The translations under genes and the position numbers were made by a program. Below, one piece after another: positions 1 through 64,000 of a stretch of 64,000 bases of DNA; the first letter of the stretch is position 1, and the number at the start of each line of letters is the position of its first letter. The notes below the pieces were generated by a model. That model was not told the DNA's origin. It was given only the letters and a program-made list of their open reading frames with translations, and made no database searches. Origin of the DNA: Candidatus Gastranaerophilales bacterium (lineage in GTDB: Bacteria; Cyanobacteriota; Vampirovibrionia; Gastranaerophilales; Gastranaerophilaceae); the NCBI GenBank assembly GCA_017415185.1, contig JAFQHZ010000039.1, positions 1-64,000 on the forward strand. Reading direction: 5' to 3'.

Positions 1-19
1 TGTTTTCAATGTGCAAGAT

Positions 20-112
20 TTACACTTCTGTTTGCAGGTTAAAGTATTCTAAATCTTTTTCCTTTCCTGCTTGCAGACTAATCATTTTAGCCGCATTTAC
101 TACACTATCACG
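20..112 (-). pseudogene. Possible C-terminal gene remnant (about 30 codons)
   Basis: Reading leftwards, 30 sense codons end in TAA at 20-22. The peptide contains an RDSVVNAAK stretch and ends NLQTEV. An in-frame TGA at 113-115 cuts it off upstream and there is no start codon with a ribosome site. The RD..NAA pattern faintly recalls the last RuvC motif of TnpB-type proteins, but the rest does not fit that family. It could equally be chance coding. Confidence 0.2.
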
Positions 113-333
113 TCAATATTTTTTGTCAAATGTTTTATTTGGAATTTTTAAAAGAACTTAATGTTCTGTTGGGAATTACTCAAAAGGTGAATTTGAAAAT
201 TGAGTTGTTAATTAGCTCGTGAAATGTGCAACCAAACTTATCCGCTTGGGTAATTATTATATTACGACATCAAAAAATAAAATCAAGCATCTTTTTTATT
301 TTTTAACTTTTATCTTTTTATAGATTATGAACA
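113..333. other. Noncoding left-edge region
   Basis: No supported gene is seen here. A small perfect hairpin lies at 153-167 (5-bp arms AGAAC/GTTCT). It could act as a weak leftward terminator for the gene that ends at 334, but its T tract is poor. The rest is AT-rich sequence with no recognisable promoter or RNA. Confidence 0.3.
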
Positions 334-1659
334 TTACTGCATATTCGAATATTTTCTCACAATCCAATACATTGGAGCAAAGGGTTCTTTTGCATGGTCA
401 TGCATAATTTTCTTCGAAACATCATAATCAAAACCATAATCATTCATTATTTTTTGAATTTCACTTTCAGCCAATTTTATTGCTTCGGCACGGCTTATAT
501 TATGCCAGTTCATAAGGTAATGTATGACATCTAAATCATACCTATCCTGTAATTCATTTTTTTTCGCACCCAAATCACCAATACTTAATTCTTCAATTAC
601 TTTGGCGGATTTTCGTCCGGGACGATTCATAAATTTTTCACCATGCTTTTCCCATAATCCTGTTTTTACAGCAGCAATTTCCTCATCAAGAGGATAAATT
701 GTGATTTGATGTTTTTTTGCAAATTCCTCAAATGCTTCTTTAATTTCCTCAGATGAACGAGTACTTTTGTTTCCTGAAAAAATACGATATTCAATTTCAC
801 CATTAATTATAGATAAAAATTCCGATGCAATTCTTGGACTAACTTCTTCAGGAGGAATGTTTTTTACAGCTTCTTTTGCAAACAACAATCCTTCGTCTGT
901 ATATAATTTTACTATTGATTTAGACAAACCATGCGCAAAATCTCCGAAATTTTTCGATTTATTTCGAAACAAATTAAGCTCTTGCCAAAGGTTTTCATAT
1001 TCTTCTATTTTTATATATCGAGCAACATCGCCCCTGTTTGCTTTCTTGTCAATTTCTATAATAATATTTGTAAACTCTCGGACATCATTCAAGTATTGTT
1101 GTCTCAAGGCACGCTTAGCATTATTTAGCGCCTGTTCTTGTCGGGCGAGCATTAAAGCTTGCGCATCATTTTTCTTTTTTTGAATAAATTTTTTTTCATG
1201 CTTCGCTAACAATTCAGACTTTCTTGCTTCTTCATCGACAGGACTTAAAGCCATAATAACTTCTTGCGATTCTTCTGCGGATTTATTTGCAAAATTTGCG
1301 CTCAAGTGTCTATTTTCAATTTCCGCATTTATATTAGACAATGCTTCTTTTTTAGCTTTTGAAGACAAAGGAGCTTTTTTAACAGCAGACCTTGCACGAG
1401 CAAGCCCATCATCAACAATTTTTTTAGCTTCTTTTTGTTTAACAGCAGCAATTTTTGCATCTTCACCGCTTGTCTGCAAGCCAACAATAGCCTTGCCTTG
1501 CGCAGTTTCATAATCAGCAAGAACCTTCTCAAGCTTTGAACCTTTTGTTAAAACATCTTGCGTGATTTGTTGTGCTTCTTCTTGAACTTTAGAAGTTGTT
1601 GGCAACATATTTCCAATTGCCTTTTGGGCAGCAGAAGCCATTTTTTCAATATTTCCCAT
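334..1659 (-). CDS. Coiled-coil-rich protein with an internal duplication, unknown function
   Basis: A 441-residue protein, rich in Lys, Glu and Ala, with no signal peptide or membrane segment. I do not recognise a family. Residues about 83-200 and 255-385 are two copies of one unit. Both begin D-[DE]-G-L..A...AVK, continue N.EIE.R and S.EE, then carry DEE and KHEKKF (or KHGEKF) and end with AK..L...Y..DV. The N-terminal 80 residues look helical and the tail contains HNISRAEA. The ATG at 1659 is preceded by AAGG on the minus strand. It stands alone, ahead of a noncoding region. A role as a structural or effector-like protein of the lineage is a guess only. Confidence 0.7.
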   Translation of the reverse strand: MGNIEKMASAAQKAIGNMLPTTSKVQEEAQQITQDVLTKGSKLEKVLADYETAQGKAIVGLQTSGEDAKIAAVKQKEAKKIVDDGLARARSAVKKAPLSSKAKKEALSNINAEIENRHLSANFANKSAEESQEVIMALSPVDEEARKSELLAKHEKKFIQKKKNDAQALMLARQEQALNNAKRALRQQYLNDVREFTNIIIEIDKKANRGDVARYIKIEEYENLWQELNLFRNKSKNFGDFAHGLSKSIVKLYTDEGLLFAKEAVKNIPPEEVSPRIASEFLSIINGEIEYRIFSGNKSTRSSEEIKEAFEEFAKKHQITIYPLDEEIAAVKTGLWEKHGEKFMNRPGRKSAKVIEELSIGDLGAKKNELQDRYDLDVIHYLMNWHNISRAEAIKLAESEIQKIMNDYGFDYDVSKKIMHDHAKEPFAPMYWIVRKYSNMQ

Positions 1660-1716
1660 AATAACCTTTTTTAAAATAAACTAAGTATATAAAAACAAAA
1701 CTTAGCTAAAAATTGC

Positions 1717-2214
1717 CTAATCTATGCAATATTCTTCCCAATGGCGAGTTATTAAATCTTTTTCTTTAATTTTTTTAGCTTCTTTAACCCAACAATCTTT
1801 CAATTTTATTCTTATTTCAAAACAAGCAGAACATTCATTACAAAAAGCTTGAACAGTGCTAGGAAAGTGCCTTCTTGAAGGATGTTCTTCATAAGCATCA
1901 AAAGCAATTTCTTCTTCGTTTACGATATAAACATTATCCATGTTTATTTTTATTTTAACTGGAATTAATTCTGTTTTCTTGCATTTTGGGCATTTTTTAA
2001 TTGTGAAATATTTTGTTAAAATAAGCCCTTCTTTTTCGTCATAATTTCTTGATTCATTAGCAAAATTAACAACAGTAACAAAAATTTCATTGTCATATTT
2101 TCCATCATAATATGGATTAATTTGCCCAATTCCTATTATTTCCATCATTTCAATAGGAATTTCTCTAATTGACCAAGATTGCAATTTAGATTTTGGAATT
2201 AAAAAATCAAGCAT
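1717..2214 (-). CDS. Small protein with two CxxC pairs, unknown function
   Basis: About 165 residues from the ATG at 2214. A TTG at 2229 would add five residues but has no ribosome-binding sequence. A CPKC pair sits mid-protein after a KYFTIKK strand, and a CNECSAC cluster lies about 50 residues later near the C-terminus, so a single zinc-ribbon or treble-clef site is likely. The surrounding sequence alternates in a beta-rich pattern. It is on the same strand as pheA and smpB, 50 bp downstream of pheA, and could be co-transcribed with them. I cannot name a family. Confidence 0.6.
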   Translation of the reverse strand: MLDFLIPKSKLQSWSIREIPIEMMEIIGIGQINPYYDGKYDNEIFVTVVNFANESRNYDEKEGLILTKYFTIKKCPKCKKTELIPVKIKINMDNVYIVNEEEIAFDAYEEHPSRRHFPSTVQAFCNECSACFEIRIKLKDCWVKEAKKIKEKDLITRHWEEYCID

Positions 2215-2264
2215 AAATAAATCATACAATATTTTTTATTTTTTGGAATCTTCTTAATAAAAAA

Positions 2265-3077
2265 TTATACTGATGGATAAGAGCCCAAAAATTTATAAAA
2301 ATTTGTCGCTTTTTTAATCTCTTCAATTGCGGGTAAAATAAGCTCAAATCCCTTATCTATATCCACAAAGAAATTATATTCTCCAAAATTTTTCTTAGAA
2401 GGTCTTGATTCAATATAAACCAAATTTAAATTATATTTTTTAAATATTTCCAAAATTTCAAGCAAAGCACCCGACTCGTTTTTAGTATTAAAAACAATCG
2501 AAGTTCTTGTTTTTTCGCCTAGGAATAAATCATTTTTTGAAACCAAAACAAAACGAGTTTTGTTTTCTTTATTGTCGCCAATATTTTTATCTATTAAATT
2601 TATATCCGAACTGTTTCCTTTTTCGCAAGCGCAAATTGCAGCGAAAGAATTATCTTTATTTAAAATTTCATCAAAAGCTGCCGCAGTAGAAGAAGAAGCA
2701 ATCAAATTAATTTTTTCATCAAAATTTTCTAATATATATTTTGAACATTGAGCCAATGCTTGAGGATGAGAAATTATATTCTTAATATCTTCTTTTTTTC
2801 CTTTTGAAAATAAACAATGATTAATTTCAACATCAAATTGTGCTTGAATTTTTAAATCGGAATTCAATAAAAAATCAATCGTTGGACGAACAACTCCTTC
2901 AATCAAGTTTTCAATAGGTAAAATTGCATAATTGCAATCGTTGTCTGATAGCTCAACAATTTTGGCTATGGTAGAAATCGGAATCAATTCAACTTGTTCA
3001 TTTAAAACATTTTTAATTTTATTTGCGCCAATTTCGCTATAAGTACCTTTGGGTCCTAAAAAATATAACTTTTTCAT
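2265..3077 (-). CDS. pheA: Prephenate dehydratase
   Basis: Converts prephenate to phenylpyruvate in phenylalanine synthesis, in the cytosol. The 270-residue length is usual for a stand-alone enzyme without a chorismate mutase domain. The N-terminus FLGPKGTYSE is the family signature. The catalytic TRF motif is at residues 174-176 in a NKTRFVLVS strand. An ACT regulatory domain follows (about 190-270), with the phenylalanine-binding ESRP motif at 223-226 and the typical ending FLGSYP. The ATG directly abuts the smpB stop codon, so the two genes are probably translated from one mRNA. Feedback control by phenylalanine through ACT is expected from the family. Confidence 0.96.
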   Translation of the reverse strand: MKKLYFLGPKGTYSEIGANKIKNVLNEQVELIPISTIAKIVELSDNDCNYAILPIENLIEGVVRPTIDFLLNSDLKIQAQFDVEINHCLFSKGKKEDIKNIISHPQALAQCSKYILENFDEKINLIASSSTAAAFDEILNKDNSFAAICACEKGNSSDINLIDKNIGDNKENKTRFVLVSKNDLFLGEKTRTSIVFNTKNESGALLEILEIFKKYNLNLVYIESRPSKKNFGEYNFFVDIDKGFELILPAIEEIKKATNFYKFLGSYPSV

Positions 3078-3551
3078 TTAACCAAGCCTTTTAATATCTC
3101 GTTCTATATCTTTTTTCTTAAGAGAATCCCTTTTATCATAAAGTTTTTTGCCTTTAGCCAAGGCAATTTCCAATTTTACCCAACGAGAAGAAAAATACAT
3201 TTGAGTTGGAACGAGTGTATATTTTTCTTGTTTAATTTTGTTTAAAATTTTAAGAATTTCTTTTTTATTTAAAAGAAGTTTTCGCTCACGTCTTGGCTCA
3301 TGATTATATATATTTCCAAATTCATAAGGTGAAATATGGCAATTAATTAAATACGCCTCTAAATTGTCTGTTATTTTAATATAGCTATCTTTTAAATTTG
3401 CGCCATTTCTTCTAATTGATTTAATTTCTGTTCCCAAAAGCGCAATCCCAGCCTCAAATTTATCAAACAAAAGATAATCAAAGTGAGCCTTTTTGTTTGA
3501 AGAAATTAATTTATTTCCTTGAGTTTTAATATTTTTTTTATCATTTGCCAT
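3078..3551 (-). CDS. smpB: SsrA-binding protein SmpB
   Basis: Binds tmRNA and delivers it to stalled ribosomes for trans-translation. Family hallmarks are visible: the AHFDYLLFDKFEAGIAL strand, GTEIKSIR, NGANLKDSY and the basic tail with YDKRDSLKKKD. I place the start at the ATG at 3551. An upstream TTG at 3569 would add six residues, but there is no Shine-Dalgarno sequence for either. A TATACT hexamer at 3558-3563 (minus strand) lies six bases before the ATG, so the mRNA may be leaderless. The partner ssrA gene is not in this window. pheA follows with no gap. Confidence 0.96.
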   Translation of the reverse strand: MANDKKNIKTQGNKLISSNKKAHFDYLLFDKFEAGIALLGTEIKSIRRNGANLKDSYIKITDNLEAYLINCHISPYEFGNIYNHEPRRERKLLLNKKEILKILNKIKQEKYTLVPTQMYFSSRWVKLEIALAKGKKLYDKRDSLKKKDIERDIKRLG

Positions 3552-3628
3552 ATTGTTAGTATAGCGCAAATATATTAATTTAAATATAGCAATAAATTTG
3601 AAATAAAATACTTTAATAATATATATTT

Positions 3629-4849
3629 ATGAGCAGAATTTCAGGACTAGAAAAATACCAACTTCAAGTTAAATCGGGCGAAATTAAACCCCCGACTTCG
3701 TGTAATTCAAAAAATTTAACTACACAAGCGCAAGCAGATGAATTTGTTTCTTCAAAACCCAAAAAGAAACTCACAACAAAACAAAAAATTTTAATCGGCG
3801 CAACAACCTTGCTTGCAACAAGTGCAGCAGTTTTAGCTGGATTGTTTTTAATTAAAGATGGAAAATTAAAACCTGCTCAATTTAAGGAGTTTATTAAATT
3901 TACTCCTGCAAAAACAATGGAAGAAGCAAGAGAGTTTGCAATTAAAAACTTTGGGGTTGAAAAATTCGATTTTGAAGACGACCTCGAAATGGCAAATTGG
4001 ATAAACGAAGGACTAACAAACGTTAATAATAAATTCAAAGGCAAAGCTCACATGCCAAAAATATTAGCCTTTGGCGAACATAAATCATCACAAGCTCAAG
4101 CATTTATTGACGGGCTTGGAGAAGGAATTTATATATCAAAAAAAGCTTATGATAAAGATGCCAATATTGAACACATTAAAAAATTAATGAAAAATGTTGG
4201 AATTAATATCAAAGAAAACAAAATCACAATGCTTGCTGGAATGGATAAGCAAAAAGCATTGTCGTTCATTAAAAAATATCAAGAAATGATTAAAAGTCCC
4301 GATAGCTACACAAGATTTCAATGGGCAGATTTGCAAACACAACTTGAAGACGCATACGCAAGCGTACATAAACCAATGCGCTTCATTACCGATATATCAG
4401 AAAACAAAGAAATTTCAAAAATACTAGAGAAAGAAAATATTCCTATTGTTTTAGAAGAAATTTTCCAAAAAAGCCCAGAAGAACAAACAAAAATTGCACA
4501 ACAAATTGCAGATGCTCTTGATAAACATAAAATAAAATACAATGCGCAAGGCTCAGATAGATTTTTAAGCACTTTTGACACAATTTATCATGAGATGGGA
4601 CATTTGCAAAATTACAGAAATTCAAACTATTTTACTCGCTTTTTTGGAAAACTGAGCGACAGACCAAAACAAATTGAAAAATTCACAAAAGATTTTCAAA
4701 AACAACAAATTGCACAAAAAATTTCTTGGTATGCACAAAAAGATCCATCTGAATTTGTAGCAGAAACATTTGCTCAAATGTGCAATGGAAAAGAGCTTGA
4801 TGAGGACATTTTGAGGCTTTATAAATATTATAATGGTGTAACTTTTTAA
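3629..4849 (+). CDS. Membrane-anchored putative zinc metallopeptidase (HEMGH motif)
   Basis: A 406-residue protein. A lysine-rich stretch precedes one transmembrane helix (about 53-75). The C-terminal domain carries an HExxH zinc site, HEMGH at 321-325, followed about 50 residues later by DPSEFVAETFAQM (372-384), whose EFVAE could supply the third ligand as in gluzincins. The region 95-130 (MEEAREFAIKNFGVEKF) is typical of lineage-specific proteins I cannot assign. The substrate is unknown. The start ATG lacks a Shine-Dalgarno sequence but has TAATAT six bases upstream. It is divergent from smpB. A surface or secreted protease role is inferred; catalysis is only predicted. Confidence 0.7.
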   Translation: MSRISGLEKYQLQVKSGEIKPPTSCNSKNLTTQAQADEFVSSKPKKKLTTKQKILIGATTLLATSAAVLAGLFLIKDGKLKPAQFKEFIKFTPAKTMEEAREFAIKNFGVEKFDFEDDLEMANWINEGLTNVNNKFKGKAHMPKILAFGEHKSSQAQAFIDGLGEGIYISKKAYDKDANIEHIKKLMKNVGINIKENKITMLAGMDKQKALSFIKKYQEMIKSPDSYTRFQWADLQTQLEDAYASVHKPMRFITDISENKEISKILEKENIPIVLEEIFQKSPEEQTKIAQQIADALDKHKIKYNAQGSDRFLSTFDTIYHEMGHLQNYRNSNYFTRFFGKLSDRPKQIEKFTKDFQKQQIAQKISWYAQKDPSEFVAETFAQMCNGKELDEDILRLYKYYNGVTF

Positions 4850-4903
4850 ATTGTTTTAAAATTAGATATTTAAAAATAATTAAATTATGTTACAATTTCA
4901 ATT

Positions 4904-6964
4904 ATGAAAAAGAAATTCAACTTTGATTTAACAACCCAAAACGAATTAATTGTTTCTGCGCTCGTTATTTCAACCTCATTAATTGTAGCAATTTCCTTTT
5001 GGGCAGTTAATCGAGTAAAGATAGAATTAGACGAAAGTTATAGAAGTTTTGGTCAGCTTTTGACTAAAACCCTTGCTGTGCAAAATTATGAAATCACGCA
5101 AGCAGACACAAATCCTACTGCGCTAAATTACATCAAAGCGCACGTCAATTCAATTCTTTCTTCAACAAATGACATTTCATATATTACTTTCAAGGATAGA
5201 CTTGGCGATGTAATTTATACAACAATTGAAACATACAGCGAACGTGCAAAAAATGCAGATACTAATATTTCTTCTCCAATGCACGACGCAGTAGGAAAAG
5301 TTGCCGGAAGTGTTGAAGTTGGTTTATCTGCCGACCTTGCAAAAGGAGTTACAAACACAACAAAAAATGCAATGTTTTGGGTGTTTAGCACTGTTTGGCT
5401 AGTTTTCACACTTGTAATTTTAGGAAACGCTTTTTTAATAAGAAGAGAATTAACCTTATTGCATCACGGGGTTAAAGAAATTGAACAAGGGAAATTTGGA
5501 ACAGTTTTAGATTACAATCAAGCATCAGGCGAAATTAAAGAGCTTTTTGATGCGTTCAATGATATGTCTAAAAAGCTTCATAACTATGAAGAACAAAATA
5601 TCGATCAATTAACACTTGAGCGCAACAAGCTTGAATCGGTGTTGATGAGCATTGCAAACGGGGTTGTTGTTTGTGACAATTACGACAAAATTTCAATCAT
5701 CAATTCTGCTGCTCAAAAAATATTAAACACATCTCAAGCAGAAATTCTCAATACATCAATTCAAAATTATTGTGACACAACTGGAGAACTTTGTTTTAAA
5801 GAAAAGATTTCAGTCTTTAAAAACACTCCGCTTGATATAATCGAGAAAAAACCGCTTGAATTCAACATCAATGTTGATCAAAGAATCATTAAATCAATAA
5901 TTTCTCCAATGTATTCTAAAATGCACGATTATCTTGGTTATATCATTGTTTTAATTGACATAACAAAAGAAGCAGAAGTTGATAAACTTAAAAATGATTT
6001 CATTTCAAATGTTTCACATGAATTAAGAACTCCAGTTACAATTTTGAGCTCTTATGCTGATACGCTATACAACTTTGGAAATGAATTCAAATTTGAAGAA
6101 CAAAAAGAATTCATTGGAACAATCAACCAAGAAGTTATTCGCTTAAACCGCATGGTTAATGATATTCTTGATTTTTCAAGATTACAATCAGACAGAACTC
6201 TTGAAAAAGAAAAACAAGATATTACTTTAACAATTGAAAAAATCGCTCAAAGCCATAAAGTTTTAGCTGATGAAAAAAATATTTCAATAACATTTATCAA
6301 AGAAGACGGACTTCCACATTTGAATTATAACTCTCAAAGCATAGAAAGAGTTATGAGCAATTTAATTACAAATGCAATTAAATATTCTCCAAATGATTCA
6401 AGAATTAAAATCAGGGCAGAAATTGCAAGAGATTCGAATTATTTAGAAGTGTCTGTTGAAGACAATGGAATGGGAATCGCTCCAGAACATCAAAAAATGA
6501 TTTTTGAAAGATTCTATCGAATCGAAAACCAGGTTCATACCGTTAAAGGAACTGGGCTTGGATTGCACCTTGTTAAAGTGGCAATTGAAAAACACCACCA
6601 AGGCAAAGTTTTTGTTAAATCAAAACTAAACGAAGGTTCAACTTTTGGTTTTTGGCTTCCAATCGATAAAAATGATATAGTTGAAACAAACAAAAAACCA
6701 GAACAAAATTTCGAACAAAACTCACAACAATATCAAGAATATAAAATAGAAAAAATCGAAGATTATTCAACAAAAGCGCAACTCGACGCTCAATATGTTG
6801 AACTTAAAAAATATAACGAAGAAAAAGAAGAAACAAAAACTTCATCTTCCTTAGTTTTTGAAGAAATAAACAATAATATTGATAACCCAATTGAAGCAGA
6901 AAACCTTGTTGAGCAAAAATCAAATTCTGACGAATGGGAAATTAGCTTTGAAGTAAGAGATTAA
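4904..6964 (+). CDS. Sensor histidine kinase (TM-sensor-TM-HAMP-PAS-HisKA-HATPase)
   Basis: A 686-residue membrane kinase. Helices lie at about 14-35 and 156-179 around a roughly 120-residue extracytoplasmic sensor. HAMP follows at about 180-230, then PAS at about 240-350. HisKA has the H-box FISNVSHELRTP (His372), and the ATPase domain has N-box NLITNAIKYSP, DNGMGI, FERFYR and GTGLGLHL (549-556). This is the WalK/NblS/PhoR architecture. The last 95 residues are an unusual acidic, Gln/Glu/Asn-rich tail. No response regulator is adjacent, so it is an orphan. A TACAAT hexamer seven bases before the ATG and the absence of a Shine-Dalgarno sequence suggest a leaderless mRNA. The signal sensed is unknown. 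Confidence 0.93.
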   Translation: MKKKFNFDLTTQNELIVSALVISTSLIVAISFWAVNRVKIELDESYRSFGQLLTKTLAVQNYEITQADTNPTALNYIKAHVNSILSSTNDISYITFKDRLGDVIYTTIETYSERAKNADTNISSPMHDAVGKVAGSVEVGLSADLAKGVTNTTKNAMFWVFSTVWLVFTLVILGNAFLIRRELTLLHHGVKEIEQGKFGTVLDYNQASGEIKELFDAFNDMSKKLHNYEEQNIDQLTLERNKLESVLMSIANGVVVCDNYDKISIINSAAQKILNTSQAEILNTSIQNYCDTTGELCFKEKISVFKNTPLDIIEKKPLEFNINVDQRIIKSIISPMYSKMHDYLGYIIVLIDITKEAEVDKLKNDFISNVSHELRTPVTILSSYADTLYNFGNEFKFEEQKEFIGTINQEVIRLNRMVNDILDFSRLQSDRTLEKEKQDITLTIEKIAQSHKVLADEKNISITFIKEDGLPHLNYNSQSIERVMSNLITNAIKYSPNDSRIKIRAEIARDSNYLEVSVEDNGMGIAPEHQKMIFERFYRIENQVHTVKGTGLGLHLVKVAIEKHHQGKVFVKSKLNEGSTFGFWLPIDKNDIVETNKKPEQNFEQNSQQYQEYKIEKIEDYSTKAQLDAQYVELKKYNEEKEETKTSSSLVFEEINNNIDNPIEAENLVEQKSNSDEWEISFEVRD

Positions 6965-6978
6965 ACAAAGCTTTAAAC

Positions 6979-9219
6979 CTACATATCAATCAATACGTCT
7001 TGCGGATAAACTTCATTAATCAATTCATTTGTAGAATCAATGATACAGAATGAAAGTTTGCCTTCTTCAACCCCTAAGTCTTCAAAAGGAATTTTTAATT
7101 CAATAACTTCCCGATATGCAATTTTTGAATTTTTTGAAAGCATTTGGCTCCACAAACCATAAGGACAAGATTTGTTAAAAAACAATCTTGAAATTCGATT
7201 GCTATCAAAAACAAATCTTACTTCACGAGAAAATTGATTCATTAAAATCGGATAAATTGAATTATCGTTTTTGCTTACGAATCTAATTGGCGACAAAAAT
7301 CTTTCGTTGTCATTTGCAAAATAAATTGCAATTTGATTTTGAATGCTTTCATAAGCCATTTTTACAGAATTGCGATTTAAAACAAATCTGAAATAAATAT
7401 ATTCTTTGTCTTTGCCAAAATAAATGTTTTTAATTAAACTTGAAATGTTTGAAGTAGGTCCATCGGGAATAAATATTGTTCCCGCATCTTTCCACTCTTG
7501 CAATTCATCGTCTTTATTGCACAACAATTTTGGCGAAATATCGCTTTTTGGATTTCTCAAAGGTTTATTTGCAACATTTGCTAAAGGCATAGTCAAATAA
7601 TGAGGAATATCAAGTTCCATAATCTCATAGGCATTCATTAAATGACGTCTGAATAAATAATCAAAAATACCATCAGATTTTGATTCATTTGGCTTTCCAT
7701 ACCACCAATACCAATCTGAACTTTGCGAAATTAAAATTTCTCTATGCGCTAGTTTAAATTTTTCTTTTAGCTTTTCTTTTTCGTTTTCATTTTTTAAATC
7801 TTGCAACTGTTCTTGATATCTTATTTCGATATCTTTTGAAACACTGTCCAAATAAAGCCAAGCAACGTTTTTTGTGGGTTCGCCTATCCATAAATCAAAA
7901 TTCCTGTTAATCCAAGAGCCCGATTTTAAAGCTTCCAATTGTTCAGGTTTATTTTCTTGAACAAAATCGCCAACCAAAACAGTTTCAAGCGTTTCATCGT
8001 CATCAATTAAACCATATAGCGTGTCTAAAAATTCAGCGCCATCATTTTGATATGTTTCCCAACAATTTTCCCCATCAAGCGCAATTGTAAGAATATGGTT
8101 ATCTTTTGGCGAATTTTGCAACTTAAATTGAATTGTTTTAATTTTTTCATACAAATCATTTGCCGCAATTTTAGAATCATAATTTCCATATCCAAAATTC
8201 AACAAATTCGCAAAAAACGAATCAGCAAAAATCAAATTAAAAGGATGTTTGCCTTTTGTAATATAATTCGTCATCAATTCATAAGGATTATCAAGATTTC
8301 CTTCAAAATCTCTTTCAAATTCTCTTTTGATTGATTTTGACAAAATTCCTTCATCAACAACAGACCAACTCAAGCCCGATTTTGACAATAATTCGGCTGT
8401 TTTAGAGCAAATGCATTGTTCAGAAAGCCACATTCCTTTTGGATTTCTATTAAAAATTTCATTATATTTTTCTATTGCAAGCTCAATTTGCTCTTTTGCG
8501 TCTGTGTTGTTTGAATAATTTTCAGGCAAGTTTTCAAAATTTTTAATTTCTTTGCCCTTAAAATCAATCAACAAAGGCAAAACAGGGTGATAATATGGAC
8601 TTGTTAAAACTTCAATTTTACCTTCCTCTTGATAATTTTTATATTCAATCAATATTCTTTTTATAATATCAAGCTGTATTTCGGCAATTTTTTGTCTATC
8701 TTGAAGTGTGTAATTTTGTTCTTTTTTAAAAAGCTCTTTTAGTTCAAAATATTCTTTTTCAAAATATTCATCAATCCAACAAAGAGTATAATTCGCCATA
8801 ATATCAACATATTCTTGAACAGAAAACATTGATGTATTAAGCTCTTTTGCATTTGCCCTTTTGTTATATAAAACTGTGAAATATGGTCTTTTTAAAGCCA
8901 TATTTTTATAATTCAAATCGAAATAATTGTTTAAAATATAAATTTTATCTTGCTCATTTAAATCGTTTTCGTTTTTCAAAAGAAGCTTTAAATGCAAATC
9001 TTGAAAACCATTCAAATATTTTTGAAGGGCAACCAATAAAACCGGTGAAAAATTAAAATTTAACTTAATTTTTGAAAAATTATCAATTCGCTTAAGCATA
9101 TCAAGATAATCTTTAGAAGCGTGTAAACGCACCCAGGGGAGCAAAAAATCACCATTGTAATTCTCTTGATAATTCGGCTGGTGAAAATGCCAAACAAATG
9201 CGATGTTTAATTTTTTCAT
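6979..9219 (-). CDS. Glycoside hydrolase family 57 protein (alpha-glucan-active type)
   Basis: About 746 residues from the ATG at 9219; the reading frame stays open for 20 codons upstream, but these are not family-like. GH57 motifs are clear: HFHQPNY near residue 11, SPYYHPVLPLL near 207, GMWLSEQ with the presumed nucleophile Glu267, and ALDGENCWE with the presumed acid/base Asp382. WYWWYGK and a beta-rich C-terminal domain follow, as in long COG1449 members. Expected substrates are starch- or glycogen-like alpha-glucans. No signal peptide is seen, so a cytosolic glycogen role is likely. It is convergent with the sensor kinase gene (14-bp gap). No other glycogen gene is in the window. Confidence 0.92.
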   Translation of the reverse strand: MKKLNIAFVWHFHQPNYQENYNGDFLLPWVRLHASKDYLDMLKRIDNFSKIKLNFNFSPVLLVALQKYLNGFQDLHLKLLLKNENDLNEQDKIYILNNYFDLNYKNMALKRPYFTVLYNKRANAKELNTSMFSVQEYVDIMANYTLCWIDEYFEKEYFELKELFKKEQNYTLQDRQKIAEIQLDIIKRILIEYKNYQEEGKIEVLTSPYYHPVLPLLIDFKGKEIKNFENLPENYSNNTDAKEQIELAIEKYNEIFNRNPKGMWLSEQCICSKTAELLSKSGLSWSVVDEGILSKSIKREFERDFEGNLDNPYELMTNYITKGKHPFNLIFADSFFANLLNFGYGNYDSKIAANDLYEKIKTIQFKLQNSPKDNHILTIALDGENCWETYQNDGAEFLDTLYGLIDDDETLETVLVGDFVQENKPEQLEALKSGSWINRNFDLWIGEPTKNVAWLYLDSVSKDIEIRYQEQLQDLKNENEKEKLKEKFKLAHREILISQSSDWYWWYGKPNESKSDGIFDYLFRRHLMNAYEIMELDIPHYLTMPLANVANKPLRNPKSDISPKLLCNKDDELQEWKDAGTIFIPDGPTSNISSLIKNIYFGKDKEYIYFRFVLNRNSVKMAYESIQNQIAIYFANDNERFLSPIRFVSKNDNSIYPILMNQFSREVRFVFDSNRISRLFFNKSCPYGLWSQMLSKNSKIAYREVIELKIPFEDLGVEEGKLSFCIIDSTNELINEVYPQDVLIDM

Positions 9220-9315
9220 ATTGATAATTATAGCGATTTTTTTAAACACTTGCAAACAAAGATTAAGTTTTTTATACAAAAATAACGTTTTTAAAATTTA
9301 ATATATACTTATCTT

Positions 9316-9615
9316 ATGGAATTAATTATTTTAATCATTGCAATAACCTTATTTTTGATAATCAAAAAACAAAACGATAAACATAAATTTTCTTGTCCTT
9401 TGACAAAAAAATTATTTAAAGTTAATCTATTTACAAATTTGTTTTTATATATTGCACACGTTTTAATCAGCATTCCAGAAAATTCAAACAATATATTAAC
9501 AATGGTTTGTTGGGTTTTAGTAATATATGTTGTAATTTTTGTATGGCTAAATGTTTTAATCGTTTTTCCAGTATTTTTGTTTGAATATATTAAATATTTA
9601 AAATCAATTAAATAA
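9316..9615 (+). CDS. Small three-helix membrane protein, unknown function
   Basis: 99 residues with hydrophobic helices at about 2-15, 35-55 and 62-88 and short basic loops, a pattern more consistent with a real integral membrane protein than with an overlap artefact. It overlaps the end of recF by 8 bp in convergent orientation. The ATG at 9316 has no Shine-Dalgarno sequence but follows TATACT by six bases. No family is recognised. The opposite-strand frame over the same bases is shorter and less protein-like. Confidence 0.55.
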   Translation: MELIILIIAITLFLIIKKQNDKHKFSCPLTKKLFKVNLFTNLFLYIAHVLISIPENSNNILTMVCWVLVIYVVIFVWLNVLIVFPVFLFEYIKYLKSIK

Positions 9616-10699
9616 TTTCACCATTTGAAATTTTAACTATATCAACATTTTTCAAAAATTCTTCATCAAAAGCCAATGTATCAACAGAAGTTATAATCAT
9701 TTGGATATCATTTTCGATTGCATTTAATAAATAGTTTTGTCTAATATTATCCAATTCCGCTAAAACGTCGTCCAACAACAAAAGCGGAGTTTCATTGATT
9801 TTTTCTTTAATTATTTGAAGCTCAGCAAGCTTAAGCGCAAGAACGATTGTTCTTTGTTGACCTTGAGAAGCATATTTTTTTGAATCAATATCATTAATAT
9901 AAAAATCAATATCGTCCCGATGAGCGCCAATTAAGCACTGCTGACGCCTGATTTCATCAGGTTTTATTTCTTGCAATTTTTTATAAATTAAATCTTTTAA
10001 TTCTTCAATGTTTAAAAAATCATCCGTAATGGTTTGATATTTTATTGTTAAATCTTCATTTTGCGCCATTGCTTTATGCTTGATTTTTGCAACACGTTCA
10101 AGTTCCATTAAATATTTTTTTCTAAGATAAATAACATTTGCGCTTGCAATTGAAAGTTGCTCATTAAAAACATCGAGCATATCGTTTTGAATAGCACAAG
10201 AGGCAAGATAATTTGCTTTTTGAAGCCTAATTTTGTTAAATTTTTGCAATTTATCATAATACAAAGGATATACTTGGAAAATCGCCAAATCAAGCCATTT
10301 TCTTCTATTTTGAGGCTCACCTCTTAACAAAAGCAAATCAGAAGAAGAAAAATTAACACTCGACAAAACTCTTAAAAAATCTCTTTGTTTTGTTTTTTTA
10401 AGTCCATTCACCTTTAAAATTTTATTTTTAGGAGGGTTTAAAACAACTTCTAAATCAAGCTCTGTGTCGTTTTTTTCAACAAGTGCTGAAATTGATGCAA
10501 ATTCTTTTTGAAATTGGATCAATTCTGAATCCTTTTTAATTCTTGAACTATCAAGCGCACAAAGATAAAAAATCGCCTCAAGGATGTTTGTTTTGCCTTG
10601 AGCATTTTTGCCAATTATTAAAGTTTTATTTTTTAAAAAATCATATTCAAAATTTTCATAATTTCGATAATTTTTTAAAATTAATTTTCTCAACTTCAT
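9608..10699 (-). CDS. recF: DNA replication and repair protein RecF
   Basis: An SMC-like ATPase that helps load RecA at gaps in single-stranded DNA with RecO and RecR. About 363 residues from the ATG at 10699; a TTG 24 bases upstream is possible but would add non-family residues. Visible motifs are the N-terminal LRKLILKNYRNYE strand, Walker A GKNAQGKTN (30-38), the ABC signature region SQGQQRT, and Walker B LLLLDDVLAELD. recO is also in this window (48.9-49.7 kb). dnaA, dnaN and gyrB, the classical neighbours, are absent, so this is not an origin region. Confidence 0.96.
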   Translation of the reverse strand: MKLRKLILKNYRNYENFEYDFLKNKTLIIGKNAQGKTNILEAIFYLCALDSSRIKKDSELIQFQKEFASISALVEKNDTELDLEVVLNPPKNKILKVNGLKKTKQRDFLRVLSSVNFSSSDLLLLRGEPQNRRKWLDLAIFQVYPLYYDKLQKFNKIRLQKANYLASCAIQNDMLDVFNEQLSIASANVIYLRKKYLMELERVAKIKHKAMAQNEDLTIKYQTITDDFLNIEELKDLIYKKLQEIKPDEIRRQQCLIGAHRDDIDFYINDIDSKKYASQGQQRTIVLALKLAELQIIKEKINETPLLLLDDVLAELDNIRQNYLLNAIENDIQMIITSVDTLAFDEEFLKNVDIVKISNGEII

Positions 10700-10747
10700 A
10701 AGATTATAGTATAATAAAAGCAATAACGAGGCAAAAGTGAGGAAAAA

Positions 10748-11797
10748 ATGTACGATTTTATTACAATTGGTTCAGCAACACAAGATGTTTTTGTGCAATC
10801 CGACGTTGCAAGCATTGTTAGCGTTAGTCAAATTAGCAAAAAAAGCGAATTTATGTCTTTTCCTTACGGAGCAAAAACCGAAATTGCCGACTTCACCAAA
10901 AGCCTTGGCGGCGGAGCGGTAAACACCGCAACAAACCTTGCAAATCTAGGCTGCAAAACATCAACAATTATCAAACTTGGAAACGATGAATTAAATTCTA
11001 TTATCAAATTAAAACTTGCTCAATCGGGCGTAGATATCATGAATGTTATCGATTCAGATAAACATTTAAGCGGTTTTTCAATTATTCTTGTAAGTTTTCA
11101 AGGGGACAGAACAGTTTTAGCGCACAGAGGCGCAAATGCACATGTTCATGAAAAAGAAGTTAATTTTGAAGCAATTAAAAACTCAAGATGGGTTTATGTT
11201 TCACCACTTTCAGGAAACAGCAACAAAATTCTTGATAAAGTTGCAAAATTCTGCGAAGAAAACAAAATCAATCTTGCAATTAACGCCGGAACAACAGCAT
11301 TAAAAAAAGGTGAAAAATATTTTTCAAAAATTTTAAAAACAGCTCAAATTGTTCTTATGAACAAAGAAGAAGCAACTTTGGTTACAAAAATCCATGTAAG
11401 ACAAGACACCAAAGAACAAAAATTCTCTAAAGAAATAATTCATCCAGATATTGTTGAAATGCTGAAAGCTTTAAAAGGCGACACAGACGCAATCACAGTT
11501 ATTACAGATGGCAAAAACGGAGCTTATTGTTTTGATGGCAAACAAATCTATATTTGCCCAACTTTCCCTGCGATTGTAACTTCAACCCTAGGAGCAGGAG
11601 ACGCTTTTGCTTCAACATTCTGCGCTTCTATGGATAAATTCAATTGGGATATAGAAAAATCGCTTAAATATGCTTCAATTAATTCTGCTTCTGTTTGCAC
11701 GCACTTTGGCGCACAAGAAGGCTTTTTAACATTTAGCGAAATTGAAGAAAAATTAAATTCACAAAAAGATTTCAAAGTTACAATCCTGAAGGTTTAA
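10748..11797 (+). CDS. PfkB-family sugar or nucleoside kinase
   Basis: A 349-residue ribokinase-fold enzyme that phosphorylates a sugar or nucleoside with ATP; the substrate cannot be read from the sequence. Evidence is the N-terminal strand FITIGSATQDVF, the GGGAVNTATNLANLG sugar-site motif, and the PfkB signature TLGAGDAFAS with its catalytic Asp near residue 283. GTGAGG lies five bases before the ATG. It leads a tight same-strand run with rqcP, ald, proB and proA. The one-base gap to rqcP implies cotranscription. Confidence 0.9.
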   Translation: MYDFITIGSATQDVFVQSDVASIVSVSQISKKSEFMSFPYGAKTEIADFTKSLGGGAVNTATNLANLGCKTSTIIKLGNDELNSIIKLKLAQSGVDIMNVIDSDKHLSGFSIILVSFQGDRTVLAHRGANAHVHEKEVNFEAIKNSRWVYVSPLSGNSNKILDKVAKFCEENKINLAINAGTTALKKGEKYFSKILKTAQIVLMNKEEATLVTKIHVRQDTKEQKFSKEIIHPDIVEMLKALKGDTDAITVITDGKNGAYCFDGKQIYICPTFPAIVTSTLGAGDAFASTFCASMDKFNWDIEKSLKYASINSASVCTHFGAQEGFLTFSEIEEKLNSQKDFKVTILKV

Positions 11798-11798
11798 A

Positions 11799-12053
11799 AT
11801 GCGCTTAGATAAGTTTTTAAAAGTATCGAGATTAATCAAAAGAAGAACTGTTGCAAACGATGTTTGCGATAGCGCAAGAGTTTTTGTAAACAATAATCCC
11901 GCTAAACCTGCTAAACAATTAAAAATTGGGGATATTATTTCAATAGAATACAAAAATGCAACAAAAACATATAAAGTTCTTTCTATTCCAACAGGAAATG
12001 TTCCAATTAATATGGCACAAGAGCTTTACGAAGAAATATCAGAAAATAATTAA
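11799..12053 (+). CDS. rqcP: S4-domain RNA-binding protein (RqcP/YabO type)
   Basis: 84 residues, almost entirely one S4 domain: MRLDKFLKVSRLIKRRTVAN, then ARVFVNN, KPAKQLKIGD and an IEY strand. This matches RqcP, which binds 50S subunits obstructed by peptidyl-tRNA and supports RqcH-driven alanine tailing in ribosome quality control. Hsp15 is the close alternative, but the small size and lack of a basic C-terminal tail favour RqcP. It sits one base after the kinase stop and 9 bp before ald. Confidence 0.85.
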   Translation: MRLDKFLKVSRLIKRRTVANDVCDSARVFVNNNPAKPAKQLKIGDIISIEYKNATKTYKVLSIPTGNVPINMAQELYEEISENN

Positions 12054-12062
12054 GAGGTTAAA

Positions 12063-13199
12063 ATGAAATATAATTTTGGTGTTGTCAAAGAATTAAAAGA
12101 AGGCGAAACAAGAGTTGCAATCACTCCTGATGTAGTAGCAATGCTACAAGCAGACGGTTTAAGTGTCCTAATTGAATCAGGCGCAGGCGTTACTTCAGGC
12201 TTTAGCGATGATGATTATATTAATAATGGCGCAACCGTTGTAAAATCAGCAAAAGAAGTTTGGGACAATTCCAAAGTCATTGTAAAAGTTAAAGAGCCTC
12301 AAGAATCAGAATATCAATATTTTAGACCCGATTTAATTATTTTTTCATATTTGCATTTAGCAATTGAAGAAAAATTAACTGCTGAACTTTTAAAGAAAAA
12401 AGTTACAACAATTGCTTCAGAATCAGTTAAAACTGAAGATGGTCAATTACCTCTTTTGACTCCCATGTCTGAAATCGCAGGAAGATTGGCTGTTCAAATC
12501 GGAGCAAGATTATTAGAATCACACAAAGGCGGTTCAGGGGTTCTTCTTTCTGGTGTTCCAGGGGTTCAACCAGGCAAAGTAATTATCATCGGCGCAGGCG
12601 TTGCAGGCTTCAATGCTGCACAAATTGCAATCGGAATGGGGGCAGATGTTTCAATTTTTGATGTTAATCCTAAAAAGCTTGTTCAAATTGATGGAATTTA
12701 TGGAACATCAATCAAAACCCATTATTGCAACCCTGCTCGTATAGCCCAAGAAGTACCAAAAGCAGACATCTTAATAACTTGCGTATTAAACCCAAGCCAT
12801 GTTGCAGAAAAAATTGTCTCAGAAAGCGTTGTGCGCACTATGAAAAAAGGGTCTGTGATTGTTGATGTTGCAATTGATCAAGGCGGAAATGTTGAAACAA
12901 TCGACAGAATCACAACGCACGAAAACCCAACTTATGAAAAACATGGAGTTTTACATTGTGCAATTCCAAATATTCCATCCGCAGTTCCAAAAACTGCATC
13001 TTATGCCTATTCATACGCAATGTATCCTTATTTAAAATCTTTAGGAGAAAAAGGCATAATTGAATCAATCAAAGAAAATCAAGATTTATCAAACGGCGTT
13101 ACAACATTCAATGGCGAAATAACAAACGAAGACGTAGCAAAAACGTTTAACCAAGAATATACACAAATTGAACTTTTAGTAGGCTTTAAATTAAAATGA
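12063..13199 (+). CDS. ald: Alanine dehydrogenase
   Basis: NAD-dependent interconversion of alanine and pyruvate plus ammonia. 378 residues, the family's usual size. The N-terminal domain shows VVKELKEGETRVAITP and VKVKEPQ, the middle has SYLHLA, and the Rossmann motif is VIIIGAGVAGFNAAQIAIGMG near residues 175-195. DVAIDQGGNVET and HCAIPNIPSAVPKTAS are near-invariant in Ald. GAGG precedes the ATG. The stop overlaps the proB start as ATGA, so alanine and proline metabolism genes are translationally coupled here. Confidence 0.96.
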   Translation: MKYNFGVVKELKEGETRVAITPDVVAMLQADGLSVLIESGAGVTSGFSDDDYINNGATVVKSAKEVWDNSKVIVKVKEPQESEYQYFRPDLIIFSYLHLAIEEKLTAELLKKKVTTIASESVKTEDGQLPLLTPMSEIAGRLAVQIGARLLESHKGGSGVLLSGVPGVQPGKVIIIGAGVAGFNAAQIAIGMGADVSIFDVNPKKLVQIDGIYGTSIKTHYCNPARIAQEVPKADILITCVLNPSHVAEKIVSESVVRTMKKGSVIVDVAIDQGGNVETIDRITTHENPTYEKHGVLHCAIPNIPSAVPKTASYAYSYAMYPYLKSLGEKGIIESIKENQDLSNGVTTFNGEITNEDVAKTFNQEYTQIELLVGFKLK

Positions 13200-14302
13200 T
13201 AGAAAATTCAAAAAGAATAGTTTTTAAATTTGGAACAAATATCTTAAGAAACGAAGATGGTGATATATCATTGGCACATTTGTATTCGTTCATTGAAGAT
13301 ATTGCGCAACTATACAAAAAAGAAAAAGAAATTTTAATCGTAACATCAGGCGCAGTTGGTCTAGGAGCAAAAAAACTAGGAATTGATACATCAGGCTCAA
13401 CTACTCTAAAACAAGCAGCAGCAAGCGTAGGACAGCCTCTTTTGATGAGCATTTGGCAAGATGGATTTGAAAAATATGGCATAAAAACAGCGCAAATCCT
13501 ATTAACCGAAGAAGATTTTGCAAACAGAAAAAAATATCTTTCTTTAAGATTAACCTTGTCAAAATTGCTCGAAAATGGCGTTATTCCAATAATTAACCAA
13601 AACGATGCAGTGTCGCCTTCTGAATTAGAGCATGTTTGTTTTTCTGACAACGACAAACTCTCTTCAATTGTGGCTTCAAAGCTTGATGCAGATTTATTGG
13701 TAATGGTGTCTGATATTGATGGGCTTTATGATAAAAACCCAAAAGAATTTGATGACGCCAAATTAATTAAAAAAGTAGAACGTGTTACACCAAAAATTGA
13801 AGCCCTAGCAAGCGGAGCAACTCTTGGTGGCAGAGGCGGAATGATTACAAAATTAATCGCTGCAAAAGTCGTTACTTCAAGCGGTTTATATGCCAAAATC
13901 GTCAACGGAAAAACACCAAACATAATTAAAAAAGTTTTTGATGATGAAATTGGAACAACATTCATTCCAAACAACACTTTATCACACAAAAAACGCTGGA
14001 TTGCTTATGCAACGAACATTATGGGTTCAATCATAGTAAACAACGGAGCAAAAACAGCCATAATTGAAAATCAAAAAAGTTTATTAAGCATTGGAATAGT
14101 AAATGTTCAAGGCACATTCCAAAGAGGCGAAATAGTTTCAATATTTGACGAAGAAGGCGTAGAATTTGCAAGAGGAATTTCAAGCTATAATTCAGACGAC
14201 ATCGAAAAAATCAAAGGACAACATTCAGACAGAATAACAGAAATTCTTGGTTACAAATTTGATGATGATGTTGTAATTAAAGACAATTTAGTTTTAATTT
14301 AG
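13196..14302 (+). CDS. proB: Glutamate 5-kinase (with PUA domain)
   Basis: First step of proline synthesis, ATP-dependent phosphorylation of glutamate. 368 residues: an amino-acid kinase domain with FKFGTNIL, VTSGAVGLG, NQNDAV, SDIDGLYDKNP and the GGRGGMITK loop, then a C-terminal PUA domain (about 275-360) starting at the KKRWIAYA strand. It starts inside the ald stop codon (ATGA). proA follows after 9 bp. proC is not in the window. Proline feedback inhibition is known for the family. Confidence 0.97.
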   Translation: MIENSKRIVFKFGTNILRNEDGDISLAHLYSFIEDIAQLYKKEKEILIVTSGAVGLGAKKLGIDTSGSTTLKQAAASVGQPLLMSIWQDGFEKYGIKTAQILLTEEDFANRKKYLSLRLTLSKLLENGVIPIINQNDAVSPSELEHVCFSDNDKLSSIVASKLDADLLVMVSDIDGLYDKNPKEFDDAKLIKKVERVTPKIEALASGATLGGRGGMITKLIAAKVVTSSGLYAKIVNGKTPNIIKKVFDDEIGTTFIPNNTLSHKKRWIAYATNIMGSIIVNNGAKTAIIENQKSLLSIGIVNVQGTFQRGEIVSIFDEEGVEFARGISSYNSDDIEKIKGQHSDRITEILGYKFDDDVVIKDNLVLI

Positions 14303-14311
14303 GATAGCAAA

Positions 14312-15559
14312 ATGATTGATATATTTGATATTGCACACAAAACAAAAAATGCGTTTTTAAAAACAATGAATCTTGAAAATGATATTAAAAATCAAGCTTT
14401 AAGTGCGATTGCAAAAAAAATTGAAGAAAACAAAAAAGCAATTTTTGAAGCAAATGAAAAGGACCTTCAAAGCGCACAAACAATGCTTCAAGAAGGAAAA
14501 ATCAATCAAGCAACATTTAATCGTTTAAAAATAAACGAAAATAAAATCAATGATTTAATTGCTGGCTTAAATGATTTAATTAAGCTGGGTGACCCCGTTA
14601 ATAAAGTTTTATGGCAAAAAGAGCTTGACGAAGATTTAATTTTAAAAAAAATTTCAACACCAATTGGGGTTATTGGAGTAATTTTTGAAGCAAGACCAGA
14701 TTGCTTCATTCAAATTGCAAGTTTACTTATTAAATCAGGCAATTGTGGAATTTTGAAGGGCGGTTCTGAAGCAAACAACACAAACACACTGTTTGCCGGT
14801 CTTTTAAATGAAGCCCTTGATGAAATTAATTATCCAAAAAACGCAATTAATTTAATATATTCAAGAGACGATATTAAAAAAATGTTGTCACTTGATGAAT
14901 ATATTAATTTAATCATCCCAAGAGGCTCAAATGCGCTTGTTAAATTTATCAAAGAAAATACAAAAATCCCTGTTTTAGGACATGCAAGCGGCATTTGTCA
15001 TATTTTTATTGATGAAAATATGGATTACAATAACGCTAAAAAAATCATTATTGATGCCAAAACCCAATATCCAAGTGCATGTAACGCTGTTGAAACAATA
15101 TTAATTCATAAAAATTGGAACTATATTGAAGAGCTTAAAAAAAGTTTAGCTGAAGCGAATATTAAAATTGTTGAAAACCCTGAAAATTTTGCACACGAAT
15201 ACAGTGACACAATTTTATCAATTAAAATTGTAAATGATTTAAAAGAAGCAATTGAGCACATCAACAAATATGGCTCAGGGCATACTGATTCAATATTAAG
15301 CAACAAGCAAGAAAATATTGAAAAATTTATGAATTTAGTTGATTCGGCTTGTGTTTTTGCAAATTGCTCAACAAGATTTTCAGACGGTTTCAGATTTGGT
15401 TTTGGAGCAGAAGTTGGCATTTCAACAAACAAAACACACGCAAGAGGCCCTGTTGGATTAGAAGGTTTGACGATATACAAATACAAACTTTTTGGAAAAA
15501 ACCAAATTGTTGCTCCTTATGCTCAAGGAGAGAAAAAATTTAAACATAAAATTATATAA
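14312..15559 (+). CDS. proA: Glutamate-5-semialdehyde dehydrogenase (gamma-glutamyl phosphate reductase)
   Basis: Reduces gamma-glutamyl phosphate with NADPH, the second step of proline synthesis. 415 residues. Characteristic parts are the IGVIGVIFEARPD strand, LKGGSEANNTN, LIIPRGSNALV, the catalytic-Cys region YPSACNAVETILIH and the C-terminal GLEGLTIYKYK. AGGA lies before the ATG. It is the last gene of the pfkB-like to proA run; no strong hairpin terminator is visible after it. Confidence 0.97.
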   Translation: MIDIFDIAHKTKNAFLKTMNLENDIKNQALSAIAKKIEENKKAIFEANEKDLQSAQTMLQEGKINQATFNRLKINENKINDLIAGLNDLIKLGDPVNKVLWQKELDEDLILKKISTPIGVIGVIFEARPDCFIQIASLLIKSGNCGILKGGSEANNTNTLFAGLLNEALDEINYPKNAINLIYSRDDIKKMLSLDEYINLIIPRGSNALVKFIKENTKIPVLGHASGICHIFIDENMDYNNAKKIIIDAKTQYPSACNAVETILIHKNWNYIEELKKSLAEANIKIVENPENFAHEYSDTILSIKIVNDLKEAIEHINKYGSGHTDSILSNKQENIEKFMNLVDSACVFANCSTRFSDGFRFGFGAEVGISTNKTHARGPVGLEGLTIYKYKLFGKNQIVAPYAQGEKKFKHKII

Positions 15560-15621
15560 TTTGTATAAATGAGCCTTTTTTGAATAAATTTTGCTATGCT
15601 GTTTAAACTAGGATAGCGATT

Positions 15622-16551
15622 ATGGATTCAAAAACTTTTAACGATATAAAAACAAAATTTCAAACAACATATTTCAAAGAAATTAAACCAAATCTTGATG
15701 ATTTTGAAGCAAGAAGAAAAAAATATAGCAATACTTATTTTTATATTACACTACCACTTGGCGTTATAATTTCCCTAGTGGCGCTTTTCACCCTTGGAAC
15801 GCAAAACGACCAAGAAGCAATAGAGCTTTGCTTCTGTATTATAGCTTTTGCCATAGTTATCAATATTGCACTATACAAAGGGCTCGAAAAGAAATTAGAA
15901 AACGATATTAAAAACAGATTTATGTCAAACATTTGCAAATGTTTCGAAAATTTAAGCTGGAGCAATCAAGTCTATTATAATTCAAGCGAGTTTCATAAAA
16001 TAGGATTATTTGATTATTATAACACAGAACGGTTTGACGATATTTTTTCTGGGAATTATAAAAATGTAAAATTTGAAATTATAGAAGCAAATTTTAAACA
16101 TGAAATCAGAGCAGGAAAAAGAAGATATGAAAAACCCGTGTTTGATGGAATAATTTTAAAAATTCAAACACCGAAAGATTTTGAAACACATACACTAATA
16201 AGACCTGATGGGCTATTTAAAATGCCAATCAAAAATCTTAAAAGAACAGAGCTTGAGGATGTAGTTTTTGAAAAGAAATATGATGTATATACCGACAACG
16301 AAATAGAATCAAGAGTTATTATAACAGCAGCATTTATGGAAAGATTGAACAATATCAAAGAAGTTTTCAATGCACAGAAAGTATATTGTTGCTTTATAAA
16401 AAACATTGCATACGTTGGACTTCAAACAGAAAGAGATATGTTTCAATTGTGTTCATTAAGAAAAGGGCTAGATGCTTCATTTTTCAGCAAAATGTTTGAA
16501 GAAATTATTTCAATTTATAGATTAATAGACCACTTGAAAATGTCAAAATAG
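15622..16551 (+). CDS. DUF3137 membrane protein, paralogue 1
   Basis: 309 residues with two hydrophobic helices (about 35-55 and 66-88) after a helical N-terminus, then a cytosolic-type domain. Sequence and its lemA neighbour match DUF3137. The paralogue at 19932 shares the N-terminal pattern YFK.[IV]KPNL..FE..RK, the block ELED[IV]VF.KKYDVYTD.EIESRVI, and the CSLR motif near the end. AGGA lies eight bases before the ATG. It is 19 bp upstream of lemA, so the two likely form an operon. The function is unknown; association with LemA is the main clue. Confidence 0.8.
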   Translation: MDSKTFNDIKTKFQTTYFKEIKPNLDDFEARRKKYSNTYFYITLPLGVIISLVALFTLGTQNDQEAIELCFCIIAFAIVINIALYKGLEKKLENDIKNRFMSNICKCFENLSWSNQVYYNSSEFHKIGLFDYYNTERFDDIFSGNYKNVKFEIIEANFKHEIRAGKRRYEKPVFDGIILKIQTPKDFETHTLIRPDGLFKMPIKNLKRTELEDVVFEKKYDVYTDNEIESRVIITAAFMERLNNIKEVFNAQKVYCCFIKNIAYVGLQTERDMFQLCSLRKGLDASFFSKMFEEIISIYRLIDHLKMSK

Positions 16552-16570
16552 CAAACGAAAGGAAAATAAT

Positions 16571-17149
16571 ATGCTAGAAATTTATTCAATTTTTATGTTA
16601 GTAGCAGTCCTTGTAATTTCAATGGTACTCTATAATTTATATGCTGGCGTTATTAAATCAAAAAACAAAGTAAAAGAAGCTTTTTCTTCTATCGATGTTC
16701 AACTTAAAAAAAGATATGATTTAATTCCAAATATTTTGACAATTGCAAACAAATTTATGGAACACGAAAGAGGCTTGCTTGAAGAAGTTACCAAATTAAG
16801 AGTGCAAGCAATGGGTGTTTCTAATGATTTATCTCAAACAAACAAAAAATTTGAACTTGATAAATTAATTAATGCAAAACTTGGTCAAATTACCGTTGCA
16901 ATGGAAAACTATCCACAATTAAAATCCGATGCAACCATGACTCAAGCAATGAGTGCTTTTCAAGACACAGAAGAACACATCGCAGCAGCAAGAAGATTTT
17001 ACAATTCAGCAGTTAATGATTTAAATAATAAAGTTGAAATTTTCCCAAGTTCAATTTTTGCAGCAATGTGTAATATTCAAGCTCAGCCTTTCTTTGAAGC
17101 AGACGAAGTTTCAAGAAAATCAATTAACGCAAGTGACTATTTAAAATAA
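16571..17149 (+). CDS. lemA: LemA family membrane protein
   Basis: 192 residues: an N-terminal transmembrane helix (about 4-25), then the diagnostic block NLYAGVIKSKNKVKEAFSS leading into a four-helix bundle with QLKKRYDLIPNIL, ARRFYNSAVNDLNNKVE and FPSSIFA. LemA proteins face the periplasm or cell surface with a short cytosolic or extracellular N-terminus; their biochemical role is unsettled. It follows DUF3137 paralogue 1 with AAAGGA before the ATG, and a strong terminator follows directly. Confidence 0.94.
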   Translation: MLEIYSIFMLVAVLVISMVLYNLYAGVIKSKNKVKEAFSSIDVQLKKRYDLIPNILTIANKFMEHERGLLEEVTKLRVQAMGVSNDLSQTNKKFELDKLINAKLGQITVAMENYPQLKSDATMTQAMSAFQDTEEHIAAARRFYNSAVNDLNNKVEIFPSSIFAAMCNIQAQPFFEADEVSRKSINASDYLK

Positions 17150-17150
17150 T

Positions 17151-17179
17151 AAAAAAAGCCCTCAAAAGAGGGCTTTTTT
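17151..17179. terminator. Bidirectional intrinsic terminator after lemA
   Basis: A perfect GCCCTC/GAGGGC stem with an AAAA loop, flanked by A7 on the left and T6 on the right, so it can work on both strands. It separates convergent lemA and the repeat-protein gene. Confidence 0.93.
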
Positions 17180-17195
17180 ATTGAACATTATAAGC

Positions 17196-17846
17196 TTATC
17201 TTTGTTCTGGAGTTCCATACATTTCTTCTAATATTTCAATAGCATCTTCTAAAGAAATGCCGTGTTCGTCAGCATATTGTTGAGCAAAGCTATCAGGATC
17301 TTCTAATTCTAATGAATAATCGTTTGATTCATAATTGTCAAAAAAGTTTGTTGTGCTTTCGCTTGCCCAAGGGTTGCTGAAGAAATTTGTTGAACTTTCG
17401 CTAGCCCAAGGATTAGCGTTTGAATTTGAATCTTGTTGTTGAGGATCACCATATAATTCTTTAAGTTCTGCTTTTGCTTCGTCTAAAGTAATTCCATTTT
17501 CGTTCGCATATTGTTGAGCAAAATCGTCTGGGTCTTGAGCGTTAATACCAGAATTGATTTCAGTATCCATTGAAGGTTGTTGCGGATCACCATAAGTGTT
17601 TTTTAATTCTGTTTTAGCTTCGTCTAAAGAAAGACCATTTAGTTCTGCATAAACTTGAGCAAAATCATCAGGATTTAAAATTCCAGCTCCTTGCATTCCT
17701 TGTTGATTCATTCCCATTGGTTGACTTACGCCTTGTTGTCCTTGTGAAAAAATTGATGGCGCTTGTTGAGCTCTTTGTCCGCCTTGCATTGGTCCGAATT
17801 GAAATTGTTGTTGTGCTGATTGTGGTTTGAAATTGATAGGTCTCAT
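17196..17846 (-). CDS. Gln-rich protein with three copies of a DPDxFAQQYA...LYG repeat
   Basis: 216 residues. The N-terminus MRPINFK is followed by a Gln/Gly/Met-rich stretch to about residue 55. Three about 29-residue units then occur at 58-86, 105-133 and 183-211, each [DN]-P-D-x-F-A-Q-x-Y-A-[DEN]-x-[NH]-G-[IL]-[ST]-L-[DE]-[DE]-A...L...YG. Two NPWASES[ST]TNFF[SD] segments sit between units two and three. The units probably form small helical bundles that might bind a partner; no family is recognised. AGGAG lies eight bases before the ATG. Low-complexity linkers suggest a scaffold-like protein. Confidence 0.75.
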   Translation of the reverse strand: MRPINFKPQSAQQQFQFGPMQGGQRAQQAPSIFSQGQQGVSQPMGMNQQGMQGAGILNPDDFAQVYAELNGLSLDEAKTELKNTYGDPQQPSMDTEINSGINAQDPDDFAQQYANENGITLDEAKAELKELYGDPQQQDSNSNANPWASESSTNFFSNPWASESTTNFFDNYESNDYSLELEDPDSFAQQYADEHGISLEDAIEILEEMYGTPEQR

Positions 17847-18116
17847 ATTTTTATCTCCTTGTGTCGTGCTTACAATAATATAAAAAAATGTTTTTAATCA
17901 TGAATGTTAGTTCTTGAGAACCATTTTTTAAAATTCAAACAAAAAACCCAAAAAAGCTTTTGCAAACAAAAAAAATCCACTTTTTAAGTGGATTTCAATA
18001 CCTAGAAGAATGGTCTATGGCTTTAGTAAGACTTCCAGAATACTGGAAAGGATGAAAAAATTTACAATATTATAAAAATATTTTTTAAAAGTAAATTTCT
18101 AGCCCTTAAGAACCAT
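17847..18116. other. Intergenic region with two hairpins
   Basis: No gene is seen in these 270 bp. Besides the terminator at 17968-17995 there is a small hairpin at 18033-18048 (TTCCAG/CTGGAA). Two similar 19-base tracts, TAGTTCTTGAGAACCATTT near 17910 and TAGCCCTTAAGAACCATTT near 18098, bracket the region; the first is nearly palindromic. They may be a short repeat or coincidence. Confidence 0.35.
17968..17995 (-). terminator. Intrinsic terminator of the two-component pair
   Basis: A perfect 10-bp stem (AAATCCACTT/AAGTGGATTT) with a three-base loop at 17973-17995. On the minus strand it runs into a T-rich tract (17972 down to 17964), about 120 bp beyond the response regulator stop. Confidence 0.75.
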
Positions 18117-18779
18117 TTAATCTAATAAATTATTTTTTAGCGCAAAAACAGCGACTTGAACCCTATCATCCAAATTTAATTTCTTGATAATGCTTGCAAC
18201 ATGATTTTTAACAGTATTATGCGCAATTACCAACTCTTCTGCAATTTGAGCATTTGTATAACCATCGGCAATTAATTTTAAAATATTTCTTTCACGCTTT
18301 GTAATATCGTAATCATTAATTGTTTTTGCCTTAGTTTCTTCTTCTTTTACATCAACACATTTCAAAATATCCATAACATATTTTGCAATTTGCTTATCAA
18401 ACCAAACTCCGCCATCGTTGACAATTTCAATAACAGACATAAGCTCATCCATTTTAACTTGTTTAACGCAATAAGCATTTGCGCCCGACTTAAAAGCCCC
18501 CAAAACTTTTTCCTTTTCATTGTGATTTGTGAGCATAACAATTAAAATATCATTATTAAATTTTTTAATCTCAGAAGTTGCGTCAATGCCATTCATTTTT
18601 GGCATATCAATATCCATCAAAATAACGTCAACTTGTTGCGTTTTAACAAATTCAACAACATCTGCTCCATTATCAAAAGACGCTAGAAGATTGATTCCTT
18701 CTTGTTTTTTGAATTCATAAACAAGAGTTTGACGAGTAAAAGGATGATCTTCCACAACTACAAGATTAATTTTCTTCAT
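18117..18779 (-). CDS. NarL/FixJ-type response regulator
   Basis: About 220 residues from the ATG at 18779, chosen because GGGAG lies six bases before it; a TTG at 18785 has no such site. The receiver domain has VVVEDHPF, phosphoacceptor Asp56 in ILMDIDMP, a switch Thr in MLTNHN and a conserved Lys in YCVKQ. A LuxR-type helix-turn-helix follows (about 155-215) with TKRERNILKLIADG and NAQIAEEL...NTVKNHV. It overlaps the kinase gene's end by 14 bp, so the pair is translationally coupled. Regulated genes are unknown. Confidence 0.95.
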   Translation of the reverse strand: MKKINLVVVEDHPFTRQTLVYEFKKQEGINLLASFDNGADVVEFVKTQQVDVILMDIDMPKMNGIDATSEIKKFNNDILIVMLTNHNEKEKVLGAFKSGANAYCVKQVKMDELMSVIEIVNDGGVWFDKQIAKYVMDILKCVDVKEEETKAKTINDYDITKRERNILKLIADGYTNAQIAEELVIAHNTVKNHVASIIKKLNLDDRVQVAVFALKNNLLD

Positions 18780-19848
18780 TTTCAACTCCCAAAGGCAAGG
18801 TCACGATAAATTTCGTATAAGAACCAGATTTGCTTTCTAGTTTAATATTTCCCAAATTTTTCTCAACTAATTCTTTCACAATATGCAAACCCAAACCTGA
18901 AACGATTTTGTCGCCTTTTCGCCCTGAATAATATTTATCAAAAATTGTTGAAATTTTCTCTTCTTCAATTCCAGAACCATTATCTTCAACAATTAAAATT
19001 GCTTCATTTAAAGATTTTTTTGCGCTAATTTTAATTTTTTTATCAAAAGAAATGTTTTCGATAGCATTTGAAATTAAATTTCCAAAAATTCTCAAAATTG
19101 AAATATAATCGGCAAAAAGCACAAACTTTTTATCAATTTCGTTTATGATTTCAATATTTTTCTTGTCTGCCAATGGTTTTAAATTTTGAGAAATTGTATT
19201 TATAACTTGATAAAAATTAAATTCAGTTTTTTCAATTTTAACTTCGTTATTATGAAAAGCTTGCATAACAATATTAATCATTTTGATATATTCTTGGCTA
19301 TTTTCAAGCATTCCATCAAGCAATTCGTGATTTTCAAATTCTTCTTTTAAAATTTGGATTGCACGCTCTTGCGCAACAAGAGGTGCTCTTAAATCATGGG
19401 AAAGCTTTTGAATAAATTCATCCTGCAATTTGTTCCTTTGTTTTAATCCAAAAACCATATCATTCAAAGTTGAAAAAGTTTCATTAACTTGTTTATTTTC
19501 ACTATTTGCACAAAAAGACACATCAAGCTTTCCATCTTTAATATCTTTCAAATTATTTTGAATTTGTTCAAGCGGAGAAATAAAATTTTTGTTTAAATAA
19601 TTAAGCAATAACAAAATAAAAAACAAACTAATTCCGCCAATAAAGAAAAAAGGCACAATTAAAGAAGGTTCCTTAGGCTCTTGTTGCATATCAAAAGAAT
19701 CAGAATAAAAAGAAGGAGGTCCAACTTGCATTGGCATTGGATGATTTTGTCTTTCCATACCTGCTTTTTGAAAAAAAATCAAAGTAAAAAAGACAAAAGA
19801 AATTAAAGACATAAAAATTAGAGTGAATTTTAAAACAAAATTTTTCAT
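18766..19848 (-). CDS. Sensor histidine kinase with short Met/Pro-rich periplasmic loop
   Basis: 360 residues. Two helices (about 5-27 and 64-84) enclose a loop of about 37 residues rich in Met, Pro, Gln and Asp, including NHPMPMQ. A short HAMP-like linker precedes the H-box KLSHDLRAPL (His151), and the ATPase domain shows EDNGSGI and GLGLHIVKE. The partner is the overlapping NarL-type regulator. HisKA-type kinases more often pair with OmpR-type regulators, so this pairing is somewhat unusual. The Met/His-containing loop is compatible with sensing soft metals but proves nothing. TAAAAT six bases before the ATG, with no Shine-Dalgarno sequence, hints at a leaderless mRNA. Confidence 0.93.
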   Translation of the reverse strand: MKNFVLKFTLIFMSLISFVFFTLIFFQKAGMERQNHPMPMQVGPPSFYSDSFDMQQEPKEPSLIVPFFFIGGISLFFILLLLNYLNKNFISPLEQIQNNLKDIKDGKLDVSFCANSENKQVNETFSTLNDMVFGLKQRNKLQDEFIQKLSHDLRAPLVAQERAIQILKEEFENHELLDGMLENSQEYIKMINIVMQAFHNNEVKIEKTEFNFYQVINTISQNLKPLADKKNIEIINEIDKKFVLFADYISILRIFGNLISNAIENISFDKKIKISAKKSLNEAILIVEDNGSGIEEEKISTIFDKYYSGRKGDKIVSGLGLHIVKELVEKNLGNIKLESKSGSYTKFIVTLPLGVENEEN

Positions 19849-19931
19849 AAAAATATTTTAACAAAACAAATACCGTCTTAACTCAATCAAACACACTATA
19901 CACGCAAGAAAAAATCATGTAATATAGAAAT

Positions 19932-20876
19932 ATGGATAGCAAAAAATATTACGAAATAAGAGCAAATTTTCAAAACAATTATTTTAAAAATGTTAAACCA
20001 AATCTTGCAAATTTCGAAGAAAAAAGAAAACAATTCATAAAACAAAGCAAAATTACATCTTTTGTTGTTTATTTTATTGCCATTATTATAATTTATTTAA
20101 TTTACGCATTTTTTCCACAAAGCGAATATTGGATTGTTTATTTGCCAATCGGATTAAGCACGTTTGCACTTGCCTTTGGGATAGGCTTTGCGATTAAAAA
20201 TTGTAACGAATACAAACTCGAACAAGAAATTAAAAGAAAAATTATGCCAGATTTATGCAAATGCTTTGAAAATTTGACTTGGTGCAAAGATTCAATTGAT
20301 AATCCAGCGGAATTTTTTGAAAGCAATCTTGTTGATTATTACAATTCAAGCATTTTTGACGATATTTTCAAAGGGAAATATAATAATATAGATTTTAAAA
20401 TCATTGAATCAGAATTAATTCATATCTCAGGAAGTGGAGAAAACAAAAACAGAGCAAGGGTTTTTAGAGGAACAATCATAAAATTATCCATGAATGAAAG
20501 TTTCAAAAGTCAAACAATCATAAGACCAAAAGCGATTTTCAAAACTCCAATTCAAAATTTAAAAACAACAGAACTGGAAGATATTGTTTTTTCAAAAAAA
20601 TATGATGTCTATACAGACGACGAAATTGAATCAAGAGTTATTTTGACGACTGGTTTAATGAATAAATTAAACGAAATTGAAAATAAATTCAATATTAAAA
20701 AAATAAACGTTGCTTTTTATAAAAACAATCTTTATATCGCACTGCATTCTAAAAGAGATATGTTTAAAATATGTTCCTTAAGGGAAAACATTGATAATCC
20801 AAAGAATTTTTCAAAATTTTTCGAAGAAATTTTTACAATTTATGGATTAATTGATTATTTAAAATTAATACAGTAG
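19932..20876 (+). CDS. DUF3137 membrane protein, paralogue 2
   Basis: 314 residues, clearly homologous along its length to the product of 15622-16551. It has the same two-helix N-terminal part (about 42-62 and 70-92), PDLCKCFENL, a YN..IFDDIF.GKYNN.DFKIIE block, TTELEDIVF and the CSLREN motif near the end. Unlike paralogue 1 it has no lemA partner; it is divergent from the two-component kinase and convergent with a broken crcB one base away. TAATAT lies six bases before the ATG with no Shine-Dalgarno sequence. Confidence 0.78.
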   Translation: MDSKKYYEIRANFQNNYFKNVKPNLANFEEKRKQFIKQSKITSFVVYFIAIIIIYLIYAFFPQSEYWIVYLPIGLSTFALAFGIGFAIKNCNEYKLEQEIKRKIMPDLCKCFENLTWCKDSIDNPAEFFESNLVDYYNSSIFDDIFKGKYNNIDFKIIESELIHISGSGENKNRARVFRGTIIKLSMNESFKSQTIIRPKAIFKTPIQNLKTTELEDIVFSKKYDVYTDDEIESRVILTTGLMNKLNEIENKFNIKKINVAFYKNNLYIALHSKRDMFKICSLRENIDNPKNFSKFFEEIFTIYGLIDYLKLIQ

Positions 20877-20877
20877 A

Positions 20878-21145
20878 CTAAGCCAAATGATTTTTTACAA
20901 CAAAAACCCCAAGTAAAACTGCAATTGTGCAAACAATTATTGTTGTAAAAGTATAAGAAATTGCCCTTAAGTAATCACCTGTTTGAATAAAATGCAAAAG
21001 TTCAAGCGACATTGCGCTTAAAGTACTTAAACCACCACAAAAGCCTGTAATCAAAAGCGTTCGATAGACAGAATTAAGCCCTGTTTTTGAGGCTAAATAG
21101 ACAAAAACAATTGTTGCAATAAAACAACCAAAAAAGTTTTTTTTA
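20878..21145 (-). pseudogene. crcB: crcB (fluoride channel Fluc) remnant, N-terminus missing
   Basis: On the minus strand an uninterrupted frame reads NFFGCFIATIVFVYLASKTG, then TLLITGFCGGLSTLSAMSLE, then HFIQTGDYLRAISY, two more hydrophobic stretches and NHLA before TAG (20878-20880). GFCGG[FL]..T[FL]S..S.E is the hallmark of CrcB/Fluc. About 85 residues remain. The first helix with its GG..GA..RY motif, normally 35-40 residues before NLLGCF, is absent, and no start codon with a ribosome site exists. The break point near 21145 coincides with a TAATATGGCGGG stretch that also occurs at the tRNA-Asp 3' end. It is therefore most likely inactive. Confidence 0.8.
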
Positions 21146-21344
21146 ATATGGCGGGGCTGGCGCTTACAGGTTCGAACTTTTTGAAAGAATTTATCATAAT
21201 GTTGAACGAATTAATTGCAAGAAAATCAATTATTTAATATGTAAATTTAATTATATGTAAAGCTTTTGTTACAAAGGATGGGTTAAATATCAAAAAAAGA
21301 AAAAAACGGTTTTTATAGGTATGTAATTTCATTAAAAGGAAAAT
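21146..21344. other. Junction sequence with tRNA-3'-end-like stretch
   Basis: It begins with TAATATGGCGGG (21144-21155), identical to the boundary of tRNA-Asp and its terminator (22819-22829), followed by a GC-richer stretch with AGGTTCGAAC resembling a tRNA T arm. The remainder up to 21344 is AT-rich with no gene. AAAGGA near 21336 serves the next gene. Confidence 0.45.
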
Positions 21345-22043
21345 ATGTTTATGGAAACAAATAATGTTCAATTTCTAAATCAGGTAACTTTTAAAAGCCA
21401 GCAAATATCAAAAAAAGAAAATAAATTAAAAACACCAGAGCAAAAGAAAAATGGTGTTAAATTATTAGCAACTGGCGCTGCTACAGTTGCTTCAATTGTA
21501 ATTGCTGGTCTTGCGCTATATAAAAAACCAAAATCATTTTCAGATATTCAATTTAGCAAAGGTATTGCATATACCCCTAAAGGTGACTTGTTTACTGGGG
21601 TAGCTAGGAAAACAACCCAAAAAGGAGATGTTTTCAAAGTACATTATAAAGATGGTAAAGTGATAGAATCTTGGAAAAATAACAGTTTACTTAAAACATA
21701 TTCTTATACTGATACATTAGGTAACGGCAATACAACAATAGTACAATCTTTTGATAAAGCAAATAAAAAAGCGAAAGTTCTTTTTTATTCCGACGGAAAG
21801 GGTGTCGGGATGACATCACCTGCATCAGTGGAAATATATGAATATTCCTACAATCCTGAAAAAATCAGCATAGAAAGATTACACAAAAAATTAGGTGACG
21901 ATTTTAAAATTTATTCAGATACACTACAAGCAAACGCTGAAAAACATGGCATCAAAATTGACGAAACGCCAAAGCCTGTAAGCTACGATATTTATGGAAA
22001 ATTTCACAAAGGTTATCATTCCCACAAAGATCTTAGCAAATAA
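21345..22043 (+). CDS. FK-tagged single-pass membrane protein with MORN/YwqK-like strands
   Basis: 232 residues. A short N-terminal tag ends in VTFKS (residues 14-18). After a Lys-rich segment comes one transmembrane helix (about 38-60). The following region carries beta-hairpin units such as GDLFTGVARKT and VHYKDGKVIESW, reminiscent of MORN/YwqK-type repeats; the C-terminus is helical and His/Lys-rich. AAAGGA lies five bases before the ATG. The Lys-rich run, Gly/Ala-rich helix and Lys flank resemble the anchor of the zincin-like protein at 3629. It lies within the putative tRNA-Asp island. Function is unknown. Confidence 0.65.
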   Translation: MFMETNNVQFLNQVTFKSQQISKKENKLKTPEQKKNGVKLLATGAATVASIVIAGLALYKKPKSFSDIQFSKGIAYTPKGDLFTGVARKTTQKGDVFKVHYKDGKVIESWKNNSLLKTYSYTDTLGNGNTTIVQSFDKANKKAKVLFYSDGKGVGMTSPASVEIYEYSYNPEKISIERLHKKLGDDFKIYSDTLQANAEKHGIKIDETPKPVSYDIYGKFHKGYHSHKDLSK

Positions 22044-22138
22044 ATCCAGATAAATTTTAAAAACTTGCAATAGAATTACTAAATTACAAAAAAATATTGT
22101 ATATATCAATAAAAAATTATACCAACAGAAAGGCTATT

Positions 22139-22525
22139 ATGAATATCAAAAATATTTCAAAAACGACATTCAAAGGAACTCTATTATTTGACAGACCAAT
22201 GAAATTTAGTGCAAAAGATAGTGATGTAACAAGCAATAATAATATAGTTTACAGCGAAGAACAATCTAAAAGTATAGCTGAAAATGCAAAGCGCATTATG
22301 CAAATTCCAGATGATGAAGAAATTTTTGGCTTGGAATTAAATGCTGATAATATAACGTTTCTAACTCCTGGTGAAGTAAGATACAAGGTACCAAGTACAA
22401 ATTATGAAGCTGTTTTTTTGTTTAATGGTGATTACAAAGAATTAAACACTCAAGAATATATTAGAGTGCTTACTGCTTACAATGCGGCAAAAATAGCGGA
22501 ACCAAATGTTATAATTCAAGCATAA
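22139..22525 (+). CDS. FK-tagged orphan protein
   Basis: 128 residues from the ATG at 22139, supported by GAAAGG five bases upstream; a TTG at 22097 would only add leader-like residues. The N-terminus MNIKNISKTTFKG carries the same Phe-Lys-Gly tag as the deiminase-fold protein at 62206. The remainder contains EEIFGLELN, LTPGEVRYKVP and a C-terminal helix. There are no membrane segments and no family is recognised. A terminator, which is a duplicate of the tRNA-Asp terminator, follows within 4 bp. Confidence 0.6.
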   Translation: MNIKNISKTTFKGTLLFDRPMKFSAKDSDVTSNNNIVYSEEQSKSIAENAKRIMQIPDDEEIFGLELNADNITFLTPGEVRYKVPSTNYEAVFLFNGDYKELNTQEYIRVLTAYNAAKIAEPNVIIQA

Positions 22526-22526
22526 A

Positions 22527-22590
22527 ATATTACTAAAAAAGGATACCTGACGGTATCCTTTTTTAGTAATATGGCGGGAACGACGGGGCT
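22527..22590. repeat. 64-bp direct repeat, copy B (displaced tRNA-Asp 3' end plus terminator)
   Basis: Identical at 63 of 64 positions to 22778-22841. It contains the 19-bp hairpin at 22529-22570 and the last 19-20 bases of tRNA-Asp including the encoded CCA (22572-22590). Here the tRNA fragment is not continued by a tRNA body. The arrangement is what a site-specific insertion at a tRNA 3' end leaves behind. Confidence 0.85.
22529..22570. terminator. Bidirectional terminator, copy B
   Basis: A perfect 19-bp inverted repeat (core GGATACC TGAC GGTATCC) with A6 and T6 within the arms. It ends transcription of the orphan gene that stops at 22525. Confidence 0.9.
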
Positions 22591-22777
22591 TTCTTAGATT
22601 TTGACAACTCGAAAATTAAGCACTTCGCTTTAAAAACTGCGTTTTTGTCGCTTCGTTAATTTTCTCGAACAGACGGGCTCACGACGGGTTTAAAAGCCCT
22701 GTTCCGCCCTGGTCAAAATCCGCCGAACTTCCGCGATAATGCTTCGCATTATGCGGGTTCAATCCTATCATCTCAAT
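22591..22777. mobile_element. 187-bp insert between tRNA-Asp-derived repeats, structured, non-coding
   Basis: Visibly GC-richer than its surroundings. It contains several inverted repeats: GATTTTGAC (22597-22605) with GTCAAAATC (22712-22720), an imperfect pair near 22608-22619 and 22656-22668 (CTCGAAAATTAA against TTAATTTTCTCGA), and a 7-bp hairpin ATAATGC/GCATTAT at 22736-22752. No open frame is convincing. Flanked by the 64-bp repeats, it looks like a tiny tRNA-targeted satellite or a decayed element; no integrase is nearby. Confidence 0.5.
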
Positions 22778-22841
22778 ATATTACTAAAAAAAGATACCTG
22801 ACGGTATCCTTTTTTAGTAATATGGCGGGAACGACGGGGCT
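22778..22841. repeat. 64-bp direct repeat, copy A (functional tRNA-Asp 3' end plus terminator)
   Basis: It covers the functional tRNA's last bases (22823-22841) and its terminator, with one base different from copy B at 22527-22590. Confidence 0.85.
22780..22821. terminator. tRNA-Asp terminator, copy A
   Basis: The same hairpin as copy B with one unpaired position in the arms (core GATACC TGAC GGTATC). On the minus strand it directly follows the encoded CCA of tRNA-Asp. Confidence 0.88.
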
Positions 22842-22900
22842 CGAACCCGCGACCTCATGCGTGACAGGCATGCGCTCTAACCAAACTGAGCTACGCTCCC
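22823..22900 (-). tRNA. tRNA-Asp (anticodon GTC), CCA encoded
   Basis: The minus strand starts GGGAGCG, pairs with CGTTCCC, has discriminator G and an encoded CCA (22823-22825). The D arm is AGCTCAGTTTGGTTAGAGC, the anticodon arm has CCTGTCACG giving anticodon GTC, and the T arm is CGGGTTCGAGCCCCG. A good promoter lies just upstream. Its 3' end is duplicated 251 bp further on, marking it as an insertion site. Confidence 0.97.
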
Positions 22901-22905
22901 AAACC

Positions 22906-22934
22906 ATATTAAATTTTCATTTATATTCTAGCAA
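22906..22934 (-). promoter_or_regulatory. tRNA-Asp promoter
   Basis: On the minus strand, -35 TTGCTA (22929-22934), a 17-bp spacer and -10 TAATAT (22906-22911) end five bases before the tRNA's first base. It lies in the short gap after the rpmA stop. Confidence 0.75.
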
Positions 22935-22942
22935 TTCTAGAA

Positions 22943-23197
22943 CTATTGAGCGTAAACGCTTACTTGTTTTCTTGTTCTTCTGTATGGTTCGAATTTTACA
23001 ACGCCATCAACTAAGGCAAATAATGTGAAATCTTTTCCCATACCTACGTTGTTACCTGGGTGAATTTTTGTTCCTTTTTGTCTAACAATAATGTTACCAG
23101 CAACAACTTGTTCATTAGCGTATTTTTTAACGCCTAATCTCTTACTTTCGCTATCGCGACCGTTCTTTGACGAACCTACACCCTTCTTATGTGCCAT
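22943..23197 (-). CDS. rpmA: 50S ribosomal protein L27
   Basis: 84 residues beginning [20 protein letters not shown], then [37 protein letters not shown] and a basic tail: complete L27. The N-terminus begins directly with AHKKG, without the cleavable extension seen in Firmicutes. Two bases separate it from rplU upstream, the universal L21-L27 pair. L27 reaches the peptidyl transferase centre. Confidence 0.98.
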
Positions 23198-23199
23198 TT

Positions 23200-23553
23200 T
23201 TATTCTTCTCCTGTTGTTTCTTCACTTTTAGCTTTTGCAGCTTTTGTGTTGATTTTGTTAATCATTACACGAGTGAATTGTTGTCTGTGACCTTGTTTAA
23301 CTCTTGTGCCCTTTTTAGGACGTTGTTTGTAAACAATTACTTTTTTAGCTTTGTCATTTTTAACAACGGTACCATCAACAGTAGCAGAAGCTACATAGGG
23401 TCTTCCAACTTTTGATTTTTTACCATTAACTAACATAACGATTTTATCAAAAGTCACTTTGTCATCAGCTTGAGCATCTAATAACTCGATATCAACATAT
23501 CTGCCTTCTTCAAGTTTATATTGCTTTCCGCCAGTTTCAACTATTGCGTACAT
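23200..23553 (-). CDS. rplU: 50S ribosomal protein L21
   Basis: 117 residues: [37 protein letters not shown] and KRPKKGTR.KQGHRQ.FT (with slight variation) are L21 hallmarks. The last 15 residues form an Ala/Lys/Glu tail that is longer than usual. It is the first gene of the L21-L27 operon behind a consensus promoter and a leader of about 75 nt. Confidence 0.98.
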
Positions 23554-23631
23554 TGTGTATCCTTCCTTTTAAGGGACCGCAGCTTTGATTTGTACTTATC
23601 AATGCATTTTAACGCGACCAACCTATCTGCA
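23554..23631 (-). promoter_or_regulatory. Structured 5' leader of rplU-rpmA (possible L21-type leader)
   Basis: Between the predicted transcription start and the rplU ATG lie about 75 nt. A hairpin GCATTGAT/ATCAAAGC (one mismatch, 8-base loop) lies at about 23582-23605, followed by CTGCGGTCCC and the strong ribosome site AAGGAAGGAT. Autogenous L21 leaders are known in other phyla; whether this is one is inferred from position only. Confidence 0.35.
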
Positions 23632-23637
23632 TAAATC

Positions 23638-23666
23638 AATATATCTAAGACAAAAATTAATGTCAA
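23638..23666 (-). promoter_or_regulatory. Promoter of rplU-rpmA
   Basis: A perfect -35 TTGACA (23661-23666), 17-bp spacer and -10 TATATT (23638-23643) on the minus strand. It is the best match to the sigma-70 consensus I found in the window. Confidence 0.85.
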
Positions 23667-23683
23667 GAAGATATTTACAAAAC

Positions 23684-24391
23684 TTATTTTATTAATTTTA
23701 ACATCATTCTAATTGCTTCTTCAAGCCCTACAAACACAGCTTTTGAAATAATAGAATGACCAATATTTAACTCGCAAAGCCCTTCAATTTCGTGCATCAA
23801 AAACACGTTTTCATAATTTAAACCGTGCCCTGCATTAACCTTTAAGCCTAAGCTTTGAGCTAATTTTGCAGCAGATTTTAATTTTTCAAGTTCTTTTATA
23901 TAATCGCCATTTTCGAATGCATTTGAAAAACATCCTGTATGCATTTCGATATAATCAGCTCCAATATAACTAGAAGCTTGAACTTGAGTAGAATCGGCAT
24001 CGATAAACATGCTAACCAAAACCCCAGCTTCTTTTAAAGGTTTAATAAACTCTTTTAAATATTCTTTTTGACCTTCAACATCAAGTCCGCCTTCGGTTGT
24101 AACCTCTTGACGGCGTTCAGGTACAATGCAAACACTATATGGCTTTAAATCGAGTGCAATTTTTTGAATTTCAGGCGTTGCCGCCATTTCAAGATTAATT
24201 TTTGCACCCAATTTTTTCACATCATAAAGGTCTTTGTCTTTAATGTGGCGTCTATCTTCTCTTAAATGCATTGTAAGAGCAAGAATATCTTGTTTTAAGG
24301 CAATTTTAGCCCCTTCAACAAGATTTGGCTCCAGTCCGCCTCTTGCGTTTCTTAGCGTTGCTATATGGTCAATATTAACTCCTAATTTCAT
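23684..24391 (-). CDS. pdxJ: Pyridoxine 5'-phosphate synthase
   Basis: Condenses 1-deoxyxylulose 5-phosphate with 3-amino-2-oxopropyl phosphate to give pyridoxine 5'-phosphate (DXP-dependent vitamin B6 route). 235 residues: MKLGVNIDHIATLRNARGG, HLREDRRHI, NLEMA, CIVPERRQEVTTEGGLDV, IEMHTG and NAGHGLNYENV are all diagnostic. It lies upstream of rplU on the same strand with a separate promoter between, so it is probably its own unit. Confidence 0.97.
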   Translation of the reverse strand: MKLGVNIDHIATLRNARGGLEPNLVEGAKIALKQDILALTMHLREDRRHIKDKDLYDVKKLGAKINLEMAATPEIQKIALDLKPYSVCIVPERRQEVTTEGGLDVEGQKEYLKEFIKPLKEAGVLVSMFIDADSTQVQASSYIGADYIEMHTGCFSNAFENGDYIKELEKLKSAAKLAQSLGLKVNAGHGLNYENVFLMHEIEGLCELNIGHSIISKAVFVGLEEAIRMMLKLIK

Positions 24392-24516
24392 AATTAAATA
24401 TTACTACAAAATTTGAAAAAGAATAAAAATTTACAAAATTTACATAAAATGTTAAAATATAGAGATTTGTATTATAATTTCAATTAATAGTGTTACAAGT
24501 AACTGGGATTTAAATC

Positions 24517-27500
24517 TTGATCTGTCCAAAATGTAAGACTAAGGTGTCTAAAGACGACACAAGTTGTCCAAAGTGTAAATTAAAATTAATCTTCAAATGC
24601 CCCAGATGCAACTCACTAACAAGATTAGGCTCTGTTAGTTGCAAAGATTGCGGCTACACTTTTGTTAAATTCTGCCCAAAATGTAAAAGCGCAAATTACG
24701 CAACAAGTTCAATTTGCAGAAAATGCAGCTTCGAATTTCAAAGCGAAATTGCACAAGAAGAAATAGTTCAAGAACCAACAAAACCAATAGAACAACCAGT
24801 TAAAGAGCCAAAGAAAAAAATTATTAATCTAAGCGAAAATAAAATCACTCAAGCAAAAATTGAAAACGAAAAAGAAGGAAGAAAACAAGAAGAAAAACCT
24901 CTTCTGTTTTATATAGATTTCATCAATCTTGAAAAAGTTTTTGAAAAATATAACAAAAAAGAATTTGCTCAAGAAGTTATTCAAAACATTAGAACAACAA
25001 TAAAAATCGCTTTTGGTGCGCAATGCGATTTTATAAATTCCCATGTTGTAATGTTTAGAATAAATTATTCAAAATCTATGAAAATTCTTGATAAAATCAA
25101 CCAGTTCGGTCAAGAATTTGCAAAATTTAACCAAATTTTAGAACAAAAGCTCGACAGTGGGCTTTCATATAAATTCGCAATAACAACTCAAGAAGAAGTT
25201 AGACAAGAAAACGAAATTTCGCAATTAAAACTTGGCTCAGACAAAGATGTCATCGTTTCTTCAGGAACATATTCACGACTTAGCAACGAGCTTTCTTTAA
25301 TCAAAATTGCAACAAATTCATATAAAATGATTTTCTTGGAACAAAAGCCTGTTTTTGAGCAAGCCCAAGATGTTAAATATGACAAAGCTCTTGAAATGAT
25401 GTTAGATAGTTTATCTGACAATGCAAGCCCAATTAGGGCAATTTCCCTTAATGCGCAAAGGGGTGCTGGAAAAACGCATCTTTTAAACGATTTGTATTAC
25501 AAGCTTTATCGCTTAAAACCTGAAAACACAATTGTTTTCCATGCACAATGCAGCGCTTTAACGCAAGTTAGCCCCTATGGATTAATTCAAAACTTTTTTG
25601 CAACATTTTTCAATTGCCCTTCAGTTTTAAAAGAAGAATTCAACCTCAATGGCTTTGAAAAAAAAGTTTTAGACAGGCTTCAGCTTGAAAAAATAGACGA
25701 AGAAAAGCTCGAAACACTTGCAAATTTAATTTATCCAATGAAAAAAGATTTCTTTGAAAATATTTTAATAAACAAAGAAATCACATATAAATATTTAAAA
25801 GATGTTTTTGATTATATCAAACTCAAAAAAAATGTAATTTTAATAATTGACGATTTTGATTTGATTGACGAATCTTCTTATGGATTTTTGAAATATCTTG
25901 TTGGCGAAAATTATTTCGAACGTGATGCAAAAATGGTTTTAGGATATAAAAACCAACACAGCATTGCAATGTATTTCCAAACCACAAAATTAAACAACAA
26001 CAATTGCCTAAACATATCTTTGCGAAGCTTAAATGCCTCTGAAAGCAAAATTTTCATCAAAAAAGTTTTAGGCGAAAATTGTGATGTTCCAAACGAAATA
26101 TTGGCTCATATTGCATACAATGCCCAAGGAAATATTGCATATATTGAACAAATACTTCAATATTTGTTTGAGCGAAAAATATTATTCGTACAAGACAAAA
26201 TTGTCAAATTTAACAAAAAATTCATAGATATGGAACTTCCTCAAACATTAGAAAAATGTTTCTGTGAAAGATTGGAATTCCTCAAAAAACACAACGAAAA
26301 AGAATATATCTTCCTAAACGTTGCTTCATTATTGGGTGACAGGCTTGATTACAGGCTTCTTGCTGGAGTTTTCCAATTAACCGAAAACGAATTCTTTGAA
26401 ATAGTTGGCTTATTAGACAAAAAAGGATATCTAAAACGAAAAGTTGACGATATTTACGGATTTAAAAACTCTCTAACTTGGTCATATTGTTACATCAAAG
26501 CAAAAGAAGAAGATTTAATCAAAGAAGATGCTAAAAAATTATTGCTAGAATTAAACAATAAAACCATTTCAACACCGTTAATTTGCCCGATTTTAGCGCA
26601 AATAATTGGAAATAAAGAATTGGCTTATAGTTTGTGGACTAAAAACCTTCAATACGCAAGCTATATCGGAGATGTTAATATTTATGCAATGGCACAAAAA
26701 CAAAGTTTAATTTTATTGGAAAATGTTAAACTTGATAGCTTTGAATACACAAAAAACAACATTTGCGAACGTTTGGGCAAATTAATTTACGACAAAAACC
26801 CAGCAGAAGCAAAAGACTACCTTTCTAATGCTCTTGCTGCAGCGCAAAAAAACAAAGATACAAACAAAATTATTGAACTTTCAGGCTTCTTAACAAAAAG
26901 CGCATATCTAACTCAAGACTACACAGGCGCTGTTGAAGTTGTGGATAATGTTTTAAAATTCTTCAATAAAGCCGACAAATCTGACAAAAAAGCAATAATA
27001 GAACTTCAAATTGCTCTTATTAAAACAAGAAAACTTGAAGCATTGTTAAAACTTGGCTCTTGGCAAGAAATTACAAGCATTGTTAATACAGAAATCACTC
27101 CTGTTTTAGAAAAACATTTGAATTTCTTCTCTAAGCACAAATGGATTAGCCAAACAGAAATATTTTATGCTTGGATTGAATCAAACATTATTCTTGCACA
27201 AAGCTATGCCCAACAAGGCTCTTCAACTGCTTTTGAATTAATAAACGAAATTGATAAAGTTCTTCAAAAAGAAAAAGGCTCAAGAATTGATGCCCTTAAA
27301 GTTAAGCTTGCTTTTGCAGACGCAATGGCGAACACTTCAAGGGGATATTTTGAAGAATCAGACGTAATTTTACAAGAAATAGTTAAAAATTTTGCTTATG
27401 TTATTGATTCTCCTGAACTTGTTTGTCAATGGAACATAATAAATTTAATCAATAAAATTTTAAGACTTGATTTTGAAACAATAAAAGAAGATTTATTTGA

Positions 27501-28131
27501 AGCAACAACTTATGCAAACAATTGCGACAATGAAGTATCAAAAAACTTTATAAAAACACTTCTAGCATACGTTATGTTAGAAGAAAAATCCTATGTTAAA
27601 GCAATTGAAATTGCAACTGCGCAAATGCAATATTTTTCAAGCAAAAAAATTGCCCTTGGAGCACTTTTGGCTTGGTACATCAGCGCCGCTGCAACTGCTG
27701 CAAATAAAGCTGATATGTATTGCATTGAAATTTGCGAAAAAGCTGTTAAAATTTGCGAAAATGCTCACAACAATAATTATTATTTCAAAATTTTATTCCA
27801 AGAGCTTCTAGCAAAAGCATATCTAAAATTAAACGATAAAGAAAATGCGCAAATGTATTGCGATTTAGCTCTTCAATGCGCAATTACGCAAGAATTATTG
27901 TACCTTCAAGCAAGATTAAACAGTTTAAAAGCATCAATTGCTCGTGAAATGATTTCACAACAAGCTGACAACAAAAAATATGATTATGCACAAAGCATAA
28001 TAAGAATGTATAATAGAAATATAGACCTTTCAAAGAAATTGAACCTTAAAAGCTACACCAAAAAAATAGAAAAAGAATTAACTTCTTTCAAGGCTCATTG
28101 TCAATTAAACAGAATCATAGAGGATAAATAG
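24517..28131 (+). CDS. Large signalling-type protein: zinc ribbons, degenerate cyclase-like domain, AAA/NACHT-like ATPase, helical repeats
   Basis: 1,204 residues starting at a TTG. An in-frame TAA lies two codons upstream, and the first zinc ribbon starts at residue 3, so this start is nearly forced. Eight Cys pairs (CPKC, CPRC, CKDC, CRKC types) fill residues 3-70. Residues about 128-275 resemble a class III nucleotidyl cyclase fold (FYIDFINLEKVF near 131) but lack the usual metal and base-binding set. An ATPase domain follows with Walker A AQRGAGKTHL (313-322) and Walker B ILIIDDFD (441-448). The last 500 residues are helical TPR-like repeats. This matches cyclase-ATPase-TPR regulators. 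The partner is unknown. The PlsC-like gene follows after 11 bp. Confidence 0.8.
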   Translation: MICPKCKTKVSKDDTSCPKCKLKLIFKCPRCNSLTRLGSVSCKDCGYTFVKFCPKCKSANYATSSICRKCSFEFQSEIAQEEIVQEPTKPIEQPVKEPKKKIINLSENKITQAKIENEKEGRKQEEKPLLFYIDFINLEKVFEKYNKKEFAQEVIQNIRTTIKIAFGAQCDFINSHVVMFRINYSKSMKILDKINQFGQEFAKFNQILEQKLDSGLSYKFAITTQEEVRQENEISQLKLGSDKDVIVSSGTYSRLSNELSLIKIATNSYKMIFLEQKPVFEQAQDVKYDKALEMMLDSLSDNASPIRAISLNAQRGAGKTHLLNDLYYKLYRLKPENTIVFHAQCSALTQVSPYGLIQNFFATFFNCPSVLKEEFNLNGFEKKVLDRLQLEKIDEEKLETLANLIYPMKKDFFENILINKEITYKYLKDVFDYIKLKKNVILIIDDFDLIDESSYGFLKYLVGENYFERDAKMVLGYKNQHSIAMYFQTTKLNNNNCLNISLRSLNASESKIFIKKVLGENCDVPNEILAHIAYNAQGNIAYIEQILQYLFERKILFVQDKIVKFNKKFIDMELPQTLEKCFCERLEFLKKHNEKEYIFLNVASLLGDRLDYRLLAGVFQLTENEFFEIVGLLDKKGYLKRKVDDIYGFKNSLTWSYCYIKAKEEDLIKEDAKKLLLELNNKTISTPLICPILAQIIGNKELAYSLWTKNLQYASYIGDVNIYAMAQKQSLILLENVKLDSFEYTKNNICERLGKLIYDKNPAEAKDYLSNALAAAQKNKDTNKIIELSGFLTKSAYLTQDYTGAVEVVDNVLKFFNKADKSDKKAIIELQIALIKTRKLEALLKLGSWQEITSIVNTEITPVLEKHLNFFSKHKWISQTEIFYAWIESNIILAQSYAQQGSSTAFELINEIDKVLQKEKGSRIDALKVKLAFADAMANTSRGYFEESDVILQEIVKNFAYVIDSPELVCQWNIINLINKILRLDFETIKEDLFEATTYANNCDNEVSKNFIKTLLAYVMLEEKSYVKAIEIATAQMQYFSSKKIALGALLAWYISAAATAANKADMYCIEICEKAVKICENAHNNNYYFKILFQELLAKAYLKLNDKENAQMYCDLALQCAITQELLYLQARLNSLKASIAREMISQQADNKKYDYAQSIIRMYNRNIDLSKKLNLKSYTKKIEKELTSFKAHCQLNRIIEDK

Positions 28132-28142
28132 GTAATAAAGTT

Positions 28143-28973
28143 ATGACAGTAATTGAAAAACCAAAGCACTTATACTGCGAAACACCTCCTACGGTTTTAA
28201 GAAACAGAAAAGAAAAATTCAGAACAGCAAAAGACAATCCTTTTTGGAATGCCGTTGCAAAATATGTTTTTGGAAAAATGGTTAAAGCAAGATTTCATTC
28301 TTTAATGTATAAAGGGATAGAAAACCTTGAAAACCGAGACAAATCAAAGGCTACAATTTTTTATGTTAATCATAGCAATTGGTGGGATGGAATCATTGGC
28401 TACACAATGGTTAGAAGAGTCTTTAAAGGCAGACTTCGCCTTATGATTGAAGAAATGAACAGATTTCCATTATTTCAATATATTGGCTGTTTTCCAATCA
28501 ACAAAAAAACTGCGCAAGACGCAATGAAATCTTTAAAATATGCCGCAACAACGCTCGATAAGGGAGACATTTATTTTTGGCTATTTGCAGAAGGCATAAT
28601 TAGACCTCCAAGAAACAAAAACAAAAAATTCCAAACAGGAATTGCATATTTAATCGAAAACGCCATTAAACAATATGGCGGGATTAATATTGCGCCAATT
28701 AGCGTTGATTATTCATTCTTAAGACAAGACAAACCAGAAGTTATTGTTGAAATTGGCGAAGTTCAAACTTTTTACGAATTCAAACAAGACAGAAAAGAAT
28801 TTTGTGCAAAATTAAGCAAAGATTTTGGCGATTTTTGTGAATCGCAACAACAAGACATTTCAAGCGGCAACTTCAGCGGATATAGATATCTTTTCAAGCA
28901 AAAACTAAGCTGGTGGAGGGATATCGAACGCAGGCTTAAAAATATAGGAATGAAAGACGATAATAAACAATAA
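28143..28973 (+). CDS. PlsC-like 1-acylglycerol-3-phosphate acyltransferase
   Basis: 276 residues. The acyltransferase H-x4-D motif is NHSNWWD (His77, Asp82). Glycerophosphate-binding FAEG near 142 replaces the common FPEG, and PISVDY occurs later. Members transfer fatty acyl groups to lysophosphatidate or related acceptors at the membrane. No clear transmembrane helix is seen, so it is likely peripheral. The mfd ATG begins immediately after its stop codon. The acceptor cannot be fixed from sequence; it may act on another lipid. Confidence 0.88.
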   Translation: MTVIEKPKHLYCETPPTVLRNRKEKFRTAKDNPFWNAVAKYVFGKMVKARFHSLMYKGIENLENRDKSKATIFYVNHSNWWDGIIGYTMVRRVFKGRLRLMIEEMNRFPLFQYIGCFPINKKTAQDAMKSLKYAATTLDKGDIYFWLFAEGIIRPPRNKNKKFQTGIAYLIENAIKQYGGINIAPISVDYSFLRQDKPEVIVEIGEVQTFYEFKQDRKEFCAKLSKDFGDFCESQQQDISSGNFSGYRYLFKQKLSWWRDIERRLKNIGMKDDNKQ

Positions 28974-31900
28974 ATGAATAATGATTTTATAAAATTAAAT
29001 TTTTTAGATAGTTTTATTAAATCAAACTCCAAATATCGTCTTGTTTTATCGGGGTTGTTGTCTCCTATTGATTTATTTTTAATTAAATCAATAGTTTCTC
29101 AAAACAAAAAAATCCTCTATATCACGCCCGACGAACAAAGCGCCCTAAGGGCGCAAAAAGATTTAAAAACTTTGCTTGAAATTAATAGTGAAGTTTTAGT
29201 AAGCCAAGAAGTTGGATTTTATAGTGAATTAGAAAAAAATTATTATATTTATCAAGAACAAATTAATATTTTCCTTGAAAAACCAAGTGTAGTATTTGCT
29301 CCAGTTAAATCTTTATTGGAAAAATATGCTAATATAGATTTTTATAAAAAAAATATAATTGAATTTAAAAAAAATGACGAAATAGATTATCAAAAAATAA
29401 GCCAAAAACTTGTTGAATTAGGATACAAAAGAACAACAAATGTCACCGACATTGGCGAATTTGCTCTTCGTGGGGATATTTTAGATATCTATGGACTTGA
29501 TTACAACCCAATTAGAATTGAATTTTTTGCAGAGACAATTGAAGATATAAGATATTTCAATCCAAACACACAAAAGAGTTTCAAAAAAGTTGAATCTGCA
29601 AGAATTCTTCCACTTTATAAATTTATTTTAAATGATGAAAATCGCAAAAATTTCATCAATAAAATCAAATCAATTGAAAACAAAGACGATTTTTCAATTC
29701 AAATCAAAAACGAATTAATTGAAAAAATTGAAACAATAGGCTATTTTGAGGGAATTGAATATTATTTAAATAATTTTTTAAACGCAACTTCATCCGTTCT
29801 CGATTTTTTTGAAGATTATATTTTAATTTTCAAAGAATCTGGTCAGATTTTTTCAAAATATCAAAATTTGGATGAAAAATATATTCAAGAATACACAGAT
29901 TCACTAAATTCAAATTTAAAATTACCTCTTGAAACCTTAAATCACACATCATATAACGATTTTCAAAAACAAATTAAAAAATTTAAAAACATAGGCATAG
30001 ATAATTTTTTAGAAGACGATTACGACAAAATAATCGAATTTGATTTATCTATTCCTCCGATTTTTTCTTGTGATATAACAAAAATCGACAAGTTTTTAAA
30101 AGAATATTTAAACAAAAACTACAAAATTTTAGTTTGCACTAATTTTCCAAATAGATTAAAAGAAATTTTTGATGAATTAGAAATTTTTTCGGATGATATT
30201 TTTTATTTTCCCGATATTTCAACAGGAGGAGTAATTTGCGACGATGAAAAAATATCAAAAGAAAAATTTATAATTCTATCTGACAAAGAACTTTTTAACC
30301 GCCATAATCGAGATATTACAACAAAAAAACATTATTCAAACAAGCAAACCCAAGATTTTATTGATTCAATAAACGATATAAAAATCGGAGAATATGTTGT
30401 TCATTCTATCCATGGAATTGGGATTTATAATGGAATTACAAAGCAAACAATTGACGAAAATCAAAAAGACTATCTCGAAATTCAATTTCAAGGAACAGAC
30501 AAGCTTTTCATGCCAGCAGAACAAATTAATTTGCTTTGCAGATATCGAGGGACAGGCGCAAACAAGCCAAAACTTTCAAAAATGGGCGGAAGCGCTTGGG
30601 AAACAACAAAATCAAAAGCCAAAAAAGAAGTTGAATCAATTGCTTATGATTTATTGGATTTATATGCAAAAAGAAAAATGGCTTCTGGCATAGAATTTGA
30701 AGCGGATTCAAATTGGCAATATGAAATGGAAGAAAATTTTGAATATACAGAAACTCCAGATCAAATGAAAGCCATTATTGAAACAAAAAAAGATATGGAA
30801 GATATCAAGCCAATGGATAGATTAATTTGTGCTGATGTTGGCTTTGGAAAAACCGAAATTGCGCTTCGAGCAATGTTTAAAGCTGTCATGTCGGGTTATC
30901 AAAGTGCGCTAATTGCCCCAACAACAATTTTGACAATGCAACACTTTGAAACAATCAAAGAAAGATTTGAACCATTTGATGTTAATGTTGCTGTTTTAAA
31001 TAGATTTTGTTCAAAAAAAGAACAAAAACAAGTTATTCAAGAAATTAATGAAGGCAAAGTTGATGTTGTTATTGCAACGCATCGTTTGCTTTCAGATGAC
31101 ATTAAATTTAAAAAACTAGGGCTTTTGGTAATTGACGAAGAGCATAAATTTGGCGTTCGACATAAAGAAAAACTAAAAAAATTCAAAGAAAACATTGATG
31201 TTTTATCTCTAAGCGCAACCCCCATCCCAAGAACGCTAAATATGGCATTATCAGGCTTAAAAGATTTATCTGTTATTAATACTCCGCCAAAAAACAGACT
31301 TCCAATCAAAACCTATGTTGGCGAATTTAGTGAAACTTATGTTAAAAACGCAATAAATCAAGAGCTTCAAAGAGATGGTCAAGTCTATTATTTATATAAC
31401 AGAGTTGAAACCATAAACAAATTTAAAGAAAAACTTCGACAAATCATTCCAAACGCTAGAATTGCTATTGCCCATGGGCAAATGGCAGAGCGCGAATTAG
31501 AAACAGTAATTTGTGATTTTTCTTCAAAAAAATATGACGTCTTATTGTCAACAACAATCATTGAATCAGGTCTTGATATTCCAAATGCCAATACGATGAT
31601 TATTCACAACGCAGATAACTTTGGGCTTGCTCAACTTTATCAATTAAGAGGAAGAGTTGGAAGATGCGACAGGCAAGCTTATTGTTTCTGCTTTTACAAA
31701 AGAAACAAAGAATTAAACGAACAAGCAAGAAAAAGATTAGAATCAATTAAGGATTTTTCAAGCCTTGGAAGCGGCTATCAAATTGCACTTCGAGATATTG
31801 AAATTCGAGGCGTTGGAAACATCTTGGGAACTCATCAACACGGTCAAATGGTTAATGTTGGATTTGATACATATTGCAATCTATTAAAAGAATGCATTGA

Positions 31901-32447
31901 TGATATTAAACAAAAACAAAATAAAAACCCTTATGAGCAAAATATGGTTTCAAAAAAAGAACCAGCAATTGTTGATATTAATGCTGACGCATATATTCCA
32001 GACGAATGGGCGCAAACTTATGAGCAAAAAATTCTTGAATATAAAAGACTTTCTGATGTTTCAACAATTTCAGAATTAGAAAATATGGAAATAAGCTTGA
32101 AAGATAGATTTTCCAAGATTCCAGTTTGTGTTGAAAATTTAATCAAATTAATTAAACTTAGAATTCTAGCAACAAACGCCAACATCAGCGCAATTCGCCA
32201 AGCAGGAAACCAAATTAGAATCAATACTCCATTTACAGCACAAGAATGGATTATATTAAAATCGAAAATCGAACCAAAATATACAAAATATTTCACTTAT
32301 TCAACCCCACCAAAAAACTTGAACAAAGTTAAAGGAATTTTACTTATGAACAAAAATGAAGACGATTTTGATGAAATATTTAACAAATTGTCTGATTTGT
32401 TTTATCATATTTCTGAAGTAATTTTAAATTTTAAAGTTAATCAATAA
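28974..32447 (+). CDS. mfd: Transcription-repair coupling factor Mfd
   Basis: Removes RNA polymerase stalled at DNA lesions and recruits UvrA. 1,157 residues, full length. The N-terminal UvrB-like part contains GEFALRGDILDIYG. The RNA-polymerase-interacting part has GEYVVHSIHGIGIYNG and DKLFMPAEQ. The translocase has Walker A DVGFGKTE (about 620), DEEHKFGV (about 720; DEEQ is commoner), SATPIPRTLNMAL, RGRVGRCDRQAYC and the TRG-like segment GVGNILGTHQHGQM. The C-terminal D7 domain is present. It is directly adjacent to the PlsC-like gene and 9 bp before the PPIase gene. Confidence 0.97.
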   Translation: MNNDFIKLNFLDSFIKSNSKYRLVLSGLLSPIDLFLIKSIVSQNKKILYITPDEQSALRAQKDLKTLLEINSEVLVSQEVGFYSELEKNYYIYQEQINIFLEKPSVVFAPVKSLLEKYANIDFYKKNIIEFKKNDEIDYQKISQKLVELGYKRTTNVTDIGEFALRGDILDIYGLDYNPIRIEFFAETIEDIRYFNPNTQKSFKKVESARILPLYKFILNDENRKNFINKIKSIENKDDFSIQIKNELIEKIETIGYFEGIEYYLNNFLNATSSVLDFFEDYILIFKESGQIFSKYQNLDEKYIQEYTDSLNSNLKLPLETLNHTSYNDFQKQIKKFKNIGIDNFLEDDYDKIIEFDLSIPPIFSCDITKIDKFLKEYLNKNYKILVCTNFPNRLKEIFDELEIFSDDIFYFPDISTGGVICDDEKISKEKFIILSDKELFNRHNRDITTKKHYSNKQTQDFIDSINDIKIGEYVVHSIHGIGIYNGITKQTIDENQKDYLEIQFQGTDKLFMPAEQINLLCRYRGTGANKPKLSKMGGSAWETTKSKAKKEVESIAYDLLDLYAKRKMASGIEFEADSNWQYEMEENFEYTETPDQMKAIIETKKDMEDIKPMDRLICADVGFGKTEIALRAMFKAVMSGYQSALIAPTTILTMQHFETIKERFEPFDVNVAVLNRFCSKKEQKQVIQEINEGKVDVVIATHRLLSDDIKFKKLGLLVIDEEHKFGVRHKEKLKKFKENIDVLSLSATPIPRTLNMALSGLKDLSVINTPPKNRLPIKTYVGEFSETYVKNAINQELQRDGQVYYLYNRVETINKFKEKLRQIIPNARIAIAHGQMAERELETVICDFSSKKYDVLLSTTIIESGLDIPNANTMIIHNADNFGLAQLYQLRGRVGRCDRQAYCFCFYKRNKELNEQARKRLESIKDFSSLGSGYQIALRDIEIRGVGNILGTHQHGQMVNVGFDTYCNLLKECIDDIKQKQNKNPYEQNMVSKKEPAIVDINADAYIPDEWAQTYEQKILEYKRLSDVSTISELENMEISLKDRFSKIPVCVENLIKLIKLRILATNANISAIRQAGNQIRINTPFTAQEWIILKSKIEPKYTKYFTYSTPPKNLNKVKGILLMNKNEDDFDEIFNKLSDLFYHISEVILNFKVNQ

Positions 32448-32456
32448 GGAGAATTT

Positions 32457-33566
32457 ATGAAGTTTACAAAACTAGCACTAACACTTTTATTTAGTAGTGT
32501 TTTATTTTGTGGTTGCGCAAAAGACAACAGCATGGCAATAAAAATTAATGACAAAGTTATTACAAAAGCAGAATTTTATGATGACTTTAATAAAATTAAA
32601 AATCTTCAAGTTAAACACTTACCAGAAAATCTAAAAAAAGACGACAGCTATATTGTTCTATCTCTTAAAAATAAACAAGTAAAAGACACAATTGCAAGAG
32701 AATTATTAATTCAAGAATTTGAAAAAAGAAAAATTACCGCAAGCGAAGAAGAAATTAAAGCAAGAAAAGACGAATTAATTAAACAAGTAGGCTCTCTTGA
32801 ATCTTTCAACAAAGCTTTAAAAGACAACAACATTTCAGAAGAAAGATTAAATTCCGATATGGCAAACGAAGTTAAAACAACAAAATTAATTAATTCAATT
32901 GCCAAAGGAAAAATCACAGATTCAGACGCTGAAAAATACTATAAAGAAAACAAAGCAAGCTTCACAACCCCAGAAAAAGTGCAAGCTTCACACATTTTGT
33001 TTGACACAAATCTTGATTCAATTAAATCTGCAATTGTAAAAGCAGACAAAAAAGGTGAATTGTCTCAAGAAGAAATCGAAAAGAAAGCAAAAGAAGAAGT
33101 TGCAAAAGTTGAAGCTTTAGCAAAAGAAGTGAGACAAAAAGCAGTTAATAACCCAAAAAACTTTGCGCAATTAGCAAAAGAATATTCTAAAGATTTGGGT
33201 TCGGCTCAACAAGGCGGAGATTTAGGCTACATTGCAAAAGAAGAAGTTGTTCCTGAATTTGGAAACGCAGCTTTTTCACAAAAAGTTGGAACAATTAGCC
33301 AATTGGTAAAATCTCAATATGGCACACATATTATTTATGTTAAAGACAAAAAAGCAAAACAAGTTCAAACTTATGCCTCAATGAAAGCTGATATTAAAGA
33401 ATTTTTAAAACAAAAACAAGAACAAGACGCACTTAATAAACTTATTAGCGGCTTAAAAAATCAAGCAAAAATTGAATTTGGAGATAGTTCTCTTAATCCG
33501 GTTAATATAGAAAAACAAATCCAAGAATCATTATTAAGCGGATTAAGCAAAGCAAAGAAAAAATAA
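32457..33566 (+). CDS. SurA/PrsA-like peptidyl-prolyl isomerase lipoprotein
   Basis: 369 residues. An N-terminal signal peptide ends in LFCGC, giving a plausible lipobox with Cys20, although Cys at -2 is unusual. A SurA-N/trigger-like helical region follows (about 25-165), then one parvulin domain (about 172-300) with VQASHILF, FAQLAKEYSKD, GGDLGY, VPEFGNAAF and YGTHIIYV. Such chaperones assist folding of exported proteins at the outer membrane or periplasm. AAGGAG precedes the ATG and a strong terminator follows. The mfd-PPIase order is shared with several Gram-positive and other genomes. Confidence 0.92.
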   Translation: MKFTKLALTLLFSSVLFCGCAKDNSMAIKINDKVITKAEFYDDFNKIKNLQVKHLPENLKKDDSYIVLSLKNKQVKDTIARELLIQEFEKRKITASEEEIKARKDELIKQVGSLESFNKALKDNNISEERLNSDMANEVKTTKLINSIAKGKITDSDAEKYYKENKASFTTPEKVQASHILFDTNLDSIKSAIVKADKKGELSQEEIEKKAKEEVAKVEALAKEVRQKAVNNPKNFAQLAKEYSKDLGSAQQGGDLGYIAKEEVVPEFGNAAFSQKVGTISQLVKSQYGTHIIYVKDKKAKQVQTYASMKADIKEFLKQKQEQDALNKLISGLKNQAKIEFGDSSLNPVNIEKQIQESLLSGLSKAKKK

Positions 33567-33567
33567 C

Positions 33568-33593
33568 AAAAACCGCCAATATGGCGGTTTTTT
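33568..33593 (+). terminator. Intrinsic terminator after the PPIase gene
   Basis: An 8-bp stem AACCGCCA/TGGCGGTT with an ATA loop and T6 at 33588-33593, two bases after the stop codon. Confidence 0.93.
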
Positions 33594-33605
33594 AAGCGAG
33601 GAAAA

Positions 33606-34076
33606 ATGGGACAAATAATTTCAAAAAACGAAGCAAAAGAAACACTTGAAAAATTAAAAAAACAAGGCAAAACCATTGTTTTCACCAATGGTTGCTTTGA
33701 TATATTGCACGTTGGACACGTTAGATATTTAAAAGAATCAGCACGCCACGGAGATATTTTAGTAATTGGCTTAAATTCAGATTCTTCTGTTAAAAGATTA
33801 AAAGGCGAATCTCGCCCAATAAACAACGAAAACGACAGAGCCGAATTACTATCAGAGCTTAATTTTGTTGATTATGTTATAATTTTTGAACAAGATTCAC
33901 CTGCTGAATTATTAGAAGAAATCAAGCCAAATATTTATACAAAAGGGGCAGATTATACCCTTGAAACTTTAACTGAGGCTAATGTTGTTTTAAAAAATGG
34001 CGGTAAAGTAGAGTTCATCAACCTTATCGAAGGCAAATCAACAACGAATGTTATCAAAAAAATAGAACAAAAGTAA
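33606..34076 (+). CDS. rfaE2: D-glycero-beta-D-manno-heptose 1-phosphate adenylyltransferase
   Basis: Makes ADP-heptose, the donor for inner-core LPS. 156 residues: only the nucleotidyltransferase half of the HldE-type enzyme, with the HxGH nucleotide motif in FDILHVGHVRYL (35-38), GLNSDSSVKRLKGESRP, and the family end GKSTTNVIKKI. The kinase half (RfaE1) must be elsewhere. The PfkB-family kinase at 10748 is one candidate, but that is a guess. It lies just before the lpx cluster, with a gap of 83 bp to lpxD. Confidence 0.93.
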   Translation: MGQIISKNEAKETLEKLKKQGKTIVFTNGCFDILHVGHVRYLKESARHGDILVIGLNSDSSVKRLKGESRPINNENDRAELLSELNFVDYVIIFEQDSPAELLEEIKPNIYTKGADYTLETLTEANVVLKNGGKVEFINLIEGKSTTNVIKKIEQK

Positions 34077-34159
34077 AAATTTTATTAAAAAATTAGCATT
34101 TTTTTTGCAATTGTTATAGAATAAACATACATAGACTAGTTATTTTAAGGGAGTGTCGT

Positions 34160-35269
34160 ATGGGTGAGAAAAAATTTAGCCTTGAAGAGTTAGCACAAAT
34201 TGTGGGCGGTATTTTAACAAAAGCAAGCGATGTAACAATTGATAAAGTTGCACCTCCAAAAATTGCCGACGAAAACACATTAGCTCTTGCAATGAATGAA
34301 GACGAAATTCAAAACATGGCAACTTCAAAAGCAAAAGCGGTTTTGGTGCCTCTTGGGGTTAATTTAGATGGAATTTCAACAATCGAAGTTGAACGCCCAA
34401 GATTAGCTTTCATGAAGCTTTTAAATGTATTTTATATTGCTCCTGATACTCCAAGAAATATTCATCCAACAGCAGTAATTGACCCAAGTGCAAAACTAGG
34501 GCAAAATGTTTCAATTGGAGCAAACGTTTTTGTAGGGCGTGATGCAGTAATTGGCGATAACACCGCTCTTATGCCTAATGTTTATATCGGAAAAGGCGCA
34601 ACAATTGGCTCAGATTGTTTATTTCATCCAGGAGTTAATATTGGCGACTTTATCAAAATTGGTTCTCGTTGCATAATTCACCATGGCGCAAGCATTGGTG
34701 CTGATGGTTTTTCTTTTGTAACTGAAAATCCAAATAATATTGAACAAGCACGCTCAGAAGGAGCTATCAAAGAAGTTAATACCGATGTAAAAGTGTTTAA
34801 AATTCCTTCTTTGGGCTCTGTTGAAATTGGTGACGATGTTGAAATCGGCGCAAACACTTGTATCGACAGAGGAACAGTTGAAAACACAATTATTGGCGCT
34901 CAAACAAAAATTGACGACCTTGTTATGATTGGACACAACTGCCGAATTGGCAAAGCCTGCACAATTGTATCTCAAGTTGGCATTGCAGGCTCTTGCGTAA
35001 TTGGAGATAGAGTTGTAATTGCTGGTCAAGCTGGTTTGAAAGACCATATTGAAATTGGTGATGATTCAATCATTCTAGCTCAAGCAGGTGTTTCTAAATC
35101 ATTCCCTAAAAAATCAGTTGTAATGGGTGCTCCTGCTGTTTTAAGAAAAGATTTCATTAAGAGATTAAAATACTTAGACGAAGCAGAAATAATGGTTCAA
35201 AAATACAAAAAATATCAACACTTATTAGAAGATTATGAGAAATTTTTAAATGAAGACGGTAAAATCTAG
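34160..35269 (+). CDS. lpxD: UDP-3-O-acylglucosamine N-acyltransferase
   Basis: Third step of lipid A synthesis, adding the N-linked hydroxyacyl chain. 369 residues, slightly long. The N-terminal uridine-binding domain starts SLEELAQIVGG. The left-handed beta-helix of hexapeptide repeats runs from about 105, with the catalytic-His region DLVMIGHNCRIG and the C-terminal helix after LRKDFIKRLKYL. GGGAG precedes the ATG. It overlaps lpxC by 20 bp. Confidence 0.97.
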   Translation: MGEKKFSLEELAQIVGGILTKASDVTIDKVAPPKIADENTLALAMNEDEIQNMATSKAKAVLVPLGVNLDGISTIEVERPRLAFMKLLNVFYIAPDTPRNIHPTAVIDPSAKLGQNVSIGANVFVGRDAVIGDNTALMPNVYIGKGATIGSDCLFHPGVNIGDFIKIGSRCIIHHGASIGADGFSFVTENPNNIEQARSEGAIKEVNTDVKVFKIPSLGSVEIGDDVEIGANTCIDRGTVENTIIGAQTKIDDLVMIGHNCRIGKACTIVSQVGIAGSCVIGDRVVIAGQAGLKDHIEIGDDSIILAQAGVSKSFPKKSVVMGAPAVLRKDFIKRLKYLDEAEIMVQKYKKYQHLLEDYEKFLNEDGKI

Positions 35270-36068
35270 TTTTAAATTATCAGGAGCTGGGCTAATGTTT
35301 GCAGCTCCTGTTGAATTAACAATAAAACCATCAGACAAAAAAGGAATCCGCTTTTTTATTGGTGATGGTGTTGTTGAAGCAACAGCGCAAAACGTTGTTT
35401 CAACCGAACATTGCGTAATTTTAGCAGACATCATGGCAGGCGCAAAACACAAAATTGCCCTAGTTGAACACTTTATGGCAGCTTGTGCAATATGCGAAAT
35501 TGACGCTCTTGATGTTTATTTTGAATCTCAAGGGTTTGAAATGCCGATTTTTGATGGAAGCGCTAAAGTTTGGGTTGAAGAATTTAACAAAATTGGTTTT
35601 GTTGGTGAATCTGAACTAACAAAAAAATTAAATAAAGTTGTGAGTTTTTCTCGCAACCATTCTTCAATAACATTAATTCCTGATGAAAACCCAACAACAA
35701 TTTTATACGCAGTGAATTTTAACCACCCTGATTTAAACAATAGATGGGTTAAATTAAACGACAATTTAAGCGAAATTACAGAAGCAAGAACTTTTGGCTA
35801 TCTTAAAGACCTTGAAAAATTTCAAGCTGCTGGATATTCAAAAGGGGTTACAATCGAAAACACTGTTGGCTTAACTGATGATGGCTATACAACAGAATTA
35901 AGAAGCCAATATGAACCTGCTAAACACAAAATTTTAGACATTATCGGAGATTTATATTTAACAGGATATAACCCGCTTAAGCTAAATGCTAAAATAATCG
36001 CAATCGAAGCAGGGCATGCATATCATTGCGAGCTTGCTAAAAATTTAAAACAAATATTAGACAAATAA
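35250..36068 (+). CDS. lpxC: UDP-3-O-acyl-N-acetylglucosamine deacetylase
   Basis: The committed, zinc-dependent step of lipid A synthesis. 272 residues, a little shorter than the E. coli enzyme and typical of cyanobacterial-type LpxC. Motifs are GLMFAAPVELTIKP, the zinc ligand in VEHFMAA, EMPIFDGSAK, EARTFGYLKDL, and HKILDIIGDLYL, whose His and Asp complete the zinc site. GHAYHCELAKNL is the catalytic-His region. The ATG lies inside the lpxD end. fabZ follows after 26 bp as a separate gene, not as the LpxC-FabZ fusion seen in Bacteroidetes. Confidence 0.97.
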   Translation: MKTVKSSFKLSGAGLMFAAPVELTIKPSDKKGIRFFIGDGVVEATAQNVVSTEHCVILADIMAGAKHKIALVEHFMAACAICEIDALDVYFESQGFEMPIFDGSAKVWVEEFNKIGFVGESELTKKLNKVVSFSRNHSSITLIPDENPTTILYAVNFNHPDLNNRWVKLNDNLSEITEARTFGYLKDLEKFQAAGYSKGVTIENTVGLTDDGYTTELRSQYEPAKHKILDIIGDLYLTGYNPLKLNAKIIAIEAGHAYHCELAKNLKQILDK

Positions 36069-36094
36069 AAATTCATACAAGGAAGGGGAGAAAA

Positions 36095-36541
36095 ATGGAT
36101 ACAGTTATCACACCAGTATCACTAAATTACGCTCAAATTCTAGAAATGCTGCCACACAGATACCCATTTTTATTAGTAGATAGAATAACAGAATGCGTTC
36201 CTGGTCAATATTCAAAAGGATATAAAAATGTTTCGTTTAATGAGCCTTTCTTCCAAGGGCATTTTCCAAACAACCCAATTATGCCAGGAGTATTGCAAAT
36301 TGAAGCATTAGCACAAACATCTGCTCCAATTTTAATGCTAATGGAACAATACAAAGGTAAATTAACTCTTTTTGCAGGAGTTGATGGCGCTAAATTTAAA
36401 AATATTGTTCGTCCTGGCGACAAGCTTGAAATGGAAACAGAAATTATTAAAATGAAAGGTCCAATTGCAAAATGCTTTGGTCGTTCATTTGTAGATGGTA
36501 AATTATGCTTAGAAGCAACTTTAACTGTTGCACTTAAATAG
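36095..36541 (+). CDS. fabZ: 3-hydroxyacyl-ACP dehydratase FabZ
   Basis: Dehydrates beta-hydroxyacyl-ACP in fatty acid synthesis and so competes with lipid A synthesis for the same substrate. 148 residues: MLPHRYPFLLVDRI with the catalytic His, GHFPNNPIMPGVLQIEALAQ with the catalytic Glu, and the hot-dog strand KFKNIVRPGDKLE. GGAAGGGGAG precedes the ATG. Its place between lpxC and lpxA is the cyanobacterial arrangement. Confidence 0.97.
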   Translation: MDTVITPVSLNYAQILEMLPHRYPFLLVDRITECVPGQYSKGYKNVSFNEPFFQGHFPNNPIMPGVLQIEALAQTSAPILMLMEQYKGKLTLFAGVDGAKFKNIVRPGDKLEMETEIIKMKGPIAKCFGRSFVDGKLCLEATLTVALK

Positions 36542-36552
36542 GAATTAAGAAA

Positions 36553-37362
36553 ATGGAAAACAAAATTCATAATCTAGCAGTTATTGATGAAACTGCCAAA
36601 ATTGGTCAAAACGTTACAATTGGAGCATTCAGCGTTATTGGAAAAGACGTTGTTATCGAGGATAATTGTGTTATTGGAGAAAATGCAAATATTCAATTTG
36701 CACACATAGGAAAAAATACTCGCATTTCTCCTTTTGCTTCAATTGGCGGTGAACCGCAAGATTTAGGCTATAAAAACGAAAAAACAGGCGTTATAATAGG
36801 CGAAAATTGCTGGATTAGAGAATTTGCCACAATAAACAGAGCCTCAGGCGAAGGAAATAATACAATTATCGGCAACAATTGTTTATTAATGGCATATACC
36901 CATGTTGCACACAACTGTGTACTTGGAGATAATGTCATAATGGCAAACGCAGCAACTTTAGGCGGACATTGCCATGTTGGTTTTGGCGTATTTTTAGGCG
37001 GTCAAAGCGTATTCCATCAAAACCTTAGAATTGGCGATATGGCTATCGTTTCAGGAGCAAGTGCAGCTCGCCTTGATATTATTCCATATTGCAAAGCTGA
37101 AGGGATTCCAGCTGTTCCAATGGGAACAAATGCTATCGGCTTAAAAAGAAAAGACGTTGATAAAGAATCAAGAGACGCTCTTCATAAAGCAATTCGCCTT
37201 TTAAAAAGCGAGGAATACAACACAACCCAAGCTCTTGAATTAATTGAAGAAGAATTCAAAGGCAACAAATATATAGACAATCTTGTTGATTTTGTAAGAA
37301 GCTCAAAAAGAGGATGTTCGCTAAAAAATCGCAAATCTACATTCGGACAAAACGAGGAATAA
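36553..37362 (+). CDS. lpxA: UDP-N-acetylglucosamine acyltransferase
   Basis: First step of lipid A synthesis. 269 residues: a left-handed beta helix (VIDETAKIGQNVTIGAFSVIG), the GGEPQDLGYKNEKTG loop, INRAS, the catalytic His in AYTHVAHNCVLGD, and a C-terminal helical domain with AIRLL. lpxB, which usually follows in cyanobacteria, is not next; an M29 aminopeptidase follows after one base. Confidence 0.97.
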   Translation: MENKIHNLAVIDETAKIGQNVTIGAFSVIGKDVVIEDNCVIGENANIQFAHIGKNTRISPFASIGGEPQDLGYKNEKTGVIIGENCWIREFATINRASGEGNNTIIGNNCLLMAYTHVAHNCVLGDNVIMANAATLGGHCHVGFGVFLGGQSVFHQNLRIGDMAIVSGASAARLDIIPYCKAEGIPAVPMGTNAIGLKRKDVDKESRDALHKAIRLLKSEEYNTTQALELIEEEFKGNKYIDNLVDFVRSSKRGCSLKNRKSTFGQNEE

Positions 37363-37363
37363 A

Positions 37364-38470
37364 ATGTATAATCCGCTAATAAATAAATATGCAAATGTTT
37401 TAGTTAATTATTCAACCAAAGTTACCAAAGGCGATTTGGTTATAATTTACGCTAGAGGCCATGAAGGTCAGCCTTTGGTTAAAGAAATCTATAAATTATG
37501 TTTGCAAAATGGTGCAAATCCAATTGTTAGAACTTCAATGGATGAACTAGCTGAAACATTTATTAAATACGCAACAGACGAACAGCTTGAATATATTGAT
37601 GAAATGTCAAAAATTGAAGTTGAAAAAGCTGACGTTATGATATTTATTGGCGCTCCAAATAATATTAAAAATATGGCAAATGCCGATTCTTCAAAAGTTG
37701 CAAAGCGTTCTAAGGCAACTTTGCCAATTTTATCTAAAAGGCTTGAACGCTCAGCCAGTGGCGACATGCGCTGGGTTATTGCAGATTATCCAACCAATGC
37801 ACTTGCTCAAGAAGCGTCTATGAGTTTAGAAGAATACTCTGAATTTTTGATTAATTCTTGTTATTTAGATTTAGAAAATCCAGTTCAAAAATGGGTCGAA
37901 ATAGATAACGAACAAAAAAGATTAGCTGATATTTTAAATAAGACATCGAAAATCAGAATAGTTGGCGATAAAACTGATATTACATTTTCTACGGCAGGAA
38001 GAACTTGGGTACCATGTTCAGGAAATATGAACTTTCCTGATGGCGAAATTTTTACTTCTCCTGTTGAAGACAGTGCAAATGGCTATATTTACTTCGATTT
38101 TCCGCAAAATTACCACGGTTCAACATCTAAAGAAGTTTATATTGAATTTGTAGACGGAAAAGCCATTAAATACCACGCAGAAGTTGGAAACGAATTTTTG
38201 TGCAACATGTTAGAAATGGATGAGGGTTCTTGTTTTGTTGGAGAAGTTGCAATTGGAACAAACGACAGAATCCAAGATGTAACAGGCAATATTCTTTTTG
38301 ATGAAAAAATTGGCGGCTCAATTCATATAGCTCTTGGAGCAAGCTATCCTGAAGCAGGCGGAAAAAACCAATCCGGACTTCATTGGGATATGATTAAAAA
38401 TATGAAAAATGGCGGACAAATATTTGTCGACGACAAATTAATCTATGAAAATGGAAAATTTATAATTTAA
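37364..38470 (+). CDS. M29-family metal-dependent aminopeptidase (AmpS/PepS type)
   Basis: 368 residues. The N-terminal domain begins LINKYANVLVNYSTKVTKGD, as usual in M29 enzymes. Metal-site blocks are NFPDGEIFTSPVEDSANG, FVGEVAIGTN and SIHIALGASYPEAGG followed by SGLHWDMI. It removes N-terminal residues from peptides in the cytosol, usually with cobalt, zinc or manganese. It is one base after lpxA and overlaps the prenyl synthase gene by one base (TAATG), so it belongs to the envelope run although its role is unrelated to it. Confidence 0.93.
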   Translation: MYNPLINKYANVLVNYSTKVTKGDLVIIYARGHEGQPLVKEIYKLCLQNGANPIVRTSMDELAETFIKYATDEQLEYIDEMSKIEVEKADVMIFIGAPNNIKNMANADSSKVAKRSKATLPILSKRLERSASGDMRWVIADYPTNALAQEASMSLEEYSEFLINSCYLDLENPVQKWVEIDNEQKRLADILNKTSKIRIVGDKTDITFSTAGRTWVPCSGNMNFPDGEIFTSPVEDSANGYIYFDFPQNYHGSTSKEVYIEFVDGKAIKYHAEVGNEFLCNMLEMDEGSCFVGEVAIGTNDRIQDVTGNILFDEKIGGSIHIALGASYPEAGGKNQSGLHWDMIKNMKNGGQIFVDDKLIYENGKFII

Positions 38471-39279
38471 TGAATAGAATAATTTTCCCTATAAAAAAAG
38501 AGCTAGAAATTTTCGAAAAAGACTTAAAAGAAATTATCTTATTACAAGATAATTTCTTAATGTCTGATTTAGAAAAATTTATTTTCAACAACCCAAAAAG
38601 ACTCCGTCCAATTTTAATATTTTTATCAGCTAAAATATTAAAAATCGACAATGCTTTAACAAACAAAATTGCCATAATCACAGAATTGATTCATAGCGCC
38701 TCTTTAATACACGACGATATTATTGATGAAGAAGCGCTTAGGCGCAATCATCCAACTTTTTTCAAAAAATACGGTTCAAAACTTGCTGTCCTAGAAGGAG
38801 ATTTGCTTTTAGCGCTCGCTCTTGAAGAATTAGGCAAAACAAGTTTAGATATTACAAAAATTTTTGCTTCAAAAATCAAAAAAACAATTCAGGGCGAAAT
38901 AAACCAAAATGAAAATTTAAACAAAATTACAAATATTGAAACATATTTCAAAAAAACAAATGCAAAAACCGCAAATCTTTTCATAGCGGGCATTGAGGCA
39001 TTATTTACCTTAGGCAAAAAAAACGAAAATTTATTATCATTCATTGAAAATTTCGCTTTAGGATTTCAAATTAAAAACGATATTGATGATTTTAAATCCA
39101 ACAAATCAGACATCAAAAATGGCAACTATACTTTGCCTATGATATACTCATCCATAGAAAAATCAATTGAAAAAGTTGAAGAAATAAAAAACATTGCACT
39201 TGAAGAATTAAATAAAATTGAAAACTCAATTTATAAAGATTCGCTAATCGAGCTTGCAAACTATACATTAAGGAGTTAA
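38470..39279 (+). CDS. Trans-isoprenyl diphosphate synthase
   Basis: Adds isopentenyl diphosphate units to an allylic primer. 269 residues, shorter than most long-chain synthases (about 320). KRLRP, the first Asp-rich motif HDDIID (82-86), EGDLLLALALEEL and the second motif NDIDDF are present. A small Ala five residues before the first Asp suggests a long product (C30 or more), but chain length cannot be proven by sequence. The C-terminal helices appear trimmed. It overlaps the aminopeptidase gene by one base. Confidence 0.9.
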   Translation: MNRIIFPIKKELEIFEKDLKEIILLQDNFLMSDLEKFIFNNPKRLRPILIFLSAKILKIDNALTNKIAIITELIHSASLIHDDIIDEEALRRNHPTFFKKYGSKLAVLEGDLLLALALEELGKTSLDITKIFASKIKKTIQGEINQNENLNKITNIETYFKKTNAKTANLFIAGIEALFTLGKKNENLLSFIENFALGFQIKNDIDDFKSNKSDIKNGNYTLPMIYSSIEKSIEKVEEIKNIALEELNKIENSIYKDSLIELANYTLRS

Positions 39280-39281
39280 TT

Positions 39282-40571
39282 TTGGAAAAGATTAAAACAT
39301 TTTTAAATAAAAATTTTAAACCCATCTTGTTTTGCATAATTTTTTTATCAATTTGTTTTATCTATAATCAAAACAATCAAAATCTAAATTTCTTCTTAAA
39401 AAGAGGGATAATCCTTGAATATGATGCTAAAAATGTCAATATAAAAAATCTTGAATCAAAATTAGTTTCCTTAGGAATAAAATATTCATCAACAAAAGAA
39501 ACAAAAAATTCACTTTATCTTGCTTTGCCAATTAAAGGCGAAAAAAAGGATGAAAAATTAATTAATGATGTTTCTGAATATATTTTCGATACTCATCCAA
39601 ACTCTAAATTATTAAAAATCGATTCACTAAGCGAAAATTATCATAAGCCTTTTGCTTCTTTTGTTAAATTTTTAAATATTCTTTTAATTTCAACTTTCAT
39701 TTGGGTATTTGCTCTTTATTTATTTTATGCAGACAAAATGTTTTTCATTAAAGCAAAAAATGATTTTATTAATTTTGCAAAAAGAAAGAAAAATTCTTTT
39801 ATAACTTTTTGCAAAAACACAAAACAAAACGGGTTAGGATATTTTCTTAAAAAAATATTTTTTGATGAAGAGCGTGATGAAAATGGAAACGAAAAAGAAA
39901 TTAACTTTATAAAAGAAACAATAAGCACAATTGTTTTTGTTATTGCTTGCGTTATTTTAATAAGATTTTTCATTGGAGAATTGCGCTGGATTCCTTCCGG
40001 TTCAATGCGTCCAACAATTTTAGAGCATGATAGAGTTTTTGTTGAAAAACTAGATTTTCCTAAAAAAGACATTAAACGTGGCGATATTTTAGTATTTTAT
40101 CCTCCAGAAGAAACATTAAAAAAAGATATTTTATCTGTTTTTTCAAGACTTTCAGGAATTCTTTGCAAAGATGTTGCTTTCATTAAAAGAGCAATAGGTA
40201 TGCCAAACGACAAATTTGAAATCAAATTCAACGAAAGAAATTCATCATATCAAGTCTATATTAATGACATAGCACTTGATGAACCGTATATCCTTTCTCA
40301 AACAGATTGGAGCAAATGCAGCGAAGGCATGCATTGCGGTCCTTTTGTTATTCCTGAAGGTCATTATTTTATGATGGGCGACAATAGGGGAAATTCAAAA
40401 GACAGCCGTTTTTGGGGCTTATTAGAACAAGAAAGAATTATCGGCAGAGCAAACTTTATGTTTTGGCCAATATCTCGAATTAATGTTTTAAACGATAAAT
40501 ATATCGAATTACACAAAGAAAAACAAAACAATAACTACAAAAAACAAAGATATATAATTAACAGATATTAA
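39282..40571 (+). CDS. lepB: Signal peptidase I with an added N-terminal membrane domain
   Basis: Cleaves signal peptides of exported proteins. The C-terminal half is a typical S26 enzyme after a helix at about 214-232: catalytic Ser241 in PSGSMRP, Lys302 in FIKRAIG, and MGDNRGNSKDSRFWG. Residues 1-210 are extra: helices at about 13-30 and 128-150 enclose about 95 residues (RGIILEYDAKNVNIKNLESK and on) that resemble a SecD/SecF-type head. The start is TTG, six bases after a perfect AGGAG; no better ATG exists. It is two bases after the prenyl synthase gene. Confidence 0.93.
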   Translation: MEKIKTFLNKNFKPILFCIIFLSICFIYNQNNQNLNFFLKRGIILEYDAKNVNIKNLESKLVSLGIKYSSTKETKNSLYLALPIKGEKKDEKLINDVSEYIFDTHPNSKLLKIDSLSENYHKPFASFVKFLNILLISTFIWVFALYLFYADKMFFIKAKNDFINFAKRKKNSFITFCKNTKQNGLGYFLKKIFFDEERDENGNEKEINFIKETISTIVFVIACVILIRFFIGELRWIPSGSMRPTILEHDRVFVEKLDFPKKDIKRGDILVFYPPEETLKKDILSVFSRLSGILCKDVAFIKRAIGMPNDKFEIKFNERNSSYQVYINDIALDEPYILSQTDWSKCSEGMHCGPFVIPEGHYFMMGDNRGNSKDSRFWGLLEQERIIGRANFMFWPISRINVLNDKYIELHKEKQNNNYKKQRYIINRY

Positions 40572-40585
40572 TTTTTATATAATAT

Positions 40586-40615
40586 TTGACATGCCTTATT
40601 GTTTTATAGTCTAAT
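40586..40615 (+). promoter_or_regulatory. Promoter of the smc-scpA-scpB operon
   Basis: A perfect -35 TTGACA (40586-40591), an 18-bp spacer and -10 TCTAAT (40610-40615), about 38 bp before the smc ATG. Confidence 0.6.
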
Positions 40616-40653
40616 TAATATACTAGGCTGATTAAGAGTTTACAAATAAGTAG

Positions 40654-43600
40654 ATGTATATAAAAGAAATCGAAATTGACAACTTTAAATCCTTTGCAAA
40701 CAAGGTGACAGTTCCTTTAATGCGCGGATTTACAGCAATATCAGGTCCAAATGGTTCAGGCAAAAGCAACATCATTGACTCTGTTCTTTTTGCGCTTGGA
40801 TTAACTACTGCTCGCACGTTGCGCTCAGAACAAGGCGTTGCAGATTTAATCACAAACCATAATAAACGTGGCGAAGCTTCTGTTAAAGTTACTTTTTCAG
40901 AGGATGATGACAGCCAAGAATTTTCAATCAAAAGACATATCAAAAAAGGCAGAAATGGCGTTCAGTCCAATTATTATTACAACGACAAACCTGCAACTTT
41001 AACGCAAATTCACCTAGAACTTGAAAAATATAACATTTCTCCAAACAGCTACAACGTTATGATGCAAGGGGATGTAACAGAAATTACAAAATGTTCTCCA
41101 AACGAAAGAAGAAAAATTATTGATGAAATTGCAGGAACTGCAGATTTTGATAGAAAAATCAACCTTGCAACAGAACAAATTCAAAGCGTTGAGGACAAAG
41201 TTGCTAATACAAATATTTTAATGAACGAAATCGATAACCGAATCGAACAATTAAAACAAGAAAGAGAAGTTGCTCTTAAATATAAAAAATTCAAAGACGA
41301 AAAAACCGAACTAGAAACAAAGATTCAATCAGCTAAATATTTTGATACTCAAAGAGCGCTAGAACTCGTTCATCAAAATATACTTTTAGCAACAAAGACA
41401 AAAAAAGAATTAACCCAAAAATTAAAAGAATCCGAATCAAAAATTGCAGACATAAAAGCAAAATATGACGAAGTAAATACCGCAGTTAGAGCGCAAGGCG
41501 AAGAAAAACAGCTGGAAGTTAAAAAAACAGCCGAAGAGAAAAAAGGCGCAATAGAGCGCAAAAATTCTGCCATTGCTCAATGCGAAAAAACAACTCTTGA
41601 TAATTTAAAATCTATCGAAGGTTACAAAAACGGAATTATTGTTCAAAAGGAAAAAATTGAAGAATATACATCTTCAATTGAGCAAAAAAACAAAGAATTA
41701 GAACAACTTAATATCGATTTAAAAGCCAAAAAAGAAGAATTAAGCAAAATTATTTCAGAAATGACAGGCTTAAATAAATCCGCAGACGAACACATCCAAA
41801 ATCGAAACAAATTAAGAAAAGAATTGGATGATTTAAAAGATAGCGAAACTCAGCTCATAAAAGAGCAGCTTCCCCTTGATAATACATATAAAAACAATGA
41901 AGAAAAAATTAAATCCATTAAAGAACAAATGGATAAACTTTTAAACTCAGCCAAAGTTTTTGAAAACGAAAAAGACAAATTAAGCGTTCAAGTCGAAACT
42001 TTAACAAAAGAAGTTGAAGAATGCAAAATCATTCAAACAAGGACTTTTGAAGAGCTCGACAAAACAAAATCTAAAAGAGAAGATGCTCAATATAATATTC
42101 AACAAGCACAAAAAAGAATTGCAATTTTAGACGCCAACAAAAATGCATATAAATCAGTTGGCTTAGGTTCAGGTATTGAAACCGTAATGAATGCCAAAAT
42201 TGCAGGTGTTCACCAACCATTAGCACAATTAGCAGACATCGAAGAAGAATATATTGACGCAATTAACGTTGCAATGGGAGCAAGAGCAGCTTCAATTGTT
42301 GTTGATGATCAAGATGTTGCATATCGTGCAATTCAAGTTCTTCGTTCTCAAGGAAGAGATAGAGCTTCTTTTATACCAATGAGCATAATTAAAAAAGCCC
42401 CAACCCGCATGGCATTGCCAAAAGAAAAAGGTGTAATTGATTTTGCTATTAATTTAATTGATTTTGATGATCAATATCTTGATGCTTTTTATTTTGCCCT
42501 TGGAGAAACTGTTGTAGTTGAGGATGAAAATTGCGCTAAAAAATTAGCTGGAAAATATAGAGTTGTAACTCTTGAAGGCGATATTACAGAAAAATCTGGT
42601 TTAATTACTGGTGGTGCCAAGAAAAAAACTACCGGTTTGTTTGATAAAACTCAAGAAAGAGAACTTGAAAAATACAAAAAAGCTCTTAAAAAATATGAAG
42701 AAGAAGCGCGCGAACTTGTTCAACTTCAAAAAGATTTAGAACGTCGTTTGGAAGATACAAGACAAAAATACTCTTCTTCTTTAAACGCCCTTAATTCTGC
42801 AAAATTAGAGCTTAAAAATCTAATTGCAAACAACGAATCTAGTGCAGACTTCATCAAAGAGGGCGAGGCGCAATTAAAACTTTTAAAAGAAGCTAATTCA
42901 AAATTAACAAAAGAGCTTGATTTATTGGAAAACAAACACATTAAATTAATGGATAAAATCCAAGAAAAACAAGAAGAATTGGAAGCGGTTGAAAAGCTGA
43001 TCGACGAAGGCGAACTCAAAAAACTAAGAGAAAAAACTCTTGGTGTTGAAGAGGAAATCAAAAATATCGAAAAAGCAATCATGACAAAAGAAAACGATAT
43101 TGAAAAAGACCAAAACCAAATCAAATTCCAACAAAGTCAAATCGTTACTCGTGAAAACGATATTAAAAAATTAACTAAAGATAATGAAGCTTTAGCGGGC
43201 GAAAAAGAACAATTTAAAGCTGAAATTGAAGCCTTAAAAATAGAACTAGAAGCTCTTGAAAAAGAAATTGAAGAACTTGGTAAAAATTTAAAAGAACTTC
43301 AAACAAAACGTGATGAATTAAATGAAGAGCTTTTAAACTTAAAAACAGCTAAAAATAAAACAACAGACGAGCTTGAAAGATTAGCAGAACAAGAAGAAAG
43401 CTATAAAGCAAGAAGAAGAGAACTTGAGCCTATGCTTGAAGCCATCTTAAAAGAACTCGAAAGCGCTGGAATTAACTATAAAGAGCTTGAAAAAACAGAT
43501 ATTTCTCTTGATGAAATAACTGCAAAAATCAATTCTCTTCAAAAGAAAATGGATGCCCTAGGCGATGTTAATATGCGTGCTTTAACTGAATATGATGAAG

Positions 43601-44154
43601 TTATGGAGCGCCAAAACGCCTATAAAGAAAAGGTTATGACACTAGAAAACGAGAAAAATGAAATCAAATCTCGTATGAATGGTTATCAAAACCTTAAAAA
43701 AGAAACATTCCTAGAGGCATATCATGCAATAAACAATAATTTTAAAGAAGTTTTTGCACAAATTTCAGAAGGCACAGGAAGTCTTTACCTTGAAAATGAA
43801 AACGATCCATTCTCTGGCGGTTTGACTTTTGTAGCTAACATTCGTGACAAAAAAAATCAAAAACTTGCAGGTATGTCAGGGGGCGAAAAATCCCTCACAG
43901 CTCTTGCTTTTGTTTTTGCTATTCAAAAATATTTACCAAGCCCATTTTATGCATTTGATGAGGTCGATATGCACTTGGATGGTCCAAACGTTGAAAGATT
44001 ATCAACAATTATCACAAATCAATCAAAAACTGCACAATTCGTAGTTGTATCGCTTAGAAAACCAATGTTAGATAACGCAGATAGAATGATTGGCGTAACC
44101 CAAAAGGACAAAGGGGTTACAAAAATTTCTGGCGTTAAATTAAGGGATGAATAA
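40654..44154 (+). CDS. smc: Chromosome partition protein SMC
   Basis: A condensin ATPase that loops and segregates DNA. 1,166 residues: head with YIKEIEIDNFKSFA and Walker A GPNGSGKSN (31-39), long coiled coil, hinge at about 500-660 (VGLGSGIETVMNAK, DRASFIPM, LEGDITEKSGLITGG), second coil, then the signature LAGMSGGEKSLTALAF and Walker B FYAFDEVDMHLD. scpA starts within its stop codon (TAATG), giving the complete SMC-ScpAB complex in one operon. Confidence 0.98.
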   Translation: MYIKEIEIDNFKSFANKVTVPLMRGFTAISGPNGSGKSNIIDSVLFALGLTTARTLRSEQGVADLITNHNKRGEASVKVTFSEDDDSQEFSIKRHIKKGRNGVQSNYYYNDKPATLTQIHLELEKYNISPNSYNVMMQGDVTEITKCSPNERRKIIDEIAGTADFDRKINLATEQIQSVEDKVANTNILMNEIDNRIEQLKQEREVALKYKKFKDEKTELETKIQSAKYFDTQRALELVHQNILLATKTKKELTQKLKESESKIADIKAKYDEVNTAVRAQGEEKQLEVKKTAEEKKGAIERKNSAIAQCEKTTLDNLKSIEGYKNGIIVQKEKIEEYTSSIEQKNKELEQLNIDLKAKKEELSKIISEMTGLNKSADEHIQNRNKLRKELDDLKDSETQLIKEQLPLDNTYKNNEEKIKSIKEQMDKLLNSAKVFENEKDKLSVQVETLTKEVEECKIIQTRTFEELDKTKSKREDAQYNIQQAQKRIAILDANKNAYKSVGLGSGIETVMNAKIAGVHQPLAQLADIEEEYIDAINVAMGARAASIVVDDQDVAYRAIQVLRSQGRDRASFIPMSIIKKAPTRMALPKEKGVIDFAINLIDFDDQYLDAFYFALGETVVVEDENCAKKLAGKYRVVTLEGDITEKSGLITGGAKKKTTGLFDKTQERELEKYKKALKKYEEEARELVQLQKDLERRLEDTRQKYSSSLNALNSAKLELKNLIANNESSADFIKEGEAQLKLLKEANSKLTKELDLLENKHIKLMDKIQEKQEELEAVEKLIDEGELKKLREKTLGVEEEIKNIEKAIMTKENDIEKDQNQIKFQQSQIVTRENDIKKLTKDNEALAGEKEQFKAEIEALKIELEALEKEIEELGKNLKELQTKRDELNEELLNLKTAKNKTTDELERLAEQEESYKARRRELEPMLEAILKELESAGINYKELEKTDISLDEITAKINSLQKKMDALGDVNMRALTEYDEVMERQNAYKEKVMTLENEKNEIKSRMNGYQNLKKETFLEAYHAINNNFKEVFAQISEGTGSLYLENENDPFSGGLTFVANIRDKKNQKLAGMSGGEKSLTALAFVFAIQKYLPSPFYAFDEVDMHLDGPNVERLSTIITNQSKTAQFVVVSLRKPMLDNADRMIGVTQKDKGVTKISGVKLRDE

Positions 44155-45029
44155 TGTCTGAAGCTGTGAATTTTTATTCAAACAACAAAAAAATATATGA
44201 TGACATAACAGTCCTTGATGGTACTGTTGATTTTGGCGGAAATACAGAATTTATATCAAAATCAGGCATAAAAAAAGATGTTCAAACAGATGCAATCGAA
44301 ATTGTTTTAGATTTAGTTCGAATGGGCAAAATTGACCCTTGGAACATTGATATTGTCGATTTGTATGACAAATATATGGCTCGAATTTCAGAACTAAAAC
44401 AAGACAACTTGCGCTCAGTTGGCAAAGCCTTATTATTTTCGACAACTTTATTAAAAATCAAATCTGATATTTTTCAAGGAATTTCAATTAGTGATTTTGA
44501 AGTTGAACCTTTGGATTATTTTGAAGACGACAATTTTGACGATTCAGACTATGAACAACTGCATATTCCGACAAATAATATTGTTTCTTTTGATGAAGTA
44601 TTACAAAGAAGAACTTCCGTTCGTTTAAATCGCAAAAGGAATGTGACTTTAAAAGATTTGATTCGCCATATCCAATTTTATGAAGAATTAGAAAAAAAAT
44701 ACGCAATTAAATCAGCGCTGGATAGAAAAGAAAGAAGAGTTCGAAACTATGCAAGCCTCAAGGCTCATCAAATCAAAGAATTGGCGCATGATGAATATGT
44801 TGAAGAAGTAGTTGAAAAAATGAGACAAAATTTAGCACAAATTTTATCTCGTGAAGAAAGCATTGAATTAAGGGAACTTTGTTTATTAAATTTTGATAAA
44901 AGTTCTGCTTTCATTGCGCTATTGTTTTTGGCTCGTGAAGAGCAATATGAACTTTATCAAGAAGAATTTTATGGAAAACTTTTTGTCAAAAAAGCAGAAA
45001 AAAATGAAAATGTTGAGGAAGAAAATTAA
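44154..45029 (+). CDS. scpA: Segregation and condensation protein A (kleisin)
   Basis: The kleisin subunit that bridges the SMC heads. 291 residues with an extra N-terminal segment of about 45. The family core starts at DAIEIVLDLVRMGKIDPWNIDIVDL, followed by SVGKALLFSTTLLKIKSD, an acidic linker, and a C-terminal winged-helix part with SREESIELRELCLLNF and SAFIALLFLAREEQYELYQEEFYG. It overlaps smc and scpB by one base each. Confidence 0.96.
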   Translation: MSEAVNFYSNNKKIYDDITVLDGTVDFGGNTEFISKSGIKKDVQTDAIEIVLDLVRMGKIDPWNIDIVDLYDKYMARISELKQDNLRSVGKALLFSTTLLKIKSDIFQGISISDFEVEPLDYFEDDNFDDSDYEQLHIPTNNIVSFDEVLQRRTSVRLNRKRNVTLKDLIRHIQFYEELEKKYAIKSALDRKERRVRNYASLKAHQIKELAHDEYVEEVVEKMRQNLAQILSREESIELRELCLLNFDKSSAFIALLFLAREEQYELYQEEFYGKLFVKKAEKNENVEEEN

Positions 45030-45541
45030 TGGAATCAGCAATTTTAAAATCAAAAATTGAAGCAATATTATTTATCACATCAAAAGCAATGCAACCAATT
45101 GAAATTGCACAACTCTTAGATATTGAAGAAGAAGTAGCACAAGAAGCACTGCTTGACTTAATGTTTGACTATGCTTCAAGAGAAGGTGCGCTTGAAATTG
45201 ATGACGAAGATGGATATATTATCCAAGTTAAAGCAGAGCACATGGATATTGTTGAAAAACTTTGCCCTGTTGAATTATCTCCTGCAGTTATTAAAACTTT
45301 AACTGTAATCGCCCTAAAAGAACCAATCAGACAATCTTATTTAAAAGAAATTCGCCCAAGCGCTTATGAGCATATTTCAGAGCTTCTTGAGCAAGGTTTG
45401 ATTTCTCGTTCAAAAGATAAAAACGGAAGAAGTTTCAATATTAGAACAACAAAAAAATTTCAGGAGTATTTTAAACTTAAGGGCGACATCAAAGCTCTTG
45501 TTAAAAAACTGGATGCAACTCAAGATTTAAAAGATTTGTAA
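45029..45541 (+). CDS. scpB: Segregation and condensation protein B
   Basis: Winged-helix dimer subunit of condensin. 170 residues: KIEAILFITSKAMQPIEIAQ, DEDGYIIQVKAEH, LSPAVIKTLTVIALKEPI, and RSKDKNGRSFNIRTTKKFQEYFKL. Two winged-helix domains are expected. The next gene starts directly after its stop codon. Confidence 0.96.
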   Translation: MESAILKSKIEAILFITSKAMQPIEIAQLLDIEEEVAQEALLDLMFDYASREGALEIDDEDGYIIQVKAEHMDIVEKLCPVELSPAVIKTLTVIALKEPIRQSYLKEIRPSAYEHISELLEQGLISRSKDKNGRSFNIRTTKKFQEYFKLKGDIKALVKKLDATQDLKDL

Positions 45542-46840
45542 ATGTTAATCACTCCCATCACCAAAACAAATATTCAGCCAACAAAATTACAATCACATCA
45601 TTTAGCTCAAATTCAAACAAGAGAGGATGGCTTTGTGTTTGAAAATCAAAATATAAATAAAAAAGTTTTAATAGAAAGAAAAATAATCAAAGAAAATCAA
45701 AATATTAATTCTTTTTATGATTCGATTTCAACACATATCTTTCCTGATTCAAAACTTGCACACAGTTTTTCAAAACTGCTTCAAGGGGGATATATAGCGC
45801 TTTCAACAAGCGCATATAGCGATTTATCAAATCCAAAAAGCGCAATAGCTCTTAAACTTGATAGCACAAAAAACGTTGTTCATCATTGTTGCACCCTTGA
45901 AAATTATATTAGCAAAGGAATTGGCATTGGAATAAATTATTCCAATCTTAAAAACCCAATTGAAGAAATAATATACACAAACAACTATTTTAAAAAAAGA
46001 GAACCCCATCTTCGCCGTCCTCCGGCTGGAATTGGTCTTTTGAATATTACTCATCCTAAAATAATGGATTTTATTGCCCTTAAAGACAACGCAAACTACA
46101 ACGATTGGTGTTTTAATTTGTCTGTTGTAATGGATGACAATTTTTTAACAAAAGTCGACACAAATCAAGACTTAATTTTAGACGATGGAACAAAAATTAA
46201 AGCGAGCGAAGTTTATTCAAAACTTATCGATTCAATGAGAAAAAAAGGTGAACCAGGAATAATTTTTTCAAACGAAAAAGATTTCATTTGCGATTCTTGC
46301 GCAGCAAGCCAATTGAAAGAAAACGAAGCTTTAAACTTGGCTCAAATTAATCTTTCAAAATTTTACAACAAAGAATCCAAAACATTTGACTATGCATTTT
46401 TATCGCAAAGCGCCAACACTTTAACCATGGCGCTTAGAAGAATTGCTCCTGATGGCTTTATTAGCATATTAGGTTATCAAGATTTATTAAATCAAATGGG
46501 ATTAAATTATGGTTCAAAAGAAGCGCTTGAAGTCTTAGAAAAGGCTCTTTTAACCATAAAAGAACAAAGCCAAATTGAAGGAATAAGAATGTGTATTTCA
46601 CCATCAGGCGCAACATCAAGAATCTTAAAAACCACCCCATCAATCGAGCCAATAAACAATACTTACGCAACCTATTGGGATGAAATCGACACAATGGCAG
46701 CAGCTCAAAAATATCTTGATGGCGGAATTTCAAAAACAATCAATTTGAAACCAAACCACACAACTCAAGATGTCGATTTAATTATTCGCTCTTGCTTCCA
46801 ACAAGGAATCAAAGGAGTTACTGTTTTTCCACCGCAATAA
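45542..46840 (+). CDS. Shortened ribonucleotide-reductase-like protein, key residues altered
   Basis: 432 residues that follow the order of the large-subunit barrel of class I/II ribonucleotide reductases: KGIGIGINYSNLKNP, RRPPAGIGLLNITHP, DWCFNLSV, KGEPGIIF, INLSKF, LGYQDLLNQMGLNYGS, CISPSGATSRI..TTPSIEP, and AAAQKYLDGGISKTINL..GIKGVTVF. It lacks an ATP cone and the C-terminal CxxC. In the finger loop DSCAA (251-255) the radical-site Cys seems kept (Cys253), but the usual Asn and Glu are Asp and Ala. The first redox Cys appears replaced by Ala near 101. It starts directly after scpB. An active reductase is doubtful; a repurposed or decaying paralogue is more likely. Confidence 0.65.
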   Translation: MLITPITKTNIQPTKLQSHHLAQIQTREDGFVFENQNINKKVLIERKIIKENQNINSFYDSISTHIFPDSKLAHSFSKLLQGGYIALSTSAYSDLSNPKSAIALKLDSTKNVVHHCCTLENYISKGIGIGINYSNLKNPIEEIIYTNNYFKKREPHLRRPPAGIGLLNITHPKIMDFIALKDNANYNDWCFNLSVVMDDNFLTKVDTNQDLILDDGTKIKASEVYSKLIDSMRKKGEPGIIFSNEKDFICDSCAASQLKENEALNLAQINLSKFYNKESKTFDYAFLSQSANTLTMALRRIAPDGFISILGYQDLLNQMGLNYGSKEALEVLEKALLTIKEQSQIEGIRMCISPSGATSRILKTTPSIEPINNTYATYWDEIDTMAAAQKYLDGGISKTINLKPNHTTQDVDLIIRSCFQQGIKGVTVFPPQ

Positions 46841-47960
46841 ATTCATTCATATTTAGCGCTAACAAACTTTTTATTTCATTAATATCAGCGCAACGACCAA
46901 AAACAATCGCAAAAACAGGCTTTGTTTTATAATCAATTTTCCTTACATCAAGAGGATTAGAGATATTTTTCAAATATTTATCATATTTTATTTCTTTAAT
47001 TGAATTTTTATCTATATTTGATGGAACATCTCCGATTGTGAAATAAAAATAATCATCATTGGCATTTTTTAAAATATCATCCCAATTTGGTTTTTTGTTT
47101 TCCATAAAATAAACATAAGGATTTATACCCCAAGAAAATTGCGCAATATCTGTTATACACCAACCACAAAATCTCATTGGATTAATTTCAATTGGAATGA
47201 TTCCTTTTTGAGAAACTCTTAATTCCAAATGAAAAGGAAAATTTTTATAATTTCCTTCTTTTTCAATTTTATCTAATAGTTCATTAAAAGGCTTTAAATA
47301 TGTTTTAATGATTTCTTTTGAAGAATAATAAATTCTATCTGATACATCATTTTCATCAAAAAAAGGATGTTGAAAAATATTTAATATTGTCGCCTTTCCT
47401 TCACCATCAAAATAAGCATCGATAGCAAATTCCTCTCCTTCAATCATTTCTTCGATTAAAAAATTCGTGCAATCAACAACGCTCAAAGGAAAAACACCTT
47501 TTAATTTTTCAATATCAGAATCAATTTTTGAAAGAACTTTTTCAAATTCAACTTCATTTTTAATTGGATAAACTCCAAAGCTCAAAAACCCAACACAAGG
47601 CTTTAAAACAAAAGGATATTTAAAATCTTTTGAATTTGCTTTTTTCAATTCAAACAATGTTAGCTCTTTAAAATAATAATCAGGATAAATTTTAGAAAGC
47701 ATTTTTCTGAACAAAGCCTTATCTTTGCTAATTTTAATCATTTTTGAAAATTCAGAATCAGGCAAGTTTTCAACTATCCAATCAATCGAATTTTCAGAAT
47801 TTGAATAAAATTTTTCTTCTGTTTTTGCAACTTCGCTTGAAGTTAATTCGCTTTTTTCAAAATAATTTCTTGAAATTTCATTATCTAAAACTTTATATCC
47901 CTGTTTTTTAATTGTTTCAACCAAAAAATCTGAAACATAAGGATTATTTAAAATAAACAT
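46818..47960 (-). CDS. ATP-grasp ligase-like protein
   Basis: 380 residues. ATP-grasp features are present: the FVLKPCVGFLSFGVYPI glycine-rich loop region, NFLIEEMIEGEEFAIDAYFD, and the metal-binding strand IIPIEINPMRFCGWC. Such enzymes join a carboxylate to an amine or thiol via acyl phosphate. The substrate is unknown. It starts directly after the CgeB-like gene's stop, so the two probably act together. The 3' end overlaps the convergent RNR-like gene by 23 bp. Confidence 0.85.
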   Translation of the reverse strand: MFILNNPYVSDFLVETIKKQGYKVLDNEISRNYFEKSELTSSEVAKTEEKFYSNSENSIDWIVENLPDSEFSKMIKISKDKALFRKMLSKIYPDYYFKELTLFELKKANSKDFKYPFVLKPCVGFLSFGVYPIKNEVEFEKVLSKIDSDIEKLKGVFPLSVVDCTNFLIEEMIEGEEFAIDAYFDGEGKATILNIFQHPFFDENDVSDRIYYSSKEIIKTYLKPFNELLDKIEKEGNYKNFPFHLELRVSQKGIIPIEINPMRFCGWCITDIAQFSWGINPYVYFMENKKPNWDDILKNANDDYFYFTIGDVPSNIDKNSIKEIKYDKYLKNISNPLDVRKIDYKTKPVFAIVFGRCADINEIKSLLALNMNEFIAVEKQ

Positions 47961-48890
47961 CTATTCTCCTTGAATTTTTAAAAGCATATTTTTAATGCAA
48001 ATTTTTGAGTCTAATTTCTCTTCAATAATTTTTCTACAATTCTTTGTAATTTTCAAGTATTCATTTGGATTGTTCAAATAATATCTTATTTTTTCTGCTA
48101 AATCTTCAATATTTTTATACTCTGGAACAATATTATTAAATAAATCTAGTTCTTTCCTTTTATCGGAAATCAAAAGCCTTTCGCAAGCCAAAACTTGCAT
48201 TGTTCGATAATTTAAAGAGCCAATACCTTGCGAATTAATATTATAAACAATTTTTGCTTCATTAATAATTTTTGCCATATCTTTTTCATTATCAATAAAA
48301 CCACGATAGCACTCTTTTAAAATCTTTTTGTCATTGTCATTCAAGCGACTAAGCGCATCTTGAAAATGTTTTTCAATAGCATAATAAGAAAAAGAATATT
48401 CAGGAAGAAGTTTATTTAATTCAATAAACAAATTCAATCTTAAATCGGTATCCAATCGCCCCATAAAAACAACATCATTTTTTGGAATAAGAAAATTTTT
48501 ATATATTTTAGTATTAACAAAATGAGGCTGATAAAAATATTTTGTATTTTTTGAAAGCTCTCTATCCCAATAAAAAACATAAATATCAGAATTATTAAGA
48601 TATTTGTTATATTCTAAATATCCAACACCGCTTGTTTTTTCTTCTATGACATCAGAAAAATAAGCAATGCATGGCGTTTTAAGATTGTAATCGATTTTTA
48701 ATTTAATAGGAGAAAAATCATATCCAACAATATAATCGTATTCAAGATTTATAAAATCAGCAAAATTTTCTTGCTTTAATTCATCAAAAACAACAACATC
48801 GAAATCATTTTGCAAAAAACCATCGATAATACTTGAAGTTGTAAGCCTTCCGCCAATGCTATGGGGTAAAATTGCCAATATTTTTTTCAT
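47961..48890 (-). CDS. CgeB-like glycosyltransferase (GT-B fold)
   Basis: 309 residues. The N-terminal Rossmann half begins ILAILPHSIGGRLTTSSIIDG and contains DYIVGYDFSP. The C-terminal half has VVFMGRLDTDLRLN, INSQGIGSLNYRTMQVLACERLL and EDLAEKIRYYLNNP, the pattern of the CgeB/DUF3880-Glyco_trans_1_2 group. It probably transfers a sugar to a surface or protein acceptor. It overlaps recO by one base (TAATG) and abuts the ATP-grasp gene. The pairing suggests a modified glycan or peptide decoration, which is inference. Confidence 0.85.
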   Translation of the reverse strand: MKKILAILPHSIGGRLTTSSIIDGFLQNDFDVVVFDELKQENFADFINLEYDYIVGYDFSPIKLKIDYNLKTPCIAYFSDVIEEKTSGVGYLEYNKYLNNSDIYVFYWDRELSKNTKYFYQPHFVNTKIYKNFLIPKNDVVFMGRLDTDLRLNLFIELNKLLPEYSFSYYAIEKHFQDALSRLNDNDKKILKECYRGFIDNEKDMAKIINEAKIVYNINSQGIGSLNYRTMQVLACERLLISDKRKELDLFNNIVPEYKNIEDLAEKIRYYLNNPNEYLKITKNCRKIIEEKLDSKICIKNMLLKIQGE

Positions 48891-49678
48891 TATGCCTCAA
48901 TAAGAGTTTTGTCCAATACTTCAAAAATTTTCGTTTTTTTGTTGCTTAAATTATCAATATATTTTTTCATAAACAAAAAGCACTTTTCCAAAACTGCAAA
49001 ATTAACCAATTCATCATATTTTGTTTTTTCTTTATAATCAACTTTTGATAATTCAGCCAAAAACAACCTTATTTTGTTATGAATTCTAATTCCATTAACA
49101 TTATCGCCACATTCTAAGCACAAAAAACTTCCCAAAGAATAAGAATAAAAACAACTTTGGGTCAAATCACTTTCCATATTTTTTTGACATTTTGAACAAT
49201 ATTCAAAATCCAAACCCCAGCCCAAAAAATTCATCAATTTAATTTGAAATTTCAATGTCGCAAAAATAACTTCTTCTTTCGTGTTTGCCATTGCAATTTT
49301 TTCATAAGTTGCATAAATTAAATCATAAATTTCAGGATAATTTTCATCCTTATTGTAATCATTTGAACAAAAATTATTCACAAGCTCTGCAACATACATA
49401 GAATACGATAATTTATCTAAATCATTTCTAATTTTAGAAAAAGTATTCACACTCTGAGCTTGTGCGATTGTATCAAGATTTTTGCCTTCAAAAAGCATTA
49501 ATTGATTTGCGATAAACATTTGAACTCGAGCGCCCAATTTAGATTTTGGACGCTTAACTCCTTTTGCAACAGCACGCATTAAACCCTTAGTCTTAGAAAA
49601 CATAACAACAATGCTATCATTATCGTTTAGAGGATAATTTTTAAGGTTTATTGCTTCTGTCATAAAAGATTTTTTCAA
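48890..49678 (-). CDS. recO: DNA repair protein RecO
   Basis: Helps RecA displace single-strand-binding protein and anneals strands. 262 residues: an N-terminal OB fold (ATG-proximal TEAINLKNYPLNDNDSIV, TKGLMRAVAKGVKRPKSKLG), a helical middle (SYSMYVAELVNNF), and a zinc-finger-like Cys set (YCSKCQKNM and LCLECGDN). I prefer the TTG at 49678 because AGGAG lies seven bases upstream; an ATG five codons later has none. It is the third gene of a five-gene leftward run led by pilT. Confidence 0.95.
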   Translation of the reverse strand: MKKSFMTEAINLKNYPLNDNDSIVVMFSKTKGLMRAVAKGVKRPKSKLGARVQMFIANQLMLFEGKNLDTIAQAQSVNTFSKIRNDLDKLSYSMYVAELVNNFCSNDYNKDENYPEIYDLIYATYEKIAMANTKEEVIFATLKFQIKLMNFLGWGLDFEYCSKCQKNMESDLTQSCFYSYSLGSFLCLECGDNVNGIRIHNKIRLFLAELSKVDYKEKTKYDELVNFAVLEKCFLFMKKYIDNLSNKKTKIFEVLDKTLIEA

Positions 49679-49687
49679 AACATTCTC

Positions 49688-51118
49688 CTAAATATTATTA
49701 AAAAAATCTTCCAAAGCGTTGTTCTGAGTGTTTACCTTAACTTGCGGTTTAACCTTTGAAATTATATTTTTATAATGTTCTCTTATATTTATGTCTTTGT
49801 CTAAAACATATATTTCTTTAACATTAGAGCTAACTTTTAGTGCACTTTCAATCAATTTTGAACTTGTTTTATCCGCATAAGAAGGATGGATTAAAAGCCA
49901 AACTTGAGAATTAGCAAGATTAACCAATGCTTTGTTGTAATATTCAATATTTAATAAAGCTTTTTCGCCCGTTGCATATAAATCGGGATACATTGGATTT
50001 TTGCAATTAGGACATTCCAAAACAAGCGGTTTTGCACCTTGAGATTTATCAAGATATTTTTCTTCGCATTCTTCGCAAACAAATAAATTAGATAAACCAT
50101 AAAGAGGAATAATGTTTATTTTATTATCTTCATTTTTTTCATAAAGACCATAAGGAACGCTTAGTGCATCTAATAATTCGCTAAACATTGCACTTTGCGA
50201 ATTAGTAATTAAATTTGTATTGTTTCCCCTGTTTTTTAATTGTTCTAAAACGCCATGAAGCTCATTAATATTTGTATCTGCTTGAGTTGAAATTTCAGAA
50301 ATCAACGCAAACAAATCATCAATTAAAGATTCTTTATCTCTTGAATTTGCAATTATTTCTCTTAATTTTAATATATTTTTTGCTTTTTCATTTGAAACAT
50401 CTTGCCCATAAAAAATTGCAACAGATTTTCTTTCTTCGTTTTTTTCTTCTTCAAAAACTTCTTGCGCAACAAAATTTTCTTCTTGAGAAGCTTCTTGAAT
50501 TTCCTCTTGAATGTTTTCTTGCACGGATTCTTGTTGATTTACAAAATCGTCAATCGTTTCTTTTGCAACTTCTTGATAAGCCTGTTCTTGCGCTTCGTTG
50601 ATTTCTTCTTGTTGGTTTGATTGTTCAAATTCAACCATTTGAGGCTCGTCTTTTGGCGTATTAAAATCTTTAAATGGTTCAGCACTGAACGGGCTTTGAG
50701 TAAAATATTTTACAGGAGCAGGCGCAACAGGCTTTTGAGGGCTAAAAGCATCAAAAGCATTAATTTTTGTTTCTTCCTTTATTGGCTCTTGAACATTTTG
50801 ATTTAAAGAAATAGAAACATCTTGCTGATTTAAACTTTCATAAGGAGAAGTTGCCGTATCTGCTTGCACGCCACCTTGAGCCAAAATATCTTCAATTGTT
50901 GGAGATAAAATATCTTTTACATCTGAAGGAACAGAAGGATTGTTTGAAATTTCAATATAGATTTCTTTTAATAAATCGAGATATTCAAATTTATGCCCAC
51001 TATGATATTTTTCATGAAGCTTATAAGCCCCATCTTTTAACAACTTAAAGTCCATTTTTCTTAATGCAACTTCAAGTCTTTTGATTGTCATAATCTCTGC
51101 TTCTGGAAATGGCGTCAT
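49688..51118 (-). CDS. Protein with a degenerate sirtuin-like domain and a Gln/Glu-rich linker
   Basis: 476 residues. The N-terminal 80 residues are helical, then about 150 residues are Glu/Gln-rich. From about 231 the order of parts follows the Sir2 fold: IFYGQDVS (236-242, place of TGAGIS), LITNSQSAMF (303-312, place of TQNIDGLH), IIPLYG (336-341, place of ELHG), the zinc set CEEC and CPNC (348/351 and 369/372), YPDLYATGE (377-385, place of RPDVVWFGE) and VWLLIHPSY. The catalytic His and the NAD-binding Asn-Asp are not conserved, so deacylase activity is unlikely. AAAGGAG precedes the ATG. It lies between pilT and recO with short gaps. Confidence 0.7.
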   Translation of the reverse strand: MTPFPEAEIMTIKRLEVALRKMDFKLLKDGAYKLHEKYHSGHKFEYLDLLKEIYIEISNNPSVPSDVKDILSPTIEDILAQGGVQADTATSPYESLNQQDVSISLNQNVQEPIKEETKINAFDAFSPQKPVAPAPVKYFTQSPFSAEPFKDFNTPKDEPQMVEFEQSNQQEEINEAQEQAYQEVAKETIDDFVNQQESVQENIQEEIQEASQEENFVAQEVFEEEKNEERKSVAIFYGQDVSNEKAKNILKLREIIANSRDKESLIDDLFALISEISTQADTNINELHGVLEQLKNRGNNTNLITNSQSAMFSELLDALSVPYGLYEKNEDNKINIIPLYGLSNLFVCEECEEKYLDKSQGAKPLVLECPNCKNPMYPDLYATGEKALLNIEYYNKALVNLANSQVWLLIHPSYADKTSSKLIESALKVSSNVKEIYVLDKDINIREHYKNIISKVKPQVKVNTQNNALEDFFNNI

Positions 51119-51136
51119 ATTTACTCCTTTAAATAT

Positions 51137-52234
51137 CTATAATATTGAATCCTCTAGTGAACTATCTTGGTACATGCCTCTGATTCTTTGATCCATTTCA
51201 TTTTTCTCAAGGCTATATTCAAGAGCAGTTTCTCTTGTGATTTTTCCTGCTTGATACAAATTATACAAAGACATGTTCATCGTTGAAATGTTTGATTGCT
51301 TGCTTCTTTGCATAAGCAAATAAACTTCTTCTAATTTGCCTTCTTTAACATAATCAATTACTGTTGGTGTAAATGTTAATATTTCAACCGCAGGCGTTAA
51401 AACGCCATTATTTACAGTTGGAACAAGTTGTTGGTGAACAATTCCACGAATACAATTTGCAAGACGTTTCATAAATTGTTCTTGTCCTGATTCTTCAATA
51501 AAGCCTTTTAATCTGTTTATTGATGCTGCTGTTCCGTTTGTATGAAGAGTTGAAAAAACCAAGTGCCCTGTTTCTGCTGCTTCAATTGCGCTTAACAAAG
51601 TGTCTTTATCTCTAATTTCACCAACAAGCATAACATCAGGGTCTTGACGAAGAGCATATTTAATGCCCGTTTTAAAATCAGAAACATCAATATCAAGGCT
51701 TCTTTGAGTAACAATAGATTTTTTATCCTCGTACACAAATTCAACAGGGTCTTCTATTGTAACAATATGCCTTTTATATTTTTGATTAATAATTTCAATC
51801 AAGCTTGCTAATGTTGTAGATTTTCCTGAGCCTGTTGCTCCTGTGACAAAAACAATGCCGTTATTGAAATTTGTGTATTCTCTTAAATATTCAGGTAAAG
51901 CTAATTCTTTTAAATTTTTTATGTAATAAGGAATTGTTCTGAATGTAAATTTGCCATGGTATATGTCTTTACAATAATTAACCCTATATCTTGAAACACC
52001 TTTTATTTCATAAATATAGTCAATGTCCTGAATTTCACTAATTCTTTTTAGATATTCTTTAGGTAATGTGTGTTCTAAAATTCTGTTAATATCTTCATAA
52101 GTTATTACCTCTGAAGCAATTTTATAAATTTCCCCATTAATTCTCAACGAAGGGGCTTTATTACAGTTAATATGTATATCCGAAGCTTGCGCTTTATGTG
52201 ATTTTTTCAAAAAATCATCTAAATTGAATGCCAA
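51137..52234 (-). CDS. pilT: PilT-type retraction ATPase of type IV pili
   Basis: Hexameric ATPase powering pilus retraction and twitching motility, on the inner face of the membrane. 365 residues: ASDIHI, Walker A TGATGSGKST (131-140), the Asp box TIEDPVEFVY, Walker B VMLVGEIRD and the His box TGHLVFSTLHTNG, ending with the AIRNLI-like retraction region replaced by LEYSLEKNEMDQRIRG. The start is TTG, eight bases after AAGGAG. Four further genes follow leftwards with small gaps. No other pilus gene is in the window. Confidence 0.95.
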   Translation of the reverse strand: MAFNLDDFLKKSHKAQASDIHINCNKAPSLRINGEIYKIASEVITYEDINRILEHTLPKEYLKRISEIQDIDYIYEIKGVSRYRVNYCKDIYHGKFTFRTIPYYIKNLKELALPEYLREYTNFNNGIVFVTGATGSGKSTTLASLIEIINQKYKRHIVTIEDPVEFVYEDKKSIVTQRSLDIDVSDFKTGIKYALRQDPDVMLVGEIRDKDTLLSAIEAAETGHLVFSTLHTNGTAASINRLKGFIEESGQEQFMKRLANCIRGIVHQQLVPTVNNGVLTPAVEILTFTPTVIDYVKEGKLEEVYLLMQRSKQSNISTMNMSLYNLYQAGKITRETALEYSLEKNEMDQRIRGMYQDSSLEDSIL

Positions 52235-52295
52235 TTCTTAAACTCCTTAATAACTAATTTTATTTTATAATTTAATTTTAAGCTTGGCAATTTAT

Positions 52296-52322
52296 TTAAC
52301 AAAGTTATTTTTCTGTTACAAT
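52296..52322 (+). promoter_or_regulatory. Possible apt-rimM-trmD promoter
   Basis: TTAACA (52296-52301) and TACAAT (52317-52322) with a short 15-bp spacer, 28 bp before the apt ATG. It is a reasonable but not compelling match. Confidence 0.4.
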
Positions 52323-52350
52323 ATTAAAGTAATTAATAAGGAATCAAAGA

Positions 52351-52878
52351 ATGCAAGAAAACATCCAAAAAATTAAAAGTATGATTAGAGATATCCCTAA
52401 TTTTCCAAAAGAAGGAATTTTATTTCGTGATATCACAACAGCATTAAAAGACGCACAAACTTTAAAATTAACAGTGGATGAAATTTATGAAGCATTCAAA
52501 GACGAAAAAATTGATTATATTGCAGGAATTGAGTCTCGTGGCTTTATTTATGGAATGCCTTTAGCATACAAACTTGGTTGCGGTTTTATTCCTGTTCGAA
52601 AACCAAACAAATTGCCAGCAGAAGTTATTTCGCAAGAATATGAACTTGAATATGGTACAGACAAAATTGAAATCCACAAAGATGCTCTTAAAAAAGGGGA
52701 TAGGGTTTTAATTGTTGACGATTTACTTGCAACAGGAGGAACAGCAGCAGCCGCAGCAAGCTTAGTTTCGCAAGTTGCAGATGTAGTTGGAATGGCTTTT
52801 GTAATTGAACTTGTTGATTTAAAAGGAAAAGACAAGCTTCCAAAAGACATTAAAGTTGTTTCATTGGTAAAATATTAA
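52351..52878 (+). CDS. apt: Adenine phosphoribosyltransferase
   Basis: Salvages adenine with PRPP to AMP. 175 residues: [54 protein letters not shown] and the PRPP-binding loop [22 protein letters not shown] precedes the ATG. It overlaps rimM by one base (TAATG). The pairing with rimM-trmD is not the standard one with rpsP. Confidence 0.97.
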
Positions 52879-53390
52879 TGAAAAAAGAAGATTTTATTTC
52901 AATAGGAAAAATTACAAACTTTTTTGGCATAAAAGGCGAAGCAAAAGTTGGTTTTGACAATGAAAATCAAATTAAAAACGCCAAAAGTGTTTTTATACTT
53001 GATGACGAATCTTGTTGCGAATTAAAAATCAAATCAATTCGTTTTCATAAAAATTTTGCAATAATAAAATTCGAAGGAATAGACGACATCAATGAGCTTC
53101 TTCAATACAAAGGTCAAAGAATCTTTACCCCAAAAAAAGAAGCCCTAAACAAGCTTGAAAAAGACGAATTCTTAATTCAAGATTTAATCGGTTGCGTTGT
53201 TTATAATGAACAAAATGAAAAAATCGGAGAAGTTGTTAATATTTCAACAAATTCTTCTCAAGACCTTTTAAATATCAAAAATGGCTTTGGTAAAGTTGAT
53301 TTGGTTCCTTTTGTTAATGAATTTTTCCCAATTGTTGATATTAAAAACAAAAAAATCATCATAAAACCAATCGAAGGACTTTTATCTTGA
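52878..53390 (+). CDS. rimM: Ribosome maturation factor RimM
   Basis: Assists assembly of the 30S head. 170 residues: the N-terminal domain SIGKITNFFGIKGEAKV, the YKGQRIF strand, and the C-terminal PRC-barrel LIQDLIGCVVYNEQNEKIGEVV ending DLVPFVNEFFPIVDIKNKKI. It overlaps trmD by four bases. Confidence 0.96.
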   Translation: MKKEDFISIGKITNFFGIKGEAKVGFDNENQIKNAKSVFILDDESCCELKIKSIRFHKNFAIIKFEGIDDINELLQYKGQRIFTPKKEALNKLEKDEFLIQDLIGCVVYNEQNEKIGEVVNISTNSSQDLLNIKNGFGKVDLVPFVNEFFPIVDIKNKKIIIKPIEGLLS

Positions 53391-54064
53391 AATATGATGT
53401 TATAACATTATTTCCTGAAATTATTGAAGGCTATTGTTCTCATTCCATTACTAAAAGAGGAATAGAATCAGAAATTATTAATGTTAAAACGCACAATCCA
53501 AGAGAATATTCTCTTGATAAACACAAAAGAGTCGACGACACACCATACGGCGGCGGAGACGGCATGGTTTTAGCATGCCAGCCTATTTTTGATTGTTATA
53601 ATTCAATTGAAAAAAAAGAAAATTTTGAATTTATAATGCTAACTCCACAAGGAGAAAGGTTTAATCAAAACATTGCAGTTGAATTATCAAAAAAAGAACA
53701 AATTATTCTTCTTTGCGGTCATTACGAAGGTTTTGATGAAAGAATAAGACTTGGTTTAAAACCAAGGGAAATTTCAATCGGAGATTATGTTTTAACAGGC
53801 GGAGAACTAGGTGCTTTAGTTTTAATTGATTCAATTTCAAGAAATCTTGAAAATTATCTTGGAAAAGACAAATGTGCTTGTGATGATAGCTTTTCTGAAG
53901 GACTAAATGGATTATTAGAATATCCACACTACACAAAACCAAGAGAATATCTTGGAATGAAAGTTCCTGATGTTTTATTAAACGGCAATCACAAAGAAAT
54001 TGAAGAATATAGAAAAAATGAAAGCATTAAACGCACAAAACAAAAACGTCCCGATTTATTATAA
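53387..54064 (+). CDS. trmD: tRNA (guanine-N1)-methyltransferase
   Basis: Methylates G37 of tRNAs with S-adenosylmethionine. 225 residues: YDVITLFPEIIEGYCSHSI, RVDDTPYGGGDGMVL, and the trefoil-knot region LCGHYEGFDERI, EISIGDYVLTGGELGA, then GLLEYPHYTKP. The start is TTG within the rimM stop region (TTGA), giving translational coupling. The C-terminus is a little shorter than in E. coli. Confidence 0.97.
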   Translation: MKYDVITLFPEIIEGYCSHSITKRGIESEIINVKTHNPREYSLDKHKRVDDTPYGGGDGMVLACQPIFDCYNSIEKKENFEFIMLTPQGERFNQNIAVELSKKEQIILLCGHYEGFDERIRLGLKPREISIGDYVLTGGELGALVLIDSISRNLENYLGKDKCACDDSFSEGLNGLLEYPHYTKPREYLGMKVPDVLLNGNHKEIEEYRKNESIKRTKQKRPDLL

Positions 54065-54072
54065 TTATATTC

Positions 54073-54101
54073 AAAAAGTGACGAGCAAGCTCGCCACTTT
54101 C
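54073..54101. terminator. Hairpin between convergent trmD and the SLH gene
   Basis: AAAGTG-CGAGC pairs with GCTCG-CACTTT around an AA loop, with one mismatched pair inside. Flanking A and T runs are short but present on both sides, so it may serve both genes. Confidence 0.65.
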
Positions 54102-54116
54102 ATATTGATTTTATTA

Positions 54117-56117
54117 TTATTTGCCTTGATAACCGAAAGCAATTGTAACACATTCTTTTGGATTAACTTTTGAAATTGGATTTCCAGATGGGTCAACCAA
54201 ATATGCAACTTCATCGCCAGTTGTTTGGAATAAGCCCATTGTGCCAGAAATTGCTGTTCTTGTTAAATCAATCGGAGCTTTAACAATTGTTTTTAAGCCA
54301 TCTTGATAGCTTCTGCCTGCGGCTTTAAACTGCATTCCCAATAATTCAGATGTACCAACGCCTGTTTGGTCTAATAACGCTTCTGCAGCATTTGAAATAC
54401 CAATCGCAGCACCGCCAATTGTTCTTCCTGCTGTACCGATGATTGAGCCAGCCCAAGTGAATGGCAATTGAACTAATCTTAATACGCCATTAATTTCTTT
54501 TTTGCGTTGAACTTGAGCTGTCAAAATTTGTTGAGGAAGATCCATTTTGCAACCATCATTAATTATTTGATTAAATGACAATCTTAAGTTACCTTTGCAA
54601 TTTTTGCTTGGTCTTGTAACTTCAACAATTTTACCTCTAACGGTAGAACCGCAAGGGAATGTTTGACCATTAATTGTAATTTCATTTTGCGTTGTTGCGC
54701 TGAATTGTTCGCCAACATTTGCATGTTTTGCATTAATTACATCATTCATTGTTAAAGTTAAAGTAGGAATGGTTACTTTTTGTTCTTTTTCAACAAAAGT
54801 TTTGCCGCCTAAATCTTGTGTAGCTGTTTTTGTTGATTTGTCATAACCACCTGCAAGGCGCATTCCTTGAAGCATAGAGGACGCTTCAGCACGAGTTGTT
54901 TTGTCGTTTGGACGAATAAAATCTTGATTTCTTTCGTTTTTCAAAGCACCATTTTCAATAGCTTTTGCTACATGTTGCTTAGCCCAGCAAGGAACAGAGG
55001 AGCCATCTTTATATTGAGACAAAATTTCGTTTGCCTTAGCATCATCCATTGGACAATTTATACCTTTTGCCATAATAGTTAAAGCTTCTGTTCTTGTAAT
55101 ATGTTTATCTGGATAAAATTTATTGTTAGCCATGCCTGCAATCATATCTTCAGAAACGCCCTTTGAAATATAATCATGAGCCCAATGGCTTCTTGGAACG
55201 TCTTTAAATGTTAGCGCATCACAATTTGATGTAACATCTAAATTATAGCCTTTTACAACCATTGTCGCCATTTCTGCACGAGACACCTTTCGATTTGGCT
55301 TAAACATTCCATCAGGATAACCTTCTAAAACGCACTGTTCTGTTAAACGATTAATATCGCTTGCAGCCCAATAACTATTAAACACGTCAGGATATTGCTG
55401 AGAAGTAACATCGGCAGCAGCGCCAGTAAAACCAAAGCAAGAACAAGGCTCTTTAGTCACTTTAATTATATCCATAGTATTTGTAGAATACACGTTTGGT
55501 GCAGCATTACAGTTATACTTTGGTAAATCATCCGCATTAATAATCGGAGCAGCGCCGCCAGTAATGCATTCGCATTCAACAGGAACACCAGGATTAACAG
55601 GAACAGCAGCGCCCGTACAAGCGCAATTTGCACTAGCTCCTCTATGGCTTGGCACTAAAAGCGAATCGCTAATTTCTGCACCATTTAAAGACTCACCAAC
55701 TTGAGCTTGATTTGAATGAGAATAAATCGCATTTGGATAAGCGTAAGTTTGTTGATTTAAGGGCTTTGTTTCGATACATGGTGCGGCTGCGCCCGTACAA
55801 CCGCAATCATTTTGCTTTTTTTCGCAAGAACAGTCATCTTTCTTTTCTTCACATCCACATGGAGCAGCAGCCCCTGTTTGACATCCACAATCGTCTTTCT
55901 TTGAAAACATTTCAGAAAAGAAATTCTTTTTCTTTTCGCAACAGCAAGGATTTTGCTTGCATTTTGAACAAGTTGCATTATCAGGCGTAACAATTGGCGC
56001 ATTTGCCCTTGAACAATCGGATGTAACAGGGCAAGCCGCAAAACTCATTGGCACAGTTAAAGCTAGAGCGCAAAATGTGGTTGTAGCGCCTAATACTAAT
56101 CTTTTTTTAATAGTCAT
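54117..56117 (-). CDS. Secreted Cys-rich surface protein with three SLH motifs
   Basis: About 666 residues from the ATG at 56117, set by AAAGGAGG four bases upstream. A signal peptide ends SFA-ACP (about residue 27). Residues 29-235 are Cys-rich, with Cys pairs around five degenerate units of the type C-x-x-TG-A-A-[AV]-P. Three SLH motifs follow at about 240-295 (YPDVFNSYWAASDI), 303-352 (FKDVPRSHWAHDYI) and 370-420 (WAKQHVAKAIENGA). The C-terminal domain is beta-rich with QFSATTQNEI and GSTVRGKIVEV. SLH motifs tether proteins to cell-wall polymers beneath the outer membrane. The Cys-rich region may be disulfide-linked or metal-binding. Confidence 0.88.
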   Translation of the reverse strand: MTIKKRLVLGATTTFCALALTVPMSFAACPVTSDCSRANAPIVTPDNATCSKCKQNPCCCEKKKNFFSEMFSKKDDCGCQTGAAAPCGCEEKKDDCSCEKKQNDCGCTGAAAPCIETKPLNQQTYAYPNAIYSHSNQAQVGESLNGAEISDSLLVPSHRGASANCACTGAAVPVNPGVPVECECITGGAAPIINADDLPKYNCNAAPNVYSTNTMDIIKVTKEPCSCFGFTGAAADVTSQQYPDVFNSYWAASDINRLTEQCVLEGYPDGMFKPNRKVSRAEMATMVVKGYNLDVTSNCDALTFKDVPRSHWAHDYISKGVSEDMIAGMANNKFYPDKHITRTEALTIMAKGINCPMDDAKANEILSQYKDGSSVPCWAKQHVAKAIENGALKNERNQDFIRPNDKTTRAEASSMLQGMRLAGGYDKSTKTATQDLGGKTFVEKEQKVTIPTLTLTMNDVINAKHANVGEQFSATTQNEITINGQTFPCGSTVRGKIVEVTRPSKNCKGNLRLSFNQIINDGCKMDLPQQILTAQVQRKKEINGVLRLVQLPFTWAGSIIGTAGRTIGGAAIGISNAAEALLDQTGVGTSELLGMQFKAAGRSYQDGLKTIVKAPIDLTRTAISGTMGLFQTTGDEVAYLVDPSGNPISKVNPKECVTIAFGYQGK

Positions 56118-56274
56118 TTTTCCTCCTTTTATGGTTTTGTTAATTTGTTTCAAAATTAAAACGCACAATTTTATGTTAAAATTATGCGTTTTATTTAATC
56201 TGTATTCATTACCATAAAAGGTTATCTAAAATGCTAATTGTTTTTGATTACAATCAGCCAAAAGCATCTTTATA

Positions 56275-56577
56275 TTATATTTCAGAAAGCAAATAATCAG
56301 CCATCCATTGGTGTTCGTTGCTTTCAGTTGCAAGCGCCATTAGAGGCTCTCTTGAAGATTCACCAATTCTAATAAGGCTCATTGCAACAATTCCTCTTTG
56401 AATTCCTTTTAGGGTTCTAAGCTTTTCAACTAATGCATTTACAACTTTAGCACCCATTGCAACAATTGTATTTTCAACATCATTTTTTGTTGTGTTATCA
56501 ACATCTGACAATAAATAATCTAATTTTTCTGAAATTGTGTCTTGAGTTAATATATTTGAATTTACAACAGCTTGCAT
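56275..56577 (-). CDS. Small HEAT-repeat-like protein
   Basis: 100 residues from the ATG at 56577, with AAGGG upstream; the frame stays open 24 codons further but those residues are low quality. About two HEAT-like helical pairs are seen: DVENTIVAMGAKVVNALVEK and GIQRGIVAMSLIRIGESSRE, then PLMALATESNEHQWMADYL. HEAT units usually bind proteins. It stands alone between the SLH gene and a hairpin-rich spacer. Confidence 0.65.
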   Translation of the reverse strand: MQAVVNSNILTQDTISEKLDYLLSDVDNTTKNDVENTIVAMGAKVVNALVEKLRTLKGIQRGIVAMSLIRIGESSREPLMALATESNEHQWMADYLLSEI

Positions 56578-56807
56578 ATTTATCCCTTTTTCTTCTGATT
56601 GTTTATAGTATAAACAAAAAAAATTAAAAAAACGGATTTCCTTATACAATCTTTATATCTTGGTTAGTAAAAAATCCAAAAAATGACAATTTTTTGAGAT
56701 TTTTTACCAACGTGCCTTGGTGTGTGAAAATCAGGCTGAATGCGAGACAGCATCCAGCCTGATTTGAAACCGTACCTTTTATTTTAAAAATCCAAAAAAT
56801 AACAAAC
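56578..56807. other. Intergenic spacer with direct repeats and strong hairpin
   Basis: No gene is seen. TAAAAAATCCAAAAAATGACAA (56668-56689) recurs as TAAAAATCCAAAAAATAACAA (56785-56805). The first copy is also the left arm of an imperfect inverted repeat with 56689-56711. Between the direct repeats lies a 14-bp hairpin (56730-56763). Confidence 0.5.
56730..56763 (-). terminator. Large hairpin after kdsC, probable terminator
   Basis: ATCAGGCTGAATGC pairs with GCATCCAGCCTGAT (one mismatch) around GAGACA. On the minus strand it lies 45 bp beyond the kdsC stop and ends in a short TTTT run. The weak U tract leaves room for another role. Confidence 0.6.
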
Positions 56808-57344
56808 CTATTGTTTTGTTGGATTTAAAAGTTGCTCATAAGTAATTTTTTGAGATTTTAAAATAAAATCGCAAAGTTCACGAACAGCCCCTCTTCCGCC
56901 CTTTTTTTCTGAAATAAAATTACAAACGTTTTTCACTTCAAAAACCGCATCATTAGGACAACAAGAAAGCCCAACTTCCTTAAGAACACATATATCAGGC
57001 AAATCATCGCCCATATATGCAACTTCATTCGTTTTTAAATTATATTTTTCACACAATTCTTTTAAAGCTATGACTTTATTTTTTTGCCCCATATAAAGCT
57101 CTTTAATATCTATTTGTTCAGCTCTCAATTTAACGACATTATTATTTCGAGCGGTGATAATTGAAGTAATAATTCCAGCCTTTGCAAGCATTACAACGCC
57201 AAGTCCGTCTTTTGCATTGTATGTTTTAATTTCTCTTCCATCTTCCAAAAAAGTCAAAGAACCGTCTGTCATAACGCCATCAACATCAAAAGCAACTAAT
57301 TTAATTTTTGAAGCTTGCGCCACCAATTCAAGATTATTATTCAT
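56808..57344 (-). CDS. kdsC: 3-deoxy-D-manno-octulosonate 8-phosphate phosphatase
   Basis: Releases phosphate from Kdo 8-phosphate in LPS core synthesis. 178 residues, HAD superfamily C0 type: catalytic AFDVDGVMTDG (Asp20, Asp22), NAKDGLGVVMLAKAG, IITARN, LYMGQKNK, YMGDDLPD and GGRGAVRELCDFIL. The short cap and tetramer-type length match KdsC. kdsA and kdsB are not nearby. GGTGA precedes the ATG. Confidence 0.95.
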   Translation of the reverse strand: MNNNLELVAQASKIKLVAFDVDGVMTDGSLTFLEDGREIKTYNAKDGLGVVMLAKAGIITSIITARNNNVVKLRAEQIDIKELYMGQKNKVIALKELCEKYNLKTNEVAYMGDDLPDICVLKEVGLSCCPNDAVFEVKNVCNFISEKKGGRGAVRELCDFILKSQKITYEQLLNPTKQ

Positions 57345-57470
57345 TTTTCACCAATTTTCATTTTATATTTCATTATTATTCTACACCAAAAAGACTAGTT
57401 TTTAAAAATACGAATCAAATTTTTTATAAAAAAGTCGACAACTAAAAAGTACGAATAAACAAGTAAAATT

Positions 57471-57785
57471 ATGAACACTATAAAAAATATAAAATTATCC
57501 AATGGCAATTTTATTGTCGAAATGGAAAAAACCTCATTAAAATTGAATTGTAGCGAACAAGAAGACAAATATATCATTGATATAAGTTCAATGAATCTTA
57601 TTAACGCAACAAAAACAGCGATTTTCTGCTCGACTTTTTGCTTTATAAAAAACTTCAAAAAAAGACTATGTTGGCTTGTTAAAGACGAAGAAACAAAACG
57701 AGCAATTTCAATTTTGCGTCTAAAAAATGTTGAACAACAAATCAAAGAACAAATCCAAAAGAAAAGAACAGTTCTTGCATCATGA
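57471..57785 (+). CDS. STAS-like small protein, unknown function
   Basis: 104 residues. The pattern of strands and helices (IKLSNGNFIVEME, YIIDISSMNLINATKTAIFCST, KRLCWLVKDEETKRAISILRL, NVEQQI) resembles a STAS/SpoIIAA-type domain: a DISS stretch, then a helix, then a strand ending in VKDEE. The usual phosphorylatable Ser is not obvious. Its stop overlaps the aldolase start as ATGA, so the two are coupled. A longer frame on the opposite strand exists but lacks protein-like composition. Confidence 0.6.
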   Translation: MNTIKNIKLSNGNFIVEMEKTSLKLNCSEQEDKYIIDISSMNLINATKTAIFCSTFCFIKNFKKRLCWLVKDEETKRAISILRLKNVEQQIKEQIQKKRTVLAS

Positions 57786-58381
57786 AAATTTTAGACATTA
57801 TTAAACAAGAAAAAATATATGGAATCATAAGAGAAGACGACCAAGAACGTGCTTATGATTTAGCACGTTGCTATATTGAAGGCGGAATTAAAGTTTTAGA
57901 GCTAAATTGCCCCTTAGAAGTCTGCGAAAAAATATCAAAATTTGATGATGTAATTGTTGCACAAGGCGGAGTAATTACAACTCAACAAGCACACAAGGCG
58001 CTTGAAGCCGGAGCAAGCATTATCTCAAGTCCAATTTTTCAAACAAATTTAATCCGTTTCGCCTCTTGTTATTCAACTTTTTTAATACCATCTGTTACAA
58101 CGCCAAACGAAGCATATAGCGCTTGGCAAGCAAGAATGCCGATGATTAAAATTTATCCTGTTGCAGAAATGGGAGGCGTTGAATATATAAGAGAAATGGT
58201 TAAACCAATGCCTTTTTTAAATTTATTGCCTTGCGGATTTGTTAAAATCTCAGAAGTTGAAGGATATTTAAAAGCGGGCGCAAAAGCAGTCGGAATTGGC
58301 AGAGAGCTATATGCCAAAGAAGACTACAAGGAAATAATTGAAACTGCAAAAAATGTAGTGGAAATGGTTAGACGAATTTAG
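57782..58381 (+). CDS. eda: KDPG/KHG-type aldolase
   Basis: Splits 2-keto-3-deoxy-6-phosphogluconate (or 4-hydroxy-2-oxoglutarate) into pyruvate and an aldehyde. 199 residues, TIM barrel: IIRED with Arg17, VLELNCPL with catalytic Glu40, AQGGVITTQQAHKALEAGA, PSVTTPNEA, and the Schiff-base Lys123 in MIKIYPVAEMGG, then LLPCGFVKISEVEGYLKAGA. ELNCPL replaces the usual EVTL-type strand, so substrate range may differ. It is coupled to the STAS-like gene and followed by a terminator. Confidence 0.88.
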   Translation: MKILDIIKQEKIYGIIREDDQERAYDLARCYIEGGIKVLELNCPLEVCEKISKFDDVIVAQGGVITTQQAHKALEAGASIISSPIFQTNLIRFASCYSTFLIPSVTTPNEAYSAWQARMPMIKIYPVAEMGGVEYIREMVKPMPFLNLLPCGFVKISEVEGYLKAGAKAVGIGRELYAKEDYKEIIETAKNVVEMVRRI

Positions 58382-58386
58382 GTCAA

Positions 58387-58414
58387 TAGCGGACAAAAGT
58401 CCGCTTATTTTTTT
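58387..58414. terminator. Intrinsic terminator after eda
   Basis: A perfect 7-bp stem AGCGGAC/GTCCGCT (extended by T-A pairs) with an AAAA loop, followed by a T-rich tract on the plus strand. It lies between convergent eda and pspA. Confidence 0.88.
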
Positions 58415-59216
58415 AATTATCTAAAAAATCTTTCATTTCTTGAACTTCACTATAATCGTCAGATTCAATATTTTCTTCAACTTCAATTTCTTGTTCGTTT
58501 TCTTCAAAAGATTCTTGCGGATTTTCAAGCAATTTTTGTTTTAATTCGCTAAGAGCTTCTTGCGTATCAAGCTTCATTCCAATTGCTTTATTTATTTCTT
58601 CATCAATCATATCCTTGCTTTGAGAAATCTCTCCATAGGCTTGCGCAAGGCTTTCTTCTTCTTGAATTTTTTTCTTCATATCTTCAATCATTGCAATAGA
58701 AGAATCAGAAGTAACTCCTGCTAATTGCTTATTAATTTTTACGCTTGTTTTTGCAACAGTTGCCCTTGCTTTAAGGGTTAAATATTCATTTTCTGAATCT
58801 TTAATTTTGTTTTTAAGAGCTAATATTTTTTCTTCCATCACAAGCAAAGATTCATCATATCCTTTAATATCTTGCGCAAGTTTTTGAACTTGCAACATTG
58901 CTTGTTGTCTTTTTTCAAGGGCAATTGTTGCAAGTCTGTCTGCTTCTTGTTGTTCTATTTCGCCATTTTGGGCTTTTTTTAAAATTTCTGTTGCTTTATT
59001 TTCGTAATCAATTGCAATCTGCTTTTTAGCTTCCATTTCTCTTTTAGAACAAATTGAAATAGTTTTAACTTGAGCAACGCTTTTCATAGATTCATCAAAA
59101 TCTTTTTTTAAATCTCTAATTCCTTGCTCTATCATTTTTATTGGGTCTTCGTATTTTGATATAAAAGAATGCAGAGCAGCTTCAATCAATTTATAAATTT
59201 TATAAAATAAATTCAT
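58413..59216 (-). CDS. pspA: PspA/IM30 (VIPP1) family membrane-protection protein
   Basis: 267 residues, almost all coiled coil: an amphipathic N-terminus (LFYKIYKLIEAALHSFISKYEDPIKMIEQGIRD type), RDLKKDFDESM, a long helix pair with RQQAMLQVQKLAQDI, and a conserved SSIAMIEDMKKKI near 190. An acidic C-terminal tail of about 40 residues follows. These ESCRT-III-like proteins polymerise on and stabilise membranes. It is the last gene of the helicase / J-domain / PspA operon and overlaps the J-domain gene by four bases. Confidence 0.92.
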   Translation of the reverse strand: MNLFYKIYKLIEAALHSFISKYEDPIKMIEQGIRDLKKDFDESMKSVAQVKTISICSKREMEAKKQIAIDYENKATEILKKAQNGEIEQQEADRLATIALEKRQQAMLQVQKLAQDIKGYDESLLVMEEKILALKNKIKDSENEYLTLKARATVAKTSVKINKQLAGVTSDSSIAMIEDMKKKIQEEESLAQAYGEISQSKDMIDEEINKAIGMKLDTQEALSELKQKLLENPQESFEENEQEIEVEENIESDDYSEVQEMKDFLDN

Positions 59217-59548
59217 AAAAATTTCCTTTCAAAGTAGTTATATGCTTCATTTATTTTTTTAATTAATTTTTGAGCAATTTTTAATTTTTCTTGATTATTT
59301 ATAAACAAATCTGGATGATATTTTTTCAAAAGTTTTTTATAAGCTTTTTTAATTTCTTTTAAACCAGAACCATATTCAACTTCTAATATTTTATAATATT
59401 CCTTTTCTTTGTCTTTTTCAAAAGAGGAGCTATTTGAATCATCAAAATAAAAATCTTTATAAGAATTTAAATCTATTTCAATTTCACTTGTTTTTGAAAA
59501 ATTTAAATTGCTTTTTATTATATTTTTTATTCTTGAAAATAAACTCAT
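59213..59548 (-). CDS. Small J-domain protein
   Basis: 111 residues. The C-terminal half is a J domain: YYKILEVEYGSGLKEIKKAY, KKLLKKYHPD with the HPD triad at 78-80, and INEAYNYFER. The N-terminal 45 residues are basic then acidic and have no known domain. It lacks the G/F and zinc domains of DnaJ, so it probably targets DnaK to one specific client. The overlap with pspA (ATGA) makes PspA or a PspA assembly a natural candidate client. Confidence 0.9.
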   Translation of the reverse strand: MSLFSRIKNIIKSNLNFSKTSEIEIDLNSYKDFYFDDSNSSSFEKDKEKEYYKILEVEYGSGLKEIKKAYKKLLKKYHPDLFINNQEKLKIAQKLIKKINEAYNYFERKFL

Positions 59549-59554
59549 TTAATT

Positions 59555-62116
59555 CTATATCCATACCCTGCTGTTTTTTATTTGGCTAATTTTCATAATA
59601 TTATATTTAGCCTTCAACAATTCCTTATATCCATCAGGAGTTCTTGTATATATCTTATCTAAAAATCCAAATTTTTGTTCAAGATTTTTGACAAATTTCT
59701 CAACTTGTTTGCTTTTGTCTCCAATTATTTCAGGAACGCCAATATATCCATTTGGATTTTTCAAAACATATCGATAACTATCGTCAATTTTAAAAATTTG
59801 TTCATAAGCATTAATAAACAAATTTCTTTCATAATTTGTGCTTCCAAAAAGAGTAATGTAGAATTTGGAATTTGTTTCGCTATTAAATTTTAATTTCATT
59901 TCTTTATAAGGAGTTTTAATTTTTCCAATAGCGCACAAGGTTTTTAACAACGCCTCAGCAAGATTTTTAAGATTTTCTTGTTGAATAAATTTATAATAAT
60001 TTTTATCAACAACATATTCCCAATCTTTTCCTATCGCATTGCAATTAGATAACATTTTAAGAATAAATTTATTAAATCTTCTATCTTTAATTTCTTTTGT
60101 ATAAATGCTGTTTTCATGAATAATATGCTTAAGAAAAGAAAGATATTCAGGAATTTCATTGATTGTTATATCTATTTGAGTATCTTCGCCTTCAATAACA
60201 TTATAAACTTGAGAAACCATAATATCTTCAGTTATTGCGCTTTTTTTAAAAATTTGTTGCCATTTTGTTTTCAAATTTCTCCTATCAAGAGCATATTCAA
60301 AAATTTTTCTATTAAGCTTTGCACAATCCAATTTTTCAATTAAGCCATAATTCAAATCAAGCCTATCTATTCCATTTCGAATTTTATTATCGCAATAGCT
60401 TATGCCTTCAAAAGTATTAAATCGTTTTTCAATAGTTAAATAGTCTTGGTTTGATAAGAAATTTTTATCTAAAGAAACAAGATGCCAAATATTAGAAGTT
60501 TTATTTGGATTGTTTTTATTAATTCTTAAAGCTCGTCCTCTCATTTGATTTGAAAGCATAAAAGAACCAACAACGCTTGCAATTATAAGCGTATTTACGC
60601 TTGGAGAATCCCATCCTTCCCCTAAAAGCGCAGCAGTTCCAATTAAAATATTCATTTCGCCAAATTCAAAAAGACGAGTAATTATTCCAACAATATCAAT
60701 ATTTCCATAAGCTTCTACTCTTAAATAATTGTCTTTAAAGTCCGCAGTTAAAACCTTTGAGCTATCTATGTTTTCTTTTTTTAAAAATTCATAAAGTCTT
60801 TCTTTTGCATTTTTTGGAATTACAATTAAAGTTCCGGTTAAAACGCCGAGTTTAATATCTAAATCATATAATTTATCAAAAACTGATAAAATATTGAGTC
60901 CTTCGCTGTCTCCCTTTCCGATATAATCAAGCAAAACAACTTCTCTTAATTCATTTTGCAAAACTTCATGTTCAAACTTTGAAATGTTATAAATTGCTTC
61001 AAGTTTATTTTTGCTTCTTGCAAAAAGCTTCTTAAAGTCTGTTTTTCCGCTAAAATCAACCTTATTTCCATTAATTAAATTTAATTCTTTTAATTTGTTT
61101 TTAATTAATGCGCTTCCTTTGAATACTTTTTCAAAATCAGAAAAAATTGAATTAAAAAAAGTTTGTGCAACATTATAATCAAACTTTGGAATTTGCTTAA
61201 TATCTAAATCCAAAAATTCCAATAATAATCTTGCTTCCATAGATAATTCATCACAAAACAATAAATATGAAATCAAAGAAACACTGAATGTTGTGTTTTT
61301 ATAAATTAACTCCATATTCTTTTCGATATCACAAACAAAAGGGGACGTTAAAACATTAGAATAAAAATCAAAATTAGTGTTAATATATTCAAAAAATTCT
61401 CTTCTTTTTTCGTCAAAATCAAAAATGATATTGTTCTCTTCATTTGTTAAATTTGAAAAATAAATCAAATCTTGATGAGGACACAAATCTCCTGTTTTAA
61501 CAAGTTCAGGAATTGATATTTCAGCATCAGTTGGCCCGCATAAATTATGATAATTTTGCCATTCACGAGGCGAAACATCATAAGGAGGAGTTCCTGTAAG
61601 AGAAACAATTTTTAAATCTTCATTTTCTAAAGTTTTTACTAATCCGCTTAAAGTTGCCCACCATTCAACTCTTAAATGGTGCGCTTCATCAAGAATTATC
61701 GTCTTTATATTAAAAGATTTTAAATCAGCAACTAATTTTTCAATATCTTTTTTTGTTTTGTATAAAGTATGAAGAGCTTGATATGTTGTTATTGTGATTG
61801 TTGAAATATTTCTTATATCGGTACTTATCCATGTTGTATCACAATTTTCTTGCAAAAAATTATCAATTATTCTTTGTTTCCATTGATTTTTAATTGTTAT
61901 AGTTGGAGCAAGAATAAAAGCAGGGTTATTTAATCTTTTTAAAACTTCTATTCCTAAAGTTGTTTTCCCAGCGCCAGGAGCTGCTACAACATTTAATTTT
62001 GAATCATTTAAATGTTTTTCTAATTCGTTTAAAACCCTTTTTTGATAAGAACGCCAAGTCCCCTTAAAATTAATTTTTTCTATGTTTTCCTTGGTTTCTT
62101 CTCTAATTTCCATCAT
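59555..62116 (-). CDS. SF2 DEAH-box helicase with long uncharacterised C-terminus
   Basis: 853 residues. Motif I AAPGAGKTT (45-53), motif Ia ILAPTITIKNQW, DEAH (143-146), motif III SLTGTPP (172-178), then a 250-residue insert, motif V LGEGWDSPS and motif VI QMRGRALRINK. This is the SSL2/type III restriction-like branch. The last 280 residues match nothing I know. Two ATG codons start the gene (62116 and 62113) without a clear ribosome site. It is six bases upstream of the J-domain gene. No nuclease or methylase is adjacent, so a defence role is possible but unsupported. Confidence 0.87.
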   Translation of the reverse strand: MMEIREETKENIEKINFKGTWRSYQKRVLNELEKHLNDSKLNVVAAPGAGKTTLGIEVLKRLNNPAFILAPTITIKNQWKQRIIDNFLQENCDTTWISTDIRNISTITITTYQALHTLYKTKKDIEKLVADLKSFNIKTIILDEAHHLRVEWWATLSGLVKTLENEDLKIVSLTGTPPYDVSPREWQNYHNLCGPTDAEISIPELVKTGDLCPHQDLIYFSNLTNEENNIIFDFDEKRREFFEYINTNFDFYSNVLTSPFVCDIEKNMELIYKNTTFSVSLISYLLFCDELSMEARLLLEFLDLDIKQIPKFDYNVAQTFFNSIFSDFEKVFKGSALIKNKLKELNLINGNKVDFSGKTDFKKLFARSKNKLEAIYNISKFEHEVLQNELREVVLLDYIGKGDSEGLNILSVFDKLYDLDIKLGVLTGTLIVIPKNAKERLYEFLKKENIDSSKVLTADFKDNYLRVEAYGNIDIVGIITRLFEFGEMNILIGTAALLGEGWDSPSVNTLIIASVVGSFMLSNQMRGRALRINKNNPNKTSNIWHLVSLDKNFLSNQDYLTIEKRFNTFEGISYCDNKIRNGIDRLDLNYGLIEKLDCAKLNRKIFEYALDRRNLKTKWQQIFKKSAITEDIMVSQVYNVIEGEDTQIDITINEIPEYLSFLKHIIHENSIYTKEIKDRRFNKFILKMLSNCNAIGKDWEYVVDKNYYKFIQQENLKNLAEALLKTLCAIGKIKTPYKEMKLKFNSETNSKFYITLFGSTNYERNLFINAYEQIFKIDDSYRYVLKNPNGYIGVPEIIGDKSKQVEKFVKNLEQKFGFLDKIYTRTPDGYKELLKAKYNIMKISQIKNSRVWI

Positions 62117-62205
62117 TAATTAAGTTTAATTTGTATCAATATTAAATCATACAACCAAATATAGGATACATCACAAAATTTTAAATTTAGGGGTTTTGTA
62201 GCTTT

Positions 62206-63192
62206 ATGAAAATCAATTTTTCTCATCCCCAAAATTTCAAAGGATACGATGCTCTTGCGCTAAAAGCGCTCCATATAGAAGAATCTACAAGCGAGCCAAT
62301 AAGAGAAGAGCTTAAAAATATTGCAAAAAAAGAAAATTTTGAACTTAGACAAGAACTTGATTATTTCAAATGGACACAAGATTTTAAAACAATCATCGAA
62401 CAAAAAGGAAAACCCGTTGTTGTGGTTAATAATCGAGTGGATGAGAATTTTCTTGATGAAATGAAATATAGATATGGAATTCAAGGAAAAACACTAGATT
62501 TAATTGCAACAGGAGGAAATTCATTCATTGGCAAATTTCCAAATGGCGACAAATGGATGTTAATTGGAGAAAGCGAATTTAACACAAAATCAAAAAAATA
62601 TATTTCAAAAGAATACGAAATTAAAGAAGAAAATATTTTTCCAATTCCTCAACAATATTACCATCTTGATATGTTTTTAAGGCCCATAGGTTTTCCTTAT
62701 GTTTTAGTTGACAGCCCTGTTTTGTCGGAAAAAAAGCTTGCTTCAAAAGATATAAGACAAGGAAGTTATGATTATATAACTTTAAACAAAGAGTTTAAAT
62801 ATTGGGAACAAAACCGCTCAAAAAATTATGATTCACATAACGATGTGATTGAAGCATTAGAAAAAGCAGGCTTTAAACCGATTCAAATTGCAGGAGTATT
62901 TGGTTCAGGAATCAATTTTATGAATGCGATAATAAATCAACACCAAGACGGTACAATTTCATATATAACCAACGGCACAAAATGCGATAGCGATTTTATA
63001 ACCAGCCTTCAACAAGATTTTGAAAAAGAGCTAAGACAAAAAGTTCCAAACATAAGAAATGTTTATTTTGTAAATGGCGACGATTCATATACTAACGAAA
63101 TGTCGAATTATATGATGGACAATTTAGCCTATCGTGGAGGCGGAATTCATTGTATGAGTTTAGAAGAACCTAGTTTTGAACTTTGGGGGTAA
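62206..63192 (+). CDS. FK-tagged deiminase-fold (guanidino-modifying enzyme) protein
   Basis: 328 residues. After the tag QNFKG (9-13) the protein follows the order of agmatine or peptidylarginine deiminase-type enzymes. It has ATGGNSFIGKFPNG (101-114), YYHLDMFLRPIG with the putative catalytic His153 and Asp155, VFGSGINFMN, and GGGIHCMSLEEP with the putative nucleophile Cys316 close to the C-terminus, as in agmatine deiminases (GGGIHC). The overall sequence is otherwise divergent. A substrate with a guanidinium group, free or in protein, is predicted. No agmatine-pathway genes are nearby. It overlaps the next convergent gene by 23 bp. Confidence 0.7.
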   Translation: MKINFSHPQNFKGYDALALKALHIEESTSEPIREELKNIAKKENFELRQELDYFKWTQDFKTIIEQKGKPVVVVNNRVDENFLDEMKYRYGIQGKTLDLIATGGNSFIGKFPNGDKWMLIGESEFNTKSKKYISKEYEIKEENIFPIPQQYYHLDMFLRPIGFPYVLVDSPVLSEKKLASKDIRQGSYDYITLNKEFKYWEQNRSKNYDSHNDVIEALEKAGFKPIQIAGVFGSGINFMNAIINQHQDGTISYITNGTKCDSDFITSLQQDFEKELRQKVPNIRNVYFVNGDDSYTNEMSNYMMDNLAYRGGGIHCMSLEEPSFELWG

Positions 63193-64000
63193 AATTTCTC
63201 AATTTTTCCCATAAAACAACATCAGAATCAAGTGAAATATTATAATATTTCTCAGACATGCCATAATCAATACAATAATCATATCGAGGAGCCTTTTGAT
63301 TCCAGCTATATTTATAATCGTCTATCAAATTTTTATTAACATAAGCAAAAGCAAGCCCCGCCACCCATTCTTTAGATACAAATGCGCTATCTAGCTCAAA
63401 AGTTCTTATCGGATAAAAATTAGTTTTCCCAACAATAACAAAATGTTCATTTAATTTTTCAATAGCTTTAGCTGATTCAGCAATATATTTTGGAGACAAC
63501 ATTTCAAAAGCCAATGACATGCCAGAAATATTTTCTTTGTTTTTAATGATATCGTCAATATATTCATGAGTTTCAGGAATTCCTAATTTCAAATACACCA
63601 TCTTGTTTTCAAGCTTTAATTCTTTTAATTTTTCAGAAAGCGAGTGTGTTTTTCCCGATGTTTTTTGATAAGGCATAATATATTTATCTGTTCCAAGACA
63701 TTCGCTTTTTAAAATAACTTTTTCTTTAATTCCTTCTTGCTCATTAATTTTATTATATGCTTTTATGTCTTCATCTTTCATTGAACAATCAAAAACATTC
63801 ACCTTTTTTTTGTAAGCTTTAGCAATATTTTTTTCAAAATCCATATTGTCTTCAACACCCCAAGCCAAAACCGCTTCAGATATCAAAATTGCTTCTTTGA
63901 CAGCAGGAAATATTATATCAGGCTTACAAACATTGAATTCTTCATTATTCTTTTTTGCAACCCCAATAATAGTTTTAGGAAACAAATAATTAAAAGTTTT
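63170..64000 (-). CDS. FkbM/Met24-like methyltransferase, 5' end outside the window
   Basis: At least 276 residues; the frame is open to the window edge, so the true start is probably beyond 64000 (a TTG at 63985 is the only internal early option). AVLAWGVEDNMDFEKNIAKA followed by VNVFDCS resembles the SAM-binding start of FkbM-type enzymes. MVYLKLGIPETHEYID followed by ISGMSLAFEM matches their K-x-D-I-E-G..E and H.E region, with the acidic residues changed. HFVIVGKTNFYPIR is a late strand. Weak conservation leaves the activity and substrate unknown. Confidence 0.6.
   Translation of the reverse strand, partial: KTFNYLFPKTIIGVAKKNNEEFNVCKPDIIFPAVKEAILISEAVLAWGVEDNMDFEKNIAKAYKKKVNVFDCSMKDEDIKAYNKINEQEGIKEKVILKSECLGTDKYIMPYQKTSGKTHSLSEKLKELKLENKMVYLKLGIPETHEYIDDIIKNKENISGMSLAFEMLSPKYIAESAKAIEKLNEHFVIVGKTNFYPIRTFELDSAFVSKEWVAGLAFAYVNKNLIDDYKYSWNQKAPRYDYCIDYGMSEKYYNISLDSDVVLWEKLRNFTPKVQN

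Follow-up and report, generated by a model that had tools for sequence, protein, structure and literature searches.

Short non-coding repeats at tRNA 3' ends in Gastranaerophilales and a structured palindrome residing in a copied tRNA-Asp T-loop

The tyrT and tyrV loci of E. coli are known for their 178-bp repeats and the rtT RNA. ERIC sequences and the Rickettsia RPEs are short palindromic dispersed repeats. In Salmonella, a VNTR of 175 bp is listed at the rtT RNA (PMC2658671), and programs that search for genomic islands drop tRNA fragments that lie less than 2 kb from the tRNA or are not accompanied by an integrase (PMC4383910). In the genome of E. coli MG1655, 19-nt copies of the tRNA end (A58 to A76; AATCCTTCCCCCACCACCA) follow tyrV at +159, +337 and +515. 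An inverted T-arm, GGGGAAGGATGAGAAGCTTCGA, lies ~60 nt after the tRNA, a feature of these repeats that was read here from the E. coli sequence and not taken from the literature. A GC-rich palindrome interrupts the T-loop of the direct T-arm copy, AAGGTTCGA..ATCCTTCCCC. The small RNA RttR is annotated at the same place, and no integrase is found among the annotated neighbours of tyrT.

The window, a 64,000-nucleotide stretch of a Candidatus Gastranaerophilales genome (G000; 1.87 Mb in 43 contigs) whose pdxJ protein matches MAG entries from the order with identities up to 85-86%, was compared with a genus set of ~27-28 genomes. Its tRNA-Asp gene is followed by a unit of ~250 bp that contains no gene and comprises a terminator, an inverted piece of the T-arm and a direct copy extending from the T-loop to the tRNA end (Table 1). 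Positions 22527-22590 and 22778-22841 form a 64-bp repeat with a single mismatch. Between 19.5 and 25.0 kb, exact repeats reach 49 nt, whereas none of 50 shuffles exceeded 16 nt, and the direct repeat put forward in the original prediction is thus real. The tRNA contributes 19 nt to it (AGCCCCGTCGTTCCCGCCA), starting at A58 of the T-loop and ending with the encoded CCA. The second copy starts in the T-loop, reaches the tRNA 3' end and continues into a terminator, and it lies 3' of tRNA-Asp on the same strand, which is the orientation left by integration at a tRNA 3' end, as had also been predicted. The proposal that the repeats delimit a small island with orphan genes was not supported, with both orphan ORFs located beyond the second copy. 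A single unit is present at tRNA-Asp. Its two terminators are 45/46 identical in G000, and those of the corresponding units in G005 and G017 differ.

Table 1 Features of the tRNA-Asp locus and its 3' flank (positions in the window).
Feature	Position	Strand	Basis or remark
crcB lacking its N-terminal part	20878..21143	-	Pfam PF02537 (CRCB) positions 55-103 of 103, E=5e-11
Decayed T-arm-like third match	21144..21177	-	Homologous to sequence upstream of intact crcB in G005
Orphan ORF, 232 aa	21345..22043	+	Beyond the unit
Orphan ORF, 128 aa, N-terminal TFKG tag	22139..22525	+	Beyond the unit
Second terminator palindrome, within the 64-bp repeat	22527..22571	-	Terminator scan
Direct repeat of the 19 terminal nt of tRNA-Asp (A58 to A76)	22572..22590	-	
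Element I, 133-bp dispersed palindrome, GCGGATTTTGAC...GTCAAAATCTAAGA	22591..22723	-	Inserted in the T-loop copy behind TTCG
5' part of the direct T-arm copy, CGCGGAAGTTCG	22724..22735	-	Sequence and hairpin fold; parted from the 3' part by element I
Inverted, partly decayed T-arm copy, AGATGATAGGATTGAACCCGC	22753..22773	-	Duplex test, folds
First terminator-like palindrome, immediately 3' of tRNA-Asp	22778..22822	-	Inverted repeat; near-identical to the second copy
tRNA-Asp(GTC)	22823..22900	-	Intact, CCA encoded; ARAGORN; Rfam RF00005, 67.6 bits

The 187 bp at 22591-22777, originally read as one structured insert, are indeed structured but composite: the 133-bp palindrome, termed element I, is joined by ~54 bp of tRNA-derived hairpin sequence (22724-22777) that does not belong to it. 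Once element I is removed, folding brings 22753-22773, 22724-22735 and 22572-22590 together in one extended hairpin, in which the displaced tRNA end forms the 3' strand and the inverted T-arm copy, with G-U pairs, forms the 5' strand. Shuffled sequences pair with the tRNA tail as well, in 5-45 of 100 cases, so that the fold on its own counts for little. The T-arm duplex was compared with shuffled flanks, a test that covers few units, partly related to each other, so that its p values are not to be multiplied. It is borderline in the window (-21.8 kcal/mol, p=0.096) and clear in G017 (-22.9, p=0.017), in RUG11040 of another genus (-22.8, p=0.003), in E. coli tyrV (-27.0, p=0.007) and at the Lys, Leu and two of three Arg loci (p=0.007-0.04). 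The same test detects no inverted T-arm at the G005 Asp, Met and Glu loci. Where it is detected, the inverted T-arm lies behind the terminator and can base-pair with the direct copy.

Displaced tRNA ends recur at other tRNAs. A search of the 32 tRNAs of G000 with a 17-nt tail and at most two errors identified copies of the 3' end 100-234 bp downstream of four (Asp, Met, Lys and Leu), with none upstream and none inverted, and 96 tRNA loci yielded 19 copies downstream, two upstream and one reversed. At the loci compared, the copies begin in the T-loop. The 3' end of tRNA-Arg(TCT), GCATCCAGGGTA, occurs at 42 sites in 18 genomes, on one strand per genome. It forms tandem arrays across the genus. 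Where repeated, the spacing is mostly 140-340 bp, relatives carry up to 3-4 further copies, and a reversed-pattern control returned no match. G008 and G001 have no such site other than the tRNA itself. Reverse transcription of a mature tRNA was rejected as a source, because the tRNA-Arg copies run into the genomic 3' flank and have no CCA. Found in like form behind several other tRNAs of relatives and behind tRNA-Tyr of E. coli, the unit represents a non-coding repeat that recurs at tRNA ends rather than a very small island with genes. Separately, the tRNA-Lys and tRNA-Leu loci of G000 (L074 and L086) share a filler, AAAGACATTTAGTCTTT...CGGCAGAGT, behind two different tRNAs.

The 140-149-bp unit behind tRNA-Arg, designated the A unit, retains TTCTCAGCATCCCCC and GGGG(T/A)CCCTGTTCGAATCGCATCCAGGGTA unchanged in 10 genomes, with a filler that is free to vary. 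One of these two invariant blocks is not tRNA sequence, which hints at selection. The A unit at L022:4075-4220 and its homologues in nine other genomes could correspond to a small RNA with a tRNA-like 3' end.

Element I has copies across the genus, as a search with the tRNA-Asp locus revealed. A covariance model recovered 78 copies, spread over 17 of 27 genus genomes, and also matched 43 of 117 genomes in a sample of the order; E-values are rough, and the searches covered genus and order genomes only. The family comprises non-coding palindromes of 115-141 bp. An alignment of 22 copies, on which the covariance model is based, supports a fold that has a three-way junction and is closed by an outer stem of 10 bp; 19 of the 30 predicted pairs show compensatory changes. 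Among the 40 strong copies whose flanks were read, 22 are flanked on one or both sides by tRNA 3'-end sequence, derived from Arg, Asp, Asn, Glu or Leu and always in the orientation of the tRNA. The remaining copies reside in another repeat (CCTGAA..TTCAGGGT) or, in three genomes, at CATGGGAATGATGTA. Copies also occur head to tail with 1-2 nt between them. Rfam searches with element I and the units returned chance matches below threshold only. Element I is a dispersed element with a conserved structure that lacks an Rfam match and prefers tRNA-derived hairpins. An integron attC was rejected, since the RYYYAAC/GTTRRRY cores are missing, the fold is unfit and the ends, read by eye, are GCGGATTTTGAC and GTCAAAATCCAAGA. 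A long target-site duplication was likewise rejected, because the flanking repeat is only 64 bp and ends at the second terminator. In G005, near-identical copies at contig ends (L026 and L028) lie within a dispersed CATGCTGAACTTGTTTCAGCAT-type repeat. A second palindrome is likewise inserted in a copied T-loop in G020 and G002 (L234 and L242). It differs from element I, lies in the T-loop of a tRNA-Arg copy with GAAT on both sides, and is in tandem in G002.

The original prediction of a hotspot 3' of tRNA-Asp was borne out: gene content there is unlike in most genus genomes. Occupied and empty sites were expected as well, and in a tree of the upstream region G006, which has no second copy, is sister (support 0.98-0.99) to G005, G017 and G000, which carry the unit with element I. 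Since the unit is lacking in G006 and present in these three sister genomes alone, a single gain would be the simplest reading. A short second copy is present at +679 in G011, and a decayed one at +180 in G012; nothing above shuffled controls appears in the remaining genus genomes. An apparent second copy in G039 is a contig overlap inside the same tRNA. A G011 ORF beside tRNA-Asp resembled a recombinase fragment, but a near-identical version of its sequence gave no significant Pfam match. A gene family of ~370 aa (c4) lies immediately behind tRNA-Asp in G001, G004, G013, G016, G019, G021 and G023, with two different right-hand neighbourhoods.

The right boundary of the variation is not where it was predicted. 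The difference between G000 and G005 starts immediately after the second terminator and ends before the first orphan gene, ~150 bp short of the proposed third copy at the cut end of crcB. The 12-nt match there is exact (TAATATGGCGGG, 21144-21155) and crcB is indeed cut, but the 34-nt T-arm-like stretch around it, GTTCGAACC...CCCCGCCATATTA, is decayed, scoring 26 against the tRNA 3' end, compared with 20 for the best of 352 other windows. Its G005 homologue, just upstream of an intact crcB, scores at background. Because this stretch, like the promoter region ahead of the first orphan gene, is homologous in G000 and G005, it is old rather than the boundary of the variation, and it represents a weak, decayed copy. 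G005, G007 and G012 have an intact crcB, which makes the truncation in G000 a later deletion, ending at the third match. The 128-aa orphan (22139-22525) has no homologue in the genus, and the middle of the 232-aa orphan is a domain of larger genus proteins, with matches in 18 of 27 genomes. Both carry an N-terminal (S/T/N)FKG-like motif that recurs on otherwise unrelated proteins in the window (21345-22043, 22139-22525, 59555-62116 and 62206-63192) and in orphans of relatives, and that may be a sorting or secretion tag.

The explanation we favour, with somewhat better than even confidence, is that the unit is a tRNA-anchored non-coding repeat of the E. coli tyrT/rtT type that serves as a landing pad for palindromic elements. 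We infer that a duplication beginning in the T-loop at the tRNA 3' end brought an inverted copy along, and that unequal recombination between identical tRNA 3' ends could then raise the number of units. Being dispensable and forming a hairpin, the displaced copy would be a tolerated target for palindromic elements; at tRNA-Asp, element I sits behind TTCG in the T-loop copy. The orphan genes further out belong to a separately variable intergenic region.

An origin by recombination is the main competitor. The 19-nt copy could be the attR of an element with a tyrosine integrase of the T-loop class that lost nearly all of its DNA, leaving a scar later entered by element I. The copies do start in the T-loop, a known site of crossover in tRNAs, and extend to the 3' end; their place and orientation fit as well, and the differing terminators of G005 and G017 favour recombination, since a simple tandem duplication predicts none. 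A true integrase-bearing island also exists in G000, where contig C40 encodes a 373-aa tyrosine recombinase (L022 2763-3884) beside a tRNA-Arg copy (4020-4086), in an island of ~12.7 kb from the tRNA (C40:6278). Two short units follow this attachment copy. The attachment repeat of the island starts in the anticodon loop, and the units start in the T-loop; long islands and short units therefore share a tRNA and differ in the point at which the copy starts. At tRNA-Asp, however, the segment contains no integrase, as originally predicted (the five tyrosine recombinases of G000 lie elsewhere), and a gene-free length of ~250 bp, mostly 140-340 bp in arrays, speaks against such a remnant. Att sites are not expected to come with an inverted T-arm that matches the direct copy, the same layout occurs at E. 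coli tyrT with no integrase annotated nearby, and the G000 terminators are nearly identical. Because of the inverted half and these terminators we lean towards duplication, possibly by fold-back replication, rather than T-loop recombination, and consider the attR scar unlikely, though far from negligible. A different role for recombination, in which the T-arm halves fold as a single strand into an att site that a tyrosine recombinase joins to the tRNA T-loop, giving integron-like arrays, is very improbable; that the tRNA would be the platform of such a cassette system, with head-to-tail arrays built as in integrons, deserves just as little credence.

Selection on the units themselves, as sources of an rtT-like RNA that is freed from the tRNA transcript and has a tRNA-like 3' end, would account for the invariant blocks of the A unit, of which only part is tRNA sequence, and has a parallel in the RttR annotation of E. 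coli. The tRNA-Asp unit, confined to three sister genomes and broken by element I, speaks against this scheme, and covariation in the helices of the invariant blocks is slight or absent, with no Rfam match above threshold; we regard it as improbable. The reading originally proposed, of tiny satellites mobilised in trans with nested att copies and orphan genes as cargo, fares worst and is scarcely credible. The variable gene content behind tRNA-Asp, the decayed third copy and the tyrosine recombinases present in all 27 genomes searched would suit it. However, copies 1 and 2 enclose no gene, the structured insert contains a separate palindrome, the unit was inherited by three sister genomes, the variation stops short of the third copy, and most of the variable genomes have no second copy. 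Nor was a matching phage att site found: the 24-nt att string, like the A unit and element I, has no exact match in viral contigs. The locus is a hotspot, and nothing shows a mobilised mini-satellite.

Among known systems, phage satellites (PICI/PICMI) are distinguished by integrase, packaging and regulatory genes, all of which are missing from 21144-22900. Islands integrated at tRNAs, as defined by Islander (PMC4383910), share with the unit an intact tRNA, a same-strand 3' fragment and a copy that starts in the T-loop. They differ from it in that the unit has no integrase and no gene, carries an inverted T-arm of borderline support and, at ~250 bp, falls below the 2-kb lower limit. Short units at tRNA ends thus pass unseen by finders that require at least 2 kb or an integrase (PMC4383910). 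Element I resembles the REP/BIME palindromes, which are moved by RAYT Y1 transposases, in being palindromic and non-autonomous and in lacking a target duplication at the tRNA-Asp site. However, a Y1 transposase is absent from G000 and from 26 of 27 genus genomes, so that no Y1 transposase explains element I, and a RAYT/REP system was rejected on these grounds. Like ERIC and the RPEs, element I is short, palindromic, non-coding and dispersed in many copies, with a conserved fold; it differs from them in sequence, in the three-way junction of that fold, in its head-to-tail copies and in its strong preference for displaced tRNA ends.

The closest counterpart is E. coli tyrT/rtT, with which the unit shares the last 19 nt of the tRNA, a palindrome in the copied T-loop and, at borderline strength in the window, the inverted T-arm. 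The E. coli repeats are arranged head to tail, and relatives carry arrays behind tRNA-Arg, whereas tRNA-Asp of the window has one unit, which has an unrelated filler and no tpr-like ORF and is interrupted by a dispersed mobile palindrome. The E. coli and Gastranaerophilales fillers have no obvious common sequence, and the common layout could be convergent. Its occurrence at several Gastranaerophilales tRNAs and at E. coli tyrT points to the tyrT repeats as an example of a more general growth of tRNA 3' ends, which the Gastranaerophilales genome set allows to be tested.

Follow-up and report, generated by a model that had tools for sequence, protein, structure and literature searches.

Does the condensin operon of a gut lineage of Cyanobacteriota end in a working ribonucleotide reductase (RNR), a remodelled enzyme, or a protein that has kept the RNR fold for another purpose? 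The question is raised by a 432-aa open reading frame in the window, which is the whole 64,000-nucleotide stretch of Candidatus Gastranaerophilales DNA that was analysed.

A short RNR-like gene behind scpB

The open reading frame follows three condensin genes on the same strand:

40654..44154, + strand: smc; Pfam match SMC, same operon
44154..45029, + strand: scpA; Pfam match ScpA, same operon
45029..45541, + strand: scpB; Pfam match ScpB, directly upstream, a conserved neighbour
45542..46840, + strand: RNR-like protein, 432 aa; class II RNR barrel fold (predicted), catalytic residues replaced

The TAA stop codon of scpB is followed at once by the ATG of the 432-aa frame (TAAATG), and Ribonuc_red_lgC (PF02867) is the sole Pfam family matched by its product (E = 4.3e-22). 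The position directly behind scpB, which an earlier sequence-only reading of the window had pointed out, recurs in all 26 genomes that carry the gene, with spacings from a 4-base overlap to a gap of 6 bases (-4 to 6). Moreover, scpB lies upstream at all 25 loci of the genus that were examined for both neighbours, while the downstream gene is convergent in 25/25, yet of several kinds. Because scpB always comes before it and the next gene is convergent and variable in kind, the RNR-like gene seems to close the smc-scpA-scpB operon. Searches for promoters and terminators gave nothing above shuffled sequences.

In the window, the convergent neighbour encodes an ATP-grasp_4 protein (46818-47960, - strand) and shares 23 bases with the RNR-like gene at the latter's 3′ end; a relative of it is adjacent at most of the genus loci examined for neighbours. 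Separately, starts resembling M-x-I...F-[KN]-G occur in unrelated proteins (window 62206-63192 and 22097-22525, neither of which has a Pfam match; L085:673-1026; L137:11955-12716). The enrichment of such an N-terminal F-x-G tag, spotted by eye, was unconvincing in a counting test, and the candidate was rejected.

The predicted fold is that of a class II RNR barrel

The AlphaFold2 model of the protein, built with 26 relatives, has a mean pLDDT of 89.5 and a pTM of 0.86. Its top Foldseek match is Thermotoga maritima NrdJ (1xje, E = 1.3e-21), and VIA-align superimposes it on T. maritima NrdJ (3o0o) over 391 residues (Z = 35.5, 2.2 Å) and on a class Id subunit over 375 residues (Z = 37.0, 2.5 Å); the class Ø structure 7urg is not among the 50 matches listed in these comparisons. 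The model contains the 10-stranded barrel of class II RNRs. Together, the model and the structure matches indicate that the barrel is intact despite the shortness of the protein, so that its recognition from the sequence holds up.

The sequence-only reading had also leaned on the missing ATP-cone and on the length of only 432 residues. Both observations are correct (Pfam finds no ATP-cone in the protein), but neither is diagnostic. In particular, an ATP-cone is reported for only 11.3% of class II RNRs (PMC9669993), which makes its absence uninformative, and the minimal class Ø RNRs, which have no cone, are described as averaging 412 aa (PMC9531940), so that small size does not set the protein apart.

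Loss of the catalytic residues is fixed across the genus

The residues that bear on function, placed by a MAFFT alignment of 26 genus proteins with 11 NrdJ from within the order, are:

45542..45637, + strand: residues 1-32, predicted disordered N-terminal extension; pLDDT < 50, fast evolving
45842..45844, + strand: Ala101, at reducing Cys 1 of NrdJ; Ala in 26/26
46016..46024, + strand: R159-P160-P161, in place of NrdJ R-R-G by alignment
46106..46111, + strand: W189-C190, invariant in 26/26 and absent from the 11 NrdJ
46289..46306, + strand: finger loop C250-D251-S252-C253-A254-A255; C253 is at the radical-cysteine position
46331..46333, + strand: Leu264, at reducing Cys 2 of NrdJ; Leu in 23/26, Phe in 3/26
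46601..46618, + strand: P354-S359, counterpart of the NrdJ PTGTIS loop; Pro 26/26, Gly 25/26, Ser 26/26

All 11 NrdJ are intact at the catalytic sites and keep N-P-C-G-E in the finger loop. The N-x-C-x-E pattern is common to class I, II and Ø RNRs according to PMC9669993, and the glutamate of the loop is the proposed base (PMC4390871). The DSCAA that had been read in the open reading frame aligns to N-P-C-G-E and belongs to a genus-wide pattern, D-x-C-A/G-A/T in 26/26, where Asp always replaces Asn and the glutamate is always replaced (Ala in 23, Thr in 3). The radical cysteine itself (C253) is kept in 26/26 and in two distant relatives described below; the loss of the Asn and the Glu, flagged in the window protein, is thus fixed in the 26 genus proteins. 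The reducing cysteine pair of strands A and F is absent in 26/26, the Cys 1 column being the least certain of the alignment. The joint loss of the Asn, the Glu and both reducing cysteines makes normal ribonucleotide reduction very unlikely.

Further, NrdJ segments of 14, 17, 56, 61 and 68 aa, along with shorter ones, are missing here; the last of them is the Cys-rich tail, which bears out the earlier remark that the C-terminal redox cysteine pair is lacking. The protein stops after the last strand, with no glycyl-radical domain of the class III type at its C-terminus and PF02867 as its only Pfam match. Overall, it shares with the class II NrdJ of T. maritima and of Gastranaerophilales the barrel fold, the finger-loop cysteine, the phosphate-loop residues and its sequence ancestry, but differs in size (432 aa versus ~630-690 aa), in the loss of N, E, both reducing cysteines and the Cys-rich tail, and in the deletion of the effector-loop region and of the 56- and 61-aa segments. 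The R-R-G site replaced by R159-P160-P161 is presumably effector loop 2, and we take the PTGTIS loop of NrdJ to bind the substrate phosphate. Profile scores follow the same line: TIGR02504 (NrdJ_Z) gives 115.8 bits, below its cut-off of 399.95, versus 740.4 for an intact NrdJ from a sister genus, and the NCBIfam model PRK06948, 'ribonucleotide reductase-like protein', matches weakly (E = 5.9e-10, 38.4 bits against a cut-off of 906 bits).

In all probability, the RNR-like protein is no RNR itself, and its residues strongly suggest that it cannot reduce ribonucleotides by class II chemistry. It has two marks of an RNR pseudoenzyme such as the inactive R1 homologues of betaherpesviruses: the RNR fold, by prediction, and a conserved loss of catalytic residues.

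Distribution, ancestry and selection

Among 28 genomes from the genus (Candidatus Gastranaerophilales), the gene is present in 26 and missing from two (G015 and G027). All 26 carriers encode the same short form in one open frame (368-448 aa); one row tallies a TAA, as the match begins ahead of its 427-aa reading frame. A frameshift, which the sequence-only reading had named as an explanation that would overturn it, is excluded along with a pseudogene by these 26 open short forms and by low dN/dS values. The latter are 0.13-0.23 for the 20 closest of 325 pairs (Nei-Gojobori). Across the same 14 pairs, scpB has values of 0.005-0.052 versus 0.136-0.230 for the RNR-like gene, and residues 1-39 exceed the core in 13/14. 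With dN/dS low but above that of scpB, the RNR-like gene appears to be functional, yet faster-evolving than its neighbour.

The RNR-like profile has no second match in the 28 genus genomes; since in other genera this profile does catch intact NrdJ, with E values that are mostly near 1e-20 or lower, the genus seems to be free of NrdJ. A PF02867 search of seven genus genomes found the short protein alone in five and nothing in G015 and G027. Other genera of the family carry ordinary NrdJ; the family sample comprised 239 genomes, and 65 of these gave no match.

Degenerate RNR-like proteins also occur in two other genera (L085:2375-4063, 562 aa, in G255; L084:1333-2379, 348 aa, in G131), and G255 has an intact NrdJ elsewhere in its genome. 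Both proteins have Ser for the finger-loop Asn, Glu or Asp at the Glu site and no reducing Cys 2; at the Cys 1 site, one has Met and the other is unaligned. The L085 protein yields a weaker model (pLDDT 73.2) that superimposes on NrdJ over 493 residues (Z = 31.3, 3.3 Å). In a tree of 41 rows with long branches (the viral row of the original 42 was dropped; outgroup Patescibacteria), the 26 proteins fall on one side of a branch (support 100/99) with long stems, and split off together with the two distant relatives (100/100). NrdJ of the same order form the neighbouring group (96/89).

A phage origin found no support in a tblastn search with the window protein, an insensitive search that returned no phage record at 1e-5. 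The L085 relative matches 3,427 phage records, and the 15 matches listed have 21-29% identity and are all annotated RNRs. A scan of viral contigs gave five loci, with a readable finger loop of N-P-C-x-E in 5/5; among three genome loci outside the order, the loop was readable in one and intact there. One record, Microcystis phage MaAM05 (L160, MW495066.1, 1000-2895), encodes an NPCGE class II RNR near an aconitase and a sigma factor, and this stretch looks more bacterial than phage.

Other sources of deoxyribonucleotides and cobalamin

NrdD is found in 27/28 genus genomes, the exception being G007; G012 has two NrdD-type matches (C47 and C73). Profile searches of the 28 genomes gave no other class I or class II RNR, and the lineage apparently relies on NrdD in place of a class II enzyme. 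The adenosyltransferase BtuR is found in 0/21 genus genomes tested versus 11/11 NrdJ-bearing relatives tested, and a PduO-type adenosyltransferase in 0/32 genomes. As judged from gene content, the cofactor route of class II RNRs and NrdJ were lost together; a possible reading of the BtuR absence in the tested genus genomes is that B12 use was lost, though import of ready-made adenosylcobalamin could still occur. Cobalamin riboswitches, 0/32 above cut-off, were uninformative as a B12 marker.

Is the protein connected to condensin?

It is about an even bet that the protein is conserved and functional but unrelated to condensin, its gene having been inserted once behind scpB in an ancestor and kept there for co-expression; such a history is compatible with a pseudoenzyme and with a new enzyme alike. 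The link to scpB is limited to one genus: at seven loci from other genera, the RNR-like gene is never behind scpB and another gene takes its place, a TPR-like membrane protein (by eye) in 5/7. The two distant relatives are located elsewhere, neither adjoining scpB in the stretches read, one of which is a contig of only 3,989 bases. Moreover, G015 and G027 keep scpA and scpB though the RNR-like gene is gone; in G015 the absence is clean, a relative of the window's ATP-grasp gene starting 5 bases after scpB, and in G027 a different gene follows. The loss from 2/28 genomes with scpA and scpB kept, together with relatives that are not beside scpB, disfavours a tight condensin link, and a functional tie between the RNR-like protein and condensin appears rather doubtful. 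Counting against a protein unrelated to condensin, the spacing expected of translational coupling is kept in 26/26 though the downstream genes have changed.

A biological rationale for such a tie exists in Bacillus subtilis. Hydroxyurea, which lowers dNTPs, helps smc mutants to grow and to segregate their origins, and slowing the forks with this RNR inhibitor relieves the need for SMC (as described in PMC3919155); hydroxyurea is reported to have other effects too (PMC4634966).

Pseudoenzyme, new enzyme or altered RNR

The main rival to a pseudoenzyme is a new enzyme, in which C253, D251 and the newly acquired C190 would catalyse some other reaction of a nucleotide-like substrate, perhaps through cysteine or thiyl chemistry. 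It owes that standing to C190 and C253, the only invariant cysteines of the seven in the window protein, among 43 invariant residues at a median pairwise identity of 49%; D251 and E237 are the sole invariant acidic residues. Since Cys253 is retained in 26/26, a cysteine-based activity is possible. The C190 column holds Cys in 26/26 genus proteins and Asn in NrdJ, with Cys in one of the two distant relatives and Arg in the other. However, no radical source is apparent: the protein has no glycyl-radical tail, and the genus genomes tested have neither BtuR nor a PduO-type enzyme. The invariance of C253 and C190 agrees equally well with a cysteine-based enzyme and with a pseudoenzyme; the retained barrel and phosphate-loop residues favour a nucleotide-binding pseudoenzyme. 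On balance, a pseudoenzyme is somewhat better than an even proposition, and a new enzyme is unlikely.

A divergent working RNR, class Ø-like and minimal or otherwise altered in chemistry, is very improbable. It would account for the length, which equals that of the class Ø alpha subunit of Synechococcus phage S-CBP4 (432 aa as annotated, and likewise without an ATP-cone) and lies near the class Ø average (PMC9531940). Precedent for altered chemistry comes from class III NrdD3 (QCCR/A), described as having neither the Met nor the Glu and maybe using a novel mechanism (PMC9669993). In contrast, the S-CBP4 protein has an intact N-V-C-L-E, and a beta gene lies behind its own, whereas the pattern shared by class Ø, I and II is replaced here in 26/26, both reducing cysteines are gone, and no beta gene adjoins the RNR-like gene at its locus. 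In a set of 43 sequences, the RNR-like (A1) profile did not match class Ø alpha at E = 10, so that a class Ø identity is ruled out by finger loop and profile, and the near-universal NrdD also counts against a working RNR. A decaying relic without a function that matters, carried along by the condensin operon, might be suggested by the loss in two genomes but is hardly credible given the low dN/dS, the 26/26 open frames, the confident fold and the invariant residues.

A probably repurposed barrel and what it may mean

The preferred reading, with a probability of about 0.42, is that a repurposed class II barrel, encoded last in the smc-scpA-scpB operon, is a nucleotide-binding pseudoenzyme made along with condensin. 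In Gastranaerophilales, the barrel of a B12-dependent class II RNR very probably gave rise to a protein that is no RNR, and one genus encodes it as the apparent last gene of the condensin operon. The protein may still bind a nucleotide, through the kept phosphate-loop residues and the finger loop, and C253 together with C190 could form a redox or ligand-gating element. Produced together with condensin, the repurposed barrel would be a ligand-dependent partner or sensor; in one version, nucleotide supply, which sets fork speed, would be reported to SMC-ScpAB. The far stronger constraint on scpB counts against this reading. The fullest form of this proposal, a bacterial family that has lost RNR activity, keeps the radical-cysteine finger loop beside a new cysteine and serves as a nucleotide sensor linking DNA-precursor supply to condensin, is improbable.

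The closest known parallels are the betaherpesvirus R1 homologues (HCMV UL45 and MCMV M45), inactive homologues of the RNR large subunit with another role (PMC5469499). Those proteins are viral, are homologous to the cellular class I subunit and act on host signalling, whereas the RNR-like protein is bacterial and class II-derived. The open-access literature searched yielded no earlier report of a bacterial RNR pseudoenzyme or of this Gastranaerophilales protein; in it, inactive RNR relatives are known from herpesviruses only, and the present family would be a conserved bacterial case. It would show how an essential radical enzyme can be recycled once a lineage has, as it appears, come to depend on NrdD instead of a class II RNR, and its position in the condensin operon offers a concrete entry to the question of whether chromosome packing responds to the supply of nucleotides.
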